Shown: piece after piece, positions 1-64,000 of the stretch
Layout: the number at the start of each line of letters is the position of its first letter
Position numbering within the stretch: the first letter of the stretch is position 1
Source of the DNA: an uncultured Bacteroidales bacterium
GTDB lineage: Bacteria > Bacteroidota > Bacteroidia > Bacteroidales > Muribaculaceae
Assembly (NCBI GenBank): GCA_902785925.1
Contig: CADAAI010000002.1
Span: 1-64,000 of the forward strand
Direction: 5' to 3'
Length of the DNA: 64,000 nt
Translations under genes and position numbers: made by a program
Notes under the pieces: generated by a model
Told to the model about the DNA's origin: nothing
What the model saw: the letters and a program-made list of their open reading frames with translations, nothing else
Database searches by the model: none

Positions 1-6
1 CGCTAC

Positions 7-26
7 GGAAGTTATTTCCGACTTCC
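7..26. repeat. short inverted repeat at the left edge
   Basis: GGAAGT (7-12) and ACTTCC (21-26) form a 6-bp stem with an 8-base loop. It lies before the first gene and could be the tail of an upstream terminator or an operator; it is too short to assign. Nothing else is visible in positions 1-107. Confidence 0.3.
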
Positions 27-107
27 AACAGCACAATATCATATATGTTCTTTAATTCAACAAAGAATTATTTATTGCACTTCGTTTGTGAATTTAGAAA
101 TAGGCAG

Positions 108-115
108 TATATTTG
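108..115 (+). promoter_or_regulatory. Bacteroidota promoter of the GNAT/nitroreductase pair
   Basis: TATATTTG matches the TAnnTTTG -7 element, with TTTG at 85-88 about 19 bases upstream as the -33 box. It lies downstream of the GTG at 88, which argues that translation starts at the ATG at 133 rather than at that GTG. Confidence 0.6.
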
Positions 116-132
116 TCACAAAAAAAAACGAA

Positions 133-606
133 ATGGAGATACGGAGAGCTGAAAACCGAGATATACCACGCATTCATGAACTATTGACTCAGGTTAATAA
201 CGTTCATGCACATGGACGCCCCGACTTGTTTAAGGCGGGTAACCGAAAATACACCGACGGTCAACTTGAAACCATAATTGCTAATAGAGAACAAACACCA
301 ATCTTTGTGTTTGCTGACGATAAGGATGTGGTGTTGGGCTATTGTTTTTGCATTGTAGAGCAGTTTATCAATGACAACAATCGCACTGATGTGAAAACAC
401 TGTACATAGATGACTTGTGTGTCGACGAGTCACATCGTCGAAAGCACATCGCTAAGCGGCTTTATGATTACACTCTTGATTATGCCCGCAATAATGGTTT
501 TTATAATATTACTCTAAATGTGTGGGAGTGTAATCCTGGTGCTCGTGCATTTTATGATAAATGTGGCATGAAACCTCTCAAAACCTATCTTGAAACAATT
601 CTATAA
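133..606 (+). CDS. GNAT family N-acetyltransferase
   Basis: A 157-residue protein of the GNAT superfamily, which transfers an acyl group from acyl-CoA to an amine; the substrate cannot be read from sequence. The N-terminal strand reads MEIRRAENRDIPRIHELL. The core contains LYIDDLCVDESHRRKHIAKRL, whose R-x-x-x-x-A part is the acetyl-CoA pyrophosphate loop (motif A), and the end carries LNVWECNPGARAFYDKCGM, the usual motif B. The frame stays open up to a GTG at 88, but a promoter element at 108-115 favours the ATG at 133. It ends two bases before the nitroreductase start, so the two genes are probably co-transcribed. Confidence 0.85.
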   Translation: MEIRRAENRDIPRIHELLTQVNNVHAHGRPDLFKAGNRKYTDGQLETIIANREQTPIFVFADDKDVVLGYCFCIVEQFINDNNRTDVKTLYIDDLCVDESHRRKHIAKRLYDYTLDYARNNGFYNITLNVWECNPGARAFYDKCGMKPLKTYLETIL

Positions 607-608
607 CC

Positions 609-1283
609 ATGAATATTATTGATGCAATTAAAGAACGACACTCAGTTCGGCATTATACCGCCCAGCCCATTGAACTCGAGAAAATTCAACGATTAAAACA
701 ACTAGTGATTGAATATAACGAAGTGAGTGGACTTCACATTCAACTCATTACCAACGAGCCGCGCTCATTTGGTGAAAGTTTGCTGGCAAGATACGGAAAG
801 TTCAGTGGAGTTACTAATTATTTTGCCATGATTGGCAAGAAGAGCGATTTCCTCGACGAAACTATAGGTTACTATGGTGAAAAACTGGTGCTCGAATCAC
901 AGATGATGGGCCTTAACACTTGCTGGGTAGGTCTTTCTTACAAGAAAATAAGCTCTGTATTGAATATAGCTAATGATGAAAAACTAGTGTGTCTTATTTC
1001 GGTTGGATACGGAGCTACACAGGGTGTTGATCATAAAAGAAAAATGCCTTATAAAGTGAGTAAAACTGACGTTAAATCATCACCACAATGGTACAAGCAA
1101 GGGATTGGTTGTGCTCTCCTCGCACCCACTGCAATAAACCAGCAGAAGTTCAAGTTTGAACTTAAACCAGGCAATAAAGTTAGTGTTAAAGCTGGTTGGG
1201 GGCCTTATTCTAAAGTAGATCTTGGCATTGTGAAATATCATTTTGAGATTGGTGCTGGAATTCAAAACTTTACTTGGGAATAA
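609..1283 (+). CDS. nitroreductase family protein
   Basis: A 224-residue flavoenzyme-like protein of the nitroreductase fold. The opening IKERHSVRHYTAQPI is the typical FMN-phosphate binding start (R-x-S-x-R), and LESQMMGLNTCWVGL matches the middle of the family. The C-terminal part (IGCALLAPTAINQQKFKFEL) resembles the small nitroreductases common in gut anaerobes. The electron acceptor is unknown. The start follows the GNAT stop by two bases, pointing to translational coupling, and a bidirectional terminator follows at 1310-1338. Confidence 0.82.
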   Translation: MNIIDAIKERHSVRHYTAQPIELEKIQRLKQLVIEYNEVSGLHIQLITNEPRSFGESLLARYGKFSGVTNYFAMIGKKSDFLDETIGYYGEKLVLESQMMGLNTCWVGLSYKKISSVLNIANDEKLVCLISVGYGATQGVDHKRKMPYKVSKTDVKSSPQWYKQGIGCALLAPTAINQQKFKFELKPGNKVSVKAGWGPYSKVDLGIVKYHFEIGAGIQNFTWE

Positions 1284-1309
1284 CGACTTCATTCAGCTGT
1301 AGCACAAAA

Positions 1310-1338
1310 AACGCCCACCATATAATATGGTGAGCGTT
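1310..1338. terminator. bidirectional terminator between nitroreductase and amylase
   Basis: AACGCcCACCATAT pairs with ATATGGTGaGCGTT (one internal mismatch). It is flanked by an A-run on the left and T-rich sequence on the right, so it can stop both convergent genes. Confidence 0.75.
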
Positions 1339-1360
1339 TATTCTTTATGTTTTTCTCAAT

Positions 1361-2695
1361 TTATTTCTTCTTAAGAATTAAGTATTGGAATGGTTCAAGC
1401 TCAATAGTTTTTTCGAGTTTGATGTCCTTGGTTGTCATCATGTCGGTAACATCTTGGTCTTGCCATCCTTCAGGAATAGCCTTAAGTGTCTTTTTCTCAT
1501 TGCGCACATTTACTAGCACAAGGAATTTTGCGTCTTTATCGCTTTTTTCAAATACAAGGATGTTATCATCGGGAAATGTTGCTAATTCTCCCTTGCTTAT
1601 GGCTGGATTCTCTTTATAAAGAGCGATTAATTTCTTGTATGTGCTAAGTACCTCAGGGTTAGAATTCCAGTCAACAGGAACATAATAGAAGAAGTTAATC
1701 TTCTCAGGGTAAGCAACCTCTTGTGATCCATATACGAGCATGCCACCATGCAGAAATGTTGTTGATATGAATGCTGCCAATGCGCCTTCAACACTGCCAA
1801 ACTGTTGAACAGTAGAATATTTGGTCGCTTCGTCATGGTTGGTAATAAAACGCAGTTTCACTTTGCCTTCGGGAATTTCTTCATATTCTTTCTTGTCGGT
1901 GTCAATGAGGTAGCTTGCTTTTCCTCCCTTGCAGAACACGCTGTCGAGGGCACCCATGAATCCCCATGCATAGTTCATGTCAAAGCCACCCTCTGTGAAG
2001 TTGTCGGGGTTTGCACCCTCAGCAAGCATCAAAATCTTGCGGTCACCTGCAGCAGTACGCAATTGAGTTATGGCATCTTTCCAGAAGTCTGCAGGAACCT
2101 GGTCGGCTACGTCACAACGGAATCCGTCAACGCCTACTTCTGTAACCCAGAACTTCATTGCATCAATCATAGCTGCGCGCATGTCTTTATTGTCATAGTT
2201 AAGGTCGGCAACATCGGTCCAATCGGTGCCAGGAGGATAAATCACAGCGCCAGTGCTGTCTTGTGTGTACCAATCTTTGTGTTCTTCCATCCAAACGTTG
2301 TCCCATGCGGTGTGGTTGGCAACCCAGTCAAGGATTAACGACATGCCATGTGCGTGGCAAGAATCGACTAGTGATTTCATGTCATCAATTGTGCCGAATT
2401 CAGGATTCACCTGCTTGTAGTCGCTGATTGAATAAGGTGAGTTTTTGCTCTTAATCTTTCCAATTGGATAGATGGGCATCACCCACATCACATTAGCACC
2501 TAATTGGCTGATTGAGTCAACGCGCTGTGCTACCACTTTAAGTGAATTCTCTGGAGCAAACACTCGAGGATTTACCTGATACATCACCACATCATCAACT
2601 GCAGGCAGTTGATAGTTGGCAGCTTCTTGGTTTTTAGGAGGATTGCAGGCGGCAAGCATTGCCACAATGCAAAGCAGTGATAAAAACTTTTTCAT
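1361..2695 (-). CDS. GH13 alpha-amylase family lipoprotein
   Basis: A 444-residue glycoside hydrolase family 13 enzyme, expected to act on alpha-glucans such as starch oligosaccharides. The start at 2695 gives a lipoprotein signal with the lipobox LAAC, so the enzyme is probably anchored in the envelope. The (beta/alpha)8 motifs are visible: DWVANHT (region I), DGFRCDVAD with the nucleophile Asp (II), LAEGANP with the general acid Glu (III) and FITNHDE (IV). The frame extends 28 codons upstream without adding a signal, so the lipoprotein start is preferred. No sus genes flank it; it appears to be monocistronic, divergent from hydE. Confidence 0.88.
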   Translation of the reverse strand: MKKFLSLLCIVAMLAACNPPKNQEAANYQLPAVDDVVMYQVNPRVFAPENSLKVVAQRVDSISQLGANVMWVMPIYPIGKIKSKNSPYSISDYKQVNPEFGTIDDMKSLVDSCHAHGMSLILDWVANHTAWDNVWMEEHKDWYTQDSTGAVIYPPGTDWTDVADLNYDNKDMRAAMIDAMKFWVTEVGVDGFRCDVADQVPADFWKDAITQLRTAAGDRKILMLAEGANPDNFTEGGFDMNYAWGFMGALDSVFCKGGKASYLIDTDKKEYEEIPEGKVKLRFITNHDEATKYSTVQQFGSVEGALAAFISTTFLHGGMLVYGSQEVAYPEKINFFYYVPVDWNSNPEVLSTYKKLIALYKENPAISKGELATFPDDNILVFEKSDKDAKFLVLVNVRNEKKTLKAIPEGWQDQDVTDMMTTKDIKLEKTIELEPFQYLILKKK

Positions 2696-2856
2696 AAGGT
2701 TTTGTGTGTTATTTAATGTTATTAAACAAGTGGTTGAGCAATTTTTGGCAAATATCGTAAAAAAAAAAGAAAAACGCAAATATCAATTTTGTATAGTTTT
2801 TATATTTTAAACGTTTTAATTTAGTAAAAATGTATAATAAAAATCTTGTAAAAAGA

Positions 2857-2888
2857 TTTGGAGCAGTAACAGGGTTTTTATAATTTTG
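2857..2888 (+). promoter_or_regulatory. promoter of the hydEGF operon
   Basis: TTTG (2857-2860) and TAATTTTG (2881-2888) are spaced by 20 bases, fitting the Bacteroidota -33/-7 pattern. The hydE start codon follows 21 bases later. Confidence 0.65.
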
Positions 2889-2909
2889 CAGATTACAATT
2901 AAGTAAAGC

Positions 2910-3956
2910 ATGAAAGAACTTGTCGACATTCTGCGTCAGGAGCGCCACTTGGATAGCGATGGCTACATGTCATTGCTTGAGAGCAGTGATGTTGACGCTA
3001 TTAACTATCTGCATCATAAGGCACGTGAAGTGGCTGTCGAGGAGTTTGGCAAGGGTATTTTTGTGCGAGGGCTCATTGAGTTGACTAACGTTTGTCGAAA
3101 CGATTGTCTTTATTGTGGCATTCGCAGGAGCAACAATCAAATTGAGCGTTATGTTCTCACTACCGAGCAGGTTTTGCTGTGTTGCCAGCAAGGCTATGAA
3201 TTAGGATTCAGAACCTTCGTGTTACAAGGTGGCGAGCTGCCACGAGACAAAGCTCAGTGGATCATTGATTTAGTTCGTGAGATAAGACGGCGATGGAGTG
3301 ACTGTGCCATTACATTGTCGCTTGGCGAATGGCCAAAGGAGGTGTATGAGCAATTGCGCGAGGCAGGCGCCAATCGCTATTTGCTACGTCATGAGAGCCA
3401 TAATGCCGAGCATTATGGCCGACTTCATCCAGCCGAAATGTCGCTAAGCAACCGCCTTCAGTGCCTGAATTGGCTCAAGGAATTGGGTTTTCAAGTTGGT
3501 ACTGGCATAATGGTAGGTAGCCCATGGCAATCGCTTGACAACATTGTTGAGGACATTGAGTTCATTGAACAGTTTGAACCCGAGATGATAGGTCTTGGGC
3601 CATTTTTACCTCAGCATGACACACCGTTTGGTAACGAATCTGCTGGTAGTGCTGAACTCACATGCAAGCTCTACTCAATCTTTCGCTTGATATTTCCAAA
3701 GGCATTGATTCCGAGCACCACAGCGCTCAACACAATTGCTTCAAATGGCAGAACAATGGGAATAATGGCAGGAGCAAATGTCGTGATGCCTAATCTCTCC
3801 CCTATCTCAGTACGAGGCAACTATGCACTTTACGATGGCAAAGCAATTACCAAAGCCGAAGCTGCCGAAGGCATTACACTACTTGAGGAACAACTCAATA
3901 ACATCGGCTACCATATTAATTGGTCCCGAGGCGATTATGCTAGAACTAAAAACTAA
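2910..3956 (+). CDS. hydE: [FeFe]-hydrogenase maturation radical SAM enzyme HydE
   Basis: A 348-residue radical SAM enzyme that helps build the dithiomethylamine/iron precursor of the H-cluster. The 4Fe-4S/SAM motif CRNDCLYC (CxxxCxxC) lies near residue 63, followed by a HydE/BioB-like TIM barrel with LQGGE and TGIMVGSPWQ. The downstream neighbours are hydG and hydF in the standard order. No HydA-type catalytic subunit occurs in the window, so the client hydrogenase must be encoded elsewhere. A clear promoter precedes the ATG. Confidence 0.93.
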   Translation: MKELVDILRQERHLDSDGYMSLLESSDVDAINYLHHKAREVAVEEFGKGIFVRGLIELTNVCRNDCLYCGIRRSNNQIERYVLTTEQVLLCCQQGYELGFRTFVLQGGELPRDKAQWIIDLVREIRRRWSDCAITLSLGEWPKEVYEQLREAGANRYLLRHESHNAEHYGRLHPAEMSLSNRLQCLNWLKELGFQVGTGIMVGSPWQSLDNIVEDIEFIEQFEPEMIGLGPFLPQHDTPFGNESAGSAELTCKLYSIFRLIFPKALIPSTTALNTIASNGRTMGIMAGANVVMPNLSPISVRGNYALYDGKAITKAEAAEGITLLEEQLNNIGYHINWSRGDYARTKN

Positions 3957-3982
3957 CAACTGATAACTAACAACTTTAAACA

Positions 3983-5398
3983 ATGTATAACCCAAAATCA
4001 GCTCATGCCGAGGAGTTTATTGACCACGGCGAAATAATGGAAACGCTTGATTATGCTGCACGCAATCGCAGCAATCGCGCTCTTATTGAAGAAATAATAA
4101 ACAAAGCCGCTACTTGTAAGGGGCTCACTCATCGAGAGGCAGCCGTGCTGCTCGAGTGTGACCAGCCAGATCTTGTGGAAAGATTTGAGAATCTTGCTCG
4201 CGAGGTGAAGCAGAAACTGTATGGCAACCGCATCGTGCTTTTTGCTCCATTGTACCTGTCTAACTATTGCATTAATGGTTGCGTCTATTGTCCTTATCAT
4301 GGCAAAAATCGCACAATTCCCCGCAAGAAACTTTCTCAGGACGAGATTCGTCAGGAGGTTATTGCACTACAACAGATGGGTCACAAGCGCTTGGCCTTAG
4401 AGGCAGGTGAGCATCCCATCATAAACCCTATTGAGTACATCCTTGAGTCGATTAAGACTATCTATGACACAAAGGTGGGCAATGGTGCAATTCGCCGTGT
4501 GAATGTGAATATCGCCGCAACTACCGTCGAGAACTATCACAAACTTAAGGACGCAGGCATTGGTACATATATCCTGTTCCAGGAGACTTACAATAAAGAG
4601 AACTACGAGAAACTGCACCCCACTGGCCCTAAGAGTGATTATTGCTACCACACCGAGGCTATGGACCGTGCTATGGAAGGTGGATGCGACGATGTGGGTA
4701 TTGGTGTCCTTTATGGTCTTACTACCTACCGTTATGATCTTGTTGGCCTGCTCATGCATGCAGAGCATCTCGAAGCCCGCATGGGTGTGGGACCTCACAC
4801 CATTAGCGTTCCTCGCATCTGCCCTGCCGATGATATCTCGCTTGATCAGTTCCCCGATACACTTCCCGACGACATCTTCTGCAAGATTGTAGCGATTATT
4901 CGTCTTGCTGCACCCTATACTGGCATGATTATATCCACACGCGAGTCGCAGAAGGTTAGAGAAAAAGTTCTGGATTTAGGTATTTCTCAAATTAGTGGTG
5001 GTTCCCGCACAAGTGTTGGTGGTTACACTACCGAGGAAAGGCACGACGACACGGCGCAGTTCGATGTTAGCGACCAGCGCAGTCTTGACGAGGTTATAGC
5101 CTGGCTTCTCGATATAGATTACTTGCCTAGTTTCTGCACAGCATGCTATCGCGAGGGACGCACCGGCGATCGCTTCATGTCACTTGTCAAACGTGGCAAG
5201 ATTAGTTACTGCTGCACTCCCAATGCGATGATAACTCTTAAAGAGTATCTCGAGGACTATGCTAGCCCTGCAACGCGTGAGAAGGGCGAGGCATTGATTC
5301 GCCGCGAGCTTGAGAAGTTGCCCGACGACCGCATTCGCAATCTTGCCAATCGCCGCCTGATTGATATTGCAAACGGAGAGAGAGACTTCAGGTTCTAG
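3983..5398 (+). CDS. hydG: [FeFe]-hydrogenase maturation radical SAM enzyme HydG
   Basis: A 471-residue tyrosine lyase that makes CO and cyanide for the H-cluster. The radical SAM motif CINGCVYC is present, and the C-terminal auxiliary cluster region (CTACYREGRTGD ... SYCC) has the CX2C...C arrangement specific to HydG and absent from ThiH. The length is normal for the family. It starts 26 bases after hydE and is followed by hydF, so the three are one transcription unit. Confidence 0.94.
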   Translation: MYNPKSAHAEEFIDHGEIMETLDYAARNRSNRALIEEIINKAATCKGLTHREAAVLLECDQPDLVERFENLAREVKQKLYGNRIVLFAPLYLSNYCINGCVYCPYHGKNRTIPRKKLSQDEIRQEVIALQQMGHKRLALEAGEHPIINPIEYILESIKTIYDTKVGNGAIRRVNVNIAATTVENYHKLKDAGIGTYILFQETYNKENYEKLHPTGPKSDYCYHTEAMDRAMEGGCDDVGIGVLYGLTTYRYDLVGLLMHAEHLEARMGVGPHTISVPRICPADDISLDQFPDTLPDDIFCKIVAIIRLAAPYTGMIISTRESQKVREKVLDLGISQISGGSRTSVGGYTTEERHDDTAQFDVSDQRSLDEVIAWLLDIDYLPSFCTACYREGRTGDRFMSLVKRGKISYCCTPNAMITLKEYLEDYASPATREKGEALIRRELEKLPDDRIRNLANRRLIDIANGERDFRF

Positions 5399-5426
5399 AA
5401 GAATAACTCTAAACTCTAAACAAAGG

Positions 5427-6614
5427 ATGAACAGCGCACCGCAGTCCCTCAGGCGACACATTGCCATCTTTGGCCGTCGTAACGTGGGTAAATCATCGTT
5501 GCTCAACGCTATCACAGGTCAACAGGTAGCAATTGTCTCTCCTGAGGCAGGAACTACTACCGACCCCGTCAATCGTGCTATGGAGATTCTGCCATTGGGC
5601 CCTTGTATGCTCATTGATACTGCTGGTTTTGACGATGAAGGAAATGTTGGTGAGTTACGCAACCAGCGCACTCATCGTGTCCTTAATCAAGCCGACATGG
5701 CTATTTTAGTGATTGACCAAGCACATAATCTCAGTCTTGAGAAAGAATGGTTGCAAGAACTCCATCGCCTGGAGATTCCCGCAATTGTAGTGCTTAATAA
5801 AGTTGATAAGTTGGCATCAAGTGCGACAGTGGTCAAAGCTGTTAGTGAGGAACTAGGCATGTCTCCTGTCGCCGTTAGTGCTAAAACCCGGTTTGGCATT
5901 GACAACTTGCGCTTGGCATTATCCAGTGCTGCTGGTGATGACCAAGAAATAAGTTTAACTGCTGGCCTTGTCAGTTCTGGTGGTTCTGTACTACTGGTGA
6001 TGCCTCAAGATCCTCAGGCTCCCAAAGGACGATTAATTTTGCCTCAGGTACAAACCATTCGCGACTTGCTCAACAAGAATTGCATCGCTACTTGCTGTGG
6101 TGTCGACAACTTAAAAGCGGCACTTGATGCGTTGCGTGAGGCTCCATCACTAATCATTACCGATTCACAAGTGTTTAAGCAAGTCTACGAGTTGAAACCT
6201 GTGAATAGCAAGCTCACTTCATTTTCAGTTCTGATGGCTGGTATGAAAGGCAACATCGATTTGTTGCTTGAGGGAGCACGTGCAATTGACAACCTGACTC
6301 CACGATCACGAGTTTTGATTGCCGAAGCCTGTAGCCACGCTCCAATGAATGAAGACATTGGCCGTGTGAAGATACCTCGCCTCGTTCGCAAGAAATATGG
6401 TGAAAGCATTGTCTTCGACATTCATGCGGGTAAAGACTATCCTGCCGATTTAAAAAACTATGATTTAATTGTGCATTGTGGTGCATGCATGTTTAATCGC
6501 CGCCTTATGCTCTCACGCATATTGCGCGCTCAGCAACAAGGAGTTCCCATCACCAACTATGGCCTTGCGCTTGCCCACCTTCAAGGCATTCTTGATAAAG
6601 TTGAGTTACCTTAA
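5427..6614 (+). CDS. hydF: [FeFe]-hydrogenase maturation GTPase HydF
   Basis: A 395-residue GTPase and scaffold on which the 2Fe subcluster is assembled before delivery to the hydrogenase. The N-terminal GTPase domain shows G1 GRRNVGKS, G3 DTAGFDD and G4 NKVD. The C-terminal cluster-binding signature is intact: a Cys-x-His in EACSHAP and, about 50 residues on, HCGAC. The ATG at 5427, 28 bases after hydG, is preferred; the frame is open further upstream but would overlap hydG. The last gene of the maturation operon. Confidence 0.93.
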   Translation: MNSAPQSLRRHIAIFGRRNVGKSSLLNAITGQQVAIVSPEAGTTTDPVNRAMEILPLGPCMLIDTAGFDDEGNVGELRNQRTHRVLNQADMAILVIDQAHNLSLEKEWLQELHRLEIPAIVVLNKVDKLASSATVVKAVSEELGMSPVAVSAKTRFGIDNLRLALSSAAGDDQEISLTAGLVSSGGSVLLVMPQDPQAPKGRLILPQVQTIRDLLNKNCIATCCGVDNLKAALDALREAPSLIITDSQVFKQVYELKPVNSKLTSFSVLMAGMKGNIDLLLEGARAIDNLTPRSRVLIAEACSHAPMNEDIGRVKIPRLVRKKYGESIVFDIHAGKDYPADLKNYDLIVHCGACMFNRRLMLSRILRAQQQGVPITNYGLALAHLQGILDKVELP

Positions 6615-6699
6615 ATTTAAAGCGACTTGACATTATGCATTTAAAAATAACGTAACATTGACGAAAATAGCTTGCTGCGTTTCAGCTGCTCCACTAAGA

Positions 6700-6775
6700 T
6701 AGGTGAGCTTGACTCCTCCCCTACGCCCTGGGGGTGCCCGAAAGGCCTGGAGGGAGCTTAGCTGAGGGGCATGGA
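6700..6775. repeat. GC-rich island in the hydF-pfp intergenic region
   Basis: The 325-base gap between hydF and pfp holds a markedly GC-rich block of about 75 bases within AT-rich sequence. It contains CTCCCCTACGCCCTGGGGGT and a GGAGGGAGCTTAGCTGAGGGG-like half, which pair imperfectly. No plausible ORF is seen. It resembles a dispersed intergenic repeat rather than a gene; it occurs once here. Confidence 0.35.
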
Positions 6776-6832
6776 CAATAGCGAAATTGTAATTTATCGA
6801 TTTCTTAAAACAGCAGAACTGACTATATAATG

Positions 6833-6864
6833 AAAATCCCCGGCACTGATGCGCTGGGGATTTT
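6833..6864. terminator. terminator downstream of pfp
   Basis: AAAATCCCC (6833-6841) and GGGGATTTT (6856-6864) form a perfect 9-bp stem. The A/T ends make it usable from both strands. It is about 75 bases beyond the pfp stop. TGAGAC/GTCTCA at 6892-6907 forms a second small inverted repeat between the two. Confidence 0.7.
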
Positions 6865-6939
6865 GCAAGCTGTAAAAAAGGTTTGTAAAAATGAGACACA
6901 CGTCTCACGGTGGTAGCGGTCTTTCTCGACAAGCTACCT

Positions 6940-8613
6940 TTATTCTCCGCCTTGCTCGTAATAAAGTGTGCAAGAAGTCTGGTCGCACATCTCGGGAGAG
7001 CCGAAGTACTGGATTGGACCAGGATATATGTAGCAAGTCTCCTTTGCCCAGAGTTCGCGACTGTTGGCAAACACCTTGAAAGGTTTGCCTTTCAGGTCGA
7101 CGAGTGCCTTCTTGATAACGGGCTTCTGCTTGCCGTTGCGGTGCTCCATGTTCATCATCATTGTGATGGGGATACCACCAGCTTCCCACTCGGTAGCGGG
7201 CTTGGCAAGATGGCGAATCGCCGACATGTAGCCTGTTGCGCCAGCATTGATGAGCATTGTAGCGTTAAAGCCTAGAGCGTAGCAGTAGTCGGCGTCAAAG
7301 TTCGATGGGTCAGCGCAACGTCCTTCGTAGCCGAAGAAATGATGCTGGGTCTTGAACTTACCCACAAAGCGCCCCTCATCTTTCATCTTCTGGAGCTTCT
7401 TAGCTACCATCTCGCTGAGCAGCTTCTCGGTTTCGATGAGTGACAGCTGAACGTTGCCGTGAGGATCACGGTCGAGGGTGAGCTGGCGTGCCACGGTGGG
7501 AGGCAATGTCTCAAAGCGTTGCTTGTTCTCGGGGCTCAGCTTCGAGAGCACAAAGTTGCGCTGCTCGTCAAGATGCAGCTTTGAGAAGTTGGGGTTTTCG
7601 GCAAGAATGTCGTTGAGCTCGTCGATGAGTTTTTTCATGGCAGGCATGAACTCAACGAGACCCTCTGGAATGAGCACGATACCATAGTTCTTGCCCTTAG
7701 CGGCACGAGCGGCCACCACGCGGGCAATGTCGTTGACAACATCGTCGAGATACATGCCCTTTGCTGCCACTTCTTCGCCTATCACGCAATAGTTTGGCTG
7801 AGTTTGCAGGGCGCACTCAAGGGCGATGTGCGATGCCGAGCGGCCCATCAGCTTGATGAAGTGCCAGTACTTCTTGGCGCTGTTGCAGTCGCGCTCCACG
7901 TTGCCAATGAGCTCACTGTAGAGCTTGGTGGCTGTGTCGAATCCAAAAGAGATCTCAACTTTCTCGTTCTTCAAGTCACCATCGATGGTCTTGGGCACGC
8001 CAATCACCTGGACGGGAACGTTCTTGGCCTTGTAATACTCGGCAAGTACTGCTGCATTGGTGTTGCTGTCGTCACCACCAATTATCACAATGGCCTTGAT
8101 GTTGAGTTTGTTAATAATCTCGAGGCCTTTTTCAAACTGCTCAGGTTTCTCGAGCTTGGTGCGGCCCGAACCAATCATGTCGAAACCGCCACAGTTGCGG
8201 TACTCGTCGATAATCTCACGAGTAAGCTCCTTGTAGTCGTGATCTATAAGTCCCTCGGGGCCCATCAGGAAGCCATAAAGGCGGCTGTTCTCATTAAGAG
8301 CCTTGATACCGTCAAAGATACCACAAATCACGTTGTGGCCACCGGGTGCTTGACCACCCGAAAGAATAACACCAACATTGCAAACCTCATCACTATGCAT
8401 ACTGGTTGCATTTTCATCCCTTACAAAGGTGAGCTCGGGAAGGCCATAGGTGTTGGGAAACAACGCCTTGATATCTTCCTGATTGCCGGCCGACTGCGTG
8501 GCGGCGCCCTTCACGGCCACCACTGGTCCCTGTAGTGCAGTGGGAAGTTTTGGCTGGTAAGACGAGCGCAGCTGTTGAAGAATACTTTTCTGTTTGAATT
8601 TTAAAATATCCAT
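6940..8613 (-). CDS. pfp: diphosphate--fructose-6-phosphate 1-phosphotransferase
   Basis: A 557-residue PPi-dependent phosphofructokinase that reversibly phosphorylates fructose 6-phosphate, used by many Bacteroidota for glycolysis. GGDDSNTNA has Asp where ATP-dependent enzymes carry Gly, which marks the PPi-dependent type. PKTIDGDLKN is the substrate/catalytic loop, and the start holds SGGQAPGGHN. The length matches the long clade II (plant beta-subunit-like) enzymes. It is transcribed alone, with a terminator at 6833-6864. Confidence 0.93.
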   Translation of the reverse strand: MDILKFKQKSILQQLRSSYQPKLPTALQGPVVAVKGAATQSAGNQEDIKALFPNTYGLPELTFVRDENATSMHSDEVCNVGVILSGGQAPGGHNVICGIFDGIKALNENSRLYGFLMGPEGLIDHDYKELTREIIDEYRNCGGFDMIGSGRTKLEKPEQFEKGLEIINKLNIKAIVIIGGDDSNTNAAVLAEYYKAKNVPVQVIGVPKTIDGDLKNEKVEISFGFDTATKLYSELIGNVERDCNSAKKYWHFIKLMGRSASHIALECALQTQPNYCVIGEEVAAKGMYLDDVVNDIARVVAARAAKGKNYGIVLIPEGLVEFMPAMKKLIDELNDILAENPNFSKLHLDEQRNFVLSKLSPENKQRFETLPPTVARQLTLDRDPHGNVQLSLIETEKLLSEMVAKKLQKMKDEGRFVGKFKTQHHFFGYEGRCADPSNFDADYCYALGFNATMLINAGATGYMSAIRHLAKPATEWEAGGIPITMMMNMEHRNGKQKPVIKKALVDLKGKPFKVFANSRELWAKETCYIYPGPIQYFGSPEMCDQTSCTLYYEQGGE

Positions 8614-8763
8614 ATTATTACCTATAAATGTTTTTTAAGTATTAATCTATAATTTTTGCAAAGTTCGTAAATAATGTCATTTTATGCAATATTAAAATGT
8701 TTAAAAAATCTTTATGAGGCATGTATACCGATTGCATAACTTTATTTATGTTCTACATTTTTG

Positions 8764-8810
8764 CAAAAAAATGAGACACAAGCCAATGTGATTAGTTGAC
8801 TTGTGTCCCA
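8764..8810 (-). terminator. terminator of the MerR gene
   Basis: TGaGACACAAG (8772-8782) pairs with CTTGTGTCcCA (8800-8810). Read on the minus strand, the stem is followed by a run of seven T residues, as in a rho-independent terminator. Confidence 0.75.
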
Positions 8811-8878
8811 TTGATGACGTGATTTCTTTATTAGTGACCAAGCATTATATCGCTTGAGGTGGTTAATAATTCTTGCCT

Positions 8879-9220
8879 TTAAGGTTTTAGCGAAGCAAGG
8901 GCTCCATCCAGTTTAAGTAATTGCTCACGCATCTGCTTAAGGCGTTCAACAACTTCGTACTGCTTAGATATACCATCACGGTTACGTTTTATCATTGCTT
9001 GTGCGGCATCGAGTTTAAGGCCTTTCTCCTTGACTAGATAATAAATCATTTTTATAGTTTCTATATCTTTAGAGGTATATACCCTGATATTCTTAGCATT
9101 TCGCTTAGGTTTGATTACTGTAAATTCTTTCTCCCAGAATCTTAGAGTTGATGTTGGCACGTTTAATATCTCGGCCACATCACCTATTTTATAATACTTT
9201 TTGCTAAGTTTATCTTTCAT
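8879..9220 (-). CDS. MerR family transcriptional regulator
   Basis: A 113-residue DNA-binding protein. The N-terminal winged helix is typical of MerR regulators: YKIGDVAEILNVPTSTLRFWEKEF, then VYTSKDIETIKMIYYLV. A C-terminal helix (KQMREQLLKLDGAL) can form the antiparallel dimer coiled coil. There is no visible effector domain, so the ligand is unknown. This short form is conserved in Bacteroidota. It is divergent from alaS with about 145 bases between the starts and ends at its own hairpin terminator. Confidence 0.85.
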   Translation of the reverse strand: MKDKLSKKYYKIGDVAEILNVPTSTLRFWEKEFTVIKPKRNAKNIRVYTSKDIETIKMIYYLVKEKGLKLDAAQAMIKRNRDGISKQYEVVERLKQMREQLLKLDGALASLKP

Positions 9221-9243
9221 CTCTTGCTATATTTTTGAATATT

Positions 9244-9278
9244 TTTGACTTTTATTACACGTAAAATTATTAACTTTG
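9244..9278 (+). promoter_or_regulatory. alaS promoter
   Basis: TAACTTTG (9271-9278) matches TAnnTTTG, with TTTG at 9244-9247 upstream. About 86 bases separate it from the alaS start, leaving a longer leader than most genes here. Confidence 0.5.
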
Positions 9279-9364
9279 CGCAAATTTTTCGTGCTAAAAT
9301 ACAACTTTTGATTTTAACTGGCAAGAAATATCATTGTAAATCACAAAAAACAATATAAAATAGT

Positions 9365-11980
9365 ATGTTGACAGCAAAAGAAATCAGAGAATCGTTCAAG
9401 AAGTTCTTTCAAGATCGTGACCACCACATCGTGCCGTCGGCACCCATGGTAATCAAGGACGACCCCACGCTAATGTTCACCAACGCAGGCATGAACCAGT
9501 TCAAGGACATCATTCTGGGCAACAAGGAGCCGCAGTGGCGTCGTGTCGCCGACTCGCAGAAGTGCCTCAGGGTGAGTGGCAAGCACAACGACCTTGAGGA
9601 GGTTGGGCACGACACCTATCATCACACCATGTTTGAGATGCTTGGAAACTGGTCTTTTGGCGACTATTTCAAAAAAGAAGCTATCGATTTTAGCTGGGAA
9701 TATCTGGTTGATGTTCTTAAGCTCGACCCAAGCATAATGTACGCAACTGTGTTTGAAGGTTCTGCTAGCGAAGGTCTAGAGCGTGATAATGAGGCTGCTG
9801 CTTTCTGGGAGCAGCATCTGCCTAAGGATCATATTATCAATGGTAATCGTCATGATAACTTCTGGGAAATGGGCGATACAGGACCTTGCGGACCTTGTTC
9901 TGAGCTTCACATCGACTTGAGAAGCGATGAGGAGAAGGCTGATGTTCCTGGAGCATCGCTTGTTAATAAAGACAATCCACAAGTGATTGAGATTTGGAAT
10001 CTTGTGTTCATGCAATATAATCGCAAAGCCGATGGCTCGCTTGAGCCTCTTCCTGCCAAGGTTATTGATACTGGTATGGGATTCGAGCGATTGTGTATGG
10101 CTTTGCAAGGTAAGAAGTCAAACTACGATACCGATGTCTTCCAACCACTTATCAAGAAGATAGGATTGCTGGCAGGCAAAGAATATGGAAATGCTCACGA
10201 CACCGATGTGGCTATGCGAGTAATTGCCGACCATGTTCGCACTATCGCATTTTCGATAGCCGATGGTCAGCTTCCCAGCAATGCTAAGGCGGGTTATGTA
10301 ATCCGTCGCATCTTGCGCCGTGCTGTACGCTATGGATACACATTTCTTGGTTTCAAAGAATCGTTCATGCATCTGCTGGTCGATACTCTTATCGAATCGA
10401 TGGGCGAGGCCTATCCTGAGCTCCCTGCCCAAGCCAGCCTCATCAAGCATGTCATCAAGGAAGAGGAGGATGCGTTCCTGCGCACTCTTGAGACAGGTAT
10501 GAAGATGATTGATGGTGTGATTTCTAAGGCTAAAGCTGAGAGTCAGAAGGAAATTGACGGTGCGATTGCTTTCACTCTTTACGACACCTATGGCTTCCCT
10601 CTCGATCTTACTGAACTAATCCTGAAGGAAAACAACATGACAGTTAATAAGGAGCAGTTCGATACCGAGATGGCAAAACAAAAACAGCGTGCCCGCAACG
10701 CCGCCGCCGTCGAGGCTAGCGATTGGGTAGAGCTTAAAGAGGGCGTGACCGAGTTTGTGGGTTACGACTTCAATGAGTGTGAGACCAAGATACTCCGCTA
10801 TCGACACATCGTTCAAAAGAAGAACGAATACTACCAAGTGGTGCTAGCCACTACCCCATTTTATGCCGAGATGGGTGGTCAAGTGGGCGACAAGGGATGG
10901 CTTATCAATGGCGCTGAGAAGATTGAAGTCATCGATACCAAACGTGAGAACAACTTGCCAGTGCATATCGTTAAGAAATTGCCTGCCGACCCAAGCGCTA
11001 CTTTCGTGGCTCGTATCAACGCAGAGGCACGTCAGGCTATCGCCTGCAACCACACCGCTACTCACTTGTTGCACTATGCCCTTAGACAAGTGCTTGGTAC
11101 TCATGTTGAGCAAAAAGGTTCGTTTGTTAGTCCCAATTTGCTACGCTTCGACTTCTCGCACTTCAAAAAGATGACTCCCGAGGAAATTCGCAAAGTGGAA
11201 CATTGCGCCAATGCTCTAGTTCGTGAAGCTATCATTCGTGAGGAACATCGTGAAGTCCCCATCGACGAGGCCCGCAAAATGGGTGCTATGGCTCTCTTTG
11301 GCGAGAAATATGGCGACAAAGTACGCGTCATCAAGTATGGAAACTCCGTAGAATTGTGTGGTGGTACTCATGTGGCAAACTCTGGCAATATAGGTATGAT
11401 AAAAATTGTAAGCGAGAGCTCTATTGCCGCTGGCATTCGCCGTATCGAGGCCATCACAGGCGAAAACGTTGAGAATGCTATCGATGTCGTTGAAGACACC
11501 TTAAAGGGTATCAAGGAGCTATTCAATAATGCCCCCGACATAATTAATGCCATCAATAAGTCTATTAGCGAGAACGCCAATCTACACAAGCAGGTGGATG
11601 AGTTCATAAAGGATCGCGTGAAGATGCTCAAGGAGAAACTCTACTCCACATCAACAATGGTCGGAGACACCGCTGTGCTAATGCTTCGCGGCTCTTATGA
11701 TTCCGACATTGTCAAGAGTCTTGCTCTTTCTATCAAGACCGACAAGCAACCTAAGGTGGCGTTTGTTGCTGCTACGCACCACAACGACAAGCCTATGCTC
11801 ACAATCGCCTTGAGCGACGACCTCGTAAAAGAAGGAAAGAATGCTGGCTTAATCATTCGTGAAGCCGCCAAACTTATACAAGGCGGTGGTGGCGGCCAGC
11901 CAGGCTTTGCCCAAGCTGGTGGCAAGAATGTCGCAGGACTTGATGATGCCCTTAAAAATATAATCGAACTACTAGCCTAG
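9365..11980 (+). CDS. alaS: alanine--tRNA ligase
   Basis: An 871-residue class II aminoacyl-tRNA synthetase that charges tRNA-Ala. The catalytic domain begins at the N-terminus ([15 protein letters not shown], then [12 protein letters not shown]-type motif 2 context). The editing domain shows HTATHLLH (HxxxH) and CGGTHV (CxxxH), the zinc-binding deacylation site. The C-terminal glycine-rich [14 protein letters not shown] lies in the C-Ala/DHHA1 region. Length and domain order are standard. Confidence 0.97.
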
Positions 11981-12064
11981 CAATTGCTTTGTTTAAAGCA
12001 ATCAAGACGTTGTTAACTAATCACTTGTGGTTAAAGAAATTATTATACTTAAATATTGGATATT

Positions 12065-12487
12065 ATGTTGAAAGAAATTTTAGCAATCTCGGGACGTCCC
12101 GGATTATACCGTCTAGTAAAATACGGTAAAAACATCATTATAGTTGAAAACATAACCGACAAGAAGCGTGGCACTGCACATTCTCGCGACAAAGTGATTG
12201 CTCTTGGCGACATCTCGATGTATACCGAGAGTGGTGACAAGCCATTGGGAGAGGTGCTCGAAGCTATCAAAACTAAATATGACGCAAAGCCTCTCAATGC
12301 TGCTGACTACAAGGAGCCAGCTGCTCTGCAAGAATTTTTTAAAGGTGTGGTTCCCGACTTTGATGCCGACCGTGTTTACAACACCGACATCAAGAAGCTC
12401 ATCAACTGGTACAATCTGCTCATCAATAGTGGAATTACCGATTTCCTTCCAAAAGAGGAAGATAAAGAAGAGCCAAAAGCTGAATAA
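12065..12487 (+). CDS. DUF5606 family protein
   Basis: A 140-residue cytoplasmic protein of a small Bacteroidota-specific family (DUF5606) with no established function. The N-terminus ILAISGRPGLYRLV and the middle LGDISMYTESGDKPLGEVL are characteristic. The C-terminal half is helical (DIKKLINWYNLLINSGITDFL) and ends in an acidic/basic tail. ATG at 12065 is preferred over TTG three codons upstream. It sits 85 bases after alaS and is closed by a strong terminator. Confidence 0.8.
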   Translation: MLKEILAISGRPGLYRLVKYGKNIIIVENITDKKRGTAHSRDKVIALGDISMYTESGDKPLGEVLEAIKTKYDAKPLNAADYKEPAALQEFFKGVVPDFDADRVYNTDIKKLINWYNLLINSGITDFLPKEEDKEEPKAE

Positions 12488-12505
12488 TTTGTAATAATTA
12501 TTTTT

Positions 12506-12550
12506 GCTCTAAAGATGTGTGATTTGTTTCACATGTCTTTAGAGCATTCT
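12506..12550 (+). terminator. terminator after the DUF5606 gene
   Basis: GCTCTAAAGA (12506-12515) pairs with TCTTTAGAGC (12536-12545), and the stem continues inward with two mismatches, followed by ATTCTTTT. The ATG at 12515 lies inside this stem, so it is an unlikely start for the next gene. Confidence 0.8.
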
Positions 12551-12556
12551 TTTATC

Positions 12557-13231
12557 ATGTATCGCATCCAGTCCACTCATCGACATTGTTTTCTCATTAT
12601 AATGCTTGCGATGTTTAGCATTATAAATACTGGTTGCGGCACGACTACAAGATATGTCGACGACTATGGCGACTTTCCGGCAGGGAAAGCAAGAACTCCT
12701 CACGATGTGTGGGGAAAAAAGGAAAAGAATAATATGCCACCCAAGAAGTCGTCACCAGCCCCAGTTTTCAATGATGACAATCACGTTGATCATTATGCTA
12801 CCACCGAACAGTGGAAACGACTTGATTTGAAGTTGAGTCGGCATGACAACAAGGAGTTATATAGCGAAATAAAGAGTTGGCTGGGTACCCCCTACGAAGG
12901 TGGCTCACACAAGAAACAGCAAGGAAGCGATTGCTCTGGTTTTGTGATGGAAATATATCTTTCAGTATATGATAAAAGAATCGAGCGCAATAGTGCGCGA
13001 ATCTATACCAAAAACTGTGAGCCAATAGCAGTCGACGAACTGCGTGAAGGCGACTTAGTTTTCTTCCATAATGGAGATGGCGAAAGCATTAGCCATGTGG
13101 GCATATATTTAAAGGATAATATGTTTGCGCATGCCTCATCGTCACGAGGAGTAGTTATTGACGACATCACATCACGTTATTATACTGAGCATTTCTATGG
13201 AGCAGGCCGAGTAATAGGGAAAAAGCATTAG
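12557..13231 (+). CDS. NlpC/P60 family peptidoglycan endopeptidase, lipoprotein
   Basis: A 224-residue cell-wall hydrolase. The N-terminus is a lipoprotein signal ending in the lipobox INTGC. The NlpC/P60 domain fills the C-terminal half: the catalytic Cys in GSDCSGFVM, the His in SHVGIYL, and a downstream FAHASSSRGVV segment. Substrates of the family are stem-peptide bonds of peptidoglycan. An in-frame ATG at 12515 falls in the upstream terminator stem, so 12557 is chosen. Its stop overlaps the convergent comEC stop by four bases. Confidence 0.88.
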   Translation: MYRIQSTHRHCFLIIMLAMFSIINTGCGTTTRYVDDYGDFPAGKARTPHDVWGKKEKNNMPPKKSSPAPVFNDDNHVDHYATTEQWKRLDLKLSRHDNKELYSEIKSWLGTPYEGGSHKKQQGSDCSGFVMEIYLSVYDKRIERNSARIYTKNCEPIAVDELREGDLVFFHNGDGESISHVGIYLKDNMFAHASSSRGVVIDDITSRYYTEHFYGAGRVIGKKH

Positions 13232-15306
13232 TAATATTTTTGGTAGGCTCCCGACTGCTTAACATTATAAAAAGGTATCTTTGACGATTTACACTCTCTG
13301 TCAAGCGTCACATTCTCTTCTTCGTAGATTCCGCCCGACAGCACAATCGTGTCGCATGTAATGAGTTCTTTTAGACGAGATATCTTCGAATGAAATCCCT
13401 TGGTCACCAAAGCCACATCAAATTGCAGTGCGACACTATCCTCGCGAATGTAATTCTTCCATTTACCTTTACCCGCAGCCATGATGCAAGTCCCCATAAC
13501 GTTGGCATAAGGTGGGTCAAAAACTGCTCCGGGCAATTGACATTTGGCGCTATCCACCATTATTATGCTATCAATTCTATGATGAGCAAGAAATGCGCGG
13601 TTCCACCGCTTGAAGTTCTCTACGTCATAATCGTTTGGCACATCGGGCACCCAAAGCAGAGCCTCATTGCCATTAAAATAAAGCATAGGCGTAGAATTAA
13701 AAGAGTTGAATATCACCAATCCGCGGCGTGGTGCCATCGAATCCTTGACTAAGCCAATGACAACACCTATTATCAAGACAACGCCTGCAGCAAGCAGCAT
13801 GCGTGAGTTGCGCTTGTAAATCCACAGAAACAAGAGAATAAGCACAGAATAATAAACCAACACAGCAACCCATGTGACAAAAACGTTTCCACTCGGTGGT
13901 GAGATTGTAGACATCCAACCAGCCATGGTTTCGATAGCGTCAACAATCCAATCTATTGCCTGCGATAATCCTGCAATTCCTCCCCCCATCGCCAGCAACA
14001 ATATAGCAAATGCCCCAAGCACCATAAACACTGGAATAAATGGCATAATCAACACATTTGATATCACTGCAATAAGCGACATGACATTAAAATAATATGA
14101 TGTGAGAATTATCGTAGTTACCATCGCAACTAGCGAGGAAACAATAATAGTGTAGAAGTAGTTAAGAATTTTATTTTGTGGATGCTTAAGCTCAAATGCT
14201 TGGTAAAATATGATTAGTGATGAAACAGTAATGAAGCTGAGCTGAAAACCTACACTATAGAGCGAACTAGGATTAATCACCAGGATTGCAAGAGCAGCGG
14301 CGGCAACGGAGTTGAGCGGAGACGATTTACGGTAAAAGATTTGCGACATAAACACAAACGCTATCATAACCGTCGACCTGATTACCGAGGCTGACAATCC
14401 TGTGAGCACATCATAGGCTATCAGGGCAATCAATGTCAATAGTAACCTTATCTTCTTTCCTCTTATATAATCTAATGGAAAGAACAGAAACCAAATGATT
14501 AATGATATTACAGCAATATGAAGTCCGCTTAAAGCGAGAACATGAGCTACGCCAGCTCGTGAAAAGCTGTCACGCATCGATGGTTCGATGAAATCATCAT
14601 TGCCAAGCAGCGTAGCAATTAACAACGACTGTGATTCTGGACTTAAGCTGGAGTTAAGGACACGATGCTGCAGGTCGCTCCTCACATTGAATGCTCGAGT
14701 CATGAATGTTGGTGATTCTCCAACCTTTTCTAATTCCCTCACTTCAACGTGTTGACGATAAATGATACCTTTGTCATGAAGATATTGCTCATAGTCCATT
14801 TCATCTGGATTTCCCATGTTTCGCACTCGGTTAACCTCAAGAGTGAAAGCAATAAGGTCACCTGCCACAAAGTCATAGTTGCACCCTCTTGTCGACAGCA
14901 GAATGTGTGCCCCCTTCACAGTATTTCCATTGCCGCCGACATTTAGAAGTTTGACCTGCATAAGCATGCTTTGCTCATTATATTTCAAATTTTCGATTCT
15001 TCCACATGCAACCGTGCCATTGAAATGGTTAGTATCAAGATGCGTAGGTTCTGCTACCCATGCAGCCCCCCACCCCACAATGGCCATCGCCAGCGATATG
15101 GGAATAATGCGCCAACTTCGCATCCTTAGCTTCCCTAAGGAGGTCTTTCCATACAGTTGCATAGCAATCAATATTGCTATGAGTACTGCCAACAACACTG
15201 CCGGCAGCCATAAGTTATTGGTTGCACGGAAAAAAAGAATACCCGCTACCAACGGCAGCAGGAGCCTAAGTACTGGCAAACGCGACAAGAGACTAACGTT
15301 GCCCAT
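13228..15306 (-). CDS. comEC: ComEC/Rec2 family competence-like membrane protein
   Basis: A 692-residue polytopic membrane protein of the DNA-uptake channel family. The N-terminus has two to three membrane segments, then a DUF4131 OB-fold-like region. The Competence domain is marked by HVLALSGLHIAVI, GLSASVIRSTVMIAFVF and NPSSLYSVGFQLSF. The C-terminal soluble part lacks the HxHxDH metallo-beta-lactamase signature, as is usual in Bacteroidales, so any nuclease activity is doubtful. It starts 13 bases after the aroE stop and is likely co-transcribed with it. Confidence 0.88.
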   Translation of the reverse strand: MGNVSLLSRLPVLRLLLPLVAGILFFRATNNLWLPAVLLAVLIAILIAMQLYGKTSLGKLRMRSWRIIPISLAMAIVGWGAAWVAEPTHLDTNHFNGTVACGRIENLKYNEQSMLMQVKLLNVGGNGNTVKGAHILLSTRGCNYDFVAGDLIAFTLEVNRVRNMGNPDEMDYEQYLHDKGIIYRQHVEVRELEKVGESPTFMTRAFNVRSDLQHRVLNSSLSPESQSLLIATLLGNDDFIEPSMRDSFSRAGVAHVLALSGLHIAVISLIIWFLFFPLDYIRGKKIRLLLTLIALIAYDVLTGLSASVIRSTVMIAFVFMSQIFYRKSSPLNSVAAAALAILVINPSSLYSVGFQLSFITVSSLIIFYQAFELKHPQNKILNYFYTIIVSSLVAMVTTIILTSYYFNVMSLIAVISNVLIMPFIPVFMVLGAFAILLLAMGGGIAGLSQAIDWIVDAIETMAGWMSTISPPSGNVFVTWVAVLVYYSVLILLFLWIYKRNSRMLLAAGVVLIIGVVIGLVKDSMAPRRGLVIFNSFNSTPMLYFNGNEALLWVPDVPNDYDVENFKRWNRAFLAHHRIDSIIMVDSAKCQLPGAVFDPPYANVMGTCIMAAGKGKWKNYIREDSVALQFDVALVTKGFHSKISRLKELITCDTIVLSGGIYEEENVTLDRECKSSKIPFYNVKQSGAYQKYY

Positions 15307-15318
15307 CTTTCCTCATTA

Positions 15319-16083
15319 TTAATCCTCAGTCCAAATCCTGTAGGACTCAAATGCTTGCAACAAAAGCATTTCTAAACCACTTTTCACAATAGCGCCTCTC
15401 TCCTTAGCTTTTTTCATGAACATCGTTTCGCTTGGGTTATAAACCAAATCATAGCACAGATGCTGGGGCGTGATAAATCGATAAGGAATGTCAGGACAGA
15501 GTTCTGTGTCAGGATATGTGCCTAATGGTGTCGTGTTCACGATCACGTTGTGAGAGTGAATCATTTGCTTAGTGAGTTCTTCATAGGTAATGATTGAGGC
15601 CGATTTGCGTCTTGAAACCAAATCCACATCAATATCAAGCGATTCGAGGGCAGCTTTCACTGCTTTGCTGGCACCACCAGTGCCAAGTACTAGGGCTGAT
15701 GTCATTTCATGTGTTAGCAACGGGGCAATCGAGTTGCGGAAAGCCATATAATCTGAGTTATACCCAACGAGCTTAATTACTCCAGCTTTCTCGCCTTTAA
15801 TTATCTTAATAACATTCACGGCACCAACCTTTTCGGCGGTCTCGTCGAGTTCATCCATGAATGGTATGACCTTCTCTTTATAAGGCATTGTCACATTCAA
15901 TCCGTTAAGGTTGGAATATTCGCTAAAAATAGTCATCAGCTCGCCAATGTCATTGAGCTCAAAATTGAAATATTGAGCGTCAATGCCTTCAGAGATGAAC
16001 TTCTGATTAAAAAAGTCCATCGAAAACGAATGAGTGAGTGATGTTCCTATCAGTCCGTATATTTTACCTTCGTCGGTCACCAT
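15319..16083 (-). CDS. aroE: shikimate dehydrogenase
   Basis: A 254-residue NADPH-dependent enzyme reducing 3-dehydroshikimate to shikimate in aromatic amino acid synthesis. The substrate-binding GTSLTHSFS, the catalytic Lys in NVTMPYKE, DETAEKVGAVNV, the nucleotide loop GTGGASKAV and NTTPLG are all present. The length is that of the short Bacteroidota form. A promoter element reads on the minus strand at 16119-16126. Confidence 0.95.
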   Translation of the reverse strand: MVTDEGKIYGLIGTSLTHSFSMDFFNQKFISEGIDAQYFNFELNDIGELMTIFSEYSNLNGLNVTMPYKEKVIPFMDELDETAEKVGAVNVIKIIKGEKAGVIKLVGYNSDYMAFRNSIAPLLTHEMTSALVLGTGGASKAVKAALESLDIDVDLVSRRKSASIITYEELTKQMIHSHNVIVNTTPLGTYPDTELCPDIPYRFITPQHLCYDLVYNPSETMFMKKAKERGAIVKSGLEMLLLQAFESYRIWTED

Positions 16084-16118
16084 ATTGTACCTTTTTAAGG
16101 ATTGCTATATATATTTTG

Positions 16119-16126
16119 CAAAATTA
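16119..16126 (-). promoter_or_regulatory. aroE-comEC promoter -7 element
   Basis: Read on the minus strand this is TAATTTTG, matching TAnnTTTG, 36 bases upstream of the aroE start. Confidence 0.5.
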
Positions 16127-16283
16127 ATCAAAAATGATAGCTTTACAAATTTTTTTAGTTCTTTTTTATCATAAAACAATATTTATTTAATAAAGTGACA
16201 TTATTGCTGCTCCATTTGTAACAAGTTGTCACCCATCATTTTCCCAAATATAGGCGCGCTATCTGCACAGTTAACGAAAGTAA

Positions 16284-16312
16284 GATTGAGAAGCAGGGCC
16301 TGATCCTCAATC
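16284..16312. repeat. inverted repeat in the aroE-uraA gap
   Basis: GATTGAG (16284-16290) and CTCAATC (16306-16312) form a 7-bp stem with an inner CAGG/CCTG. The whole 658-base gap (16084-16741) holds no convincing gene; its other contents are the 9-bp repeat array, a lone DnaA-box-like 9-mer and the permease promoter. Confidence 0.35.
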
Positions 16313-16451
16313 ACCACAAGACTATAATCCTTTGGTGTTTTTCAATGTTGTCTCGCTACCCCACCATCCACTACCTTTGCGTACACACGCGTTCATTGAC
16401 TTACTGCCATCCCTTTATTTTGTTCGATTTCTCGCCGCTGGCGACTTAACC

Positions 16452-16550
16452 GACTCAAGTGAGTCAAGTGAGTCAGGTGAGTCAGGTGATTCCACTGATT
16501 CCATTGATTCCACTGATTCCACTGATTCTTCTGATTCCATTGATTCCATG
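16452..16550. repeat. 9-bp minisatellite, 11 units
   Basis: Eleven consecutive 9-base units fill this stretch. The first four are GACTCAAGT/GAGTCAAGT/GAGTCAGGT types and the next seven are GATTCCACT/GATTCCATT/GATTCTTCT types. Because the period is a multiple of three, it creates long open frames (Asp-Ser-Thr repeats) in the 16332-16583 region; the flanking codons look random, so these are not taken as genes. The second subtype recurs at 25496-25531. Confidence 0.9.
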
Positions 16551-16682
16551 TTTCAATCATCCATTCCGCATCAATTGCCCTAATAACCCGAAGCCGAATA
16601 ACTTGAAACTTAGCACATTGTCCCTGATTGTCTCATTAACACACATACGTGAGGCAAAGGATTGTGGATAACTTTTTTGTTT

Positions 16683-16718
16683 TTGTTGCGGGGATTCCAT
16701 GAAAAGGGAGTATTTTTG
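16683..16718 (+). promoter_or_regulatory. uracil/xanthine permease promoter
   Basis: TTTGTTG (16683-16689) and TATTTTTG (16711-16718) fit the -33/-7 pattern, 24 bases before the start codon. Confidence 0.6.
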
Positions 16719-16725
16719 TCAAACT

Positions 16726-16740
16726 TTAGATTAAATCTAA
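16726..16740. repeat. palindrome abutting the permease start codon
   Basis: TTAGATT A AATCTAA is a perfect palindrome with 7-base arms. It ends one base before the ATG at 16742 and so lies in the short 5' leader, where it could be an operator or hide the start in the mRNA. Confidence 0.4.
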
Positions 16741-16741
16741 G

Positions 16742-17956
16742 ATGGATAGCAAACAATTATCTCCTGTACGCAAGACCGTAGTTGGCGTACAATTCCTTTT
16801 TGTGGCATTTGGTGCCACAGTTTTGATGCCTCTACTTGTGGGACTTGATCCTGCCACCGCTCTTTTTTCGGCAGGAATAGGCACCCTTATTTTTCATCTT
16901 GTGACCCGAGGAAAAGTACCCATCTTTCTCGGGTCAAGTTTTGCTTTTATAGCACCTATCCTACTCGCTTCAAAACAATGGGGCCTTGAAGGCACACTGT
17001 CAGGTTTCGCCGGTGTTGCATTGGTCTATTTCATTGCCTCAGCGCTAATCAAATGGCGAGGCACCGATTTCCTAAGCCGCTTGTTTCCTCCCGTAGTGGT
17101 TGGTCCTGTCATCATTTTGATTGGCCTTTCGCTCTCGGGTACAGCCGTCGACATGTCAAAGAGCAACTGGCTTCTTGCGATAATCTCACTAGTAGTATCT
17201 ATAACAATCCTAACCTATGCTCGGGGCATGTTCAGGTTGATCCCTGTGGTGGGCGGCATCGCTGTTGGATATATAATAGCCATTGCTATGGGTCTTGTTG
17301 ACTTCAAAGGCATCATTGATGCTCCATGGTTTGCTTTACCTCAAAATATTGCTCATCCCATATTACCAGCCTTTGATTGGCAGCCGTTTGTGTGCCTGAT
17401 GCCAATTGCCATCGCGACTCTTATAGAGCATGTGGGCGATGTGTATGTGGTGAGCAATGTTGCAGGCAAAGACTTCGTAAAAGACCCTGGCCTTCACCGT
17501 ACGATGCTTGGCGACGGACTCGCCTGCCTTGCGGCAGCTTTCATGGGCGGTCCTCCAGTTACGACCTACAGCGAGGTTACGGGCGCTATGCAAATCACAA
17601 AAGTCACTTCTCCCGCGGTGATTCGCATCACTGCTGTTGCTGCAATAGCTTTTTCAGTATTCGGCAAACTCAACGCCTTCCTGCAGAGTATACCACAAGC
17701 CGTGCTAGGAGGCATCATGTTGATGCTCTTCGGAACCATTGCCACAGTGGGAATCCAAAACCTCGTGCGCAACAAGGTAGACTTTTCTAAAACCCGCAAT
17801 ATCATTATCGCTAGCATTATGCTCACCACCGGTGTGGGCGGTGCCGAGCTCACCGCAGGTACATTCAGCCTGTCTGGTATAGGCCTTGCAGCCATTGTTG
17901 GAATAATATTAAATCTTGCCCTACCCAACAAAAAGCAAAAAGAAGACTCAAAATGA
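16742..17956 (+). CDS. uraA: NCS2 family uracil/xanthine permease
   Basis: A 404-residue nucleobase:cation symporter with about 14 hydrophobic segments. The opening QFLFVAFGATVLMPLLVGLDP, the transmembrane 3 segment FLGSSFAFIAPI, ATLIEHVGDVYV (substrate-binding Glu) and GGPPVTTYSEVTGAM (second substrate-site Glu) are typical of UraA-type uracil carriers. Uracil is therefore the likeliest substrate, though xanthine carriers share most motifs. It has its own promoter, and no pyrimidine gene is adjacent. Confidence 0.88.
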   Translation: MDSKQLSPVRKTVVGVQFLFVAFGATVLMPLLVGLDPATALFSAGIGTLIFHLVTRGKVPIFLGSSFAFIAPILLASKQWGLEGTLSGFAGVALVYFIASALIKWRGTDFLSRLFPPVVVGPVIILIGLSLSGTAVDMSKSNWLLAIISLVVSITILTYARGMFRLIPVVGGIAVGYIIAIAMGLVDFKGIIDAPWFALPQNIAHPILPAFDWQPFVCLMPIAIATLIEHVGDVYVVSNVAGKDFVKDPGLHRTMLGDGLACLAAAFMGGPPVTTYSEVTGAMQITKVTSPAVIRITAVAAIAFSVFGKLNAFLQSIPQAVLGGIMLMLFGTIATVGIQNLVRNKVDFSKTRNIIIASIMLTTGVGGAELTAGTFSLSGIGLAAIVGIILNLALPNKKQKEDSK

Positions 17957-17985
17957 TAATTAACCCCAAAAAAGCAGAGGTGAAT

Positions 17986-18016
17986 TTTGTGATTCGCAAT
18001 AATTGAATTATCTTTG
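17986..18016 (+). promoter_or_regulatory. promoter of the surface-sugar operon
   Basis: TTTG (17986-17989) and TATCTTTG (18009-18016) are 19 bases apart, 21 bases before the rfbB start. It probably drives the chain of closely spaced genes up to 24583. Confidence 0.65.
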
Positions 18017-18037
18017 TGGGTTAAATAATTATTATTT

Positions 18038-19237
18038 ATGACTACTTATCTTGTAACAGGCGCAGCAGGATTTATAGGTGCCAATTTCTTGAAATATATA
18101 ATTGCAAAGCATGGTAACGACATCAAGGTGATAGTGCTTGATGCACTCACTTATGCAGGTAACATTAACTCTATCAAGGAAGAGCTTGAACTGCCAAATG
18201 TCGCTTTTGTGAAAGGAGATATAAAAGACTATTATGTTGTCCGAGGAATTTTTGATGATAACGACATAGACTTCGTGGTAAACTTTGCTGCCGAAAGTCA
18301 TGTTGACCGTAGCATCGAGAACCCAAAACTCTTCCTTGAAACAAACATTCTGGGTACTCAGAATTTACTCAACTGCGCTCGAGAGGCATGGGCCGATGGC
18401 AAAGATGACACAGGAAAACCTCGCTATAAGAAAGGTAAGAAATACCTTCAGATTTCTACTGATGAGGTTTACGGATCGCTTGAGAAGGATTTCGACGAAG
18501 CACAGCCTCTACACGTCGACGACGAGTTGAGGAAAGTAATTGAAGGTCGTAACGACCTCACCACTTTTGGTAAAAAGTTCTTCACTGAAGAAACCCCCCT
18601 TTCGCCTCGTTCGCCTTATTCGGCATCTAAAACTAGCGCTGATATGATTGTGATGGCCTATCATCACACTTACAATTTCCCTGTCAACATCACGCGTTGT
18701 AGTAACAACTATGGTCCCTATCATTTCCCTGAGAAGCTCATTCCTTTGGTCATCCACAACATTCTCGAGGGAAAGAAACTGCCTGTCTATGGCAAGGGTC
18801 TAAACGTGCGTGATTGGCTCTACGTAGAAGACCATTGCAAGGCAATAGACCTTGTTCTTCGCAAAGGTAAAATTGGTGAGGTTTACAATATTGGTGGCTT
18901 TAATGAGGAAAGCAACATTAATATTGTGAAGCTTATCATCGACACAATTGCTCGCATAATGCATGAGGAGCCTAAGTACCAGGGACTACTCAAGTGCAGT
19001 CTTGATGATATAAACTATGACCTCATCACCTACGTTACCGATCGTCCAGGCCACGATATGCGCTATGCTATTGACCCTTCAAAGATTGCGACTCAGCTTG
19101 GCTGGTATCCTGAGACTCCTTTTACAGTCGGCATTGAGAAAACAATACGCTGGAACCTTGATCATCAGCAGTGGATTAAAGATGTTACAAGCGGCGACTA
19201 TCAAAAGTATTATGAGCAGATGTACGGCAATCGCTAG
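18038..19237 (+). CDS. rfbB: dTDP-glucose 4,6-dehydratase
   Basis: A 399-residue short-chain dehydrogenase/reductase converting dTDP-glucose to dTDP-4-keto-6-deoxyglucose. GAAGFIGAN is the NAD-binding loop, STDEVYGSL carries the catalytic Asp-Glu pair and YSASK the catalytic Tyr and Lys. It is longer than the roughly 350-residue enterobacterial enzyme because of an insertion around residues 110-190, which is common in Bacteroidota. No rfbC or rfbD follows; instead FdtA and aminotransferase homologues do, pointing to an amino sugar rather than rhamnose. Confidence 0.94.
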   Translation: MTTYLVTGAAGFIGANFLKYIIAKHGNDIKVIVLDALTYAGNINSIKEELELPNVAFVKGDIKDYYVVRGIFDDNDIDFVVNFAAESHVDRSIENPKLFLETNILGTQNLLNCAREAWADGKDDTGKPRYKKGKKYLQISTDEVYGSLEKDFDEAQPLHVDDELRKVIEGRNDLTTFGKKFFTEETPLSPRSPYSASKTSADMIVMAYHHTYNFPVNITRCSNNYGPYHFPEKLIPLVIHNILEGKKLPVYGKGLNVRDWLYVEDHCKAIDLVLRKGKIGEVYNIGGFNEESNINIVKLIIDTIARIMHEEPKYQGLLKCSLDDINYDLITYVTDRPGHDMRYAIDPSKIATQLGWYPETPFTVGIEKTIRWNLDHQQWIKDVTSGDYQKYYEQMYGNR

Positions 19238-19258
19238 TTCGAAAAATAAGAAGTAATT

Positions 19259-20137
19259 ATGAAAGGTATAGTACTCGCAGGTGGATCGGGAACTCGTCTA
19301 TATCCTGTCACCAAAGGCATCTCTAAGCAACTTGTTCCCATCTATGACAAACCGATGATATACTACCCTATCTCGGTGCTAATGCTTGCTGGCATCAAAG
19401 AGATTCTTATCATCTCTACACCACACGACCTCCCGCAGTTTGAACGACTGCTAGGAACTGGCGAGGAAATAGGTGTGAAATTTAGTTATGCTGAGCAACC
19501 TTCTCCTGATGGATTGGCACAAGCTTTTATAATTGGTGAAGAGTTCATTGGCGAGGACTCAGTATGCCTGGTGCTAGGTGATAACATTTTTTATGGACAG
19601 GGTTTCACCGGTATGCTGAAGGACGCACTTGTCACAACTAGCACCACAGGATATGCCACTCTTTTTGCTTATGCAGTAAAAGATCCTAAGCGATATGGCG
19701 TCGTTGCGTTTAACGAGGAGGGAAAAGCCTTTGACATCGAAGAGAAACCAGCTCAGCCCAAGTCCAATTATGCCGTGACGGGCCTGTATTTTTACCCCAA
19801 CGATGTGATTGAAGTCGCCAAAAACATAAAACCTTCACCACGTGGTGAATTGGAAATCACAACTGTCAACCAGCACTATCTCTCACAGGATCGTGTAATG
19901 GTACAAACCTTAGGCCGTGGTTTTGCGTGGCTAGACACCGGAACTCCTGCTTCGATGCTCGATGCATCCAATTTTATTGCTACAGTCGAAACATGTCAAG
20001 GTGTGCAAGTTGCGGCTCTTGAAGAGATTGCCTATCGTAAAGGATGGATTGACGACAAACAGCTGCGTAAGTTAGCTAGACCGTTGGCAAAGAACGATTA
20101 CGGCAAGTATCTTCTTAATCTGATTGGAAAAATATGA
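19259..20137 (+). CDS. rfbA: glucose-1-phosphate thymidylyltransferase
   Basis: A 292-residue nucleotidyltransferase making dTDP-glucose from dTTP and glucose 1-phosphate. [20 protein letters not shown] is the nucleotide-binding signature, and [11 protein letters not shown] and [17 protein letters not shown] are standard. Length and motifs are canonical. It lies 21 bases after rfbB, and its stop overlaps the next start by four bases (ATGA). Confidence 0.95.
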
Positions 20138-20535
20138 TTAAACCTGCGTTAATAGATCTTCCTAAAATCTGCGATCCACGTGGGAACCTGTCGTTCATAG
20201 AGAGCGAGGGACACATTCCATTTGAGGTGAAGCGGTGCTACTGGATTTATGACGTGCCAGGGGGTATGTTTCGCGAAGGTCATGCCTTCCGCTGTCAGGA
20301 AGAATTTATTGTTGCTCTCTCAGGCAGTTTTGACGTTGTTCTCAACGATGGTACTGGTGAGAATCGTTATCACATGGCACGCTCTTATTATGGTCTGTAT
20401 GTGCCACGTATGATTTGGCGTTCTATCGATAACTTTTCCACAAACTCGGTGGCTATGGTGCTAAGCAGCACTGCATATGATCCCAACGACTATATTGAAG
20501 ACTTTAATGAGTTCATAAAACTTAAAAATGAATAA
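20134..20535 (+). CDS. FdtA/QdtA-like sugar 3,4-ketoisomerase homologue lacking one motif His
   Basis: A 133-residue single-domain cupin of the FdtA/QdtA (WxcM-like) family, whose members isomerise dTDP-4-keto-6-deoxyglucose to the 3-keto sugar. The core aligns well with the next gene: YDVPGG, then [20 protein letters not shown]. The two-histidine GHxHK motif of the family reads GHAFR here: His50 is kept and the second His is Phe52. The protein may be inactive, regulatory, or altered in specificity. It overlaps rfbA by four bases and the next cupin by eight, so the genes are translationally coupled. Confidence 0.85.
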
Positions 20536-20974
20536 TTTCGACGGACACACTACATCGAGTATTGATAACTGTAAGATCTTCACACTAGAGAAGAATCATC
20601 ACGTCAATGGGAATCTTTCGGTTGTGGAAAACTTCCAGCAAGTACCTTTCGACATAAAGCGTGTATACTATCTTTATGATGTGCCAGGAGGTGAAGAGCG
20701 AGGGGGTCACTCTCACAAGACACTGCAGCAATTTATCGTTGCCATTAGCGGTTCTTTTGATGTGATTATTGATGATGGCGTGAACCAAAGGACAGTATCT
20801 TTAAATCGACCTTATATGGGATTGCTTTTAGTACCTGGCATATGGCGTATTATTAACAATTTCTCGTCTGGTTCTGTCTGTTTGGTGTTAGCCTCGGATC
20901 ATTATGATGAGAACGACTATGTGCGAGACTACAAAGAATTCAAGAATCTAACTTCATGTAAAATTTCAAAATGA
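20528..20974 (+). CDS. fdtA: dTDP-6-deoxy-hexos-4-ulose 3,4-ketoisomerase (FdtA/QdtA family)
   Basis: A 148-residue cupin with the intact GGHSHK motif (His61, His63) and the conserved YDVPGGEERG lead-in. Family members convert dTDP-4-keto-6-deoxyglucose to a 3-keto-6-deoxyhexose; FdtA and QdtA differ in C4 stereochemistry, which cannot be read by eye. It is the second of two tandem homologues and probably the active one. Its stop overlaps the aminotransferase start by four bases. The expected product of the pair is a dTDP-3-amino-3,6-dideoxyhexose (Fuc3N or Qui3N). Confidence 0.86.
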   Translation: MNNFDGHTTSSIDNCKIFTLEKNHHVNGNLSVVENFQQVPFDIKRVYYLYDVPGGEERGGHSHKTLQQFIVAISGSFDVIIDDGVNQRTVSLNRPYMGLLLVPGIWRIINNFSSGSVCLVLASDHYDENDYVRDYKEFKNLTSCKISK

Positions 20975-22092
20975 AATATCCATTCCTTGATTTGGCCCGA
21001 GCCAATGAGCCATATATCGAACAGCTGCAAGAAGCAGCATGTAATGTAATTAAATCGGGCAGATATCTGCATGGTGAACAGACAAATCTTCTTGAGCAAG
21101 AAATCGCTGGACTGTGCGAAGCGAAGTACTGTATTGCTGTTAGTAATGGGCTCGATGCGCTTAGGTTAATTCTTCGAGCTTATATTGAAATGGGGGTTTT
21201 GCACCATGAGGACCATGTTATCGTTCCTGCTAACACCTACATTGCTTCGGTGCTTGCTATTAGTGATAATGGCATGACTCCTTGCTTGTGCGATGCTCGC
21301 CTTGATACGATGAACATGGATTCGTCGCTTATTGAGAATCTTATTACTCCAGCTGTCACTGCCATTATGCCAGTACACCTCTACGGAACACCTTGTTGGG
21401 ACGAGGAATTGATGAATATCGCCAAACGCTATGACCTCAAGATAATTGAGGATAATGCTCAAGGAATTGGGGCAAAATCTAGTGTTCCTGGAATTAATGG
21501 CACTTTCACAACTGGTGGACTTGGGCATGCAAGTGCCATAAGCTTCTACCCTACCAAGAATCTGGGAGCGCTAGGTGATGCTGGAGCAGTTGTCACCAAT
21601 GATGAGGTTCTCGCGAAGACCGTTAGAGCCATTGCTAACTATGGTAGTGACACTAGATATCATAACATCTACATGGGACTTAACTGCCGCATCGATGAGA
21701 TTCAGGCTGCCATGCTGCGTGTGAAACTTCGCTACCTCAATGTGGAGAATATGCGCCGTGATGAGGTCGCTCAAGCCTACAATGAACACATAACAAATCC
21801 TTTGGTAAAGAAGCCTGACATCTTCGACGATATGCTCCAAATTTGGCACCAATATGTGATACGAGTCGAGAATCGTGATGAGATGCGAGCATTCCTTGAG
21901 AAGAAAGGAGTCTTGACCGATATTCATTATGCAACTCCTCCTCACAGGCAGCCATGTTACCGTCGTTTCCAGTCTTACAAGTTGCCAGTCACCAACGATA
22001 TTGCCGATCATGCGATAAGCCTGCCTATTGGTCATCCTATTACTGCTGGCGATGCTGAACAAATCGCTAAAATAATTAACGATTTTAAGTGA
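20971..22092 (+). CDS. fdtB: PLP-dependent sugar 3-aminotransferase (DegT/DnrJ/EryC1 family)
   Basis: A 373-residue fold-type I aminotransferase that would aminate C3 of the dTDP-3-keto sugar. YCIAVSNGLDALRLIL, VPANTYIASVLAI, MPVHLYG and IEDNAQGIGA are typical, and SFYPTKNLGALGDAGA holds the PLP-binding Lys. LNCRIDEIQAAML is also standard. Genetic coupling to the ketoisomerase supports FdtB/QdtB over other sugar aminotransferases. No FdtC/QdtC hexapeptide N-acetyltransferase follows. Confidence 0.88.
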   Translation: MKYPFLDLARANEPYIEQLQEAACNVIKSGRYLHGEQTNLLEQEIAGLCEAKYCIAVSNGLDALRLILRAYIEMGVLHHEDHVIVPANTYIASVLAISDNGMTPCLCDARLDTMNMDSSLIENLITPAVTAIMPVHLYGTPCWDEELMNIAKRYDLKIIEDNAQGIGAKSSVPGINGTFTTGGLGHASAISFYPTKNLGALGDAGAVVTNDEVLAKTVRAIANYGSDTRYHNIYMGLNCRIDEIQAAMLRVKLRYLNVENMRRDEVAQAYNEHITNPLVKKPDIFDDMLQIWHQYVIRVENRDEMRAFLEKKGVLTDIHYATPPHRQPCYRRFQSYKLPVTNDIADHAISLPIGHPITAGDAEQIAKIINDFK

Positions 22093-22114
22093 TAAATCAA
22101 AGTCCAGCAGCCAC

Positions 22115-23512
22115 ATGCAGTTCGACAGTTATATATATGCGTTTTTCCTTCCATTAGTATTTGCTGGTTATTGGATTCTGCGCAACAAGTTGATGTGGCA
22201 GAATCTTTTTCTGCTTGTGGCTAGCTATATCTTCTATGGATGGTGGGACTGGCGATTTCTGTCTCTAATCATTATAACGTCTACTTCAACATTTCTTTCT
22301 GGATTAGTAATAAAGAACGATCACTCTAAGAGTTCAAAGGTTTGGCTTGCGTTAAACCTGATTCTTAATTTAGGCATTCTTGCCACATTCAAGTATTTCA
22401 ATTTTTTCAAAGACTCTTTAGCTGATATCTTACGGCTCTTTGGTGCTAACCCCGACTTCCCCACTCTAAACATTCTGCTTCCTGTTGGAATCTCATTCTA
22501 CACTTTGCAGGCCATAAGCTATAGTTTTGACGTCTATAACGGAAAGGCTAAACCTACACGCAACGTTGTCGCCTTCTTTGTTTACATTGCATTCTTCCCT
22601 CAGTTGGTGGCTGGACCTATTGAGAGGGCAAGAAACCTGTTGCCTCAGTTCCTCACAAAGAAATCATTCAATTATTATAATGCCGTAATATGTATGCGGC
22701 AAATCCTGTGGGGACTAGTGAAGAAACTAGTCATTGCCGATAATTTTGCAGGATATGTAGATAACCTGCTATATCATCCCTCGGTGATGAGTGCCTCGTC
22801 TATTATCATGGCATCAATTCTGTTTGCATTCCAGATTTATGCTGATTTTTCGGGCTATAGTGATATTGCTATTGGTTCGGCTCGTTTGTTCAACATTAAG
22901 TTGTTGCCTAATTTCAATTATCCTTTCTTCTCTCGCAACATGAAGGAGCTATGGCAACGGTGGCACATCTCGCTCATGACCTGGCTAAGGGAATACATCT
23001 ATTTCCCTTTAGGTGGCTCACGATGTGGAAAGTGGCGCACTTGCGTTAACATCATGATTGTCTTTGCTATATCTGGCCTGTGGCATGGGGCTGACTGGAC
23101 TTTTGTCATCTGGGGAACGATAAACGGCATGATGTTGCTGCCGTTTGTATTCCGTCCCAAGAAATCATACTCTAATCATGCACGGCTTCGTGATATCCCC
23201 AAATGCATTCTCACGTTTTTGATTTTTGCATTTATCTTTCTATCGTTCCGTTCTCCAAACATTTCACACCTTCAAGAGTGTCTAAGCACTCTTATTCATG
23301 GTAGCTATCTATCGGTGCCAATGGGAATTACGGCATTCTATTACATTATTCCGTTTGTGATTGTTGAGTGGCTTGGCCGCCGTCAGGAATTCCCCATTAT
23401 GACTCTTAAGATGCCCACTATCTTGCGGTGGGTAATCTACTGGGCATTGTTGTTTATTATTGCTTTCTATGGAGCGGAAACCAATATTCAGTACATTTAT
23501 TTCCAATTCTAA
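22115..23512 (+). CDS. MBOAT family O-acyltransferase
   Basis: A 465-residue membrane-bound O-acyltransferase of the AlgI/DltB type, which moves acyl groups across the inner membrane onto extracytoplasmic polymers. About 10-12 hydrophobic segments are visible. WQRWHISLMTWLREYIYFPL and SGLWHGADWTFVIWG with the active-site His are diagnostic. It lies 22 bases after the aminotransferase and 6 before an SGNH-like partner, a pairing seen in polysaccharide O-acetylation systems. The target is probably the glycan built by the preceding genes. Confidence 0.9.
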   Translation: MQFDSYIYAFFLPLVFAGYWILRNKLMWQNLFLLVASYIFYGWWDWRFLSLIIITSTSTFLSGLVIKNDHSKSSKVWLALNLILNLGILATFKYFNFFKDSLADILRLFGANPDFPTLNILLPVGISFYTLQAISYSFDVYNGKAKPTRNVVAFFVYIAFFPQLVAGPIERARNLLPQFLTKKSFNYYNAVICMRQILWGLVKKLVIADNFAGYVDNLLYHPSVMSASSIIMASILFAFQIYADFSGYSDIAIGSARLFNIKLLPNFNYPFFSRNMKELWQRWHISLMTWLREYIYFPLGGSRCGKWRTCVNIMIVFAISGLWHGADWTFVIWGTINGMMLLPFVFRPKKSYSNHARLRDIPKCILTFLIFAFIFLSFRSPNISHLQECLSTLIHGSYLSVPMGITAFYYIIPFVIVEWLGRRQEFPIMTLKMPTILRWVIYWALLFIIAFYGAETNIQYIYFQF

Positions 23513-23518
23513 GTTGCT

Positions 23519-24583
23519 ATGAAAGATTCAATAATGAAATTCATCTTGCGAACAGTACTGGCAGCATCGCCAATACTGCTTTTCATAGCACTCTATGCTA
23601 TTGCCGATCCCTTCCACATTGTGAATCCAATTACTAAAGATGCAAATGGACGTGACTCGGTAATTGTGGGCAATAATGCTGGATTTACTTCAATTGAGAC
23701 CTATCTCTTGTATAACGACCAATGCCATTACGACTCGTTTATACTAGGGTCATCAATGTCGCAAAACTTCAAAGCAAGCTACTGGAAGCCCTATCTCGAT
23801 AGCACAGCATCTATCTTGCACTTCGACGCCTCGAGTGAAACGCTTACTGGAATTATCAATAAGATGCGCTTCCTCAATAACCATGGCAGCAAAATTAAAA
23901 ATGCTCTTATTGTAATCGAAGCGAAGATGCTGGAGCGAAAACAGCCTAACGAGAAAGATATTCTCTTTGTTCAGCATCCAGCAACTACGAGTGCAATTGA
24001 CTGGTTCAATGTACATTCATTATTCTTAAATGCATTTCGTGACATAGACCAGGTTAAGTATGCTCTTTTTCCTAGCCGATACAAGAATGAGATGCAACAA
24101 GAAGGAATAATCAGTGAGATTGCTCCCAACCGAATTGGATATCTCAACGAAATGTATTATGGTGAGATCGACTCGATTATCGCCACCTGTCCCGATAAGT
24201 TCTTCACACCTGAGCGCTTGGCTCAACACAAGCGGGCTAAGTTGCCATCGGCAGATGAGCCTGATATTGATAGTGCAATGGAGGAACAGCTCAAAACCAT
24301 CAAAAAGATTCTTGACGAGAATCACACCAACTACATTGTGATAGTTCCTCCTCGCAGCACGTTCCCACATCTTAATAATCAAGACTTGTGGGTGATGAAG
24401 TCTATCTTTGGTGAGGATAAGGTGCATGACTTCAGTAGTGACCCCGTGCTCACAGGCGACGAACGTTCCTACTACGACTATGCAGCTCATTTGATATCGG
24501 CAAAATGCAAAGTGTTGCTCGATAGTGCATATCGCGAGCAGCGCAATCACTCCATAAACAATCCTTATTACAGACTGCGTTGA
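23519..24583 (+). CDS. membrane-anchored SGNH-hydrolase-like partner of the MBOAT protein
   Basis: A 354-residue protein with one N-terminal membrane segment (residues 5-25) and a large extracytoplasmic part. FILGSSMSQNF has the Gly-x-Ser nucleophile look of SGNH block I, IVIVPPRSTFPH suits a mid-domain strand, and YYDYAAHL near the end fits the Asp-x-x-His of block V. Proteins of this kind (AlgX/AlgJ/DltD-like) receive acyl groups from an MBOAT partner. The six-base spacing supports that role. The family assignment is by motif only. Confidence 0.65.
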   Translation: MKDSIMKFILRTVLAASPILLFIALYAIADPFHIVNPITKDANGRDSVIVGNNAGFTSIETYLLYNDQCHYDSFILGSSMSQNFKASYWKPYLDSTASILHFDASSETLTGIINKMRFLNNHGSKIKNALIVIEAKMLERKQPNEKDILFVQHPATTSAIDWFNVHSLFLNAFRDIDQVKYALFPSRYKNEMQQEGIISEIAPNRIGYLNEMYYGEIDSIIATCPDKFFTPERLAQHKRAKLPSADEPDIDSAMEEQLKTIKKILDENHTNYIVIVPPRSTFPHLNNQDLWVMKSIFGEDKVHDFSSDPVLTGDERSYYDYAAHLISAKCKVLLDSAYREQRNHSINNPYYRLR

Positions 24584-24589
24584 AATCTT

Positions 24590-24621
24590 TTTTGAGGTTT
24601 GCATTATTTTGTCTAAATTTG
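24590..24621 (+). promoter_or_regulatory. murI promoter
   Basis: TTTG (24590-24593) and TAAATTTG (24614-24621) are 20 bases apart, 20 bases before the murI start. Confidence 0.6.
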
Positions 24622-24641
24622 CAATAATATTTCAATAAGTT

Positions 24642-25481
24642 ATGGCTTCACAATATAGTACAAAACCAGCTCCTATCGGTGTCTTTGACTCGGGATTCGG
24701 TGGACTTTCTATTTTGCGCGAAATAAGGAAAGAGTTGCCACAGTATGACTACATATTCCTAGGCGACAATGCGCGCGCACCTTATGGCAACCGCTCCTAT
24801 CAGCTTGTATATGAATTCACTTTGCAGGCGGTAAAGCACCTTTTTGCACAAGGATGCCACCTTGTGATTCTGGCATGTAATACTGCATCGGCAAAAGCCT
24901 TGCGCTCAATTCAGCAGCGTGACCTTCAGGATCTTGATCCAGACCGTAGGGTGCTGGGTGTAATCCGTCCCACAGTCGAGGAGATTGGCAACCTTACTCG
25001 CACACGTAAGGTGGGTCTATTCGGCACCCCTGGCACAGTGCAGAGCCTCTCCTATGATATTGAGATAGCCAAGATGCATCCTGACATTAAGGTTTTCAGC
25101 CATGCATGCCCCATGTGGGTGCCTTTGGTTGAAAACCGTGAGAGCGATGGACCCGGAGCCGACTATTTTGTCAAGAAAGATGTTGATGCACTCATGGCAC
25201 AATGCAACGAGATTGATTCAATAATCCTGGGGTGCACCCACTACCCTCTCCTTTATGACAAAATAAAGAAATATGCTCCTGCGAATGTGAATGTCATTGA
25301 GCAGGGGCCAATTGTGGCTCGTAGCCTCAAGGATTATCTCAAGCGACATCCCGATATGGAAGAACGTTGCACTAAAGGTGGCACATGCAAGTACTGCACT
25401 ACCGAAGACGCTTCTCGCTTCTCGCCTGTGGCATCTATCTTTGTCAACCAAACAGTAGAAGCCCATCACGTTATTCTGTAA
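24642..25481 (+). CDS. murI: glutamate racemase
   Basis: A 279-residue enzyme making D-glutamate for peptidoglycan. GVFDSGFGGLSILR, ACNTASAKAL (first catalytic Cys) and LGCTHYPLL (second catalytic Cys) are all present. The C-terminal tail carries GGTCKYCTTEDASRFSP and ends HVIL. A second, diverged copy of this tail lies 1.5 kb downstream (26994-27137), with an unrelated gene between. The stop codon overlaps the convergent ATPase gene by 11 bases, which suggests that the present 3' end arrived with the inserted DNA. Confidence 0.94.
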   Translation: MASQYSTKPAPIGVFDSGFGGLSILREIRKELPQYDYIFLGDNARAPYGNRSYQLVYEFTLQAVKHLFAQGCHLVILACNTASAKALRSIQQRDLQDLDPDRRVLGVIRPTVEEIGNLTRTRKVGLFGTPGTVQSLSYDIEIAKMHPDIKVFSHACPMWVPLVENRESDGPGADYFVKKDVDALMAQCNEIDSIILGCTHYPLLYDKIKKYAPANVNVIEQGPIVARSLKDYLKRHPDMEERCTKGGTCKYCTTEDASRFSPVASIFVNQTVEAHHVIL

Positions 25482-26889
25482 CCAGGCTCAAATTGGTGAA
25501 ATCACTGGAATCAGTGGAATCAGTGGAATCGCTAAACCCCTCAATGACTTCGACGTCGAGTCCTTGCTCGTCGGATTCGTAATCATCAAACTCATCGTAT
25601 AGAGGGTCCTCAAAGCCGATATCATCGTTGTAGTAGTCGTGGTTATCCTCGTCGAAATCCTCATCTTGAGAAGCTTCGCTATAGTACTCGTTGTATTCAG
25701 CGAGGGTTATCCTTTCCCCATATGGGTCGATGACATAGTTACTGGGGTCGTAGATGGGTGTGTGCTCGGGTTCTAGTTTTACTTTTGGCATGGGTTGAGG
25801 TAGCCATGCAGTTATATCGTCTTTGTTTATCAGGTTATTCTCATTATTATCGGACGAGACAGGCCTAGTCCCTACATTGTCTTTCTTGTGCTTGTTCAGA
25901 GTTTTTGAGACGTGGGATTGTGAACATCCGACGATATCTGCAATTTCCCTTGTGCTGAAACATAAGGAATGGTAATGCAGAATTGCGTCCTTAATCTGCT
26001 GTGTTGTGTCGTAGCCGTAGTATCGGAGCAGCTGGCGCTCATTACCTCCAGTGTACAAGTCGTTGAACTGCAGGAAACCATTGCTGTGGTCGCGCCCAAA
26101 GTGTGCTGTGATGACGTTGAGATCATGATAAATTACTGGTCCCATGCGGTTCTTGTGTTGCTTAATATAATGAGATGTGTTGTTGTACAGCTCGTTGTAT
26201 CGGTTGGCACGAGTCAGGGAGAAGATAGAATCAAAAGCATAGGAATACTCAAAAGAGCCAGCGAGAGACTCGATCGTTGTGAGCGAAGATGGCTTGCGTC
26301 GCCTTGAATGCGCAAGGACTAAGATAGATACTAGGAAGAGCTGTGTCCAGCTGCGCAGTGTGTTGAGGACGAAGCGCACATCGGCCTGATCCCCCGAGCC
26401 GATGAGGTGTGTAATATCGTCAATGATAATAACCGGTGCTCGCTCGGTGAGAAAGTCTTTTTTGATGTAATCAAGGATACTGCGGCTATCGAGTGGCGCA
26501 GTTGAATTGTTGGGATTAAGCAGTTTGACGATGAAGTCGGCATCGCCTGAACAATAATCGAACTTGTCGGTCTTATACCTTGACTTGAACTGGTGAGCAG
26601 CGTTCTCGAAGTCGAAATATAGAGTCTTTAGGCCACGTTTATTGAGTTCATTGGCAATCTGCATAGCGAGGATAGTCTTGCCTACGTTCGGTTCTCCGAA
26701 CAGACATGCCATCTCACCCTGGTACCATAGACCATGCCAGAGGTCTACTGCGGGTAATGAGCAGCCTGCCATTGAAGACAAGGCTTGTGAACTGAAGGGT
26801 TCGCCCTCCTTTTTATAGAGTTTTGAGTTAAACTTCAACTCGGCATCGGCGCGACGAATGTATTCTTCGGTGATAGTTTTGATTTCCAT
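25471..26889 (-). CDS. RepA/DnaB-like AAA ATPase with HTH and acidic repeat tail
   Basis: A 472-residue protein in three parts. Residues 50-260 form a RecA-like ATPase: Walker A GEPNVGKT (65-72), Walker B PVIIIDDITHL, and LVLAHSRRRK as a sensor. This type is known from plasmid or mobile-element RepA helicases and AAA_25 proteins. Around residues 305-340 a helix-turn-helix STREIADIVGCSQSHVSKTL is seen. The last 100 residues are strongly acidic and end in DSTDSTDSSD, encoded by 9-bp repeats. No replication origin, relaxase or integrase adjoins it. It sits between two copies of the murI 3' end, so it looks inserted. Its role is unknown; DNA remodelling or helicase loading is inferred. Confidence 0.75.
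   Translation of the reverse strand: MEIKTITEEYIRRADAELKFNSKLYKKEGEPFSSQALSSMAGCSLPAVDLWHGLWYQGEMACLFGEPNVGKTILAMQIANELNKRGLKTLYFDFENAAHQFKSRYKTDKFDYCSGDADFIVKLLNPNNSTAPLDSRSILDYIKKDFLTERAPVIIIDDITHLIGSGDQADVRFVLNTLRSWTQLFLVSILVLAHSRRRKPSSLTTIESLAGSFEYSYAFDSIFSLTRANRYNELYNNTSHYIKQHKNRMGPVIYHDLNVITAHFGRDHSNGFLQFNDLYTGGNERQLLRYYGYDTTQQIKDAILHYHSLCFSTREIADIVGCSQSHVSKTLNKHKKDNVGTRPVSSDNNENNLINKDDITAWLPQPMPKVKLEPEHTPIYDPSNYVIDPYGERITLAEYNEYYSEASQDEDFDEDNHDYYNDDIGFEDPLYDEFDDYESDEQGLDVEVIEGFSDSTDSTDSSDFTNLSLVTE
25496..25531. repeat. 9-bp repeat, four units, at the murI/ATPase junction
   Basis: Four 9-base units run in register, the last two reading GTGGAATCA/GTGGAATCG. On the minus strand they are GATTCCACT-type units, the same family as the array at 16452-16550. 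They encode the Asp-Ser-Thr tail of the ATPase and begin 14 bases beyond the murI stop. Confidence 0.85.
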
Positions 26890-26917
26890 AGTTTTCTATT
26901 TTAGTAGTTTTTTATGG

Positions 26918-26925
26918 CAAAGGTA
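26918..26925 (-). promoter_or_regulatory. promoter -7 element of the ATPase gene
   Basis: On the minus strand this reads TACCTTTG, with a TTTG box 16 bases upstream (26942-26945). The start codon follows 28 bases later. The element lies between the ATPase gene and the murI fragment, so the inserted gene carries its own promoter. Confidence 0.6.
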
Positions 26926-26993
26926 AGAGAAGCGATGTAGGCAAAACAATATTAAAACGGTTTTTTCAGTGGAGGGTGGAGAGTACAGAGAGT

Positions 26994-27137
26994 AGAAGGT
27001 GCTGCACAAGAGGAGGCATTAGCCACCATTGCACAACCGAAGATGCCTCTCGCTACTCTCACCTGGTATCAATCTACGTAAACGAAACAGTTGAAGCAGA
27101 ACACGTGATTCTCAAAAAACAAGTATTATCTGAATAA
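26994..27137 (+). pseudogene. displaced 3' fragment of murI
   Basis: An open 47-codon segment plus TAA, without a start codon, whose translation matches the end of MurI. It has TRGG, then HCTTEDASRYS, then VNETVEAEHVIL, against TKGG, YCTTEDASRFS and VNQTVEAHHVIL in murI. By eye about 25 of 40 aligned residues agree. It extends six codons past the live murI stop and is followed at once by a terminator. The rest of murI is absent here, so this is a remnant of the ancestral or donor gene end, displaced by the segment 25482-26993. Confidence 0.85.
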
Positions 27138-27140
27138 AAT

Positions 27141-27179
27141 AAAGCGGCAACCCTTCTAAATTGTAAGGCAACCGCTTTT
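27141..27179. terminator. terminator after the murI fragment
   Basis: AAAGCGG (27141-27147) pairs with CCGCTTT (27172-27178), followed by a T and flanked by AT-rich sequence. It probably once served murI and now also closes the convergent BspA-like gene. Confidence 0.65.
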
Positions 27180-27202
27180 GTCCTTCGAAAAGTTCGTACT
27201 TA

Positions 27203-28618
27203 TTATTCGTCTTGACCTAAAAGTATGTTGTAAATTGCCGTTATGTCAGCACTCGTTACAACTCCGTCCCCATCCACGTCACCGCGAATCGGCGTTTGTC
27301 CACCACCTTCTTCAAAGATATTCATAAAGCTATTCCAAGGGGCTGTGAATTGATAAGATTCCAAAGTGCCTACTGGAACATAGACTTTGCAATAATTGAT
27401 GCTTACTCCGTCAAAAATATAGCGTCCATAAGTCAAATTTTCAGGATTCTGAATCTTTGAATGTATTGACCTTAGATTATTGCAATCATAAAAAGCATTA
27501 TTGTCTATCGAGGTCACCGAGCTACCAATAGTAACCGAAGTCATATTAGTACAGCCCATGAACGCACTCTGTCCAATTGAGGTTGCCGAGTTAGGGATAA
27601 TTATTTCTGTCAAGGCGCTGCATCCACTGAAGGTGTATGGCTCTATTGAAGGCAACGAGTTTCCTATATTCAACGATGCTAAGTTTTGGCAATTCCAGAA
27701 TGCAAATTCACCTAAAAAAGTCAAATTGGGAACATTCACTGAAATCAAGCCAGGACATTCATAAAAAGCATAACGGCCTATCGAGGTCACCGAACTTGGT
27801 ATGTTAATAGAAGACAATTTAGTGCACCCTTTGAAAGCATATTCACCAATATCGGTTACCGAGTTAGGTATTGTCACAGAGGTCATGTTATAACAACCAT
27901 TGAATGCGCCACTCCCGATTGTGGTCACCGACGATGGTATAGAAACTGAAAATAAGCCCCAGCAATTAGCGAAAGCATTCCCACCAATCGAAGTCACTGT
28001 GTTAGGAATAACGGTGTTTCTACATCCAAATATCAGAGTGTTAGTACCAGTCTCAATAATAGCATTACAATTATCTCTTGAGTCGTATGCCAAATTTCCG
28101 TCATCAACAGAAACAGCTGTAATTCCAGAGCAATTCACAAAGGCATATTCACCAATCGATGTAACTGAGGCAGGAATCGTAACCGAGGCCAATTTACCAC
28201 TATTATAGAAAGCTTCACTGCCTATAGATGTCACAGAATTGGGAATAATCACCGAAGTCAATTTATTGCAATTATAGAATGCACTATTGTCAATTAATGT
28301 AACCGATAAAGGAATTGTCACCGAGGTTATAGTCTGGTTGTATCTGAAGGCATATTCACCAATCGTAGTAACAGAATATGTTACTCCTTCCCAAGCGACA
28401 GTTGCAGGAATCTCCAACGTTCCACTGAGGCTTGAATAATTATTGCCACTATCATTTATTTGGTAAGTCACCTTCACGGTTGTGCCATCGCTATTTTTAT
28501 TGTAACAAAGGCCATCAACCATAAAATCATAAGCGCTCGCATACTGAGAAAACAGCAACGCAAACAATAAAAGAAACGACTTCAATAATCGCATTTTGAT
28601 AAAATTAGAACTTTTCAT
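27203..28618 (-). CDS. BspA-like leucine-rich repeat surface protein with dockerin-like C-terminus
   Basis: A 471-residue secreted protein. The start at 28618 gives a signal peptide ending ...SQYASA near residue 29. Residues 75-420 hold some fifteen repeats of the TpLRR/BspA type, such as VTIPNSVTSIGSEAFYNC. The C-terminus is GDVDGDGVVTSADITAIYN, a calcium-binding dockerin type I half found at the ends of many Bacteroidales exported proteins. BspA relatives bind host matrix or other cells; that role is inferred. A C9/G9 homopolymer lies about 130 bases upstream of the start. Confidence 0.85.
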   Translation of the reverse strand: MKSSNFIKMRLLKSFLLLFALLFSQYASAYDFMVDGLCYNKNSDGTTVKVTYQINDSGNNYSSLSGTLEIPATVAWEGVTYSVTTIGEYAFRYNQTITSVTIPLSVTLIDNSAFYNCNKLTSVIIPNSVTSIGSEAFYNSGKLASVTIPASVTSIGEYAFVNCSGITAVSVDDGNLAYDSRDNCNAIIETGTNTLIFGCRNTVIPNTVTSIGGNAFANCWGLFSVSIPSSVTTIGSGAFNGCYNMTSVTIPNSVTDIGEYAFKGCTKLSSINIPSSVTSIGRYAFYECPGLISVNVPNLTFLGEFAFWNCQNLASLNIGNSLPSIEPYTFSGCSALTEIIIPNSATSIGQSAFMGCTNMTSVTIGSSVTSIDNNAFYDCNNLRSIHSKIQNPENLTYGRYIFDGVSINYCKVYVPVGTLESYQFTAPWNSFMNIFEEGGGQTPIRGDVDGDGVVTSADITAIYNILLGQDE

Positions 28619-28746
28619 AGTATTTATTTTTTTATGGATATAAAACATAATTATAGAGAATGATTCCGTCATGTAAATAAATGACTGTATTAGGTCACTC
28701 ATTAGTTATAACGGAAAACTACAATATATATTTCACATTATATTTA

Positions 28747-28755
28747 CCCCCCCCC
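28747..28755. repeat. homopolymeric C9 (G9 on the minus strand) tract
   Basis: Nine consecutive C residues lie between the TPR gene and the BspA-like gene, in their shared transcriptional direction. Such a tract is prone to slipped-strand changes; no other C or G run of this length was noticed. Confidence 0.8.
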
Positions 28756-28788
28756 ATTTTAACATTCCTTAACCGTCGGGGTGTCAAA

Positions 28789-29085
28789 TCAAGGGTTGTA
28801 GAGGTCGTGGTTGTAGAAGTCGAGAATTTGCAGGGCATTTGAATAGGCTTGCTTAGCTGGTCCTTCGGGGTCACGCTCGGCAGCCTCAAGATAGCTGCTC
28901 ATTGCTTTGCCCCACTCCCCTAGTTGCCTGTAGGCATTACCACGGATGTAAAAGAGTTGCGCAATAACTAGTTTGTCTTCATCCTTGTTGTTCTCAATGA
29001 GATAATCGCAATGAGCTATCACGTCGTGCGACTGGCTGCGCTCGAGCATGTCTTTTATTTGTTGTATGGTTTCTTCTTTAAGCAT
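28789..29085 (-). CDS. small tetratricopeptide-repeat protein
   Basis: A 98-residue soluble protein made almost wholly of helices. AQLFYIRGNAYRQLGEWGKAMSSYLEAAERDPEG is a clear TPR unit (residues 43-76), flanked by half-units. No signal peptide or catalytic motif is visible. TPR proteins mediate protein-protein contacts; the partner is unknown. It stands alone between the BspA-like gene and the divergent HerA-like gene. Confidence 0.75.
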   Translation of the reverse strand: MLKEETIQQIKDMLERSQSHDVIAHCDYLIENNKDEDKLVIAQLFYIRGNAYRQLGEWGKAMSSYLEAAERDPEGPAKQAYSNALQILDFYNHDLYNP

Positions 29086-29198
29086 GATGCAAAATTAGTA
29101 ATAAAAATCATAGTAAACAAATCTGCACAGTTCAGTTTTATCAAAAGTCATAAAAGACAAATTTATTAACAATAATGTAATTTTTTGCTACAATTCAT

Positions 29199-29229
29199 TT
29201 TGCATACTCGTTAAAAATGTGTATTTTTG
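29199..29229 (+). promoter_or_regulatory. promoter of the HerA-like gene
   Basis: TTTG (29199-29202) and TATTTTTG (29222-29229) are 19 bases apart, 28 bases before the start codon. Confidence 0.6.
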
Positions 29230-29257
29230 TAGGTTATAGAACAAATTATTTAAAATC

Positions 29258-30862
29258 ATGTATAAAGACAATCAATTTTATATTGCTCATGGTCCCAACG
29301 GAGCAATATGCATCAATGGTAAGATGGCAAACCGCCATGGATTGATAGCCGGTGCTACTGGTACTGGAAAGACTGTATCGTTGCAAGTTATTGCTGAGAG
29401 TTTCTGTAAAGCGGGAGTCCCTTGTTTCATGGCAGACATCAAGGGTGACTTGTCGGGTATTAGCCAACCTGGAAAGATATCGGGTTTTATCGAGAAACGT
29501 ATTCCTGAATTTGGCCTTAATGAGTCAGACCTACAATTTGAGGGATGCCCAGTAAGGTTTTATGATGTGTTTGGCAAACAAGGACACCCAATGCGCACCC
29601 GCATCTCTAACATGGGTCCATTGTTGCTCTCACGATTGCTTGGGCTTAATGATGTGCAAAGTGGTGTGCTCACTATAGTCTTTAAAGTTGCTGACGAGCG
29701 AGGCTTGATACTCGACGACATTAAAGACTTGCGCGCTATGCTCGATTATGTAGCAAAACACGCGTCGGAATACACTACAAAGTATGGAAACGTATCAAGC
29801 GCAAGTATCGGAGCAATTCAGCGTTCTATTTTGGCATTGGAAGAACAAGGTGGTGACAACTTCTTTGGAGAGCCTGCTTTCGACATCCATGATCTGCTAG
29901 CCGTAGAGGGAGGAAAAGGCGTAATGAGCGTTCTTGCTGCAGATGAGTTACAGCATAATCCAAAGCTCTACTCCACATTCCTCCTGTGGTTGCTTTCAGA
30001 GATATATGTGTCGATGCCAGAGGTTGGTGACCTGCCACAACCTAAACTCATCTTCTTCTTTGATGAGGCCCACATGCTCTTTGAAGACACATCGAAGGCC
30101 CTTGTTGACAAGATTGAACAGGTAATCCGCCTGATGCGAAGCAAGGGAGTGGGCATTTACTTCGTGACCCAAAGTCCCGCAGACTTGCCCGAAATTGTAC
30201 TTGGACAGCTTGGTAACCGCATTCAGCATGCATTGCGAGCTTACACACCTCGCGACATCAAGGCGGTGAAAGTTGCAGCCGAGACATTCCGCGCCAACCC
30301 AAACTTCGACACCACCGAAGCTATTTCCAATCTCGAGACTGGTGAGGCTCTCGTCTCATTCCTTGATGAGAAAGGAGCCCCAACCGTTGTAGAGCGTGCA
30401 AAGATTCTATTCCCTCTTAGTCAGATAGGACCTATTGATGGCATGACACGAAGCTCTTTAATAAATCGATCTATGATTTATGGCAAGTATGACGAGCTAA
30501 AAGAGCGTGAAAGTGCATTTGAGGTATTGCTTGCCGAGAGTGAAAAAGAAGCAAAAGAGGCAGAAGAGGCTGCTGCACAAGCTGAAGCCGAGAAGCAGGC
30601 TGCCAAGGAAGCAAAAGAGGCTGAGAAAGAGAGTAAGAAACCTGGCTTTTTTGGCAAGGTTTGGAAAGCAATACTCACAGCGGTGACTGCTGCCATAGCA
30701 TCGATAGTAGGGACTAAGATTGGTAATGCTGTGTCAGGTACCAAAAGCCGCAAGAGTTCTACCACCACCACTGGCAAGATAGCCAAGAGTGCCACAAGCG
30801 CAGCAACACGTACCATCACACGTGAGCTCACACGCAGTATTCTTGGGAATCTAGGCAAATAG
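29258..30862 (+). CDS. DUF853 / HerA-like ATPase
   Basis: A 534-residue ATPase of the helicase HerA-like (DUF853) family, related to FtsK/HerA translocases. Walker A GATGTGKT is at residues 32-39, FFFDEAHMLF is Walker B and YFVTQSPADLPEIVLGQLGNRIQHAL is the sensor region. Residues 425-465 are a charged Ala/Glu/Lys coiled coil, followed by a small hydrophobic segment and a Ser/Thr-rich tail. E. coli YjgR is a relative; its cellular role is unclear. It lies 46 bases before the Nif3-like gene, possibly one operon. Confidence 0.88.
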   Translation: MYKDNQFYIAHGPNGAICINGKMANRHGLIAGATGTGKTVSLQVIAESFCKAGVPCFMADIKGDLSGISQPGKISGFIEKRIPEFGLNESDLQFEGCPVRFYDVFGKQGHPMRTRISNMGPLLLSRLLGLNDVQSGVLTIVFKVADERGLILDDIKDLRAMLDYVAKHASEYTTKYGNVSSASIGAIQRSILALEEQGGDNFFGEPAFDIHDLLAVEGGKGVMSVLAADELQHNPKLYSTFLLWLLSEIYVSMPEVGDLPQPKLIFFFDEAHMLFEDTSKALVDKIEQVIRLMRSKGVGIYFVTQSPADLPEIVLGQLGNRIQHALRAYTPRDIKAVKVAAETFRANPNFDTTEAISNLETGEALVSFLDEKGAPTVVERAKILFPLSQIGPIDGMTRSSLINRSMIYGKYDELKERESAFEVLLAESEKEAKEAEEAAAQAEAEKQAAKEAKEAEKESKKPGFFGKVWKAILTAVTAAIASIVGTKIGNAVSGTKSRKSSTTTTGKIAKSATSAATRTITRELTRSILGNLGK

Positions 30863-30908
30863 AGTTTTTAGTTCATAGTTGACAAGTTGACTATAGAGAT
30901 AAAATGAT

Positions 30909-32000
30909 ATGCTGATAAAAGAAATAACCAACGCCATTGAGGCGGTGGCTCCCCTTTATTTGCAAGAAAGTTGGGACAATTCAGGAATGCAAGTGGGGAG
31001 TGCTGACAATGAAGTTACTGGCGTGCTACTGTGCACCGACGTGCGCGAGGAAATACTCGAAGAAGCAATAGAGCGTGGTGCAAACTTGATAATCTCTCAT
31101 CATCCGCTACTGTTCAGAGGTCTCAAGAAGATTGTGGGGCGCACATATCAAGAGCGCATAGTTGCACGTGCTATTAAGAATGACATCACAATTTATTGCG
31201 CTCACACCAATATGGACAGTGCAGTGGGAGGTGTCAACTTCAAGATGGCCGAGAAAATAGGGCTAAAGAACGTGAGGGTGCTATCTCCGCAACAAAATAC
31301 ACAGCTCAAAATTGTGGTTTTTGTTCCTAACGAAGCGGCATTACAAGTTGAGAGGGCAATGTGTGACGCTGGTGCTGGCCGCTTGGGCAACTACGATAAC
31401 TGCAGTTACAATATGAGTGGTGAGGGCCACTACCGCCCTCTTGATGGTGCAGAACCATGGGCTGGCACAGTGGGAACTATACACAAGGAACCAGAGATTC
31501 GCCTCGAAGTTCTCGTCAATAAAGCCATATGCTCTCGTGTTGTTGCGGCAATGCTCAAGGCACACCCCTACGAGGAACCGGCATTTGACATTATTTCCCT
31601 AGAGAATGAGGACAAATATGCTGGCCTTGGTGTGATTGGTGATATTGAACCTCAAGATGCGCGACACTTCCTCGAGCGCGTTAAAGAAGCCTTTGAGGTA
31701 GAAACAATGCGTTACAGTGGAAACCTTGACCGCACAGTAAGCTGTATTGCCTTGTGCGGAGGTGCTGGAGTAGAGTTTGCCGGTTTAGCAATGTCGCAAG
31801 GAGCTGACGTGTATATTACCGGTGACATGAAATACCACGATTTCCAGGGTAATGAAGAGCGCATAATCCTTGCTGATATTGGACATTATGAGAGCGAACA
31901 TTACACAAAAGAGATTTTTTATGATATTATTTGGAAAAAAAATCCTAACTTTGCAGTCGATTTTGCACAAAGCGAATCAAACCAAGTAAATTATTTATAA
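30909..32000 (+). CDS. Nif3-like dinuclear metal centre hexameric protein (YbgI/YqfO type)
   Basis: A 363-residue protein of the Nif3/YbgI family. The two metal-binding halves are seen: LIISHHPLLFRG and THTNMD-like CAHTNMDSAVGG in the first, and ADIGHYESEH at the end. The middle PII-like insertion (KIVVFVPNEAALQVERAMCDAGAGRLGNY) places it in the longer YqfO type. The role is debated (GTP cyclohydrolase-like fold, metal hydrolase). It ends six bases before the zinc-ribbon gene, a conserved Bacteroidota pair. Confidence 0.9.
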   Translation: MLIKEITNAIEAVAPLYLQESWDNSGMQVGSADNEVTGVLLCTDVREEILEEAIERGANLIISHHPLLFRGLKKIVGRTYQERIVARAIKNDITIYCAHTNMDSAVGGVNFKMAEKIGLKNVRVLSPQQNTQLKIVVFVPNEAALQVERAMCDAGAGRLGNYDNCSYNMSGEGHYRPLDGAEPWAGTVGTIHKEPEIRLEVLVNKAICSRVVAAMLKAHPYEEPAFDIISLENEDKYAGLGVIGDIEPQDARHFLERVKEAFEVETMRYSGNLDRTVSCIALCGGAGVEFAGLAMSQGADVYITGDMKYHDFQGNEERIILADIGHYESEHYTKEIFYDIIWKKNPNFAVDFAQSESNQVNYL

Positions 32001-32005
32001 TCTTT

Positions 32006-32785
32006 ATGGCTAAACAAGAGAAAGAACTTACAGTAGAAGAGCGCCTTAAGTCGCTTTATGATTTGCAGAAAACCCTCTCGGAAGTAGACCGCATCAAGAC
32101 CGAGCGCGGTGAGTTACCACTTGAAGTGCAGGACCTCGAGGACGAAATTGAAGGTCTTCAGACCAAAATTGGCAACTTTAACGACGAGATTGAGCAACTC
32201 AGCACTGTAATTAACAATCAAAAGAGTTCAATTGAGCGCTCAGAGAACCTCATCGCCAAGTATGAGAAGGATCAGGACAACGTTCGTAACAACCGCGAGT
32301 ATGACTACCTGACCAAGGAGATAGAGTTCCAGCAGCTCAGTGTTCAGTCGGCCCAGAAGAAGATTGATGAGGCTAGTCACAAGATTGACGCCATCAATGA
32401 GAAGATTCAGATTGCTAAAGGACATCTTGCCGACAACGAACAGGCTCTTGTTGAGAAGAAAGGTGAACTCGACACCATCATCGCTGAAACCAAGCAAGAG
32501 GAGGAGAAGCAACGTGAGAAGGCCAAGAAGCTTGAGAATAAAATCAACAATGCTGACCCACGATTGCTGAGCGCATTCAAGCGCATCCGCAAGAATGCCC
32601 GCAATGGCTTGGGTGTTGTTTATGTTCAGCGTAATGCTTGTGGTGGTTGCTTCAACCGTATACCAGCACAGCGACAGATGGAGATCAAGATGAGGAAGAA
32701 GATTATCGTTTGCGAGTATTGCGGACGTATTCTCATCGATCCAGCAATTGCTGGCGTATCGGAAGCCGAGGCCCTGAACTCATAA
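32006..32785 (+). CDS. coiled-coil protein with C4-type zinc ribbon
   Basis: A 259-residue protein with a long coiled-coil hairpin (residues 10-185) and a C-terminal zinc ribbon: CGGC near residue 212 and CEYCG near residue 237. The architecture matches the conserved bacterial C4-type zinc-ribbon family that includes chlamydial CdsZ/CT398. A general role in RNA or protein complexes is suspected but not shown. It is coupled to the Nif3-like gene (five-base gap), which supports a shared function. Confidence 0.85.
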   Translation: MAKQEKELTVEERLKSLYDLQKTLSEVDRIKTERGELPLEVQDLEDEIEGLQTKIGNFNDEIEQLSTVINNQKSSIERSENLIAKYEKDQDNVRNNREYDYLTKEIEFQQLSVQSAQKKIDEASHKIDAINEKIQIAKGHLADNEQALVEKKGELDTIIAETKQEEEKQREKAKKLENKINNADPRLLSAFKRIRKNARNGLGVVYVQRNACGGCFNRIPAQRQMEIKMRKKIIVCEYCGRILIDPAIAGVSEAEALNS

Positions 32786-32953
32786 AAAACCTCCTCATGG
32801 AGGTTCGCCGCGTTGCAGTGGAATAGCACCAAAAAACTAGAGCAACTCATCGTGACGAGATTAATACCACAGTGCTGCGCACCATAAGTGCCGGCAGCAT
32901 TGAGAAAGAGTATTGTACACCTCTTTTATGAAGTGTGAATACTATGGTAAAGT

Positions 32954-32991
32954 AAAATCCCTTTTTCGAAACGTTTCGATAAAGGGATTTT
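32954..32991. terminator. bidirectional terminator between zinc-ribbon gene and surE
   Basis: AAAATCCCTTT (32954-32964) pairs with AAAGGGATTTT (32981-32991), with the palindrome TCGAAACGTTTCGA in the loop. Both flanks suit termination of the convergent genes. The 170 bases before it hold nothing recognised. Confidence 0.8.
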
Positions 32992-33019
32992 CTCTTTTAA
33001 TATCAATAATTTAATAGCA

Positions 33020-33790
33020 TTATTCAAGCAGCTTAGCAAGAGGTGTAATAGCCTCGAAGTCGGTTTGGTCGATGTGTATAGGAGTAACCGTGACATATCC
33101 TCGACGGCTCCAATACATGTCGGTGTTAGAGTCATCAGGATTCTGCTCCTCATATTCACCCAGCATCCAATAGTAGTCAATGCCTCTAGGGTCGGTGCGA
33201 TGGTCCCAAGTGTTGGTCCACACTCCGAGCGATGTCGTTGTCACTTTTATACCATTGAACTGGTCATCGGTCTTGGGGAAGTTTACATTCAGACACACGT
33301 CTTTGGGAAGAGGATTCTTCAGCGTCATGTCGATAATGCGACGAATGTAAGGCACACATGGACTAAAGTCGCAGTCGAAGTGATAGTCATTATAACTGAA
33401 AGCAACGCTCTTGATGCCAGCCATAAGCCCCTCAATCACTACCCCTATTGTGCCGCTGTAGATAACACTGTTTCCCATATTGTGCCCATGATTTATACCC
33501 GAGAGCACAAGGTCGACTTTGCGGTCTCCTGCCAGTACACCGAGCCCCAACTTGGCACAATCGGCTGGCGTGCCATTAACGGTATAAACAGTGAGTCCAG
33601 GCTCTTCATGCTGCTTGATAGCACGCAAAGGATCGGTAATTGTGATTGAAGAAGCCTTGGCACTCTGATGAAGTTGTGGAGCAACAACAAGAACATCGCC
33701 AAACTCCCTGGCAACTTCAATCAATACCTTTATGCCTGGGAAACTGTATCCGTCATCGTTGCTAACTAATATCAATGGTCGCATATTCAT
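33020..33790 (-). CDS. surE: 5'/3'-nucleotidase SurE
   Basis: A 256-residue metal-dependent survival-protein phosphatase acting on nucleoside monophosphates. LVSNDDGY is the metal-binding N-terminal motif (the two Asp residues), and SGINHGHNMGNSVIYSGTIG is the second signature with the Asn and Ser ligands. Length and order are canonical. It starts nine bases downstream of the copA stop, so it is probably read from the same minus-strand transcript. Confidence 0.94.
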   Translation of the reverse strand: MNMRPLILVSNDDGYSFPGIKVLIEVAREFGDVLVVAPQLHQSAKASSITITDPLRAIKQHEEPGLTVYTVNGTPADCAKLGLGVLAGDRKVDLVLSGINHGHNMGNSVIYSGTIGVVIEGLMAGIKSVAFSYNDYHFDCDFSPCVPYIRRIIDMTLKNPLPKDVCLNVNFPKTDDQFNGIKVTTTSLGVWTNTWDHRTDPRGIDYYWMLGEYEEQNPDDSNTDMYWSRRGYVTVTPIHIDQTDFEAITPLAKLLE

Positions 33791-33799
33791 GTGATTATC

Positions 33800-35746
33800 T
33801 TAAAGTTTCTTGTATTTTAAACGTAAGCTATTGAGAACTACCGAGAGGCTCGAGAAAGCCATTAAAGCAGCAGCCCACATTGGGGTAATCTGGAAGTCGA
33901 TGCCAAAGATGTGCAGTAAACCAGCAGCAAGCGGTAAGCAAACTATATTGTAGATGAATGCCCAGAATAGATTTTGCCATATCATACTCACAGTCTTGCG
34001 GCTAATGTTAATGGCAATGGGCAAGTTGCCAAGGTCATTGCCCATGAGGGTGACTTGTGCCACATCGATTGCAACATCGGTGCCCGTGCTTATAGCAATG
34101 CTCACATCGGCGAGGGACAAAGCCTGAGTGTCGTTTATGCCATCGCCCATCATTGCTACGGTCTTTCCTTGCGATTGAAGCTGCTGAACAAGGGTTTCCT
34201 TGTCGATAGGCAAAACGCCACTCTTATAATGTTTAATGCCGGCTTTATCGGCCCAGTAGCTAACGGCTTTGTCCTTGTCGCCACTGAGCATGTGCACCTG
34301 AATGCCTTGAGAGTGCAGAGCCTGAATAGCCTCTCGGGCATTAGGCTTGAGTGCCTCACGTTGCTCGGGACGCAGATTGTCGGCTGCAGTGAAATCGACA
34401 AGATCCTTGTTAGGAATTGTAAGTGTGCCAGTCTTGTCGGTAACTAAAACATTTACCTTACGTAAGAGTTCCAGTGCCGTTGCGTCTTTTATAAGTATCT
34501 GCTTCTCGGCAGCCTTTCCAATTCCTACCATCAGTGCTGTGGGTGTTGCTAACCCCATAGCGCATGGGCATGCCACAACAAGTACAGCCACAGCCGACAT
34601 GATGGCCTGAGGCAACGACTGCGTTCCTGCAAAAACAAGCCATAAAACAAAGGTAAGAAGCGCAATCGTAAGCACTACAGGCACAAAGACGCCAGCAGCC
34701 TTGTCGACAAGGCGCTGAACAGGAGCCTTAGAACTCTGCGCCTGTTGTACCATAGAAATGATTTGTGCAAGTGAGGTCTCCTCTCCTATCTGCCTAGCAC
34801 GCATCCTGAGACGGCCCTGACTTGGGATGGTGCCAGCCAGCAGATTATCTCCTACACGCTTAGCGGCGGGTGTTGGCTCGCCTGTTATCATGCTTTCGTC
34901 AACGTAGGCAGCATCGTCGGTCATAAAACTAGATGCCCATGTGACCTCACCATCTACTGGAATCTTCTCTCCTGCTCTCACTTCCACAATGTCGCCCTTC
35001 TCAAGAGTTGAGATGGGTACCTGATCAGGTGAATCTTCACCATCGGTGGGTATGCGCTTAGAGACCACTCTTGCTGTTTTGGGAGCCATGCCCATGAGTT
35101 GGCGTAGACTGCTTGCCGTACTGTCTTTGGCTTTTTCCTCAAGAAAACGGCCAGTAAGAACAAAGGCTATAATCATTGTTGAAGCATCGAAATAGGTGTG
35201 CCATTCCATACCACGAGAGCCCCATGTGGTCTCGCCCCAGAAAGTGTTGAAGGCACTAAAGAGAAACGCTATCGCAGTTGACATCGTCACTAATGTGTCC
35301 ATACTTGCGGTGCCATGACGCAACTGCTTGAAAGCAGCAACATAAAACTCCCGTCCACACAACACAAGGCATGCCGCAGCAAGAATAAGTGACAGTTGGT
35401 TGCTGGCATTGACACCCCCCACGTTAATCCAACGCATTGAGATGCACATTATGAGTAACGAAAAGCACCAAGCTAACACAGTCATGCGACGCAGTCGTTT
35501 CATTGCCAACGCTTCAAGTTGCTCAGCACTTTGTTGACTGTCGATAACTAGATCGTAGCCAATATCACTTATCTGCCTCTTGATTTCCTCAAGTGACACA
35601 CGTGACGGATCATAATCGATGAGAGCAGTGCGCCCCACAAGATTAACCTGTGCCTTGCTGATGCCATCGATTGAATTAAGCTTGTTCTCGACATTGGCTG
35701 AACAAGCCGAGCAAGCCATTCCTATGACTGGAAGGGTCTTAAGCAT
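33800..35746 (-). CDS. copA: copper-translocating P-type ATPase
   Basis: A 648-residue P1B-type ATPase exporting copper(I). One N-terminal heavy-metal domain ([13 protein letters not shown]) is followed by eight membrane segments, the CPC ion site in [12 protein letters not shown], the phosphorylation motif DKTGTLT, and [10 protein letters not shown]. The CPC and MxCxxC motifs favour Cu+ over zinc or cadmium. Its start overlaps the stop of the upstream CopZ-like gene by one base, giving tight coupling. No CopY/CueR-type regulator adjoins. Confidence 0.93.
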
Positions 35747-35958
35747 TACAGAATCATCTCGAAGCGCCCGAGATCGTCGACCGCTTCTTTCATTGCTTGT
35801 GGAGATACAAGTGTTTCGTCGTAGGTGACATTAACATTGGAATTCTCGAGACTAACTTCGGCTTTGTCAACTCCATCGAGAGCGTTAATAGTGTTCTCAA
35901 CACGTGCCTTGCAGTTGACACATTTCATTCCAGTGACTGTGAATGTTTGTTCTTTCAT
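35746..35958 (-). CDS. heavy-metal-associated domain protein, CopZ-like copper chaperone
   Basis: A 70-residue single HMA domain with the metal-binding [13 protein letters not shown] motif near the N-terminus. Such proteins hand Cu(I) to the CopA ATPase. It directly precedes copA with a one-base stop/start overlap (TAATG). It has no extra domains and no signal peptide, fitting a cytosolic chaperone. Confidence 0.88.
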
Positions 35959-36063
35959 ATTTTTTAGGTGTTATTTTAGTGGCACAAAGGTAGGAATAAT
36001 TCATCAAAAACACAATTATTTTGTATAGGTATAAAAGAAAACTGAGATGATCAGTTATTGTGA

Positions 36064-37461
36064 TCATCTCAGTTCGTTTTCTATCATCTCGACTTCGTGA
36101 CGGAACTTTTTCTCGATTGAAAGTCGTTGCTCGATTTGCTTGCAAGCATGCAGCACTGTGGCGTGGTCGCGTGATAACTTTTGGCCAATGTTGGTCGACG
36201 ACATGGGTGTCGACTTCTTGGCAAGATACATCACCAGTTGTCGCGCATCGCTGATTTCTCGCTTGCGCGACTTGCCGTAAAGTAGTTCAAGGTCGATGTT
36301 GTAGAACCGCGTGACCGTTTCGGCAATTAGCTCGAAAGACATTTGTTTCTTATTGACCCTAACAGTGTTGCCAATCACGCTGCGTGCCAGGTCGATATCG
36401 ATTTCCTGGTTGAGCATGGTGGCGTGGGCAAGTAATGCAACCACAATACCCTCGAGATCACGTACGCTCTCAATCACGTTCTCGGCGATGAAATCGATGA
36501 CATCGTCGCTGAGAGATAGACCATCTTGAGCAGCCTTCATCTGCAATACACCGCGTCGAAGCTCATAATCGGGCTTGTAAAGTTCCACAGTCATACCCCA
36601 CTTGAACCTAGAAATGAGCCTTGGCACCATGCCGTCCATGTCGGAAGGACGTCGGTCGCTCGACATGATGAGCTGCTTCTGGTTTTGATGCAGGTGATTG
36701 AAAATGTGGAAGAAGGTGTTTTGTGTTGCAGTTTTGCCGGCAAGCTCCTGAATGTCGTCGAGAATGAGCACATCGATGCTCTGATAGAAGCTAATGAAGT
36801 CGTTCACCTTGTTGCTCTTCACAGCAGTAGTGTATTGCATCTCAAAGATGCGTGCTGTGGTGTAGAGTACACGAGTGCGAGGCCTAAGTTCCTTGATTTT
36901 AATGCCTATTGCCTGAATTAGATGGGTCTTACCCACTCCAGTTGTACCGAAGACAAACATAGGATTGAAAGTCTTGCAGTTAGGATCTTCGGCAATAGCT
37001 TTTCCCACGCTAACTGCCAGCTTGTTGCTCATACTGCAACAATAGTTCTCGAAAGTGTATCGCGGATTGAGCTGCGGGTCGATGTCGTCCATCTCGACAG
37101 GCGAGAACGGATTGGCAACCTGCTGCACCTGGCGCGAAACCTTGCTGGTGAGCTTAGAGCTGGAATTGTCGTGAGCCAAAGTAACTGACGAACTTGGAGT
37201 GTCTTCTATAATATTATATGTATAGAAGAGCTTGACGTCGTTACCATAGACACGCCTAATAGTAGCGCTAAATACATCAAAGAAGTTCTGCTCAATTTGT
37301 TGAACAAAGAACTGTGAAGGTAACTTCAATGTGAGCTTGTTGCTCTCGAAACTCACAGCGACAATAGGCTCAAACCAAGCATTGAATTGCTCGGCCGAGA
37401 GAATGTCGCGCAGAATGTCGAGGCACTTATTCCACATCGTTATGTTCTGTTCCTTGTTCAT
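36064..37461 (-). CDS. dnaA: chromosomal replication initiator protein DnaA
   Basis: A 465-residue initiator. Domain I starts at the N-terminus, the AAA+ domain carries GTTGVGKTHL (Walker A) and VLILDDIQEL (Walker B), and domain IV ends with SRDHATVLHACKQI, the DnaA-box recognition signature. As is usual in Bacteroidota, dnaN and gyrB are not adjacent. No cluster of DnaA boxes was found by eye within the 447-base upstream gap, so an origin here is not supported. Confidence 0.96.
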   Translation of the reverse strand: MNKEQNITMWNKCLDILRDILSAEQFNAWFEPIVAVSFESNKLTLKLPSQFFVQQIEQNFFDVFSATIRRVYGNDVKLFYTYNIIEDTPSSSVTLAHDNSSSKLTSKVSRQVQQVANPFSPVEMDDIDPQLNPRYTFENYCCSMSNKLAVSVGKAIAEDPNCKTFNPMFVFGTTGVGKTHLIQAIGIKIKELRPRTRVLYTTARIFEMQYTTAVKSNKVNDFISFYQSIDVLILDDIQELAGKTATQNTFFHIFNHLHQNQKQLIMSSDRRPSDMDGMVPRLISRFKWGMTVELYKPDYELRRGVLQMKAAQDGLSLSDDVIDFIAENVIESVRDLEGIVVALLAHATMLNQEIDIDLARSVIGNTVRVNKKQMSFELIAETVTRFYNIDLELLYGKSRKREISDARQLVMYLAKKSTPMSSTNIGQKLSRDHATVLHACKQIEQRLSIEKKFRHEVEMIENELR

Positions 37462-37908
37462 TGTTTAATTTATGTGACTTCATTTACCCAATAGGGCTTG
37501 TTTTAGCATTACAAATTTCGGTTGATATTTTCTAAAAAAAAATTCAATAAAAATTTGTTTTTTTAGATTGTCTTTTAAGACTACTGATATTCAAAGCATT
37601 ATAGAAGGTACTACTACCAATTTGTGTCTTTCGCTTGCAGCGACCTATTTTTCAGTCAATTACCAACGGCAACGTTTAATTATTCATTATACAAAACTAT
37701 GACTATGGCCATAAGTCGCACTAATGCCCCAAGATTTACCACCGCAAAAATAAAAAACCGAATAAAATTATTTGGAATGGTTTCAAATAAGCGTAAATTT
37801 TTCGCTATATTATCGCTAAAATTCTATGTATTAATATGGTCCGTTATGCAGCCATAATAGTGATGCCATTTTTGCTGTAAAACATCACAAATGGTGTGCA
37901 AAATTTCG
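37462..37908. other. 447-base AT-rich gap between dnaA and the MlaD-like gene
   Basis: Nothing gene-like is supported. A near-match to the -7 element (GAAATTTG on the minus strand at 37512-37519) may serve dnaA. The open frame at 37624-37857 has no recognisable product. No DnaA-box cluster, tRNA or strong hairpin was noticed. Confidence 0.5.
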
Positions 37909-38883
37909 TTAGAATACCTTGATAGTAATGTAGCGTTTGGGGTTGGCTTTAATGTCGGTGAGCAGTGAGTCAAGGCTCATGACAGCACCATTAGCATTAT
38001 CATATAATTGACGGTCGTTAAGCAGTAGACCAATAGATGAATTGCGATCATTTAGTTTTGACTTGAGGTCGGCTGTGAGCCCCTTGAGCTCAGTTATCGT
38101 GTTGTTAAGCTCATTGATAGTGGTCTCAAGTTTGTGTGTTGGTATCTCGTTGACCTTAGTGTTGAGAGTGCCAGTGAGAGTGTTGAGGTTGTTGTGCAGG
38201 TCGGTTACTGTGCCGTTGACGTTTTTCTCGATGCCCATAACGCCACTCATTACTTCAGGGACTGACCCTTTAAGACCTCCTGAGAGTTCGTTAAGATGAC
38301 CAAGCAATACATTCAGGTCATTGGCGCTGGAATTGATCTTAGAAACAATCTCATCAAACTGTGATACTGAACCATTGAGGGCTGGATTAGCAACCAAAGC
38401 ATTGACATTTCCCAAAATGTCGTTGACTTTAGGCATAATTTGATTGACCTCGGGCATAATGCTCTGCCCCATTCTGTCGAGAAGACCAGACTGTGTGACA
38501 CTAGGGATCTCATCTCCGACCTTATAATAGGCTGTGTTCTTGGCCAGGTTTATAGATAATGATGCACCACCAAGTAACTCGGACGACAATTGAACCGAAG
38601 AACCAACGGGAATCTTCAACTCATCATCAAGACTCATCTTGACCGTGATCATATTGGTTTTGTAATCATAGTTAAGTTCCTTGACAAGACCCACTTGATA
38701 TCCGTTGACTGTGATTGGAGTAGACACATTAAGACCATTCACATTTTCAAATTTTGTGATATAGTAATTGGCTGGTTCAAAGAGATTTGCTCCCTTAAGA
38801 AATTCAATACCCCAATAGAGGAGTCCCAATCCTAAGACTAGCACGAGAGCTATGATAAAATTTTTGTTGAAAATCGATTTCAT
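37909..38883 (-). CDS. MlaD/MCE family protein
   Basis: A 324-residue protein with one N-terminal membrane segment (residues 9-28), an MCE domain (ITKFENVNGLNVSTPITVNGYQVG to SLSINLAKN), and a long helical C-terminal region rich in Asn, Leu and Thr. MCE proteins are periplasmic subunits of lipid transporters. The partner permease and ATPase (MlaE/MlaF) are not in the window. A minus-strand promoter element is seen at 38919-38926. Confidence 0.88.
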   Translation of the reverse strand: MKSIFNKNFIIALVLVLGLGLLYWGIEFLKGANLFEPANYYITKFENVNGLNVSTPITVNGYQVGLVKELNYDYKTNMITVKMSLDDELKIPVGSSVQLSSELLGGASLSINLAKNTAYYKVGDEIPSVTQSGLLDRMGQSIMPEVNQIMPKVNDILGNVNALVANPALNGSVSQFDEIVSKINSSANDLNVLLGHLNELSGGLKGSVPEVMSGVMGIEKNVNGTVTDLHNNLNTLTGTLNTKVNEIPTHKLETTINELNNTITELKGLTADLKSKLNDRNSSIGLLLNDRQLYDNANGAVMSLDSLLTDIKANPKRYITIKVF

Positions 38884-38918
38884 TTCTTGAATTATAGTGA
38901 TAATTACTTTTTAACGTG

Positions 38919-38926
38919 CAAAGGTA
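38919..38926 (-). promoter_or_regulatory. promoter -7 element of the MlaD-like gene
   Basis: Read on the minus strand this is TACCTTTG, 35 bases before the start codon. No clear -33 box was found. Confidence 0.5.
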
Positions 38927-38975
38927 CAAAAAAAATCAGTTTATTGATGTTTTTCTTATAAATATTTAATTCTAC

Positions 38976-40421
38976 TTAATCCCACGCATCGATGTCGTTC
39001 TCAATAGATGGCAAGGAAGAGCGTTTGAACACAGGGCTCTTGATGCCCCTTCGCTTTTGACTTCGATAGTCCTTGAGCAGAGTAAAGGCATACTTACCCA
39101 AAATGGTTATTGCAACCAAGTTGCACAGAGTAATTAGTCCCATGAACACCTCACCCAAGTTCCAAACGATCTTAAGGCTAGCCACAGCCCCTAGCATCAC
39201 CATGCCGCCCGACAGAAAACGGAAAACCATTAGAACCCATTTTTTTCGCGTGAGAAACATGATATTGGCTTCGCCATAGTAATAATTGCCAATTATACTA
39301 CTGAAAGCGAAAAAGAGAATTGCTATTGCAACGAAAATCTTACCCGAAGCGCCTAATTGTGACTCAAGAGCCGCTTGCGTCAATGAAATACCTTCCATAT
39401 TGCCTGAGTCGTAGAGACCACTTAACAGAATAATGAACGCGGTGCAAGAACACACAAGAATAGTGTCGGTGAAAACACCCAACGCTTGAATGAGTCCTTG
39501 CTTAACAGGATGTGATACCGATGCTGCCGCAGCAACATTTGGTGCTGAGCCTTCACCAGCCTCGTTGCTGAACAGACCTCTCCTCACACCTTCACGCATA
39601 GCCACACCAACCATACCTCCAGCCATTGGACCGATGCCGAAAGCGCTGTCGACAATTAACCTGAATGCTGATGGGATAAGGCTATAATTCATGACGATTA
39701 CTACCAAAGCAAGCAAGAAGTAGCCAATTGCCATGACGGGAACGATGATACTACTGAACATTGCAATGCGATGAATGCCACCAAAGACTATGAGAAGCGC
39801 CAAGATAGTTAGAATCACTCCTACTATAGTTGTGTCAAAGCCAAATGCACTGTGCATAGCTTCGGCAATGGTGTTGCTTTGAATGGAATTGTAGCTCAGT
39901 CCGAAAGTGAGAATCATGAGCAGAGCGAAAAGGACTGCCATCCACCGCCAATGAATTCCATGAAGAATATAATAGGCTGGGCCACCAATGAATGACTCGC
40001 CATTACGCCGCTTGAAAAGCTGTGCAAGTGTAGACTCAACAAAAGCAGTTGCCGCTCCAATCAGAGCAATCATCCACATCCAAAAGACAGCACCAGGCCC
40101 CCCAACAGCTATAGCACCCGCTACACCAGCCAAATTTCCTGTTCCTACTCTTGTAGCTACCGATACAGCAAAAGCCTGGAATGAGGACACCTGATTCTTT
40201 GCTTTGTTCTTGGGAAGAGACTCAGCTAATAGCTTGAACATCTCAGGTATCATGCGGAACTGCACGAAACGAGTACGCAAAGTGAAATATATTCCACACA
40301 CTGCAAGCACTAACATAATGCTGTGCCAATGCCATCCCCAGAGGAACTCATTGACACTCGAGAGGCCCTGATTAAGCAATCCATCGGACGACAATAAATC
40401 AGCAATCGTGTTGAGTTGCAT
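38976..40421 (-). CDS. alanine/glycine:cation symporter (AGCS family)
   Basis: A 481-residue membrane protein with about 10-11 hydrophobic segments. ATRVGTGNLAGVAGAIAVGGPGAVFWMW is the family signature region and GLFSNEAGEGSAPNVAAAA the second hallmark. Members take up alanine or glycine with Na+. It is the last gene of a minus-strand run after a porin and a solute-binding protein (12- and 24-base gaps), which suggests a joint uptake route across both membranes. Confidence 0.92.
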   Translation of the reverse strand: MQLNTIADLLSSDGLLNQGLSSVNEFLWGWHWHSIMLVLAVCGIYFTLRTRFVQFRMIPEMFKLLAESLPKNKAKNQVSSFQAFAVSVATRVGTGNLAGVAGAIAVGGPGAVFWMWMIALIGAATAFVESTLAQLFKRRNGESFIGGPAYYILHGIHWRWMAVLFALLMILTFGLSYNSIQSNTIAEAMHSAFGFDTTIVGVILTILALLIVFGGIHRIAMFSSIIVPVMAIGYFLLALVVIVMNYSLIPSAFRLIVDSAFGIGPMAGGMVGVAMREGVRRGLFSNEAGEGSAPNVAAAASVSHPVKQGLIQALGVFTDTILVCSCTAFIILLSGLYDSGNMEGISLTQAALESQLGASGKIFVAIAILFFAFSSIIGNYYYGEANIMFLTRKKWVLMVFRFLSGGMVMLGAVASLKIVWNLGEVFMGLITLCNLVAITILGKYAFTLLKDYRSQKRRGIKSPVFKRSSLPSIENDIDAWD

Positions 40422-40432
40422 GTGAGAATCTA

Positions 40433-41269
40433 TTATTGAGAGAAATACTTGCGTAAAAGTTGGTTGTACTCAGGCATCTTCTTTACTTTGAGGATACACT
40501 CGTTTAGCTTATCACACAACTCAATGTTACCCTTGTCAAGGGTCAAGGACTGGAACTGAGTGAAACTTATAGCCTGGGACACGTCGACTCCAGGATGAGA
40601 GGTCGCCAACTTTTTAGCAATAGACTCGTTGATGACAGCATACTTGATGTCGCCTGTTGCTACCATAAGGAAAAGTTGTTCAGGTCCATAGACCGAATCC
40701 TGGACAACATAGATGGTGTCGCCAATCTCACGCGAGAGGCTTATTATGCGATCGCGCATAGGTGATCCCTTAACGATGTTCACGGTGTCGCCTGCCAAGT
40801 CGAGTTGATTTGTAATGGCCAGTCCACCCTCGTTGCGCTGAACAAGCACCTGATTGTCGAGATAGAGCGCAGAAGTAAACAAGTAATGCTCCTTGTTCTC
40901 TCGAGTAACGGGAAACTGTGCAGCTAGTACATCGTAAAGACCTTTTTTTAGGCCATTCAGCGCTGGTTGAAGGCTAACTATGGGATGATACTTAAACTTT
41001 ATTCCACATGTGGAACTAAGCAGTTTAAGGAACTCATAATTGAAGCCTCCTAGTGTGTCACCGTAGGTGTAATAAGACAGAGGAGAGTACTCGATAGCCA
41101 CATCGATAGTGTCGCCACTACTCTCCTTGTCGATGCGATTGTGGGCGCCCATTAACTGTTCGTCATTGCTGCAGTTGCGCAGCATAACCATAGCAATTAT
41201 TACAGCGACAAGCAACAGTAAATATAGTGCTAGTTGCCATTTTTTATTATGAGAGATCTTTTTGAGCAT
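40433..41269 (-). CDS. membrane-anchored solute-binding protein (SBP_bac_3 type)
   Basis: A 278-residue periplasmic binding-protein fold with a hydrophobic N-terminal segment (residues 14-30) that is either an uncleaved anchor or a lipoprotein signal (MLRNC). The fold is visible in VAIEYSPLSYYTYGDTLGGFNYEFLKLL, LYDVLAAQFPVTRENKEHYLFT and ATGDIKYAVINE. The family binds polar amino acids. No ABC permease is adjacent; it lies between a porin and a symporter, an unusual partner set for this family. Confidence 0.8.
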   Translation of the reverse strand: MLKKISHNKKWQLALYLLLLVAVIIAMVMLRNCSNDEQLMGAHNRIDKESSGDTIDVAIEYSPLSYYTYGDTLGGFNYEFLKLLSSTCGIKFKYHPIVSLQPALNGLKKGLYDVLAAQFPVTRENKEHYLFTSALYLDNQVLVQRNEGGLAITNQLDLAGDTVNIVKGSPMRDRIISLSREIGDTIYVVQDSVYGPEQLFLMVATGDIKYAVINESIAKKLATSHPGVDVSQAISFTQFQSLTLDKGNIELCDKLNECILKVKKMPEYNQLLRKYFSQ

Positions 41270-41292
41270 TATTCAATATTATTTACATATTG

Positions 41293-43305
41293 TCAGTTAA
41301 CAAAATCGACCGATATGCCAAACTGGAAACGTCCAGGATTGAGAGGATAATGTGGGATTGAGAAATAATTCTTGCCACCCACTAACCCCTTATTGGCATG
41401 ACTATACATCACAAAGAATCGGGCCTTCTTTAGTTTGAAATTGGCATAAACGTCGGCGAAAGCAAAATTGCCACATTCCATCTCGCGCTGGTTATAGAAT
41501 ACCATTGTAGCAGGAGAATAGTTGGGCGCATAATACTTTGTATAGTAGTTACAATCAACTCCAATCTGCACGTCAAGGACTCTAGCCACCTTAAATTTTA
41601 AATATAGATTACTGAAAATGGCAAACTTGGGTAGAGGAAGAATTTCGTCACTAGATGATGTTTGATAATTTACTTCATTATCCCAATTAAAAATACCAAA
41701 ACCTAGATGGTTGGTTAAACAGGCATGGAACACGTGCACAGCTGTTGATGCCTGTTGTGGAAGAGCTTCGGAGTTAAAATATACATAATTGTTAAGAGTC
41801 TCATAGCCCACATTAAATTTAGTGTGTATCCATGGCAACTCGAGAATGCCTCCTACCCTGAAACGCTGAACTTTAGAGAAGTCATTGTTCCATGCATAAT
41901 GGTTGGATATAAACTTCTTGAGAAGGTAAGGTGGAGCAAGATTCTTGAAGTATCCGTAGGCCTTGAGCGAAACAGTGTCACCAAATAGGCGGAAGCGTGT
42001 ATTGATGTTGCCTTCTACATCTATATCGCCAGCAACATCACCCAATACTCCAAATTGTGCAGTAGCTCCATAGGTTAAAATCGAACCTTTTTGTTTTGTG
42101 AGTTGTCCTCCCACCCAGAAAAGCTGTTGATTAGCACTTGCATCAACTTGAACTGGTAGAGGTTGAAGGCCTTCGGGTAATTCTTTTCCTGAAACTGTGT
42201 CGGTCACTTGCTTGAAATGACGCATTTCGTGAGTTCCATAAACAGCGAAGCCAAACTTGGCATATTTGTTGAACCCTTCAAGGAGCGATATTCCAATAGT
42301 GTTGCGCAAGCGCCAATATCGAGTGCTCTCATCGGTCCCAGCAAGATTAAGATAAGTGTTCTCATGCCATAGAGCATCCTCACTAGCGTTCTGGTTGAGA
42401 AAGGTGTGCTTCACTCTTTTAAAGTCGGAAGTCCATATAAAGCGAGTAACAGGAATGTAGGTTCGTCCCACAATTGTGTCGGTCACAGAATCTCGTTGAT
42501 ACCGATAGTGCCCAACATTGTAGCTGTGATTCATATAGAATTCCAAACCTGAGAGCTTGCTGTGAGAAGCTGTGAGATTGGTCGGTATGCTTTTGTTGTC
42601 AACTTTGCTCTCTCCACCCTGAACACTCGCTGGATCGGTAATATACAGGTCGTCGATAATACCTCCATTTTCTTTTCCAGTATAGTTGTAACTGTTGAAG
42701 AAAGTTTGAAGCTCATACCTGTCACCAATATAGCTGCCAAAGAGGCCCCATCTGAAATTCTTGTCAGCCTGATAATTGTAGGAGCCTTTAGAGTAAATAT
42801 AGTCCATTGCAGCCCCAAGTTGCAACTGCTTTCCAACATTCCCTGAGAATGTTACTTTAGTACGGTCCTGATTGCTATATTTATTTCCACCAGTCGTGTG
42901 TGAAATCAAAGTCATTGGTATGCGCGTGTTGTAATAGCGCTGAGTTGATACGCTAGGAAGCCAGCTTTCGATTGCATCTTCGAAGAAAAAGTCGCTCGTT
43001 GCTTTTCGGTCAAAGAAAATCTGGTTTTGACCGGAAGCCCCGAAATTACCTGTAGTCGCCCAAGCATTGCTTTGGTGTGATGGTATGCTTTCCTTGTGAT
43101 AGTTTAGGAACAAAGTATCGATCGTTGACTCATAGTGAAGACCAAGAGGCTCACTAATTGACCAAGCATAACTTGGCTCAACCTTTACGGTCTTGCCTTT
43201 GGGTGGAGCACCTTTGGCTTGTGATAAGGTTTGAGCATCAATCCCTACCGCCAGCAAAATAGCGAGCAGTAAAGGTGATATATATTTAATGTGTATCTTC
43301 TTCAT
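41293..43305 (-). CDS. Bacteroidales putative beta-barrel porin
   Basis: A 670-residue exported protein with a signal peptide (residues 1-24, ...AVGIDA). The body shows alternating aromatic/polar beta strands and many Tyr, Asn and Gly residues, ending in NPGRFQFGISVDFVN with a terminal aromatic-rich strand like outer-membrane barrels. It fits the Bacteroidota putative porin family; the solute is unknown. It heads a three-gene operon with a binding protein and an amino-acid symporter. Its -7 element is only ten bases from the start codon. Confidence 0.8.
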   Translation of the reverse strand: MKKIHIKYISPLLLAILLAVGIDAQTLSQAKGAPPKGKTVKVEPSYAWSISEPLGLHYESTIDTLFLNYHKESIPSHQSNAWATTGNFGASGQNQIFFDRKATSDFFFEDAIESWLPSVSTQRYYNTRIPMTLISHTTGGNKYSNQDRTKVTFSGNVGKQLQLGAAMDYIYSKGSYNYQADKNFRWGLFGSYIGDRYELQTFFNSYNYTGKENGGIIDDLYITDPASVQGGESKVDNKSIPTNLTASHSKLSGLEFYMNHSYNVGHYRYQRDSVTDTIVGRTYIPVTRFIWTSDFKRVKHTFLNQNASEDALWHENTYLNLAGTDESTRYWRLRNTIGISLLEGFNKYAKFGFAVYGTHEMRHFKQVTDTVSGKELPEGLQPLPVQVDASANQQLFWVGGQLTKQKGSILTYGATAQFGVLGDVAGDIDVEGNINTRFRLFGDTVSLKAYGYFKNLAPPYLLKKFISNHYAWNNDFSKVQRFRVGGILELPWIHTKFNVGYETLNNYVYFNSEALPQQASTAVHVFHACLTNHLGFGIFNWDNEVNYQTSSSDEILPLPKFAIFSNLYLKFKVARVLDVQIGVDCNYYTKYYAPNYSPATMVFYNQREMECGNFAFADVYANFKLKKARFFVMYSHANKGLVGGKNYFSIPHYPLNPGRFQFGISVDFVN

Positions 43306-43315
43306 TATTAAAATG

Positions 43316-43323
43316 CAAAGATA
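43316..43323 (-). promoter_or_regulatory. promoter -7 element of the porin operon
   Basis: On the minus strand it reads TATCTTTG. Only ten bases separate it from the ATG at 43305, so the mRNA leader would be very short. Confidence 0.5.
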
Positions 43324-43426
43324 ACAACTTTAATTAAAACAAATACCAAGTGTGATTAATATTTATCACTTTTTAAAGATAGAGCCCAGAGAGATAATCA
43401 AATTAAGATGTAATCTTTCCGGTTTT

Positions 43427-43518
43427 TAACCGTGGCACAAGAAAAAATAGCAAAGTGATAGAAATGACTTTTCTGCAATCTTCAATATTAAAGAATTAAA
43501 AAAGTTGTGCCACGGGTA
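43427..43518. repeat. long-spaced inverted repeat between porin and htrA
   Basis: CCGTGGCACAA (43430-43440) recurs inverted as TTGTGCCACGG (43505-43515), 64 bases apart; two further base pairs match outside one mismatch on each side. It sits in the 346-base divergent gap (43306-43651), which otherwise holds two promoters, an imperfect TTTACGTT/AACGTTAA pair at 43577-43600, and no gene. Confidence 0.8.
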
Positions 43519-43618
43519 TTAATTTAGTTTAAAATAAGGGTGTTTACTATTGTTGTTGTAATAATTGGTTGTACTTTTACGTTCAAATCACAAACGTTAA
43601 TTTTAACTATTGCCGTTT

Positions 43619-43626
43619 TAAATTTG
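43619..43626 (+). promoter_or_regulatory. htrA promoter -7 element
   Basis: TAAATTTG matches TAnnTTTG 25 bases before the start codon; no clear TTTG box lies at the usual distance, so another factor could help recruit polymerase. Confidence 0.5.
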
Positions 43627-43651
43627 ACTATAATTTTAACATATAATAATT

Positions 43652-45214
43652 ATGACAAACACCAAAAAATTAGCTCTTATGATGGTTGCAGCATCGGTAT
43701 TAGGCTCAGCAACCACACTACTCGCAACTTCGGGAGTAGAGAAAGTTAGAGACATCTACATCAAGTCATCGGCCGACACAACCGAACAAGTCAATAACGA
43801 TGATTTTGTTAAGACTTCAACCCGTAATGTGGCAATCAATGGCCGCTATAGCAATGCTCTCGATTTTACAAAAGCCGCAGAAAGCACTATCAACTCGGTA
43901 GTAAGTATCAAATCGTTTGCAACTCCTCGCCAGCAACAGATGTATGGCAACGGTTTTGTTGACCCATTTGAATTCTTTTTTGGTCCTGGTTTTGGCGGTC
44001 AAGGAGGCTCACAACGACGTCAGCAACAGCCTCAACAGCAACAAGAGCCTCAAGCAACAGGTCAAGGTTCTGGCGTCATTATTAGTGATGACGGTTACAT
44101 AGTAACCAACAACCACGTAATTGATGGTGCTGAGAAACTTGAGGTAACCCTTAACGACAACCGCAAGTTCAATGCTCGTGTTATTGGCACAGACCCCAAT
44201 AGCGATATCGCTTTGCTCAAGATTTCGGCAACCAAACTAAGTCCTATCGTGTTTGGCAACAGTGACAATGTTAAAGTGGGTGAATGGGTGCTTGCAGTTG
44301 GTAACCCCTTCGGACTTAACTCATCGGTAACAGCTGGTATTGTTAGCGCTAAGGCTCGTGGCATTGACAAAGGCAAGAACATTGGTATAGAGTCATTTAT
44401 CCAGCATGATGCTGCGGTTAACCCGGGCAATAGTGGTGGTGCCTTAGTAAATGTGGACGGTGAACTCATCGGTATCAACACAATGATTTTCTCACAGACT
44501 GGTAACTATGCTGGCCACTCGTTTGCAATTCCATCATCGGTTGTTAAGAAGATCATCACTGATATCAAGCAGTATGGCAGTGTTCAGCGTGCAGTCCTTG
44601 GAATACAGTTCACTGAGCTAGATGCTGAGAAAGCCAAGGAGAACAACATCACTGAAACAACAGAAGGTATTTATGTTGGTAAGGTAAATGATCGTAGCGC
44701 CGCTAAAGAAGCCGGATTGCGTGAGGGTGATGTTATTGTGGGTCTCAACGGTGCTCCCATTAAGAGTGGTGCACAAATGCTTGAGGAGATGAGCAAGTTG
44801 CGTCCAGGCGACAAAGCAACAATCAAATATTATCGAGATAACAAGCTCAAAACCACTGAGGTAACATTTAAGAACGATCAAGGAACAACACGCATAACCA
44901 AGAGCAGTGATTTCACATCACTTGGATGCGCATTCATCTCACTCAGCTCAGAAGAGAAAGAGGAGCTTGGAATAAGTAATGGCGTTAAGGTTACAGGAAT
45001 CAAGAATGGAAAGTTCAAAGATGCTGGAATAACCAATGGTTTCATAATTACTGACATCAATAACATCCGCGTAAACAATCAGGATGAGGTAGAAGACATC
45101 TACAACGCCATCATGCGTGACAAGGAAAGTGACAAGGTAATGTTCATCACTGGCATTACTACCACCGGCAAGAAAGTGTATCGCGCAGTCGATCTTGCTG
45201 ATGCCGAAGAATAA
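43652..45214 (+). CDS. Do family serine endopeptidase (HtrA/DegP-like)
   Basis: A 520-residue periplasmic protease/chaperone. A signal peptide or anchor occupies residues 5-27. The trypsin-like domain has the triad His (VTNNHVIDGA), Asp (NSDIALLKI) and Ser (NPGNSGGALVN). Two PDZ domains follow: KVNDRSAAKEAGLREGDVIVG and, less typical, KVTGIKNGKFKDAGITNGF. A Gln-rich linker lies in the LA loop (residues 115-140). It degrades or refolds damaged envelope proteins. It is monocistronic, with a strong terminator at 45259-45283. Confidence 0.94.
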   Translation: MTNTKKLALMMVAASVLGSATTLLATSGVEKVRDIYIKSSADTTEQVNNDDFVKTSTRNVAINGRYSNALDFTKAAESTINSVVSIKSFATPRQQQMYGNGFVDPFEFFFGPGFGGQGGSQRRQQQPQQQQEPQATGQGSGVIISDDGYIVTNNHVIDGAEKLEVTLNDNRKFNARVIGTDPNSDIALLKISATKLSPIVFGNSDNVKVGEWVLAVGNPFGLNSSVTAGIVSAKARGIDKGKNIGIESFIQHDAAVNPGNSGGALVNVDGELIGINTMIFSQTGNYAGHSFAIPSSVVKKIITDIKQYGSVQRAVLGIQFTELDAEKAKENNITETTEGIYVGKVNDRSAAKEAGLREGDVIVGLNGAPIKSGAQMLEEMSKLRPGDKATIKYYRDNKLKTTEVTFKNDQGTTRITKSSDFTSLGCAFISLSSEEKEELGISNGVKVTGIKNGKFKDAGITNGFIITDINNIRVNNQDEVEDIYNAIMRDKESDKVMFITGITTTGKKVYRAVDLADAEE

Positions 45215-45258
45215 ACACATTAGAATTCTCATAAGCACAAGTTTTGTTAATAAAACAT

Positions 45259-45283
45259 GCGGGCGGCTAATAAAGCCGTCCGC
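45259..45283 (+). terminator. htrA terminator
   Basis: GCGGGCGGCT (45259-45268) pairs with AGCCGTCCGC (45274-45283) with one G-T pair, then TTTGTT. A weaker GTTTT/AAAAC stem precedes it. Confidence 0.85.
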
Positions 45284-45354
45284 TTTGTTATTTATAGTTT
45301 ATTTGTTACTTGATATTAAGAATACTATTTAATGTTAATAAAAAAAAGTTCTAT

Positions 45355-45388
45355 TTGGCTGAGATATTATTTATTTTACTTAAATTTG
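45355..45388 (+). promoter_or_regulatory. promoter of the S9 peptidase gene
   Basis: TTTG (45355-45358) and TAAATTTG (45381-45388) suit the -33/-7 pattern, 60 bases before the start codon. Confidence 0.55.
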
Positions 45389-45448
45389 CAGAACAAAGAA
45401 ATTAAATAAAAAAACAACTAATACAAATCATTCATTAACAACCATTTC

Positions 45449-47734
45449 ATGAAACTATTAAAATCGACTGTTATGGCTTCGGTAGCAGCATTCATGGCAC
45501 TGACTGCCTGCAACTCGGCAACCAATGGTGGCGGAGAAGCTGCTGGTTCACAAGCCATTGAAATCAAAGACGGGAAATTCACTCCCGAAGTTATGTTGTC
45601 ACTCGGCCGCGTGAGTGACCCCCAAGTATCGCCCGACGGCACCCGTGTGCTCTTTAGCGTAAATTATCAAGACGTTAAAGAAAACAAAGGCAACAACGAC
45701 TTGTGGCTTATGGACATCGACGGCAAAACACCTGCAGTAAACATCACTAACACTCCAGGTAGCGAGAGCAATGCTGTTTGGATCAATGAAGGAGCAATGA
45801 TTGCTTTCATGTATCGTGATCCATCCAAAGAGGATTCAAAACCTCAGGTGTGGGTAATGAAAGCCGACGGTAGTGGCCGTAAGCCCGTCAGCGAAATTGA
45901 GAACGGCATTGAGGGCTTTACTATTTCACCTGATGGCACTAAGATATTGCTCATCAGCACTGTTCAGTATGGCAAAACTCAGCCACTTGACAATTATCCC
46001 GACTTAGACAAGGCACAAGCACGTCTTATTGATGACTTGATGTATAAGCATTGGGATGAGTGGGTAACTGCTGTACCTCATCCCTTCATAGCAGACTTCA
46101 CAGGTAACGTTGTTAAAGATCCCAAAGACATTCTAGAAGGCACTCAATTTGAGTCTCCTATGCGCCCTTGGGGTGGTGTTGAGTCATTTGCCTGGACTGC
46201 AGACAGCAAGAAAATCGTCTATACCTGTCGTAAGAAGACTGGCAAAGACTATGCATTCTCGACCAATAGCGACTTATACCTCTATGACATAGCAAGTGGT
46301 AAGACCGAGAAAAACCTCACAGAAGGCATGATGGGCTATGATACAAACCCACGCATCTTCAAGGACAAGATGGCTTTCCTATCGATGGAGCATGATGGCT
46401 ATGAGGCAGACAAGAACCGTATTTTCGTTATGGACTTGAAGAGTGGAGAGAAGAAAGACCTTACCGAAAATTGGGATTATAGTGCTGATGACCTTGCTTG
46501 GTCGCCTGACGGCAAGTATATCTACTTCCTTGCTCCTTATCAGGGAACAATCCCTATGTTCCGTCTTAATGTTGAAACTCAACAAGTCGACACTGTTAAC
46601 CCAGGCATGAACGATTGGCATGACTATGCAGCCATAGTGCCATTGAAGGACGGCAAGGTTCTTACCCTTCGTCATAACTATGCAGAGCCAAATGAGATTT
46701 TCACACTCGAAATGGGCAAAGATCCTGTTAAGCTTACCAGCATTAACGATGAGTTGTTAAGCAAAGTGGACTCTATTGAGATGCGCAAAGAAATTGTGAA
46801 GACAACCGATGGCAAAGAAATGACAGTTTGGGTAGTATTGCCACCAAACTTCGATCCAAACAAGAAATATCCATCAATCTTCTTCTGTGAAGGTGGTCCT
46901 CAATCTCCAGTTAGCCAATTCTTCTCTTATCGCTGGAACTTCCGCTTGATGGCGAGTCAAGGATATGTTGTAATTGCACCTAACCGTCGTGGTCTGCCTG
47001 GTTTTGGTACTGAGTGGAATGCTCAAATCAGTGGCGATTATGGAGGCCAAAACATGAAGGACTACATGAGTGCAGCCACTTACATGAAACAACAGCCCTA
47101 CATTGATGGCGACAAGATGGGTGCTGTGGGCGCTAGCTATGGTGGATACTCAGTATATTGGCTTGCCGGCAACCATAATAATATGTTTGCATGCTTCCTT
47201 GCACATGCTGGAATCTTCAATCTCGAGGCACAATATCTCGAAACAGAGGAGTTGTGGTTCACTCAATGGGATCTTGGTGGTCCATGTTGGGAGAAAGACA
47301 ATGCTGTGGCTCAGAAGACTTATAGCCAAGCAAATCCTAAGAACTTTGTTCAGAATTGGAACACTCCTATCATGATTACTGCTGGCGAGCTTGATTACAG
47401 AATCGTCTTTACACAAGCTTGTCAAGCCTTTGATGCTGCACAGATTCGCGGAATTCCATCAAGAATGCTGCTCTTCCCCGAGGAGAACCACTGGATTCTT
47501 AAGCCACAGAACGCACTCATGTGGCATAGAGAATTCTTCCGCTGGCTCGACACATGGCTCAAGCCAGGTAGCGAAGCTGCTAAGGCTTATGTTGCTCAGC
47601 AAGATTCTATTGCAAAAGCAAGAGTTGAGAAGGCTTTTGGGGAGCCCACTCCAATGCCCAAAATGCAAGAGAACCTCAATATTACAAACCCAGATTTAAA
47701 GGCCTATTTCGACAAAGCAAAGGCTGCCAAATAG
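45449..47734 (+). CDS. S9 family prolyl oligopeptidase / dipeptidyl-peptidase, lipoprotein
   Basis: A 761-residue exported serine peptidase. The signal ends at the lipobox LTAC (residue 21 region). A beta-propeller fills residues 50-470 with repeated SPDG blades (ISPDGTKI, WSPDGKYIYF). The catalytic alpha/beta hydrolase domain shows GASYGGYS (nucleophile Ser), AGELDYRI (Asp) and EENHWI (His). The order resembles DPP5/acylaminoacyl-peptidase types that trim peptides in the periplasm of Bacteroidota. It stands alone between two strong terminators. Confidence 0.92.
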   Translation: MKLLKSTVMASVAAFMALTACNSATNGGGEAAGSQAIEIKDGKFTPEVMLSLGRVSDPQVSPDGTRVLFSVNYQDVKENKGNNDLWLMDIDGKTPAVNITNTPGSESNAVWINEGAMIAFMYRDPSKEDSKPQVWVMKADGSGRKPVSEIENGIEGFTISPDGTKILLISTVQYGKTQPLDNYPDLDKAQARLIDDLMYKHWDEWVTAVPHPFIADFTGNVVKDPKDILEGTQFESPMRPWGGVESFAWTADSKKIVYTCRKKTGKDYAFSTNSDLYLYDIASGKTEKNLTEGMMGYDTNPRIFKDKMAFLSMEHDGYEADKNRIFVMDLKSGEKKDLTENWDYSADDLAWSPDGKYIYFLAPYQGTIPMFRLNVETQQVDTVNPGMNDWHDYAAIVPLKDGKVLTLRHNYAEPNEIFTLEMGKDPVKLTSINDELLSKVDSIEMRKEIVKTTDGKEMTVWVVLPPNFDPNKKYPSIFFCEGGPQSPVSQFFSYRWNFRLMASQGYVVIAPNRRGLPGFGTEWNAQISGDYGGQNMKDYMSAATYMKQQPYIDGDKMGAVGASYGGYSVYWLAGNHNNMFACFLAHAGIFNLEAQYLETEELWFTQWDLGGPCWEKDNAVAQKTYSQANPKNFVQNWNTPIMITAGELDYRIVFTQACQAFDAAQIRGIPSRMLLFPEENHWILKPQNALMWHREFFRWLDTWLKPGSEAAKAYVAQQDSIAKARVEKAFGEPTPMPKMQENLNITNPDLKAYFDKAKAAK

Positions 47735-47784
47735 GAAGCCCCCAAGGAATAATAACTCTTAATTCTAGGGTAAAATGATTATTC

Positions 47785-47816
47785 GAGGTGCGTCATTATC
47801 TTATGACGCACCTCTT
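47785..47816 (+). terminator. S9 peptidase terminator
   Basis: GAGGTGCGTCAT (47785-47796) and ATGACGCACCTC (47803-47814) form a perfect 12-bp stem with a 6-base loop and a T-rich tail. Confidence 0.9.
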
Positions 47817-47964
47817 TTCTTGACGACATATCGCTTCTTAGAAATTCATTATAGACAATTCTCTTGAATCTTGACAAGTATTGATTTTAGTTACTTTTAC
47901 TCACCAAAACTATCTCTAAAGAAAAAAAGCGACCACTAATAACTGAAAAGTGAAAACTTTTCAC

Positions 47965-47972
47965 TACATTTG
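47965..47972 (+). promoter_or_regulatory. pheS promoter -7 element
   Basis: TACATTTG matches TAnnTTTG, 35 bases before the start codon; the -33 box is not clear. Confidence 0.5.
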
Positions 47973-48007
47973 CATGCTTTTTCAAGAACTTTACAACAAC
48001 GTTATAT

Positions 48008-49048
48008 ATGTTATTAGAGAAAATCGAAGCATTAAAGGCTCAAATCAAAGATTTGAAAGCCGACAATAGCGAGGCACTTGAGGCTCTTCGCATTAAATAC
48101 TTGAGCAAAAAAGGTGAGGTTACAGCTTTGTTCAACGAGTTCAGAAACGTACCTAATGATCAGAAACGCGAGTTTGGCCAGCGCCTAAATGAACTCAAGA
48201 CCCTTGCCACTGAAAAAATCAACTCATTGAAGGATGAATTTAAGGCTAAAGAAGCTGTTGCCAACAAAATAGATGTTACTCGCCCAGCGTTCCCTGAAGA
48301 AATAGGCACGCGTCATCCAATCTCTACAGTTCGTAAGGAGATAATTGATATTTTCTCAAGACTTGGCTTTACCCTAGCTGATGGTCCAGAAGTAGAGGAT
48401 GACCTTCATGTGTTCACTTCATTGAACTTCGCCGCAGACCATCCTGCCCGTGACATGCAGGACACATTCTTCATCAATGAAGACGAAAGTGGTGATGTGG
48501 CACGTAACATTGTGCTTCGCAGTCACACCAGCTCGGTTCAATCTCGCGTGATGAAGACCACTCAGCCCCCTATTCGCATCATATGCCCTGGACGAGTATA
48601 TCGCAATGAGGCAATCACTGCCCGCGCACACTGCTTCTTCCATCAGATTGAAGGACTTTATATAGACAAGAACGTATCGTTTGCTGACTTAAAGCAAGTG
48701 TTGTTGTACTTTGCAAAAGAGCTTTTCGGTCCTGACACAAAGATTCGCTTGCGTCCTAGCTATTTCCCATTTACCGAGCCAAGTGCCGAGATGGATGTTT
48801 CTTGCATGTTGTGTGGCGGTGAAGGATGTGGTTTCTGCAAGCACACCGGCTGGGTAGAGATTCTGGGTTGTGGAATGGTCGATCCTAACGTTCTTGAGTT
48901 GTGTGGCATAGACAGCTCGGTTTATACTGGTTATGCATTTGGTGTAGGTGTTGAACGCATCACTAACCTCAAATATATGGTTAAGGACTTGCGTATGTTC
49001 AGCGAGAATGATGTGAGATTCTTGCGTGAATTTGAGCACACCCATTAA
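48008..49048 (+). CDS. pheS: phenylalanine--tRNA ligase alpha subunit
   Basis: A 346-residue class II synthetase subunit. An N-terminal coiled coil (residues 1-85) binds tRNA. The catalytic core has HPISTVRKEI, HTSSVQSRVM (motif 2 area), CPGRVYRNEA, FTEPSAEMDVSC and GVGVERITNLKY (motif 3). A CxxC...CxxC-like segment (CMLCGGEGCGFCKHTGW) is standard in this subunit. pheT is not adjacent, as is common in Bacteroidota. A terminator follows at 49075-49101. Confidence 0.96.
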   Translation: MLLEKIEALKAQIKDLKADNSEALEALRIKYLSKKGEVTALFNEFRNVPNDQKREFGQRLNELKTLATEKINSLKDEFKAKEAVANKIDVTRPAFPEEIGTRHPISTVRKEIIDIFSRLGFTLADGPEVEDDLHVFTSLNFAADHPARDMQDTFFINEDESGDVARNIVLRSHTSSVQSRVMKTTQPPIRIICPGRVYRNEAITARAHCFFHQIEGLYIDKNVSFADLKQVLLYFAKELFGPDTKIRLRPSYFPFTEPSAEMDVSCMLCGGEGCGFCKHTGWVEILGCGMVDPNVLELCGIDSSVYTGYAFGVGVERITNLKYMVKDLRMFSENDVRFLREFEHTH

Positions 49049-49074
49049 TTCGAAATAAATAAGACTAAAATAAC

Positions 49075-49101
49075 AAGGGGAGTTGCTTAACAACTCCCCT
49101 T
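49075..49101 (+). terminator. pheS terminator
   Basis: AAGGGGAGTTG (49075-49085) pairs with CAACTCCCCTT (49091-49101) in an 11-bp stem with a 5-base loop. nth begins 16 bases later, so read-through may contribute to nth expression. Confidence 0.85.
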
Positions 49102-49116
49102 TGAACTAGAAAGCAC

Positions 49117-49749
49117 ATGACAATTAGCGAGCGTTACGTGGCGATTATAAATTATTTCAGGAAGGCCAATCCATCGCCCAGCACCGAATTGACATTCACC
49201 AATGCATTTGAGACGTTGGTGGCAGTCATCCTCTCGGCACAATGCACCGATAAGCGAGTGAACATGGTAACCCCAGCACTTTTCAAGGCCTACCCTACCG
49301 CTGAAGCTATGGCCGCAGCTACTCCTGATGACTTGTTACGCTTCATATCAAGTGTATCCTACCCCAACAGCAAAGCACGTCACCTGCAAGCAATGGCATC
49401 AATGCTAGTTGACGAGTTCAACAGTGAGGTTCCAAGCACTATGGATGAGTTGACTCGATTGCCTGGCGTTGGCCGCAAGACAGCCAATGTGATAATGGGT
49501 GTTGTGTTCCACAAGGCCGCTATTGCTGTTGACACCCATGTATTCAGGGTTTCGAACCGCACTGGTCTTGCCCATGGTAAAACGCCACTTGAGGTAGAAA
49601 AAACATTAACTCGCCACATTGCAGAAGCCGACCGCTATAATGCGCATCACTGGTTACTTCTTCATGGTCGTTACGTGTGCAAAGCTCTAAAACCTGACTG
49701 CCTGAATTGTGGCATAAAAGAATATTGCAAACAGTATAGCAAGAAATGA
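49117..49749 (+). CDS. nth: endonuclease III
   Basis: A 210-residue DNA glycosylase/AP lyase removing oxidised pyrimidines. The helix-hairpin-helix LPGVGRKTANVI carries the catalytic Lys, AVDTHVFRVSNR the catalytic Asp, and the C-terminus the 4Fe-4S ligands (Cys-x6-Cys-x2-Cys-x5-Cys around CKALKPDCLNCGIKEYC). The stop overlaps the next start by four bases, so nth is coupled to a gene whose C-terminal half is another DNA-repair enzyme. Confidence 0.95.
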   Translation: MTISERYVAIINYFRKANPSPSTELTFTNAFETLVAVILSAQCTDKRVNMVTPALFKAYPTAEAMAAATPDDLLRFISSVSYPNSKARHLQAMASMLVDEFNSEVPSTMDELTRLPGVGRKTANVIMGVVFHKAAIAVDTHVFRVSNRTGLAHGKTPLEVEKTLTRHIAEADRYNAHHWLLLHGRYVCKALKPDCLNCGIKEYCKQYSKK

Positions 49750-51671
49750 ACACCAACGAAGATAACATATTAGAACATCTGTCTCATCCAGTTTTTAAGC
49801 TTGTGGGTAAGGTAGCTGATGAAATGCAACGCGAATGCTATGTGGTTGGTGGCTACGTTCGTGACCTCTTTCTCGAACGCAAATCAAAGGATATAGATTT
49901 CGTTACAGTGGGTAGCGGTATAGAGGTTGCTAAAGGTGTAGCACAAAGAATAGGCCGTGATAAATCGCATTTATCGGTGTTCAAGACCTATGGTACTGCT
50001 CAGGTTAAAGCTATGGACATGGAACTTGAGTTTGTGGGAGCTCGTCGCGAGTCTTACATGCGCAGTAGCCGAAACCCCATAGTAGAGGATGGTACCCTTC
50101 ATGATGACCAGTTACGCCGTGACTTTACTATAAATGCAATGGCTATATGTGTTAATCACGACAACTGGGGCAAGGTGCTCGACCCATTTAATGGACTTGA
50201 GGACATGAAACAGCGCTTGATTCGCACTCCTCGCAATCCTGATATAACCTTCAGCGATGACCCACTGCGCATGATGCGTGCAGTGAGGTTTGCCACACAA
50301 CTAGGTTTTGAAATCGAGCAAAGAACGTTTGCTGCCATCAAGCGCAATGCTAATCGCATTAAGATAATCACTCGTGAACGTATTGCCGACGAGTTGATGA
50401 AAATCATGCGGTCACCAGTGCCATCAAAAGGTTTCTTCTTGCTTGACAAAAGTGGTTTGCTGCCACTTATATGTCCAGAATTGTCTCAGCTAAAAGGTGT
50501 TGAGACTATTAACGGTCGAGGCCATAAAGATAACTTCTTGCATACTATGCAGGTGCTTGACAATGTGGCTGCAAATAGCGATAATGAGTGGTTGCGCTGG
50601 GCAGCACTATTCCACGACATAGGCAAACCAGTGACAAAACATTGGGACGATAAGCAAGGCTGGACATTCCACAACCACAATTTTGTGGGTGAGAAAATGG
50701 TACCTCGCATCTTTGCCAAGATGCGCCTCCCCCTGAATGAGCATATGAAATATGTGAAAAAGCTTGTGGGATTACATATGCGCCCTATTGCCTTGGTAGA
50801 AGAAGAAGTTACCGACTCGGCTGTGCGCCGCATGATCTTTGAAGCAGGAGATGACGTCGATGACCTGATGATACTGTGCCGGGCAGATATCACCAGCAAG
50901 AATCAAGAAAAGGTCAAGCGCTTCCGTGAGAATTATGAGCTTGTAAAGCAAAAGATTATCGACATTGAGGAAAAGGACAGAGTAAGAAATTTTCAACCTC
51001 CTATTGACGGCAAGGAGATTATGGACACCTTCGGTCTTGAACCATCACGTCCTGTGGGTGATATAAAAGACTCAATCAAGGATGCTATTCTCGATGGTGT
51101 GATAAGTAACGATTATACACAAGCCTATCGTTTCATGATGGATAAAGCTCAAGAAATGGGGATTGATCCAATGAATAAGTGCACACTTAATTTTGTCATA
51201 ATTGAATCGGTGTTGGGCGAGTTGTCAATTGCAGCTAGTTCTAGTGGCATCGTTTCCATAGACTTTGGAAAAAGGGACTATTTATTACTGGCAAAAAAGC
51301 TGGGTCTAGAACTTAGCAATACCACTACCCCATTGCTTGAGAACTGTATTCTACAACTCAATGAATACTTTGTTGGCAAGCGTCAAGAATTCTCTCTTCC
51401 ACTTCATCTTGTTGGAACCGAATTCCAACAAAAAGTATGGAATGCTATGCAGACCATTCCTTACGGCGCAACAATAAGCTATAAGGATGAGGCCAAAAGA
51501 GTTGGAAATGTAAAGGCTGTGAGAGCTGTTGCCCAAGCTAATGGCGCCAATCCAATTCCGATTATAATTCCATGCCACCGTGTAATTAATGCTGACGGCA
51601 CAATAGGTGGCTACTCGAGCGGTATTGAAAAGAAACGATACTTGCTTGATTTGGAACACGAACACCATTAA
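49746..51671 (+). CDS. fusion: tRNA CCA nucleotidyltransferase (HD domain) + O6-methylguanine-DNA methyltransferase
   Basis: A 641-residue two-enzyme fusion. Residues 1-475 are a CCA-adding enzyme: GGYVRDLF and KDIDFV in the nucleotidyltransferase head, RRDFTINAM, RRIMFEAGD-like RRMIFEAGD, and an HD domain with LFHDIGKP. Residues about 483-641 are a complete alkyl-transfer repair protein: VLGELSIAASS, GTEFQQKVWNAMQTIPYGATISY, and IPCHRVINADGTIGGYSSG with the acceptor Cys610. Each half has its normal length. The frame runs through without a stop at the junction near 51190. The head repairs or completes tRNA 3' ends; the tail removes methyl groups from guanine. It is coupled to nth. Confidence 0.92.
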   Translation: MNTNEDNILEHLSHPVFKLVGKVADEMQRECYVVGGYVRDLFLERKSKDIDFVTVGSGIEVAKGVAQRIGRDKSHLSVFKTYGTAQVKAMDMELEFVGARRESYMRSSRNPIVEDGTLHDDQLRRDFTINAMAICVNHDNWGKVLDPFNGLEDMKQRLIRTPRNPDITFSDDPLRMMRAVRFATQLGFEIEQRTFAAIKRNANRIKIITRERIADELMKIMRSPVPSKGFFLLDKSGLLPLICPELSQLKGVETINGRGHKDNFLHTMQVLDNVAANSDNEWLRWAALFHDIGKPVTKHWDDKQGWTFHNHNFVGEKMVPRIFAKMRLPLNEHMKYVKKLVGLHMRPIALVEEEVTDSAVRRMIFEAGDDVDDLMILCRADITSKNQEKVKRFRENYELVKQKIIDIEEKDRVRNFQPPIDGKEIMDTFGLEPSRPVGDIKDSIKDAILDGVISNDYTQAYRFMMDKAQEMGIDPMNKCTLNFVIIESVLGELSIAASSSGIVSIDFGKRDYLLLAKKLGLELSNTTTPLLENCILQLNEYFVGKRQEFSLPLHLVGTEFQQKVWNAMQTIPYGATISYKDEAKRVGNVKAVRAVAQANGANPIPIIIPCHRVINADGTIGGYSSGIEKKRYLLDLEHEHH

Positions 51672-51675
51672 AAAT

Positions 51676-51712
51676 AACATCCAGAAGCAAATGCTACTGG
51701 ATGTTGTTTTTT
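51676..51712. terminator. terminator after the CCA/MGMT fusion gene
   Basis: AACATCCAG (51676-51684) pairs with CTGGATGTT (51697-51705), with an inner AGC/GCT stem, then a T-run to 51712 that abuts the stop of the convergent repeat-protein gene. Confidence 0.85.
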
Positions 51713-52169
51713 ACATTATAGTTAGAAGAACTGGTATTGGAATTCTACCAGAAATGGTGAAGACAATGTCGCTGGTATAGGTGCTTCGACCTCGGTAGAT
51801 GTGCTTGCCAATGACTGTGTTCATTATATCGCTACTATAAGTGCTGCGACCGTCATAAACATATTTTCCATCCCATGTGGCAATGATGTCGCTACTATAA
51901 CTGCTTCGGCCTTGATAGAGATACTGTCCATCCCATGTACCGAGAATGTCGCTGCTGTAGGTGCTGCGGCCAGCATAGAGATACTTTCCATCGTAAGTGA
52001 GGAGAATATCGCTACTATAGGTGCTGTTGCCCTTGTAGAGGTATCGTCCATCCCATGTTGCGATAATATCACTGGTGTAGGTGCTATTGCCTCGATAAAG
52101 GTGAGACACAGCATGCGCATGAATAGAAATGACAATTATCGCGATTAATAGAAACAATGTCTTTTTCAT
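51711..52169 (-). CDS. secreted 20-residue-repeat protein (beta-flower-like)
   Basis: A 152-residue protein with a signal peptide (residues 1-20, ...IHAHA). The mature part is six near-identical 20-residue repeats of the form YxGxSTYSSDIxxTWDGxYL, matching 60-bp DNA repeats in the gene. Small Bacteroidota proteins with this repeat are described as 4- or 5-fold beta-flower proteins; that link is from memory and tentative. No function is known. It is next to a GtrA-like gene, nine bases away. Confidence 0.75.
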   Translation of the reverse strand: MKKTLFLLIAIIVISIHAHAVSHLYRGNSTYTSDIIATWDGRYLYKGNSTYSSDILLTYDGKYLYAGRSTYSSDILGTWDGQYLYQGRSSYSSDIIATWDGKYVYDGRSTYSSDIMNTVIGKHIYRGRSTYTSDIVFTISGRIPIPVLLTIM

Positions 52170-52178
52170 AACTGTAAA

Positions 52179-52661
52179 TTATTGGACTGCCTCAGTGTCC
52201 TGAGCAACTTCTTCTTTTTGCTTGAAAGTCACAGTGCGGTTGTAAACATAGTTGGCAATGGTATATACTACCATCGATATTACCATTACAATATTCTGGC
52301 CGGCTTTTTCCATTGGGAGGAAAGGTATGGTGTCGACAGGCAGGTTCTTCCATCCAAATCCCTCGAGCAATAGCAGGCTAACTCCACCTTGTAGAATCCA
52401 GCAAACGATAAAACCACAACCAAAGAGTAGTGCTTCACGCTTGAAGTTCTTCTTGGTCTTGAATACCCAGTTTCGATTCCAAATGAAACTGTTTATCACA
52501 CCGAGGACATAACCGATGATATTGGCTGGTCCATAAGGTACTTTTAGCCACGTGTTGAGGAGGTAAAAAGAGATAGCTGTGATGAGCGTGTTCATCACAC
52601 CAATTACTCCATATTTAAACAATTGAACTATTGTTTTCTTGGCTTCGTTCTTGGTTATCAT
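52179..52661 (-). CDS. GtrA family membrane protein
   Basis: A 160-residue protein with four hydrophobic segments. FKYGVIGVMNTLITAISFYLL and VLGVINSFIWNRNWVF are the GtrA hallmarks. Family members flip or handle lipid-linked sugars for surface glycan modification. No glycosyltransferase adjoins. It is followed closely by the repeat protein and preceded by a HAD phosphatase (17-base gap). Confidence 0.87.
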   Translation of the reverse strand: MITKNEAKKTIVQLFKYGVIGVMNTLITAISFYLLNTWLKVPYGPANIIGYVLGVINSFIWNRNWVFKTKKNFKREALLFGCGFIVCWILQGGVSLLLLEGFGWKNLPVDTIPFLPMEKAGQNIVMVISMVVYTIANYVYNRTVTFKQKEEVAQDTEAVQ

Positions 52662-52678
52662 AATGGAAATGTATTTAT

Positions 52679-53335
52679 CTATTGTATTGTATTCTTATCT
52701 AGAAAGTTTCTAGTGAAATCTTCAATTGTAGCAAACTTCCAATCGGCACCATTGCATTGCCCAAATCCCCAAGAAGCATAAACAAATGGCAAACCCGCAG
52801 CATGGCATTGGTCGCAGTCGGCCTGAGTGTCACCCACATAAGTTGGACATTTGAGCGAATACTCTTGTGCCATAAAACGCAAGTTCTCGCTCTTTTCAAA
52901 AGGACGTTCTCCTTGTGTTAGTATTCCATCAAAGAGATGAGCTGTGCCAGTAAAATTCACAAAGTTCAAAAGCCCCTTACTTGAGCAATTGCTAAGCATA
53001 AAAAGGCGATAATTACCATGTAGCTTCTCAAGACATTCTTTCACTGATGGATAAAGGACACCACCAAGTGAAGGCATCATAGCAACCTCATTCTCACCAA
53101 GCATTTTAAGGAACTGAACTTTGTCGACATTCCTGTTGTCACCGAGAAGATGTATCATTATGTCTTCAATGCTCATTCCCATAAACTTCTCTAAATCGGC
53201 ACCATTAAAATCGGCTTTAATGCCAAATTCCTTGCAAGTAACATTCCAGATCTTGGCATAAGACTCAGTTGCATTCCACAGAGTGCCGTCCATGTCAAAA
53301 ATTATAGAATCGATATTTGCAATGGAGTAGTTCAT
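52679..53335 (-). CDS. HAD family hydrolase (phosphoglycolate phosphatase-like)
   Basis: A 218-residue haloacid dehalogenase-type phosphatase. Motif I FDMDGTLWN (nucleophile Asp), motif II MLSNCS, motif III Lys in the GERPFEKSEN segment, and motif IV VGDTQADCD are present, with a helical cap in between. The substrate is unknown. It lies 12 bases after gldH and 17 before the GtrA gene. Confidence 0.86.
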   Translation of the reverse strand: MNYSIANIDSIIFDMDGTLWNATESYAKIWNVTCKEFGIKADFNGADLEKFMGMSIEDIMIHLLGDNRNVDKVQFLKMLGENEVAMMPSLGGVLYPSVKECLEKLHGNYRLFMLSNCSSKGLLNFVNFTGTAHLFDGILTQGERPFEKSENLRFMAQEYSLKCPTYVGDTQADCDQCHAAGLPFVYASWGFGQCNGADWKFATIEDFTRNFLDKNTIQ

Positions 53336-53347
53336 GATAGAGGCAAA

Positions 53348-53875
53348 TTATTTGCTTGGAGTCACAATCACTCCGATGTCAATAACATTTTTAACCACAT
53401 CGCAGTTGTTCATCGCCTGCCACACCACTATAGAACACACCTGTGATGGCGTTACTCCCTGAGCGATCACAATACTTGACTGATAGATGGCTCCAAATCC
53501 AGAGCCTTTCCAGTTGCCATATCCATCGCTCAGTTCAAAATCGATATTGCTTCGATTCACGTTCTTCACACTATCGATGAGATCGACTGCAAGACTTAGA
53601 TTGCTATATTGATAATCGTTGTTGTGACGAACAGCAAGAGCGATATCGTAGGTAAGCGATGAGTCGGCATACTCTGGAGTGAACTTTATTGACATCTCTT
53701 TGTTCCAGCCATCGTCGGGAAGAGTTTTAAAATGCGCCATTGAATCTTGCCCAAACGAACAACCGTTTAGGCAAGACAAGGCACATAATAGTATTGTCAC
53801 AATCGCAATGACATGCCGATGCAATATTAATTTTACGTTACTTGTCACTGTTACTTGATTGTTGAGATTTTTCAC
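53348..53875 (-). CDS. gldH: gliding motility-type lipoprotein GldH
   Basis: A 175-residue lipoprotein of the GldH family, first defined in gliding Flavobacterium and widely kept in non-gliding Bacteroidota. The lipobox is LNGC near residue 39, after an unusually long n-region. The body has DGWNKEMSIKF, LAVRHNNDYQYSNL and GSGFGAIYQSS, which fit the family. The ATG at 53875 overlaps the end of ricT by 38 bases; a TTG at 53821 is a possible shorter start. Together with ricT it is a conserved pair. Confidence 0.82.
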   Translation of the reverse strand: MKNLNNQVTVTSNVKLILHRHVIAIVTILLCALSCLNGCSFGQDSMAHFKTLPDDGWNKEMSIKFTPEYADSSLTYDIALAVRHNNDYQYSNLSLAVDLIDSVKNVNRSNIDFELSDGYGNWKGSGFGAIYQSSIVIAQGVTPSQVCSIVVWQAMNNCDVVKNVIDIGVIVTPSK

Positions 53876-55226
53876 GAGATGAAGGATTGTTCTTAGGTCG
53901 CTTATCAGGGTTGCGAGGCCGGAATTCCTTCAGACCAGTGGGAGGCATGGGACGCTGTCCAGCAAATCGACGATTGTCGCGCCCACGTCCACGTCCAGGC
54001 CGCTGTGGTTCCGGAGGATTGCCTCCACCTTTCTTTGGTTGGACTTTGCCAACTTGTTTTGGCTGCTTGTCCTTGTTTTCAACAGGTGGTTGCTCACCCT
54101 TACTGCGGCTCTTCTTTTTCTTCTTTTTCTTAGTATTGTCGAAACGACTGATACTGTCCTGCCCTACTAGATCACCGTAGGCACTTTGCTCAATGTTTAC
54201 CTCAAAGTCGGAACCTTGCAAGCGCTCAGGTTTTATGCCTTGGTTGTTGAGTGCAGCGATCTCGATAACACGTTCGGGTGAAATAGTAACGAGGTCAGTA
54301 GGAATGCCTTTCTCGGTTGAGTAGGTGATTTCACGTTTAAGAATATCGGTCTTAAAGTGATAGTAGCTTTTATCCTTAGTCTCAAGTACAATATCACGCT
54401 TGGGAAGCGATTTAGATGCCTCAACATAGGTGTCGACTTCAAAATTGATACAGCACTTGAGCTTAGCACATTGACCGGCAAGTTTCTGTGGATTTAAAGA
54501 AACCTCTTGATATCTTGCTGCACTAGTTGCTACCGACACAAAAGTACTCATCCAACTTGCACAGCAAAGTGGCCTGCCACAAGGCCCAATGCCACCAATG
54601 CGTCCAGCCTCTTGGCGCGCTCCAATCTGCTTCATCTCGACACGAATCTTGAAAACGTCGGCAAGTACCTTGATGAGCTGGCGGAAGTCGACGCGACCAT
54701 CGGCAATATAATAGAAAATAGCCTTGTTGCCGTCGCCTTGATACTCAACATCGCCAATCTTCATCTCAAGGCCCAAATCCTTAGCTATCTTGCGGGATCG
54801 TATCATTGTATCGATCTCTTTGGCCTTGGCCTGCTCAAAGCGCTCAAGGTCGGCAGGTTTAGCCTTTCGAAAGATTCGCAGAATTTCAGCATCGGGACGT
54901 AACCTGGTTCGCTTCATTTGAAGTTTCACCAAGTTTCCAGTGAGAGCTACAGTTCCAATATCGTGCCCAGGATTAGCCTCAACGGCTACTACATCGCCCT
55001 GCTTGAGGTCGAGTTTAGCTGAATTGCGGTAGAATCCCCTCCTAGTGTTTTTGAAGTGGACTTCCACAATGTCGAAGTCATTTTTTCCCCCAGGTACGTC
55101 GTCAAGCCAATTGAAACTGTTGAGGTTGCACCGAGTGTCGCACTTGTTGCCACACCCAGCACATCTTTCACATTGGCTGTTATTGGATTGCTGCAGTGAA
55201 TTAGATCGATTGTTAATCTCGTCCAT
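53838..55226 (-). CDS. ricT: PSP1/RicT family regulatory protein
   Basis: A 462-residue protein with the PSP1 C-terminal domain, related to Bacillus RicT (YaaT), part of an Fe-S complex that affects RNase Y. A Cys-rich N-terminus (CERCAGCGNKCDTRC) precedes the domain, which includes GGIGPCGRPLCCASW and GQCAKLKCC, likely cluster ligands. The last 110 residues are Lys/Pro/Gly-rich and disordered. The gene lies 11 bases downstream of rny, which fits a functional link with RNase Y. Confidence 0.88.
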   Translation of the reverse strand: MDEINNRSNSLQQSNNSQCERCAGCGNKCDTRCNLNSFNWLDDVPGGKNDFDIVEVHFKNTRRGFYRNSAKLDLKQGDVVAVEANPGHDIGTVALTGNLVKLQMKRTRLRPDAEILRIFRKAKPADLERFEQAKAKEIDTMIRSRKIAKDLGLEMKIGDVEYQGDGNKAIFYYIADGRVDFRQLIKVLADVFKIRVEMKQIGARQEAGRIGGIGPCGRPLCCASWMSTFVSVATSAARYQEVSLNPQKLAGQCAKLKCCINFEVDTYVEASKSLPKRDIVLETKDKSYYHFKTDILKREITYSTEKGIPTDLVTISPERVIEIAALNNQGIKPERLQGSDFEVNIEQSAYGDLVGQDSISRFDNTKKKKKKKSRSKGEQPPVENKDKQPKQVGKVQPKKGGGNPPEPQRPGRGRGRDNRRFAGQRPMPPTGLKEFRPRNPDKRPKNNPSSREKSQQSSNSDK

Positions 55227-55237
55227 TCCTCACGAAA

Positions 55238-56779
55238 TTATTTTGCAAAGCTTACGGCACGAGTCTCACGAATCACAGTGATTCGCACCTGTCCTGGATA
55301 GGTCATCTCGTCCTGAATCTTCTGTGCGATTTCGGTCGAGAGTTTCTCGGTCTCCTGATCAGTAATCTTGTCGGCACCAACTATCACGCGTAATTCACGA
55401 CCAGCCTGGATGGCATAGGTCTTAACAACACCAGGATAAGACATTGCCAAGCGTTCCAGATCGTTCAAACGCTTAATATAGGCTTCAACAACCTCGCGAC
55501 GTGCACCTGGTCGTGCACCTGAAATAGCATCACACACTTGCACAATTGGGGCATAGAGACTTGTTGCCTCTTCCTCATCGTGGTGAGCACCAATAGCATT
55601 GCAGATGTCGGCTTTTTCCTTGTATTTCTCGGCCAACTTCATGCCTAGTTGAGCATGTGGCAATTCAGGCTCATCATCGGGCACCTTGCCAATATCGTGC
55701 AACAGACCAGCTCGGCGTGCTTTCTTTGGATTCAATCCAAGCTCGCTAGCCATTACAGCGCATAGATTGGCTGTTTCACGTGAGTGCTGAAGCAAGTTCT
55801 GTCCGTAACTAGAGCGATACTTCATTTTACCTATCAGGCGAATGAGTTCGGGGTGTAGACCGTGAATACCCAAGTCGATAGCAGTTCGCTTACCGGTTTC
55901 GATAATCTCGTCTTCAACTTGACGGCGAACCTTGGCTACCACTTCCTCGATGCGTGCTGGATGAATGCGCCCATCGGCAACCAATTGATGCAAAGCCAGG
56001 CGTGCAATCTCACGGCGCACAGGATCGAAACTCGATAGGACAATAGCCTCGGGAGTGTCGTCAACAATGATTTCGATACCAGTAGCTGCTTCAAGAGCAC
56101 GGATGTTGCGTCCCTCACGTCCAATGATGCGTCCTTTCATTTCATCATTATCGATGTGGAAAACGGTCACAGCATTTTCAATAGCTGTTTCGGTTGCCAC
56201 TCGCTGAATAGTTGCAACGATAATGCGCTTGGCCTCCTTATTGGCGGTGAGTTTAGCATCGTCCATTATATCGTTGATGTAGCTAGCAGCAGCAGTTTTA
56301 GCTTCGTCCTTAAGCGACTCAACGAGTTTCTCTTTAGCCTCCTCGGCTGAAAGGCCACTTACGTGCTCGAGAGTGTCACGCACCTTGAGTTCCATCTTAT
56401 CAACCTCTTTCTTGCGGTCTTCGAGCACTGCAAGCTGGTTGTCGAGATTAACCTTTAAGTTGTCGGTCTCGGTTTTCTTGCGTTGCAGCTCTTGCTGTTG
56501 CTGGTTAAGTTGTATCTCTCGCTGTTTGAGTTTAGCCTCACTCGATTGAACCTTGGCAAGACGTGCATTGGCCTGCTTTTCGCTCTCGCTCTTTATAGCA
56601 AGACCTTCTTCCTTACCTTTTAGCACTTCATTGTTTTTTAGCACTTCGGCTTCGAGTTTAGCTTTCTCTACAATCGTGTTGGCTTGTGATTTGGCACTAC
56701 GCTTAGAAAACATGCTTGCCAAAATTGCACCAATAACCAAAGCCACGACTGCAATAACAATATAAATAAGTATTTCCAT
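55238..56779 (-). CDS. rny: ribonuclease Y
   Basis: A 513-residue membrane-anchored endoribonuclease that starts mRNA decay. The order is an N-terminal membrane segment (residues 2-24), a long coiled coil (30-190), a KH domain ([18 protein letters not shown]) and an HD domain ([14 protein letters not shown]). The ATG at 56779 is chosen because the anchor starts there; an upstream extension adds only hydrophobic codons. A candidate structured RNA with a terminator lies just upstream (56805-56894), so rny may be partly controlled by read-through. Confidence 0.94.
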
Positions 56780-56804
56780 TATAAAAAAATAAAATAATAT
56801 AAAT

Positions 56805-56894
56805 AAAAAAGCACTGCTCACAACAAGAATCACCGCTACGTTTGGCGGCTCTTGTAGAAGGTGTGTTCAAAAGAACAACCTTTGTGAGAAGTGC
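56805..56894 (-). ncRNA. candidate structured RNA, three-way junction with terminator
   Basis: On the minus strand this folds into a closing stem of 11 pairs and one mismatch (56883-56894 with 56811-56822), enclosing two hairpins. One is 56858-56882, with AAGGT/ACCTT and GTTC/GAAC around an AAAA loop on the plus strand. The other is 56823-56855, with ACAAGA/TCTTGT and CCGC/GCGG. Six T residues follow, as in a terminator. It lies between zapA and rny. A relative of 6S RNA (the Bacteroidota 6S-Flavo class) is a guess from location and size; a leader element of rny is the alternative. Confidence 0.6.
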
Positions 56895-56961
56895 AGGAAC
56901 CTATTAATTCAATATATACTCGCCTTAAATATGGGTATTTTAACCTTATAAAGCGATAAAA

Positions 56962-57261
56962 TTAAATCTTCACAACCACATCATTGAGCTGTTGCTCAAA
57001 TGCGGTTAGGAATTTATTGACAGCGACATTTTGATTATAAGACTTAGAATAAAGCCTTGCAAACTGGAATGCAACCATAGCCATGACACGTTGCGACGAA
57101 TTGTCATCGTCGAACTTGTCGATCCATTTGTTCCACAACGTATTGACAAGCTTCTCGGCTTCACGGTAGCTTGCTTCCTCGTCGCTAGGAATGGTGAGCG
57201 CAATAGGCTCAACATCGGCAATTCTTATGAGTATATTCAGGTTGTTATCGTTTGTTGCCAT
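56962..57261 (-). CDS. zapA: cell division protein ZapA
   Basis: A 99-residue ZapA-family protein that cross-links FtsZ filaments. The N-terminal strand LNILIRIADVEPIALTIPSDEEASYREAEKLVN and the C-terminal coiled coil (QRVMAMVAFQFARLYSK) match the family. It starts nine bases after a small coiled-coil protein that may be its partner. Confidence 0.85.
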   Translation of the reverse strand: MATNDNNLNILIRIADVEPIALTIPSDEEASYREAEKLVNTLWNKWIDKFDDDNSSQRVMAMVAFQFARLYSKSYNQNVAVNKFLTAFEQQLNDVVVKI

Positions 57262-57270
57262 AATCGTGCA

Positions 57271-57564
57271 TCATTCATTAAGTTGAGCGATGCATTTGTC
57301 AATGTCCCGCACTAGTGTGGAGATTGTGGCTCTGGCGTGATCCACATTGTCGAGATTAGGAGCGACAACTCGCGCCATTTTCAAGAATTCCACTTCTTGA
57401 CTCAACTTTTCATTGTCTCTCTTTATTTGCTCTATCTCTTTTACAAGTTGCTCTTTCTCGCTTACCAGCTCAGCATTAATGTTCTCGAGCGCATGGTATT
57501 TCTCAACTAAGATATTGCTCTTGTTGATGATACGTGTCAGCGTTTGTTGCAACTCATTTGCCAT
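57271..57564 (-). CDS. small coiled-coil protein, possible ZapA partner (ZapB-like)
   Basis: A 97-residue, almost entirely helical protein. A leucine/charged heptad pattern runs from LTRIINKSNILVEKYHALENI to LSQEVEFLKMARVV, then a short tail. The ATG at 57564 (MANELQQ) is preferred; the frame is open six codons further. Such a protein often sits upstream of zapA in Bacteroidota, so a divisome role is inferred from position only. Confidence 0.72.
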   Translation of the reverse strand: MANELQQTLTRIINKSNILVEKYHALENINAELVSEKEQLVKEIEQIKRDNEKLSQEVEFLKMARVVAPNLDNVDHARATISTLVRDIDKCIAQLNE

Positions 57565-57683
57565 AGCTCTCCAAAATTTCACAAAAGTACAAAAAATATT
57601 TCTACCTACACTAAAATTAATTCTTTTTTTATATAATTTTATTAAAAATGCAATTATTATAGTTTAAATAGACAAAAAACGCT

Positions 57684-57691
57684 TACTTTTG
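57684..57691 (+). promoter_or_regulatory. -7 element almost touching the ThiE-like start
   Basis: TACTTTTG matches TAnnTTTG and ends only four bases before the ATG at 57696, so transcription would begin at or within a base or two of the start codon. Confidence 0.55.
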
Positions 57692-57695
57692 TAGC

Positions 57696-58289
57696 ATGTT
57701 ACAGTATATAATTTGCGGCAACAATGCCAGCAAGATAATTGATTTAGCCCAACAGGCTCTTGACAATGGATGCCGGTGGATAAGGCTTGATTTGAGTGCT
57801 ATAAATACCAACGAGATTGAAGCTACGGTTGAATTGCTGCAAGAGAAATGTTCACATGTTGAAGCATTCATGACAATTGAGAACGATGTGGAGACAGCCA
57901 TCTCAATGAAAATGGCAGGTGTTCACTTAGGTCTCGACAATAAGATTACTGCCATAGACGCACGCAAAAAGCTTGGTGAAGAACCAATAATGGGCATCAC
58001 AATAAAACATGGTAGTGATGTTCCATTTATTCCACGCTCGGCTGTTGACTATATCGCAATTGAGAATGACAGTCTCGAGGAGTGTTCAAAAGTTGTCGCG
58101 CAAATGAAAGAAGCAGGATTGGATGAGCCAGTAGTTGCCACATTCAAACCTGACATGTTGCTTGATAGCCTGTTTGATACTGGCATCAATGGTATAGTAG
58201 TGAATCACTCCACCACCACTCCACCACAAATACCCATTCTTATTGACAAGATAACTACACTGGTGGAGAGGCGATTGTCCTGTATTTAA
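57696..58289 (+). CDS. thiamine-phosphate-synthase-like TIM-barrel protein
   Basis: A 197-residue (beta/alpha)8 protein of the ThiE/TenI superfamily. MKMAGVHLGLDN matches the ThiE GVHLGQxD loop, and INGIVVNHSTTTPP lies where the phosphate loop is expected. Other ThiE features are weak: the usual G-x-S-x-H reads GITIKH, and the INDR segment reads IEND. A thiamine role is therefore doubtful, and a TenI-like or different phosphate-sugar role is possible. It is monocistronic and closed by a strong terminator. Confidence 0.7.
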   Translation: MLQYIICGNNASKIIDLAQQALDNGCRWIRLDLSAINTNEIEATVELLQEKCSHVEAFMTIENDVETAISMKMAGVHLGLDNKITAIDARKKLGEEPIMGITIKHGSDVPFIPRSAVDYIAIENDSLEECSKVVAQMKEAGLDEPVVATFKPDMLLDSLFDTGINGIVVNHSTTTPPQIPILIDKITTLVERRLSCI

Positions 58290-58301
58290 GCGCCCCAATT
58301 A

Positions 58302-58341
58302 TAAAAAGACGGGGAATCGCATTTTGATTTCCCGTCTTTTT
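58302..58341. terminator. bidirectional terminator between ThiE-like gene and nrdJ
   Basis: AAAAAGACGGG pairs with CCCGTCTTTTT around an inner AATC/GATT stem. A and T runs at both ends serve both convergent genes. Confidence 0.88.
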
Positions 58342-58360
58342 AAATCATTTGGATAATGCT

Positions 58361-60919
58361 TTATCCGCAGCGAGATGTGCCACAGTTAGTGCAAATGAGG
58401 CAACCCTCCTGATAAACTAAGCTTTCCTGACCGCAGTTGGGGCAAGTTTGTCCACTTAATTTAGTGCCATTAGGGAGATACTTCTTGAGTGCTCGCTCAA
58501 CACCCATCTTCCAAGTGTTAATGCTCTTGTTATCAAGTTCTAGGCTAGCAACTAATTTAAGCACTTGTTCAATAGGCATTCCATAGCGCAACACGCCAGA
58601 GATTAGTTTTGCATAATTCCAGAACTCGGGGTTGAACTTCTCGCTCAAGCCCTCGATAGTGGTCTTGAATCCACGTTTGTTGATAAACTGGAAGTCGTAG
58701 CGCTTTTCGCCGTTCTCGTTTACAGCTTTGATAATCTTTCCTTTAGTGACAGATTTTGGACAGAAGATTCCCTCATCATCATCGGCAATACCGGTAAAGA
58801 TCTCATAGGGTCGATTATCGATCAAGCCAATGAAAGCAATCCACTTTTCCTTGTTGTTCTGGAAACGAACAACGTCGGCCTCTAGCTCAACAGGACGTTT
58901 AAGGATGTGTTCCTCCTCGGCCATGTAGTGGGCTTTCTTCTCGCTTTTCTTTTTCTTGTTTTTGCCGTCGCCAGAAAGAGAGATGAGAACACCGCTGCGT
59001 GAACCATCGCGATAAACGGTGCAGCCCTTGCAGCCTGAACGCCAAGCCTCAACGTAGAGTTTGCCTACCATCTCTTCACTGATGTCGTTAGGGAGATTGA
59101 TGGTGACACTGATGCTGTGGTCAACCCACTTTTGCACAGCACCTTGCATGCGGACCTTATTTAGCCAGTCCACATCATTGCTTGTGGCTTTGTAATAAGG
59201 CGAACGTGCAACAAGATCCTCGATTTGCTCTTGGGTGTAATCGTGACGCACTTCGATGCCATTAGCCTCCATCCATGTGATGAACTTGTGATGATAGACT
59301 ATGTACTCTTCGAATGAGTCGCCAGACTCATCGACATAATCGACACGCACATCTTTGTCGCTTGGGTTCACCTTGCGACGGCGCTTGTAAACAGGCAAGA
59401 AAACAGGTTCAATACCCGAAGTAGTTTGTGTCAAAATGCTAGTGGTTCCTGTGGGAGCAATGGTAAGGCATGCAATGTTGCGTCGACCATACTTAACCAT
59501 CAAATCATAGAGCTCGGGATCAGCTTCCTTGATGCGCTTAATGAAAGGATTATTCTTCTCACGTTTAGCATCATAGATTTCAAAAGCACCACGCTCACGA
59601 GCCATATTAACTGATGAACGGTAGGCCGCAAGAGCAAGAGCTTTGTGAACCGAAACAGAGAACTCAGTAGCCTCATCGGTGCCATAAGTAAGTCCCATAG
59701 CTGCGACCATATCACCTTCGGCTGTAGTACCCACACCAGTGCGACGTCCTTTCAATGTCTTGTTGCGGATCTTCTTCCAAAGGTTTAACTCGGTCTGTTT
59801 AACTTCTTCGGTTTCAGGATCTTGTTTAATTTTAGCAAGAATCGCTTCAATCTTCTCCATTTCAAGATCGATGATGTCGTCCATCATTCGTTGAGCATAG
59901 CCGATGTGCTCGGCAAACTTCTCAAAATCGAAGTAAGCATCCTTAGTAAAAGGATTTACCACATAGCTGTAAAGATTAACTGCTATAAGTCGGCAGCTAT
60001 CGTATGGACATAGAGGAATCTCACCGCATGGGTTAGTTGAAATTGTACGGAAGCCAAGGTCGGCATAGCAATCGGGCACAGCTTCACGGGTTATAGTATC
60101 CCAGAACAGAACACCTGGCTCAGCGCTCTTCCACGCATTGTGAACAATTTTTGACCACAACTTACTAGCATCAATCTTCTTGGTGAAAGTGGGATTCTCG
60201 GCGTCGATAGGATACTGTTGTGTGTATTCAGTACCGTCGACTGCTGCCTGCATGAAAGCGTCATCAATGCGAACCGACACATTGGCACCAGTCACCTTGC
60301 CTTCGGTCATCTTGGCGTCGATGAACGACTCACTATCAGGATGCTTGATACTTACAGTAAGCATGAGTGCACCACGACGACCATCTTGTGCAACCTCGCG
60401 AGTAGAATTGCTGTAACGTTCCATGAAAGGAACAAGACCTGTAGAGGTTAACGCTGAATTCTTTACTGGTGAGCCCATTGGACGAATGTGCGACAAGTCA
60501 TGTCCCACTCCACCGCGTCGTTTCATAAGCTGAACTTGTTCTTCATCGATCTTGATAATGCCTCCATAAGAGTCGGGTTGACCATCAAGGCCGATAACAA
60601 AGCAGTTACTCAATGAGCCCACTTGAAAATTGTTGCCAATTCCAGCCATAGGACTGCCTTGAGGTACGATGTAGCGGAAGTTCTTGAGCAAGTCGAATAT
60701 CTGCTGCTCACTCATTGGGTTAGGATACTTCTTCTCAATGCGGGCGATTTCGCTTGCAATGCGATGATGCATATCGTCAGGGGTCTTCTCATACAGATGC
60801 CCGAAGGAGTCTTTAAGAGAATACTTTGTGGCCCAAACACGAGCAGCGAGCTCGTCGCCCTTAAAGTACTGTAACGAAGCGTGATAAGCTTCATCATAGG
60901 TATAAGTTTTCTTTTCCAC
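58361..60919 (-). CDS. nrdJ: adenosylcobalamin-dependent ribonucleotide reductase
   Basis: An 852-residue class II ribonucleotide reductase that needs B12 but no oxygen, apt for an anaerobe. NPCGEIPLCPYDSCRL holds the active-site Cys and Glu, LSNCFVIG one of the redox Cys, APTGTTSIL is standard, and the C-terminus is a zinc ribbon (CPNCGQES ... CTNCG). The start chosen is GTG at 60919 (VEKKTYTYDEAY), because a promoter element at 60970-60977 lies inside the longer open frame. No nrdA/nrdB or nrdD is nearby. Confidence 0.93.
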   Translation of the reverse strand: MEKKTYTYDEAYHASLQYFKGDELAARVWATKYSLKDSFGHLYEKTPDDMHHRIASEIARIEKKYPNPMSEQQIFDLLKNFRYIVPQGSPMAGIGNNFQVGSLSNCFVIGLDGQPDSYGGIIKIDEEQVQLMKRRGGVGHDLSHIRPMGSPVKNSALTSTGLVPFMERYSNSTREVAQDGRRGALMLTVSIKHPDSESFIDAKMTEGKVTGANVSVRIDDAFMQAAVDGTEYTQQYPIDAENPTFTKKIDASKLWSKIVHNAWKSAEPGVLFWDTITREAVPDCYADLGFRTISTNPCGEIPLCPYDSCRLIAVNLYSYVVNPFTKDAYFDFEKFAEHIGYAQRMMDDIIDLEMEKIEAILAKIKQDPETEEVKQTELNLWKKIRNKTLKGRRTGVGTTAEGDMVAAMGLTYGTDEATEFSVSVHKALALAAYRSSVNMARERGAFEIYDAKREKNNPFIKRIKEADPELYDLMVKYGRRNIACLTIAPTGTTSILTQTTSGIEPVFLPVYKRRRKVNPSDKDVRVDYVDESGDSFEEYIVYHHKFITWMEANGIEVRHDYTQEQIEDLVARSPYYKATSNDVDWLNKVRMQGAVQKWVDHSISVTINLPNDISEEMVGKLYVEAWRSGCKGCTVYRDGSRSGVLISLSGDGKNKKKKSEKKAHYMAEEEHILKRPVELEADVVRFQNNKEKWIAFIGLIDNRPYEIFTGIADDDEGIFCPKSVTKGKIIKAVNENGEKRYDFQFINKRGFKTTIEGLSEKFNPEFWNYAKLISGVLRYGMPIEQVLKLVASLELDNKSINTWKMGVERALKKYLPNGTKLSGQTCPNCGQESLVYQEGCLICTNCGTSRCG

Positions 60920-60969
60920 TGTATTAATTATTTTATTATATTTGCAATAAAAAAATTGCTGATAGCTTG

Positions 60970-60997
60970 CAAAATTAAGCACAATCCATATTTCAAA
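60970..60997 (-). promoter_or_regulatory. nrdJ promoter
   Basis: On the minus strand TTTG (60997-60994) and TAATTTTG (60977-60970) are 16 bases apart, 50 bases before the GTG start. Confidence 0.6.
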
Positions 60998-61050
60998 GAA
61001 CAATTGTTAATAACTTTACGGGAAAAGTTATCAACAACTATTGGCAAAAA

Positions 61051-62478
61051 CTACCACTTCTCGGTGAAGCTTCGACGTCCCTTATAGTCGATTGTTCCTT
61101 TCTTCTCTAGCCAACTGATGATAAGACTGGCCGTAGTTTTTGTGCCGCGCACACCTTGATCCTGACGAGGAGAATCAGCAATAGCAGCCACGTAATTATT
61201 GGTCATTACACGGTATTTTTTCTTCATGTCTAGTTTCTTGCCATTAGAATCAAAAAGCTCTATTTTCTTAATTTCTTTTTTGCTTGAATCGGTATAAGTC
61301 ACATCAACAGTGCATCCGCTAGTGATTGGGAAGCGATTGCGGTCGGCCTTATGGCAAGCTATGAGCATATCACTCAATTCCTTCCCTGTGAGATTCATTA
61401 CAACAGCAGTGTTCATAAAAGGGTCAAGATTGAGAATGTCCTTAACAGTGATAGGACCTGCTGGGAAGAAATCGTAACGCACTCCACCATAGTTCTCGAA
61501 TGCAATATCACAGTCACACTCAGCTACCCACGCATCGCACATCATCACCCCCAATTCATCGTAGGTTGAGATGTCGGTAGCAAAACTACCAACCACACGT
61601 TCCATTTCGGGACTACTCTTGAAATGCTTGAGAAGAGCATCGGCAGCTTCGTTACGGCTAGTGAATTTATTAAGGAAAATATTCTCGGCCTTTTTGTCAA
61701 CAACCTTACCTTTCTCTACCTCCAATGTCGTTAATGTGACGCGTGGCAATTGATATCCATTTTGAGTGATCAAAACACCATTGTGAATCTCACCACCTTC
61801 AAGCTGAGTGTGTGAGTGACTGCTAACAATGAGATCATAGTAAGGGAACCGTTTAGCCAAATCCAGATCAACTTCATATCCAACATGAGTTAGCAGAATG
61901 TTAACGTCGCACTGCCTGGTAAGCCATTGATATTGTGGAATCACATCTTCGGGCTGTTGGAATTCCAAACCTTTCACATTATCAGGATGAGTGTCGGGTA
62001 TGCCAAGAGTTCCAACCTGAGTAATACCGAGAATACCCACTTTCACACCTTTTACATCAAATACCTTATAAGGTACGACATGAATATTCGTTTCGGGCGG
62101 ACATAAAATGTTGGCTGCAAGGTATTGGAAATTAGACAAAGCAGTCATTTTGGCAAGTCCTTCAATCTTAGAGTCATACTCGTGGTTACCTAACGCAGAT
62201 GCATCAAAACCAATGAGGTTCATAAGTTCAATCATAGGGTAAGATACAGGCTCATATAGGTCATTATATGGATTACCTGTGCGATTGTCGCCAGCTGAGA
62301 GCACTAAAAGGGATGGATCAATGGCGCGAAGGCTGTCGACAATAGCAGCAAGTTGTGGCATTTTTTCAAGAGCCGAGTGCATGTCGTTGGTAGACAAGAT
62401 TCTTACTGTCTCGGCGTGTGCTGCACCAAAAAGCGGGACAAATAATAAAGTCAGAATTGACAAATAATACTTTTTCAT
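61051..62478 (-). CDS. exported 5'-nucleotidase / metallophosphatase
   Basis: A 475-residue periplasmic enzyme of the UshA/5'-nucleotidase family that strips phosphate from nucleotides. A signal peptide (residues 1-22) precedes the metallophosphatase domain: STNDMHSALEK, AGDNRTGNPYND, GNHEYDSK and VSSHSHTQLEGG carry the metal ligands. The C-terminal substrate domain (DIAFENYGGVRYDFFPAGPITVKDIL) is also present, so both halves are in one gene. The upstream small gene ends three bases before its start. Confidence 0.92.
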   Translation of the reverse strand: MKKYYLSILTLLFVPLFGAAHAETVRILSTNDMHSALEKMPQLAAIVDSLRAIDPSLLVLSAGDNRTGNPYNDLYEPVSYPMIELMNLIGFDASALGNHEYDSKIEGLAKMTALSNFQYLAANILCPPETNIHVVPYKVFDVKGVKVGILGITQVGTLGIPDTHPDNVKGLEFQQPEDVIPQYQWLTRQCDVNILLTHVGYEVDLDLAKRFPYYDLIVSSHSHTQLEGGEIHNGVLITQNGYQLPRVTLTTLEVEKGKVVDKKAENIFLNKFTSRNEAADALLKHFKSSPEMERVVGSFATDISTYDELGVMMCDAWVAECDCDIAFENYGGVRYDFFPAGPITVKDILNLDPFMNTAVVMNLTGKELSDMLIACHKADRNRFPITSGCTVDVTYTDSSKKEIKKIELFDSNGKKLDMKKKYRVMTNNYVAAIADSPRQDQGVRGTKTTASLIISWLEKKGTIDYKGRRSFTEKW

Positions 62479-62481
62479 GTT

Positions 62482-62682
62482 TTATAAGTTTACGATTTTA
62501 ATAATTTGCTTATTACTCAAAGGGGCTTCATGGTCAAGAACATGTCCCCATCGGTCGGTAACTGAAAACGACTTAACCAAGTTAATATTCAAGCCATTAC
62601 GTACAGCATATCGTAGCAAAACGTCACCGACAGTTGCACCATGAAATATCCTGATGCGACAATCATTCACTTTTATTATCAT
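62482..62682 (-). CDS. small beta-grasp-like protein of unknown function
   Basis: A 66-residue protein whose strand pattern (MIIKVNDCRIRIFHGATVGDVLLRYA, then SFSVTDRWGHVLD and IIKIVNL) resembles ubiquitin-like beta-grasp proteins, but without a C-terminal Gly-Gly. The frame is open to 62730; however a -7 element TAAATTTG lies at 62729-62736, so the ATG at 62682 is preferred and the ATG at 62712 is an alternative. It is coupled to the 5'-nucleotidase gene. Function unknown. Confidence 0.65.
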   Translation of the reverse strand: MIIKVNDCRIRIFHGATVGDVLLRYAVRNGLNINLVKSFSVTDRWGHVLDHEAPLSNKQIIKIVNL

Positions 62683-62728
62683 TAAATTTTGACAAAAAGG
62701 TGTAACAATCATTTCATTTTTCACTCGC

Positions 62729-62736
62729 AAATTTAC
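62729..62736 (-). promoter_or_regulatory. promoter -7 element of the small protein/5'-nucleotidase pair
   Basis: On the minus strand it reads TAAATTTG, overlapping the most upstream possible start codon and so excluding it. Confidence 0.5.
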
Positions 62737-62880
62737 AAAACATTCCTAAAACATTCAAAATATACATTACTAATTTTTTAAGAGAACAGAGGAATAAGAG
62801 AACGAGGGGATGAGGAAAAAATGCTTTATATCATTAAACTTTGATTTGTTTTTTCAGATAAATTGACAATATTTTCATTG

Positions 62881-62897
62881 TAGTAGATTAACTACTA
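62881..62897. repeat. small inverted repeat before the protease remnant
   Basis: TAGTAG (62881-62886) and CTACTA (62892-62897) form a 6-bp stem with a 5-base loop, about 28 bases before the remnant's TTG. Otherwise 62737-62924 holds nothing recognised. Confidence 0.3.
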
Positions 62898-62924
62898 AAC
62901 AAAAACAAATAAAAAATAGAGATT

Positions 62925-63143
62925 TTGACAACGTTTAGAATCTTAGTTGCACTTTTTGTTTGTGCGCTTGTTGCACTAAGTATAGAAGTAACTGCACAAC
63001 AAGTCAGTAAATCAATTGCTCAGGGCATCGCCTCTAAATTTATGCAAGAGCATAGAATGGGGTCGGTCGACGCCTCTAAAACATTACAAGTTCCACGCAG
63101 TGCAATCAATGCGTCGCAAGATGAAGCTGCCTATTATGCATAA
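62925..63143 (+). pseudogene. truncated secreted protein, propeptide of a C10-type protease or relative
   Basis: A 72-codon open segment with no ATG (TTG at 62925). It has a good signal peptide (LVALFVCALVALSIEVTAQQ), then SIAQGIASKFMQEHR and NASQDEAAYYA before TAA. This resembles the Spi-type propeptide at the start of Bacteroidales streptopain-like (C10) peptidases and other exported proteins, where YYxFN would follow. No protease domain follows, and the next frames are closed. It looks like the 5' end of a lost gene. Confidence 0.55.
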
Positions 63144-63181
63144 TTGGACTGCCACTTACATTAAATGCAAAGTTGGTCATA

Positions 63182-63213
63182 CTCCCCCTTTATTCTCATG
63201 ATTAGAGGGGGAG
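63182..63213. terminator. hairpin between protease remnant and TPR gene
   Basis: CTCCCCCT (63182-63189) pairs with AGGGGGAG (63206-63213) around a 16-base loop. It lies nine bases from the stop of the minus-strand TPR gene, which it probably terminates; no long T-run is seen on either side. Confidence 0.5.
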
Positions 63214-63221
63214 CAATGGTG

Positions 63222-64000
63222 TTATGGCGCCATGCGCTTTAGAATGTTGTAGCTTGCAAGGACGCCCAACTCACCAGCCTTGCTCAGGTCGGCAGTTCCT
63301 TTGCTCTTATCACCTAGACGTAGATATATGAGTCCACGGTTAAAATAGGCCTCACCTAAGTCGGGTTTTAATTCAATTGCTTTAGAATAATTAATAAGAG
63401 CATTAGAAAAATCATCGATCGATGCCTGGACATGTGCTAAATTATAGTAGGCGTAAGTGTTGCGTGGGGAGAGCCGTATCACCATATTAATGTCGGCAAG
63501 CATAGAGTCGATTGACGTGCGGCGCATCTGCTCACTCAGCATCTTTTGTGCTTCGGCATTAACAGCAGTAGTACCATTTGTGGAATTGGCCTGCTCCATT
63601 TCGAGCTTGAGGCAACGAGCATTGAAACGCAGAAAATAAGCAAGTGAGAAATCGGGTACCATAGCAATGGCCTTGCCAGCGTCTTCAATTGCCGAATCAA
63701 CATTTCGTAACAACAACTTGTCGATTGCTCTTCCAAAGAAGTCGATAGCGCGAGGTTGCTCGGTAGCGATTATGCCATTGAAATAATCGACGCTCGCAAA
63801 TCTTAGCCCAGCCTCATAGGCAGAAAGGCTTGTAATATTATTGACTAGTGTGAGAGAACTAGGAAGGACATGCATCTCGTTGACCTGTGTCATCTCCTTG
63901 ATGAAATGAGTGCGACCATTTAGTTTGTTGTCATAGCTATAATAGGACAAAGAGAACAAATTCTCGGGCTGCACTTCTACATTTATGTCTTGAATGTATC
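63222..64000 (-). CDS. TPR-repeat protein, C-terminal part (runs off the window)
   Basis: A partial gene: the frame is open through position 64000, so the N-terminus lies beyond the window. At least 258 codons are present. Three TPR units are clear in the C-terminal half, such as AYYNLAHVQASIDDFSNALINYSKAIELKPD and LGEAYFNRGLIYLRLGDKSKG. The visible N-terminal part (ENLFSLSYYSYDNKL) is not a TPR. It may be one of the long Bacteroidota TPR proteins, but this is not certain. Confidence 0.75.
   Translation of the reverse strand, partial: YIQDINVEVQPENLFSLSYYSYDNKLNGRTHFIKEMTQVNEMHVLPSSLTLVNNITSLSAYEAGLRFASVDYFNGIIATEQPRAIDFFGRAIDKLLLRNVDSAIEDAGKAIAMVPDFSLAYFLRFNARCLKLEMEQANSTNGTTAVNAEAQKMLSEQMRRTSIDSMLADINMVIRLSPRNTYAYYNLAHVQASIDDFSNALINYSKAIELKPDLGEAYFNRGLIYLRLGDKSKGTADLSKAGELGVLASYNILKRMAP

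Follow-up and report, generated by a model that had tools for sequence, protein, structure and literature searches.

In beta- and gamma-proteobacteria, the 6S RNA gene ssrS is found in the gene order zapB-zapA-ssrS (PMC7641849). In Bacteroides, a 6S RNA accompanied by pRNAs has been detected experimentally (Ryan et al., PMC7366714), and this RNA probably corresponds to the family Bacteroidales-1 (RF01693), which carries the title '6S-Bacteroidales RNA suggested' in Rfam. A second line of work concerns the leaders of genes for RNases that initiate mRNA decay: RNase Y of B. subtilis autoregulates its own expression, partly via cleavage in the rny 5' UTR (PMC10303841), and its sites favour single-stranded RNA, often after a G and with structure further downstream (PMC11780869). 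In the open literature no report was found of a Bacteroides RNA between zapA and rny, nor, with the main 6S survey outside the scope of the search, of the order zapA-6S-rny in Bacteroidales, and priority is not claimed.

The locus considered here lies in a stretch of 64,000 nucleotides, referred to as the window, from the metagenome-assembled genome of an uncultured bacterium of the Muribaculaceae. On its minus strand, a gene for a 98-aa coiled-coil-like protein (57271-57567) directly precedes a zapA-like gene (56962-57261), which is followed by an intergenic gap, by rny encoding RNase Y (55238-56779; NCBIfam TIGR03319, 644.6 bits) and by ricT encoding RicT (53838-55226; NCBIfam NF041131). Neither of the two upstream genes has an NCBIfam match. 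Position and relatives fit a ZapA-type protein for the gene called zapA, as the same kind of protein precedes the gap in distant families, and by analogy with the proteobacterial clusters the coiled-coil-like gene is perhaps a ZapB counterpart. Elsewhere on the minus strand of the window (51711-52169), a predicted 152-aa protein with a signal-like N-terminus carries imperfect repeats of about 20 residues (RGxSTYSSDIxxTxDGxYLY). Many of the relatives with which the window genome was compared come from ruminants, and the set includes one Candidatus Sodaliphilus.

The gap between zapA and rny, taken as a 181-nt stretch, folds at -48.3 kcal/mol compared with -30.2 +/- 4.0 for shuffled sequences (z = -4.5), and 0 of 200 shuffles reached so low an energy. 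The fold and a match to R1, a model of the element (52.5 bits at 56801-56907), delimit a hairpin RNA with an intrinsic terminator at 56800-56906 on the minus strand, with a predicted transcript of about 95-105 nt. Its closing stem (56894-56883 paired with 56822-56811; 12 positions, one mismatch) encloses two inner hairpins, and the base pairs of all three mostly have probabilities of 0.8-1.0. The terminator U-run (56810-56805) stops about 25 nt short of the rny start codon and corresponds to a T-rich tract kept in relatives. At the 5' end lies a 12-mer that is identical in most relatives, AGGUUCCUGCAC (56891-56902), of which the AGGUUCCU part is unpaired or weakly paired while GCAC forms the base of the closing stem; if the flanks are included in the fold, the U-rich tail offers weak pairing partners (probability 0.5-0.6) to the window's A and the first G of the motif. 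An earlier note on this DNA had described a closing stem, two internal hairpins and a minus-strand T-run and had read them as a structured RNA with a terminator, and both the fold and the covariation among relatives bear this out. The three-way junction that the note took as the defining shape is created by inner hairpin 1 (56882-56858), which is private to the window sequence and whose approximately 27 extra nt are the main difference from the close relative L003. Alignment with the same relative identifies inner hairpin 2 (56855-56823) as the counterpart of the single apical hairpin of the relatives, and the other 69 elements are single long hairpins.

From RNase Y and ZapA neighbourhoods in the same genus and near relatives, 77 distinct zapA-rny gaps were collected, 70 of which contain AGGTTCCTGCAC; these 70 were chosen by the motif, and this choice accounts for part of its invariance among them. 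In an unbiased count, 87 of 101 genomes belonging to the genus contain the exact 12-mer, as do 45 of the 48 good ones. Model R1 gave one match per genome in 85 of the 101 genomes and at the level of the order matched 1 of 294 genomes, the window's own, which restricts the 12-mer form to the genus. The conserved feature thus consists of the 5' 12-mer, the closing stem and the U-run, without a three-way junction. In the lowest-energy folds of the 70 elements, computed from the GG onward, GGUUCCU is unpaired and the stem closes on GC(A)C, and the closing-stem pairs are above shuffles across the 70 sequences. The interiors of the elements vary widely in sequence and fold well (mean z -3.0; 66 of 70 below -1). 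Because the inside turns over, a DNA search with the whole element matched relatives at the 5' and 3' ends only.

The earlier note had proposed to look for covarying stems in the zapA-rny gaps of relatives, and such stems were found. In the apical stem of the 26 alignable relatives, 51 cells had changed on both sides compared with 16.2 in shuffles, and the covariation score of 0.369 stands against 0.186 for shuffled sequences and at most 0.102 with the partners slid. At the apex of this hairpin (columns 44-56 of alignment A2) the U-A and G-C pairs of a UG...CA arrangement are kept in nearly all 26 relatives, and their retention while the stem below turns over suggests a recognised loop. At the base of the element, 28 of 70 sequences have GCGC as the 3' strand and thereby lack the A-U pair, yet the 5' GCAC remains fixed, so that the sequence itself is selected beyond pairing alone. 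No second copies of the motif above chance were found in the window's own genome or in the 101 genomes, where extra exact 12-mers occur at the level of a reversed-pattern control. One of the two best sites with one mismatch in the own genome (L120) falls within a large ORF.

The 70 sequences share no strictly conserved block upstream of the motif. Nevertheless, 50 of them have a TTG 8-17 nt before the motif, compared with a mean of 11 and a maximum of 23 in 1000 shuffles, a contrast in which independence is overstated as the sequences are related; for windows further upstream the corresponding count is 14-19. The bases before the TTG are A/T-rich, TATATTG being an example, which agrees with the -7 consensus TAnnTTTG of sigma-ABfr (PMC7366714), and in the window TATATTG at 56910-56916 (minus strand) is the candidate -7 element. 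The signal was seen in 6 of 31 sequences from other short-slot genera and is thus a feature of this genus only. The enrichment suggests that transcription starts a few nucleotides before AGGUUCC from a promoter belonging to the element.

Across the Bacteroidales, the gap before rny, here called the slot, exists in two states. A short hairpin with C(C)YGCAY at its base and a T-run fills it in Muribaculaceae, Bacteroidaceae-like and neighbouring families, and in 21 of 21 sampled distant families it holds an RNA of about 200 nt that is homologous to Bacteroidales-1. The gene upstream of these distant slots is ZapA-like wherever its end was correctly placed. The slot RNAs share the conserved blocks GAAACUCAACA, CAGGCCUC, GUGGAAG and CCAUGUUU..GGGGUUU and are closed by GCCCGCAUU/AAUGCGGGUUUUUU. 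In a search of 40 genomes with RF01693, seven that had no strong copy elsewhere gave their best or sole match in the slot, in each case just upstream of rny and on its strand (37.5 bits, E 1.3e-4 in G028; the other six weaker), while short-slot genomes carry a strong copy elsewhere (90-160 bits). The homology is also seen in the opposite direction, as a model built from 17 slot RNAs only, R3, recovers Bacteroidales-1 loci in short-slot genomes with coordinates identical to those from RF01693 (70 bits with E 6e-15, 62, 46 and 42 bits) as well as four held-out slot RNAs (37-137 bits). The Bacteroidales-1 copy of the window genome, located downstream of rplT (G000:C5:9925-10110, 115.8 bits), is beyond the reach of R3 and is linked to the slot RNAs through RF01693.

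In its consensus fold the putative 6S RNA of the slot has seven strongly covarying helices arranged as an unbranched rod, a modelled shape that is as expected of a 6S-type RNA. RF01693 scores these RNAs below its gathering score or misses them (for example L173-L194), while R3 scores them at 96-179 bits, apart from an outlier at 37 bits (L189) and with 17 of the 21 having been used in building the model. Many Bacteroidales families therefore probably have a 6S RNA that is missing from their annotation. Immediately upstream of the slot RNA, about 240-310 nt upstream of rny (L173-L194), 17 of the 21 distant families carry GTTCTTT(G/A)A, which resembles the boxA of rRNA-leader antitermination and is rare in short-slot gaps (2 of 30 and 2 of 77). 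Such a signal might let zapA transcripts pass the 6S terminator into rny. In one genome (G026), a tmRNA lies directly downstream of rny (L172, 3116-3513).

On a midpoint-rooted RNase Y tree of 49 genomes the state of the slot changes once (SH-aLRT 92), and the short-slot genomes are a single group nested within those with a slot 6S RNA. In Bacteroidales, the zapA-rny gap is where the 6S-type RNA ancestrally lay. Within the short-slot group, L174 branches first. Its short slot, ACCCGCAUUAUU...AAUAAUGCG-UUUU, has an alignment to R3 that spans both ends of the model and lacks only the middle (17.1 bits, with E 0.015 over 129 kb and 1.4e-5 for the 121-nt stretch), and its genome also carries a relocated copy (L212); judged by its sequence, it is an intermediate between the two states. 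C[C/T/G]GCAY is present at the base of the hairpin in about 28 of 34 short slots as opposed to 1 of 241 terminators outside the slot, and two Muribaculaceae slots (L159, L160) still hold CCCGCAC...GUGUGGGU. The short hairpins share about 7 nt per end with the ancestral RNA and, besides L174, none matches R3, which makes a fresh terminator in the same gap conceivable. Most likely, and with good support from the tree, the intermediate and the retained ends, the short hairpin is the collapsed remnant of the slot RNA; as the slot holds a 6S-type RNA in distant relatives and this RNA is found elsewhere here, the hairpin looks like a re-used old 6S gene. Two slots, one in a Prevotella-titled genome (L105) and one in Muribaculaceae (L162), are without a clear terminator hairpin, which indicates that the remnant can be lost.

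The explanation that we favour, and which seems somewhat better than even, is that the element is what was left in place when a 6S gene relocated and its old copy collapsed, and that it persists as a terminating leader RNA in front of rny. In an ancestor of Muribaculaceae, Bacteroidaceae and related families, the copy elsewhere, here after rplT, would have taken over, and of the old gene only the ends would have survived, with the closing strand on the 5' side and the closing strand plus U-run on the 3' side now enclosing a short replaceable hairpin. The remainder would have been kept as a short terminating transcript directly before rny, and this genus would have its own promoter a few nucleotides upstream of the invariant unpaired AGGUUCCU. 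Transcripts from this promoter and from zapA would mostly stop at the U-run, which lies so close to the rny start codon that there is no room for a usual promoter, so that rny would be reached by readthrough; the fraction reading through would supply the rny-ricT mRNA, and the hairpin would in this way set rny expression. Control of rny by the hairpin is likely on this arrangement of parts, and an attenuator of rny, as had been suggested before, fits a layout in which a terminator is placed between a promoter-like element and the gene. For an antiterminator alternative, no competing fold was present in the minimum-free-energy structure or the pair probabilities of the gap. The invariant unpaired 5' segment next to a stable stem could serve as a site for a trans-acting factor, possibly RNase Y itself. 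A more specific version, which we put forward only tentatively, is that the vacated 6S locus was re-used for a new regulatory RNA, which retained the old ends without the promoter-mimicking middle and evolved an invariant 12-nt motif read in trans; the old 6S locus would in this way be tied to the level of RNase Y.

The main rival to the remnant leader is an independent trans-acting sRNA, roughly 100 nt long, that would have a promoter of its own, an invariant unpaired seed at the 5' end and a terminator, and whose adjacency to rny would be merely inherited. The TTG enrichment, the fixation of the GCAC of the 12-mer even where no A-U pair remains (28 of 70) and a layout like that of GibS with its single-stranded conserved 5' end (PMC7366714) would all support this reading; however, no conserved perfect complement to the motif was found, exact extra copies across the 101 genomes are at chance, and the element has remained beside rny, which leaves the sRNA possible but less probable than a leader. 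Slightly less probable still is an autocontrol leader in which RNase Y cleaves at AGGUUCCU just 5' of the hairpin. Such a mechanism has its precedent in the cleavage of the B. subtilis rny 5' UTR (PMC10303841) and would suit a motif that is unpaired or weakly paired, contains a G and stands at the foot of a stable stem, but known RNase Y sites are AU-rich with a weak motif (PMC11780869), unlike an invariant 12-mer, and the motif does not extend beyond one genus, unlike rny and the hairpin. We consider it unlikely that the element is a plain terminator that ends zapA transcription without any regulation, for although a hairpin with a U-run directly follows zapA in nearly all short-slot genomes, this would leave the invariant 12-mer, the promoter-like element and a hairpin of 55-102 nt with a covarying apex unexplained. 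That the element is this genome's 6S RNA, as its position after zapA would recall from ssrS in beta- and gamma-proteobacteria (PMC7641849), can practically be dismissed given that it has no Rfam match, no match to R3 and no central bubble, and that Bacteroidales-1 is present elsewhere in the genome at 115.8 bits.

The searches behind this last point cover the covariance-model checks that the earlier note had proposed for 6S and 6S-Flavo, which gave no match for the element: no Rfam family matches the window at the gathering score or the region at E <= 10, and 6S-Flavo is absent from the window genome. A large central bubble is likewise absent from all 70 elements, which fold as tight hairpins. 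The hunch of a 6S RNA drawn from the placement next to zapA thus fails for the RNA itself and holds for the place, since the zapA-rny gap is occupied by a Bacteroidales-1 homologue in all 21 sampled distant families.

As the ancestral place of the Bacteroidales 6S-type RNA, the zapA-rny gap echoes the proteobacterial zapA-ssrS arrangement, and a single relocation that left a conserved hairpin behind would be a rare traceable fate for a vacated regulatory-RNA gene. In addition, R3 provides 6S candidates in many families that are under-scored by the Rfam model, and the hairpin offers a concrete leader by which RNase Y expression may be set in gut Bacteroidota.

Compared with the known systems, the element is closest to Bacteroidales-1, with which it shares the slot occupied in distant families, the C(C)YGCAY type of 5' closing strand and the 3' terminator with its U-run, while it has half the length, does not form an unbranched rod interrupted by internal loops and is missed by both the Rfam model and R3. 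The proteobacterial order zapB-zapA-ssrS resembles the succession of coiled-coil gene, zapA and slot described here, but the window element is without a 6S fold and the downstream gene is rny rather than ygfA/EVE. As in GibS-type sRNAs of Bacteroides (PMC7366714), a conserved unpaired 5' end is combined with a terminator hairpin, in this case with a different sequence and in a position adjacent to and upstream of rny. Finally, the stem-loop of the rne 5' UTR and the leader of RNase Y in B. subtilis (PMC10303841) likewise place a structured leader before the gene of a decay-initiating RNase; in contrast to them, the window element has an intrinsic terminator and shares no sequence with them, and its autoregulation is a proposal.
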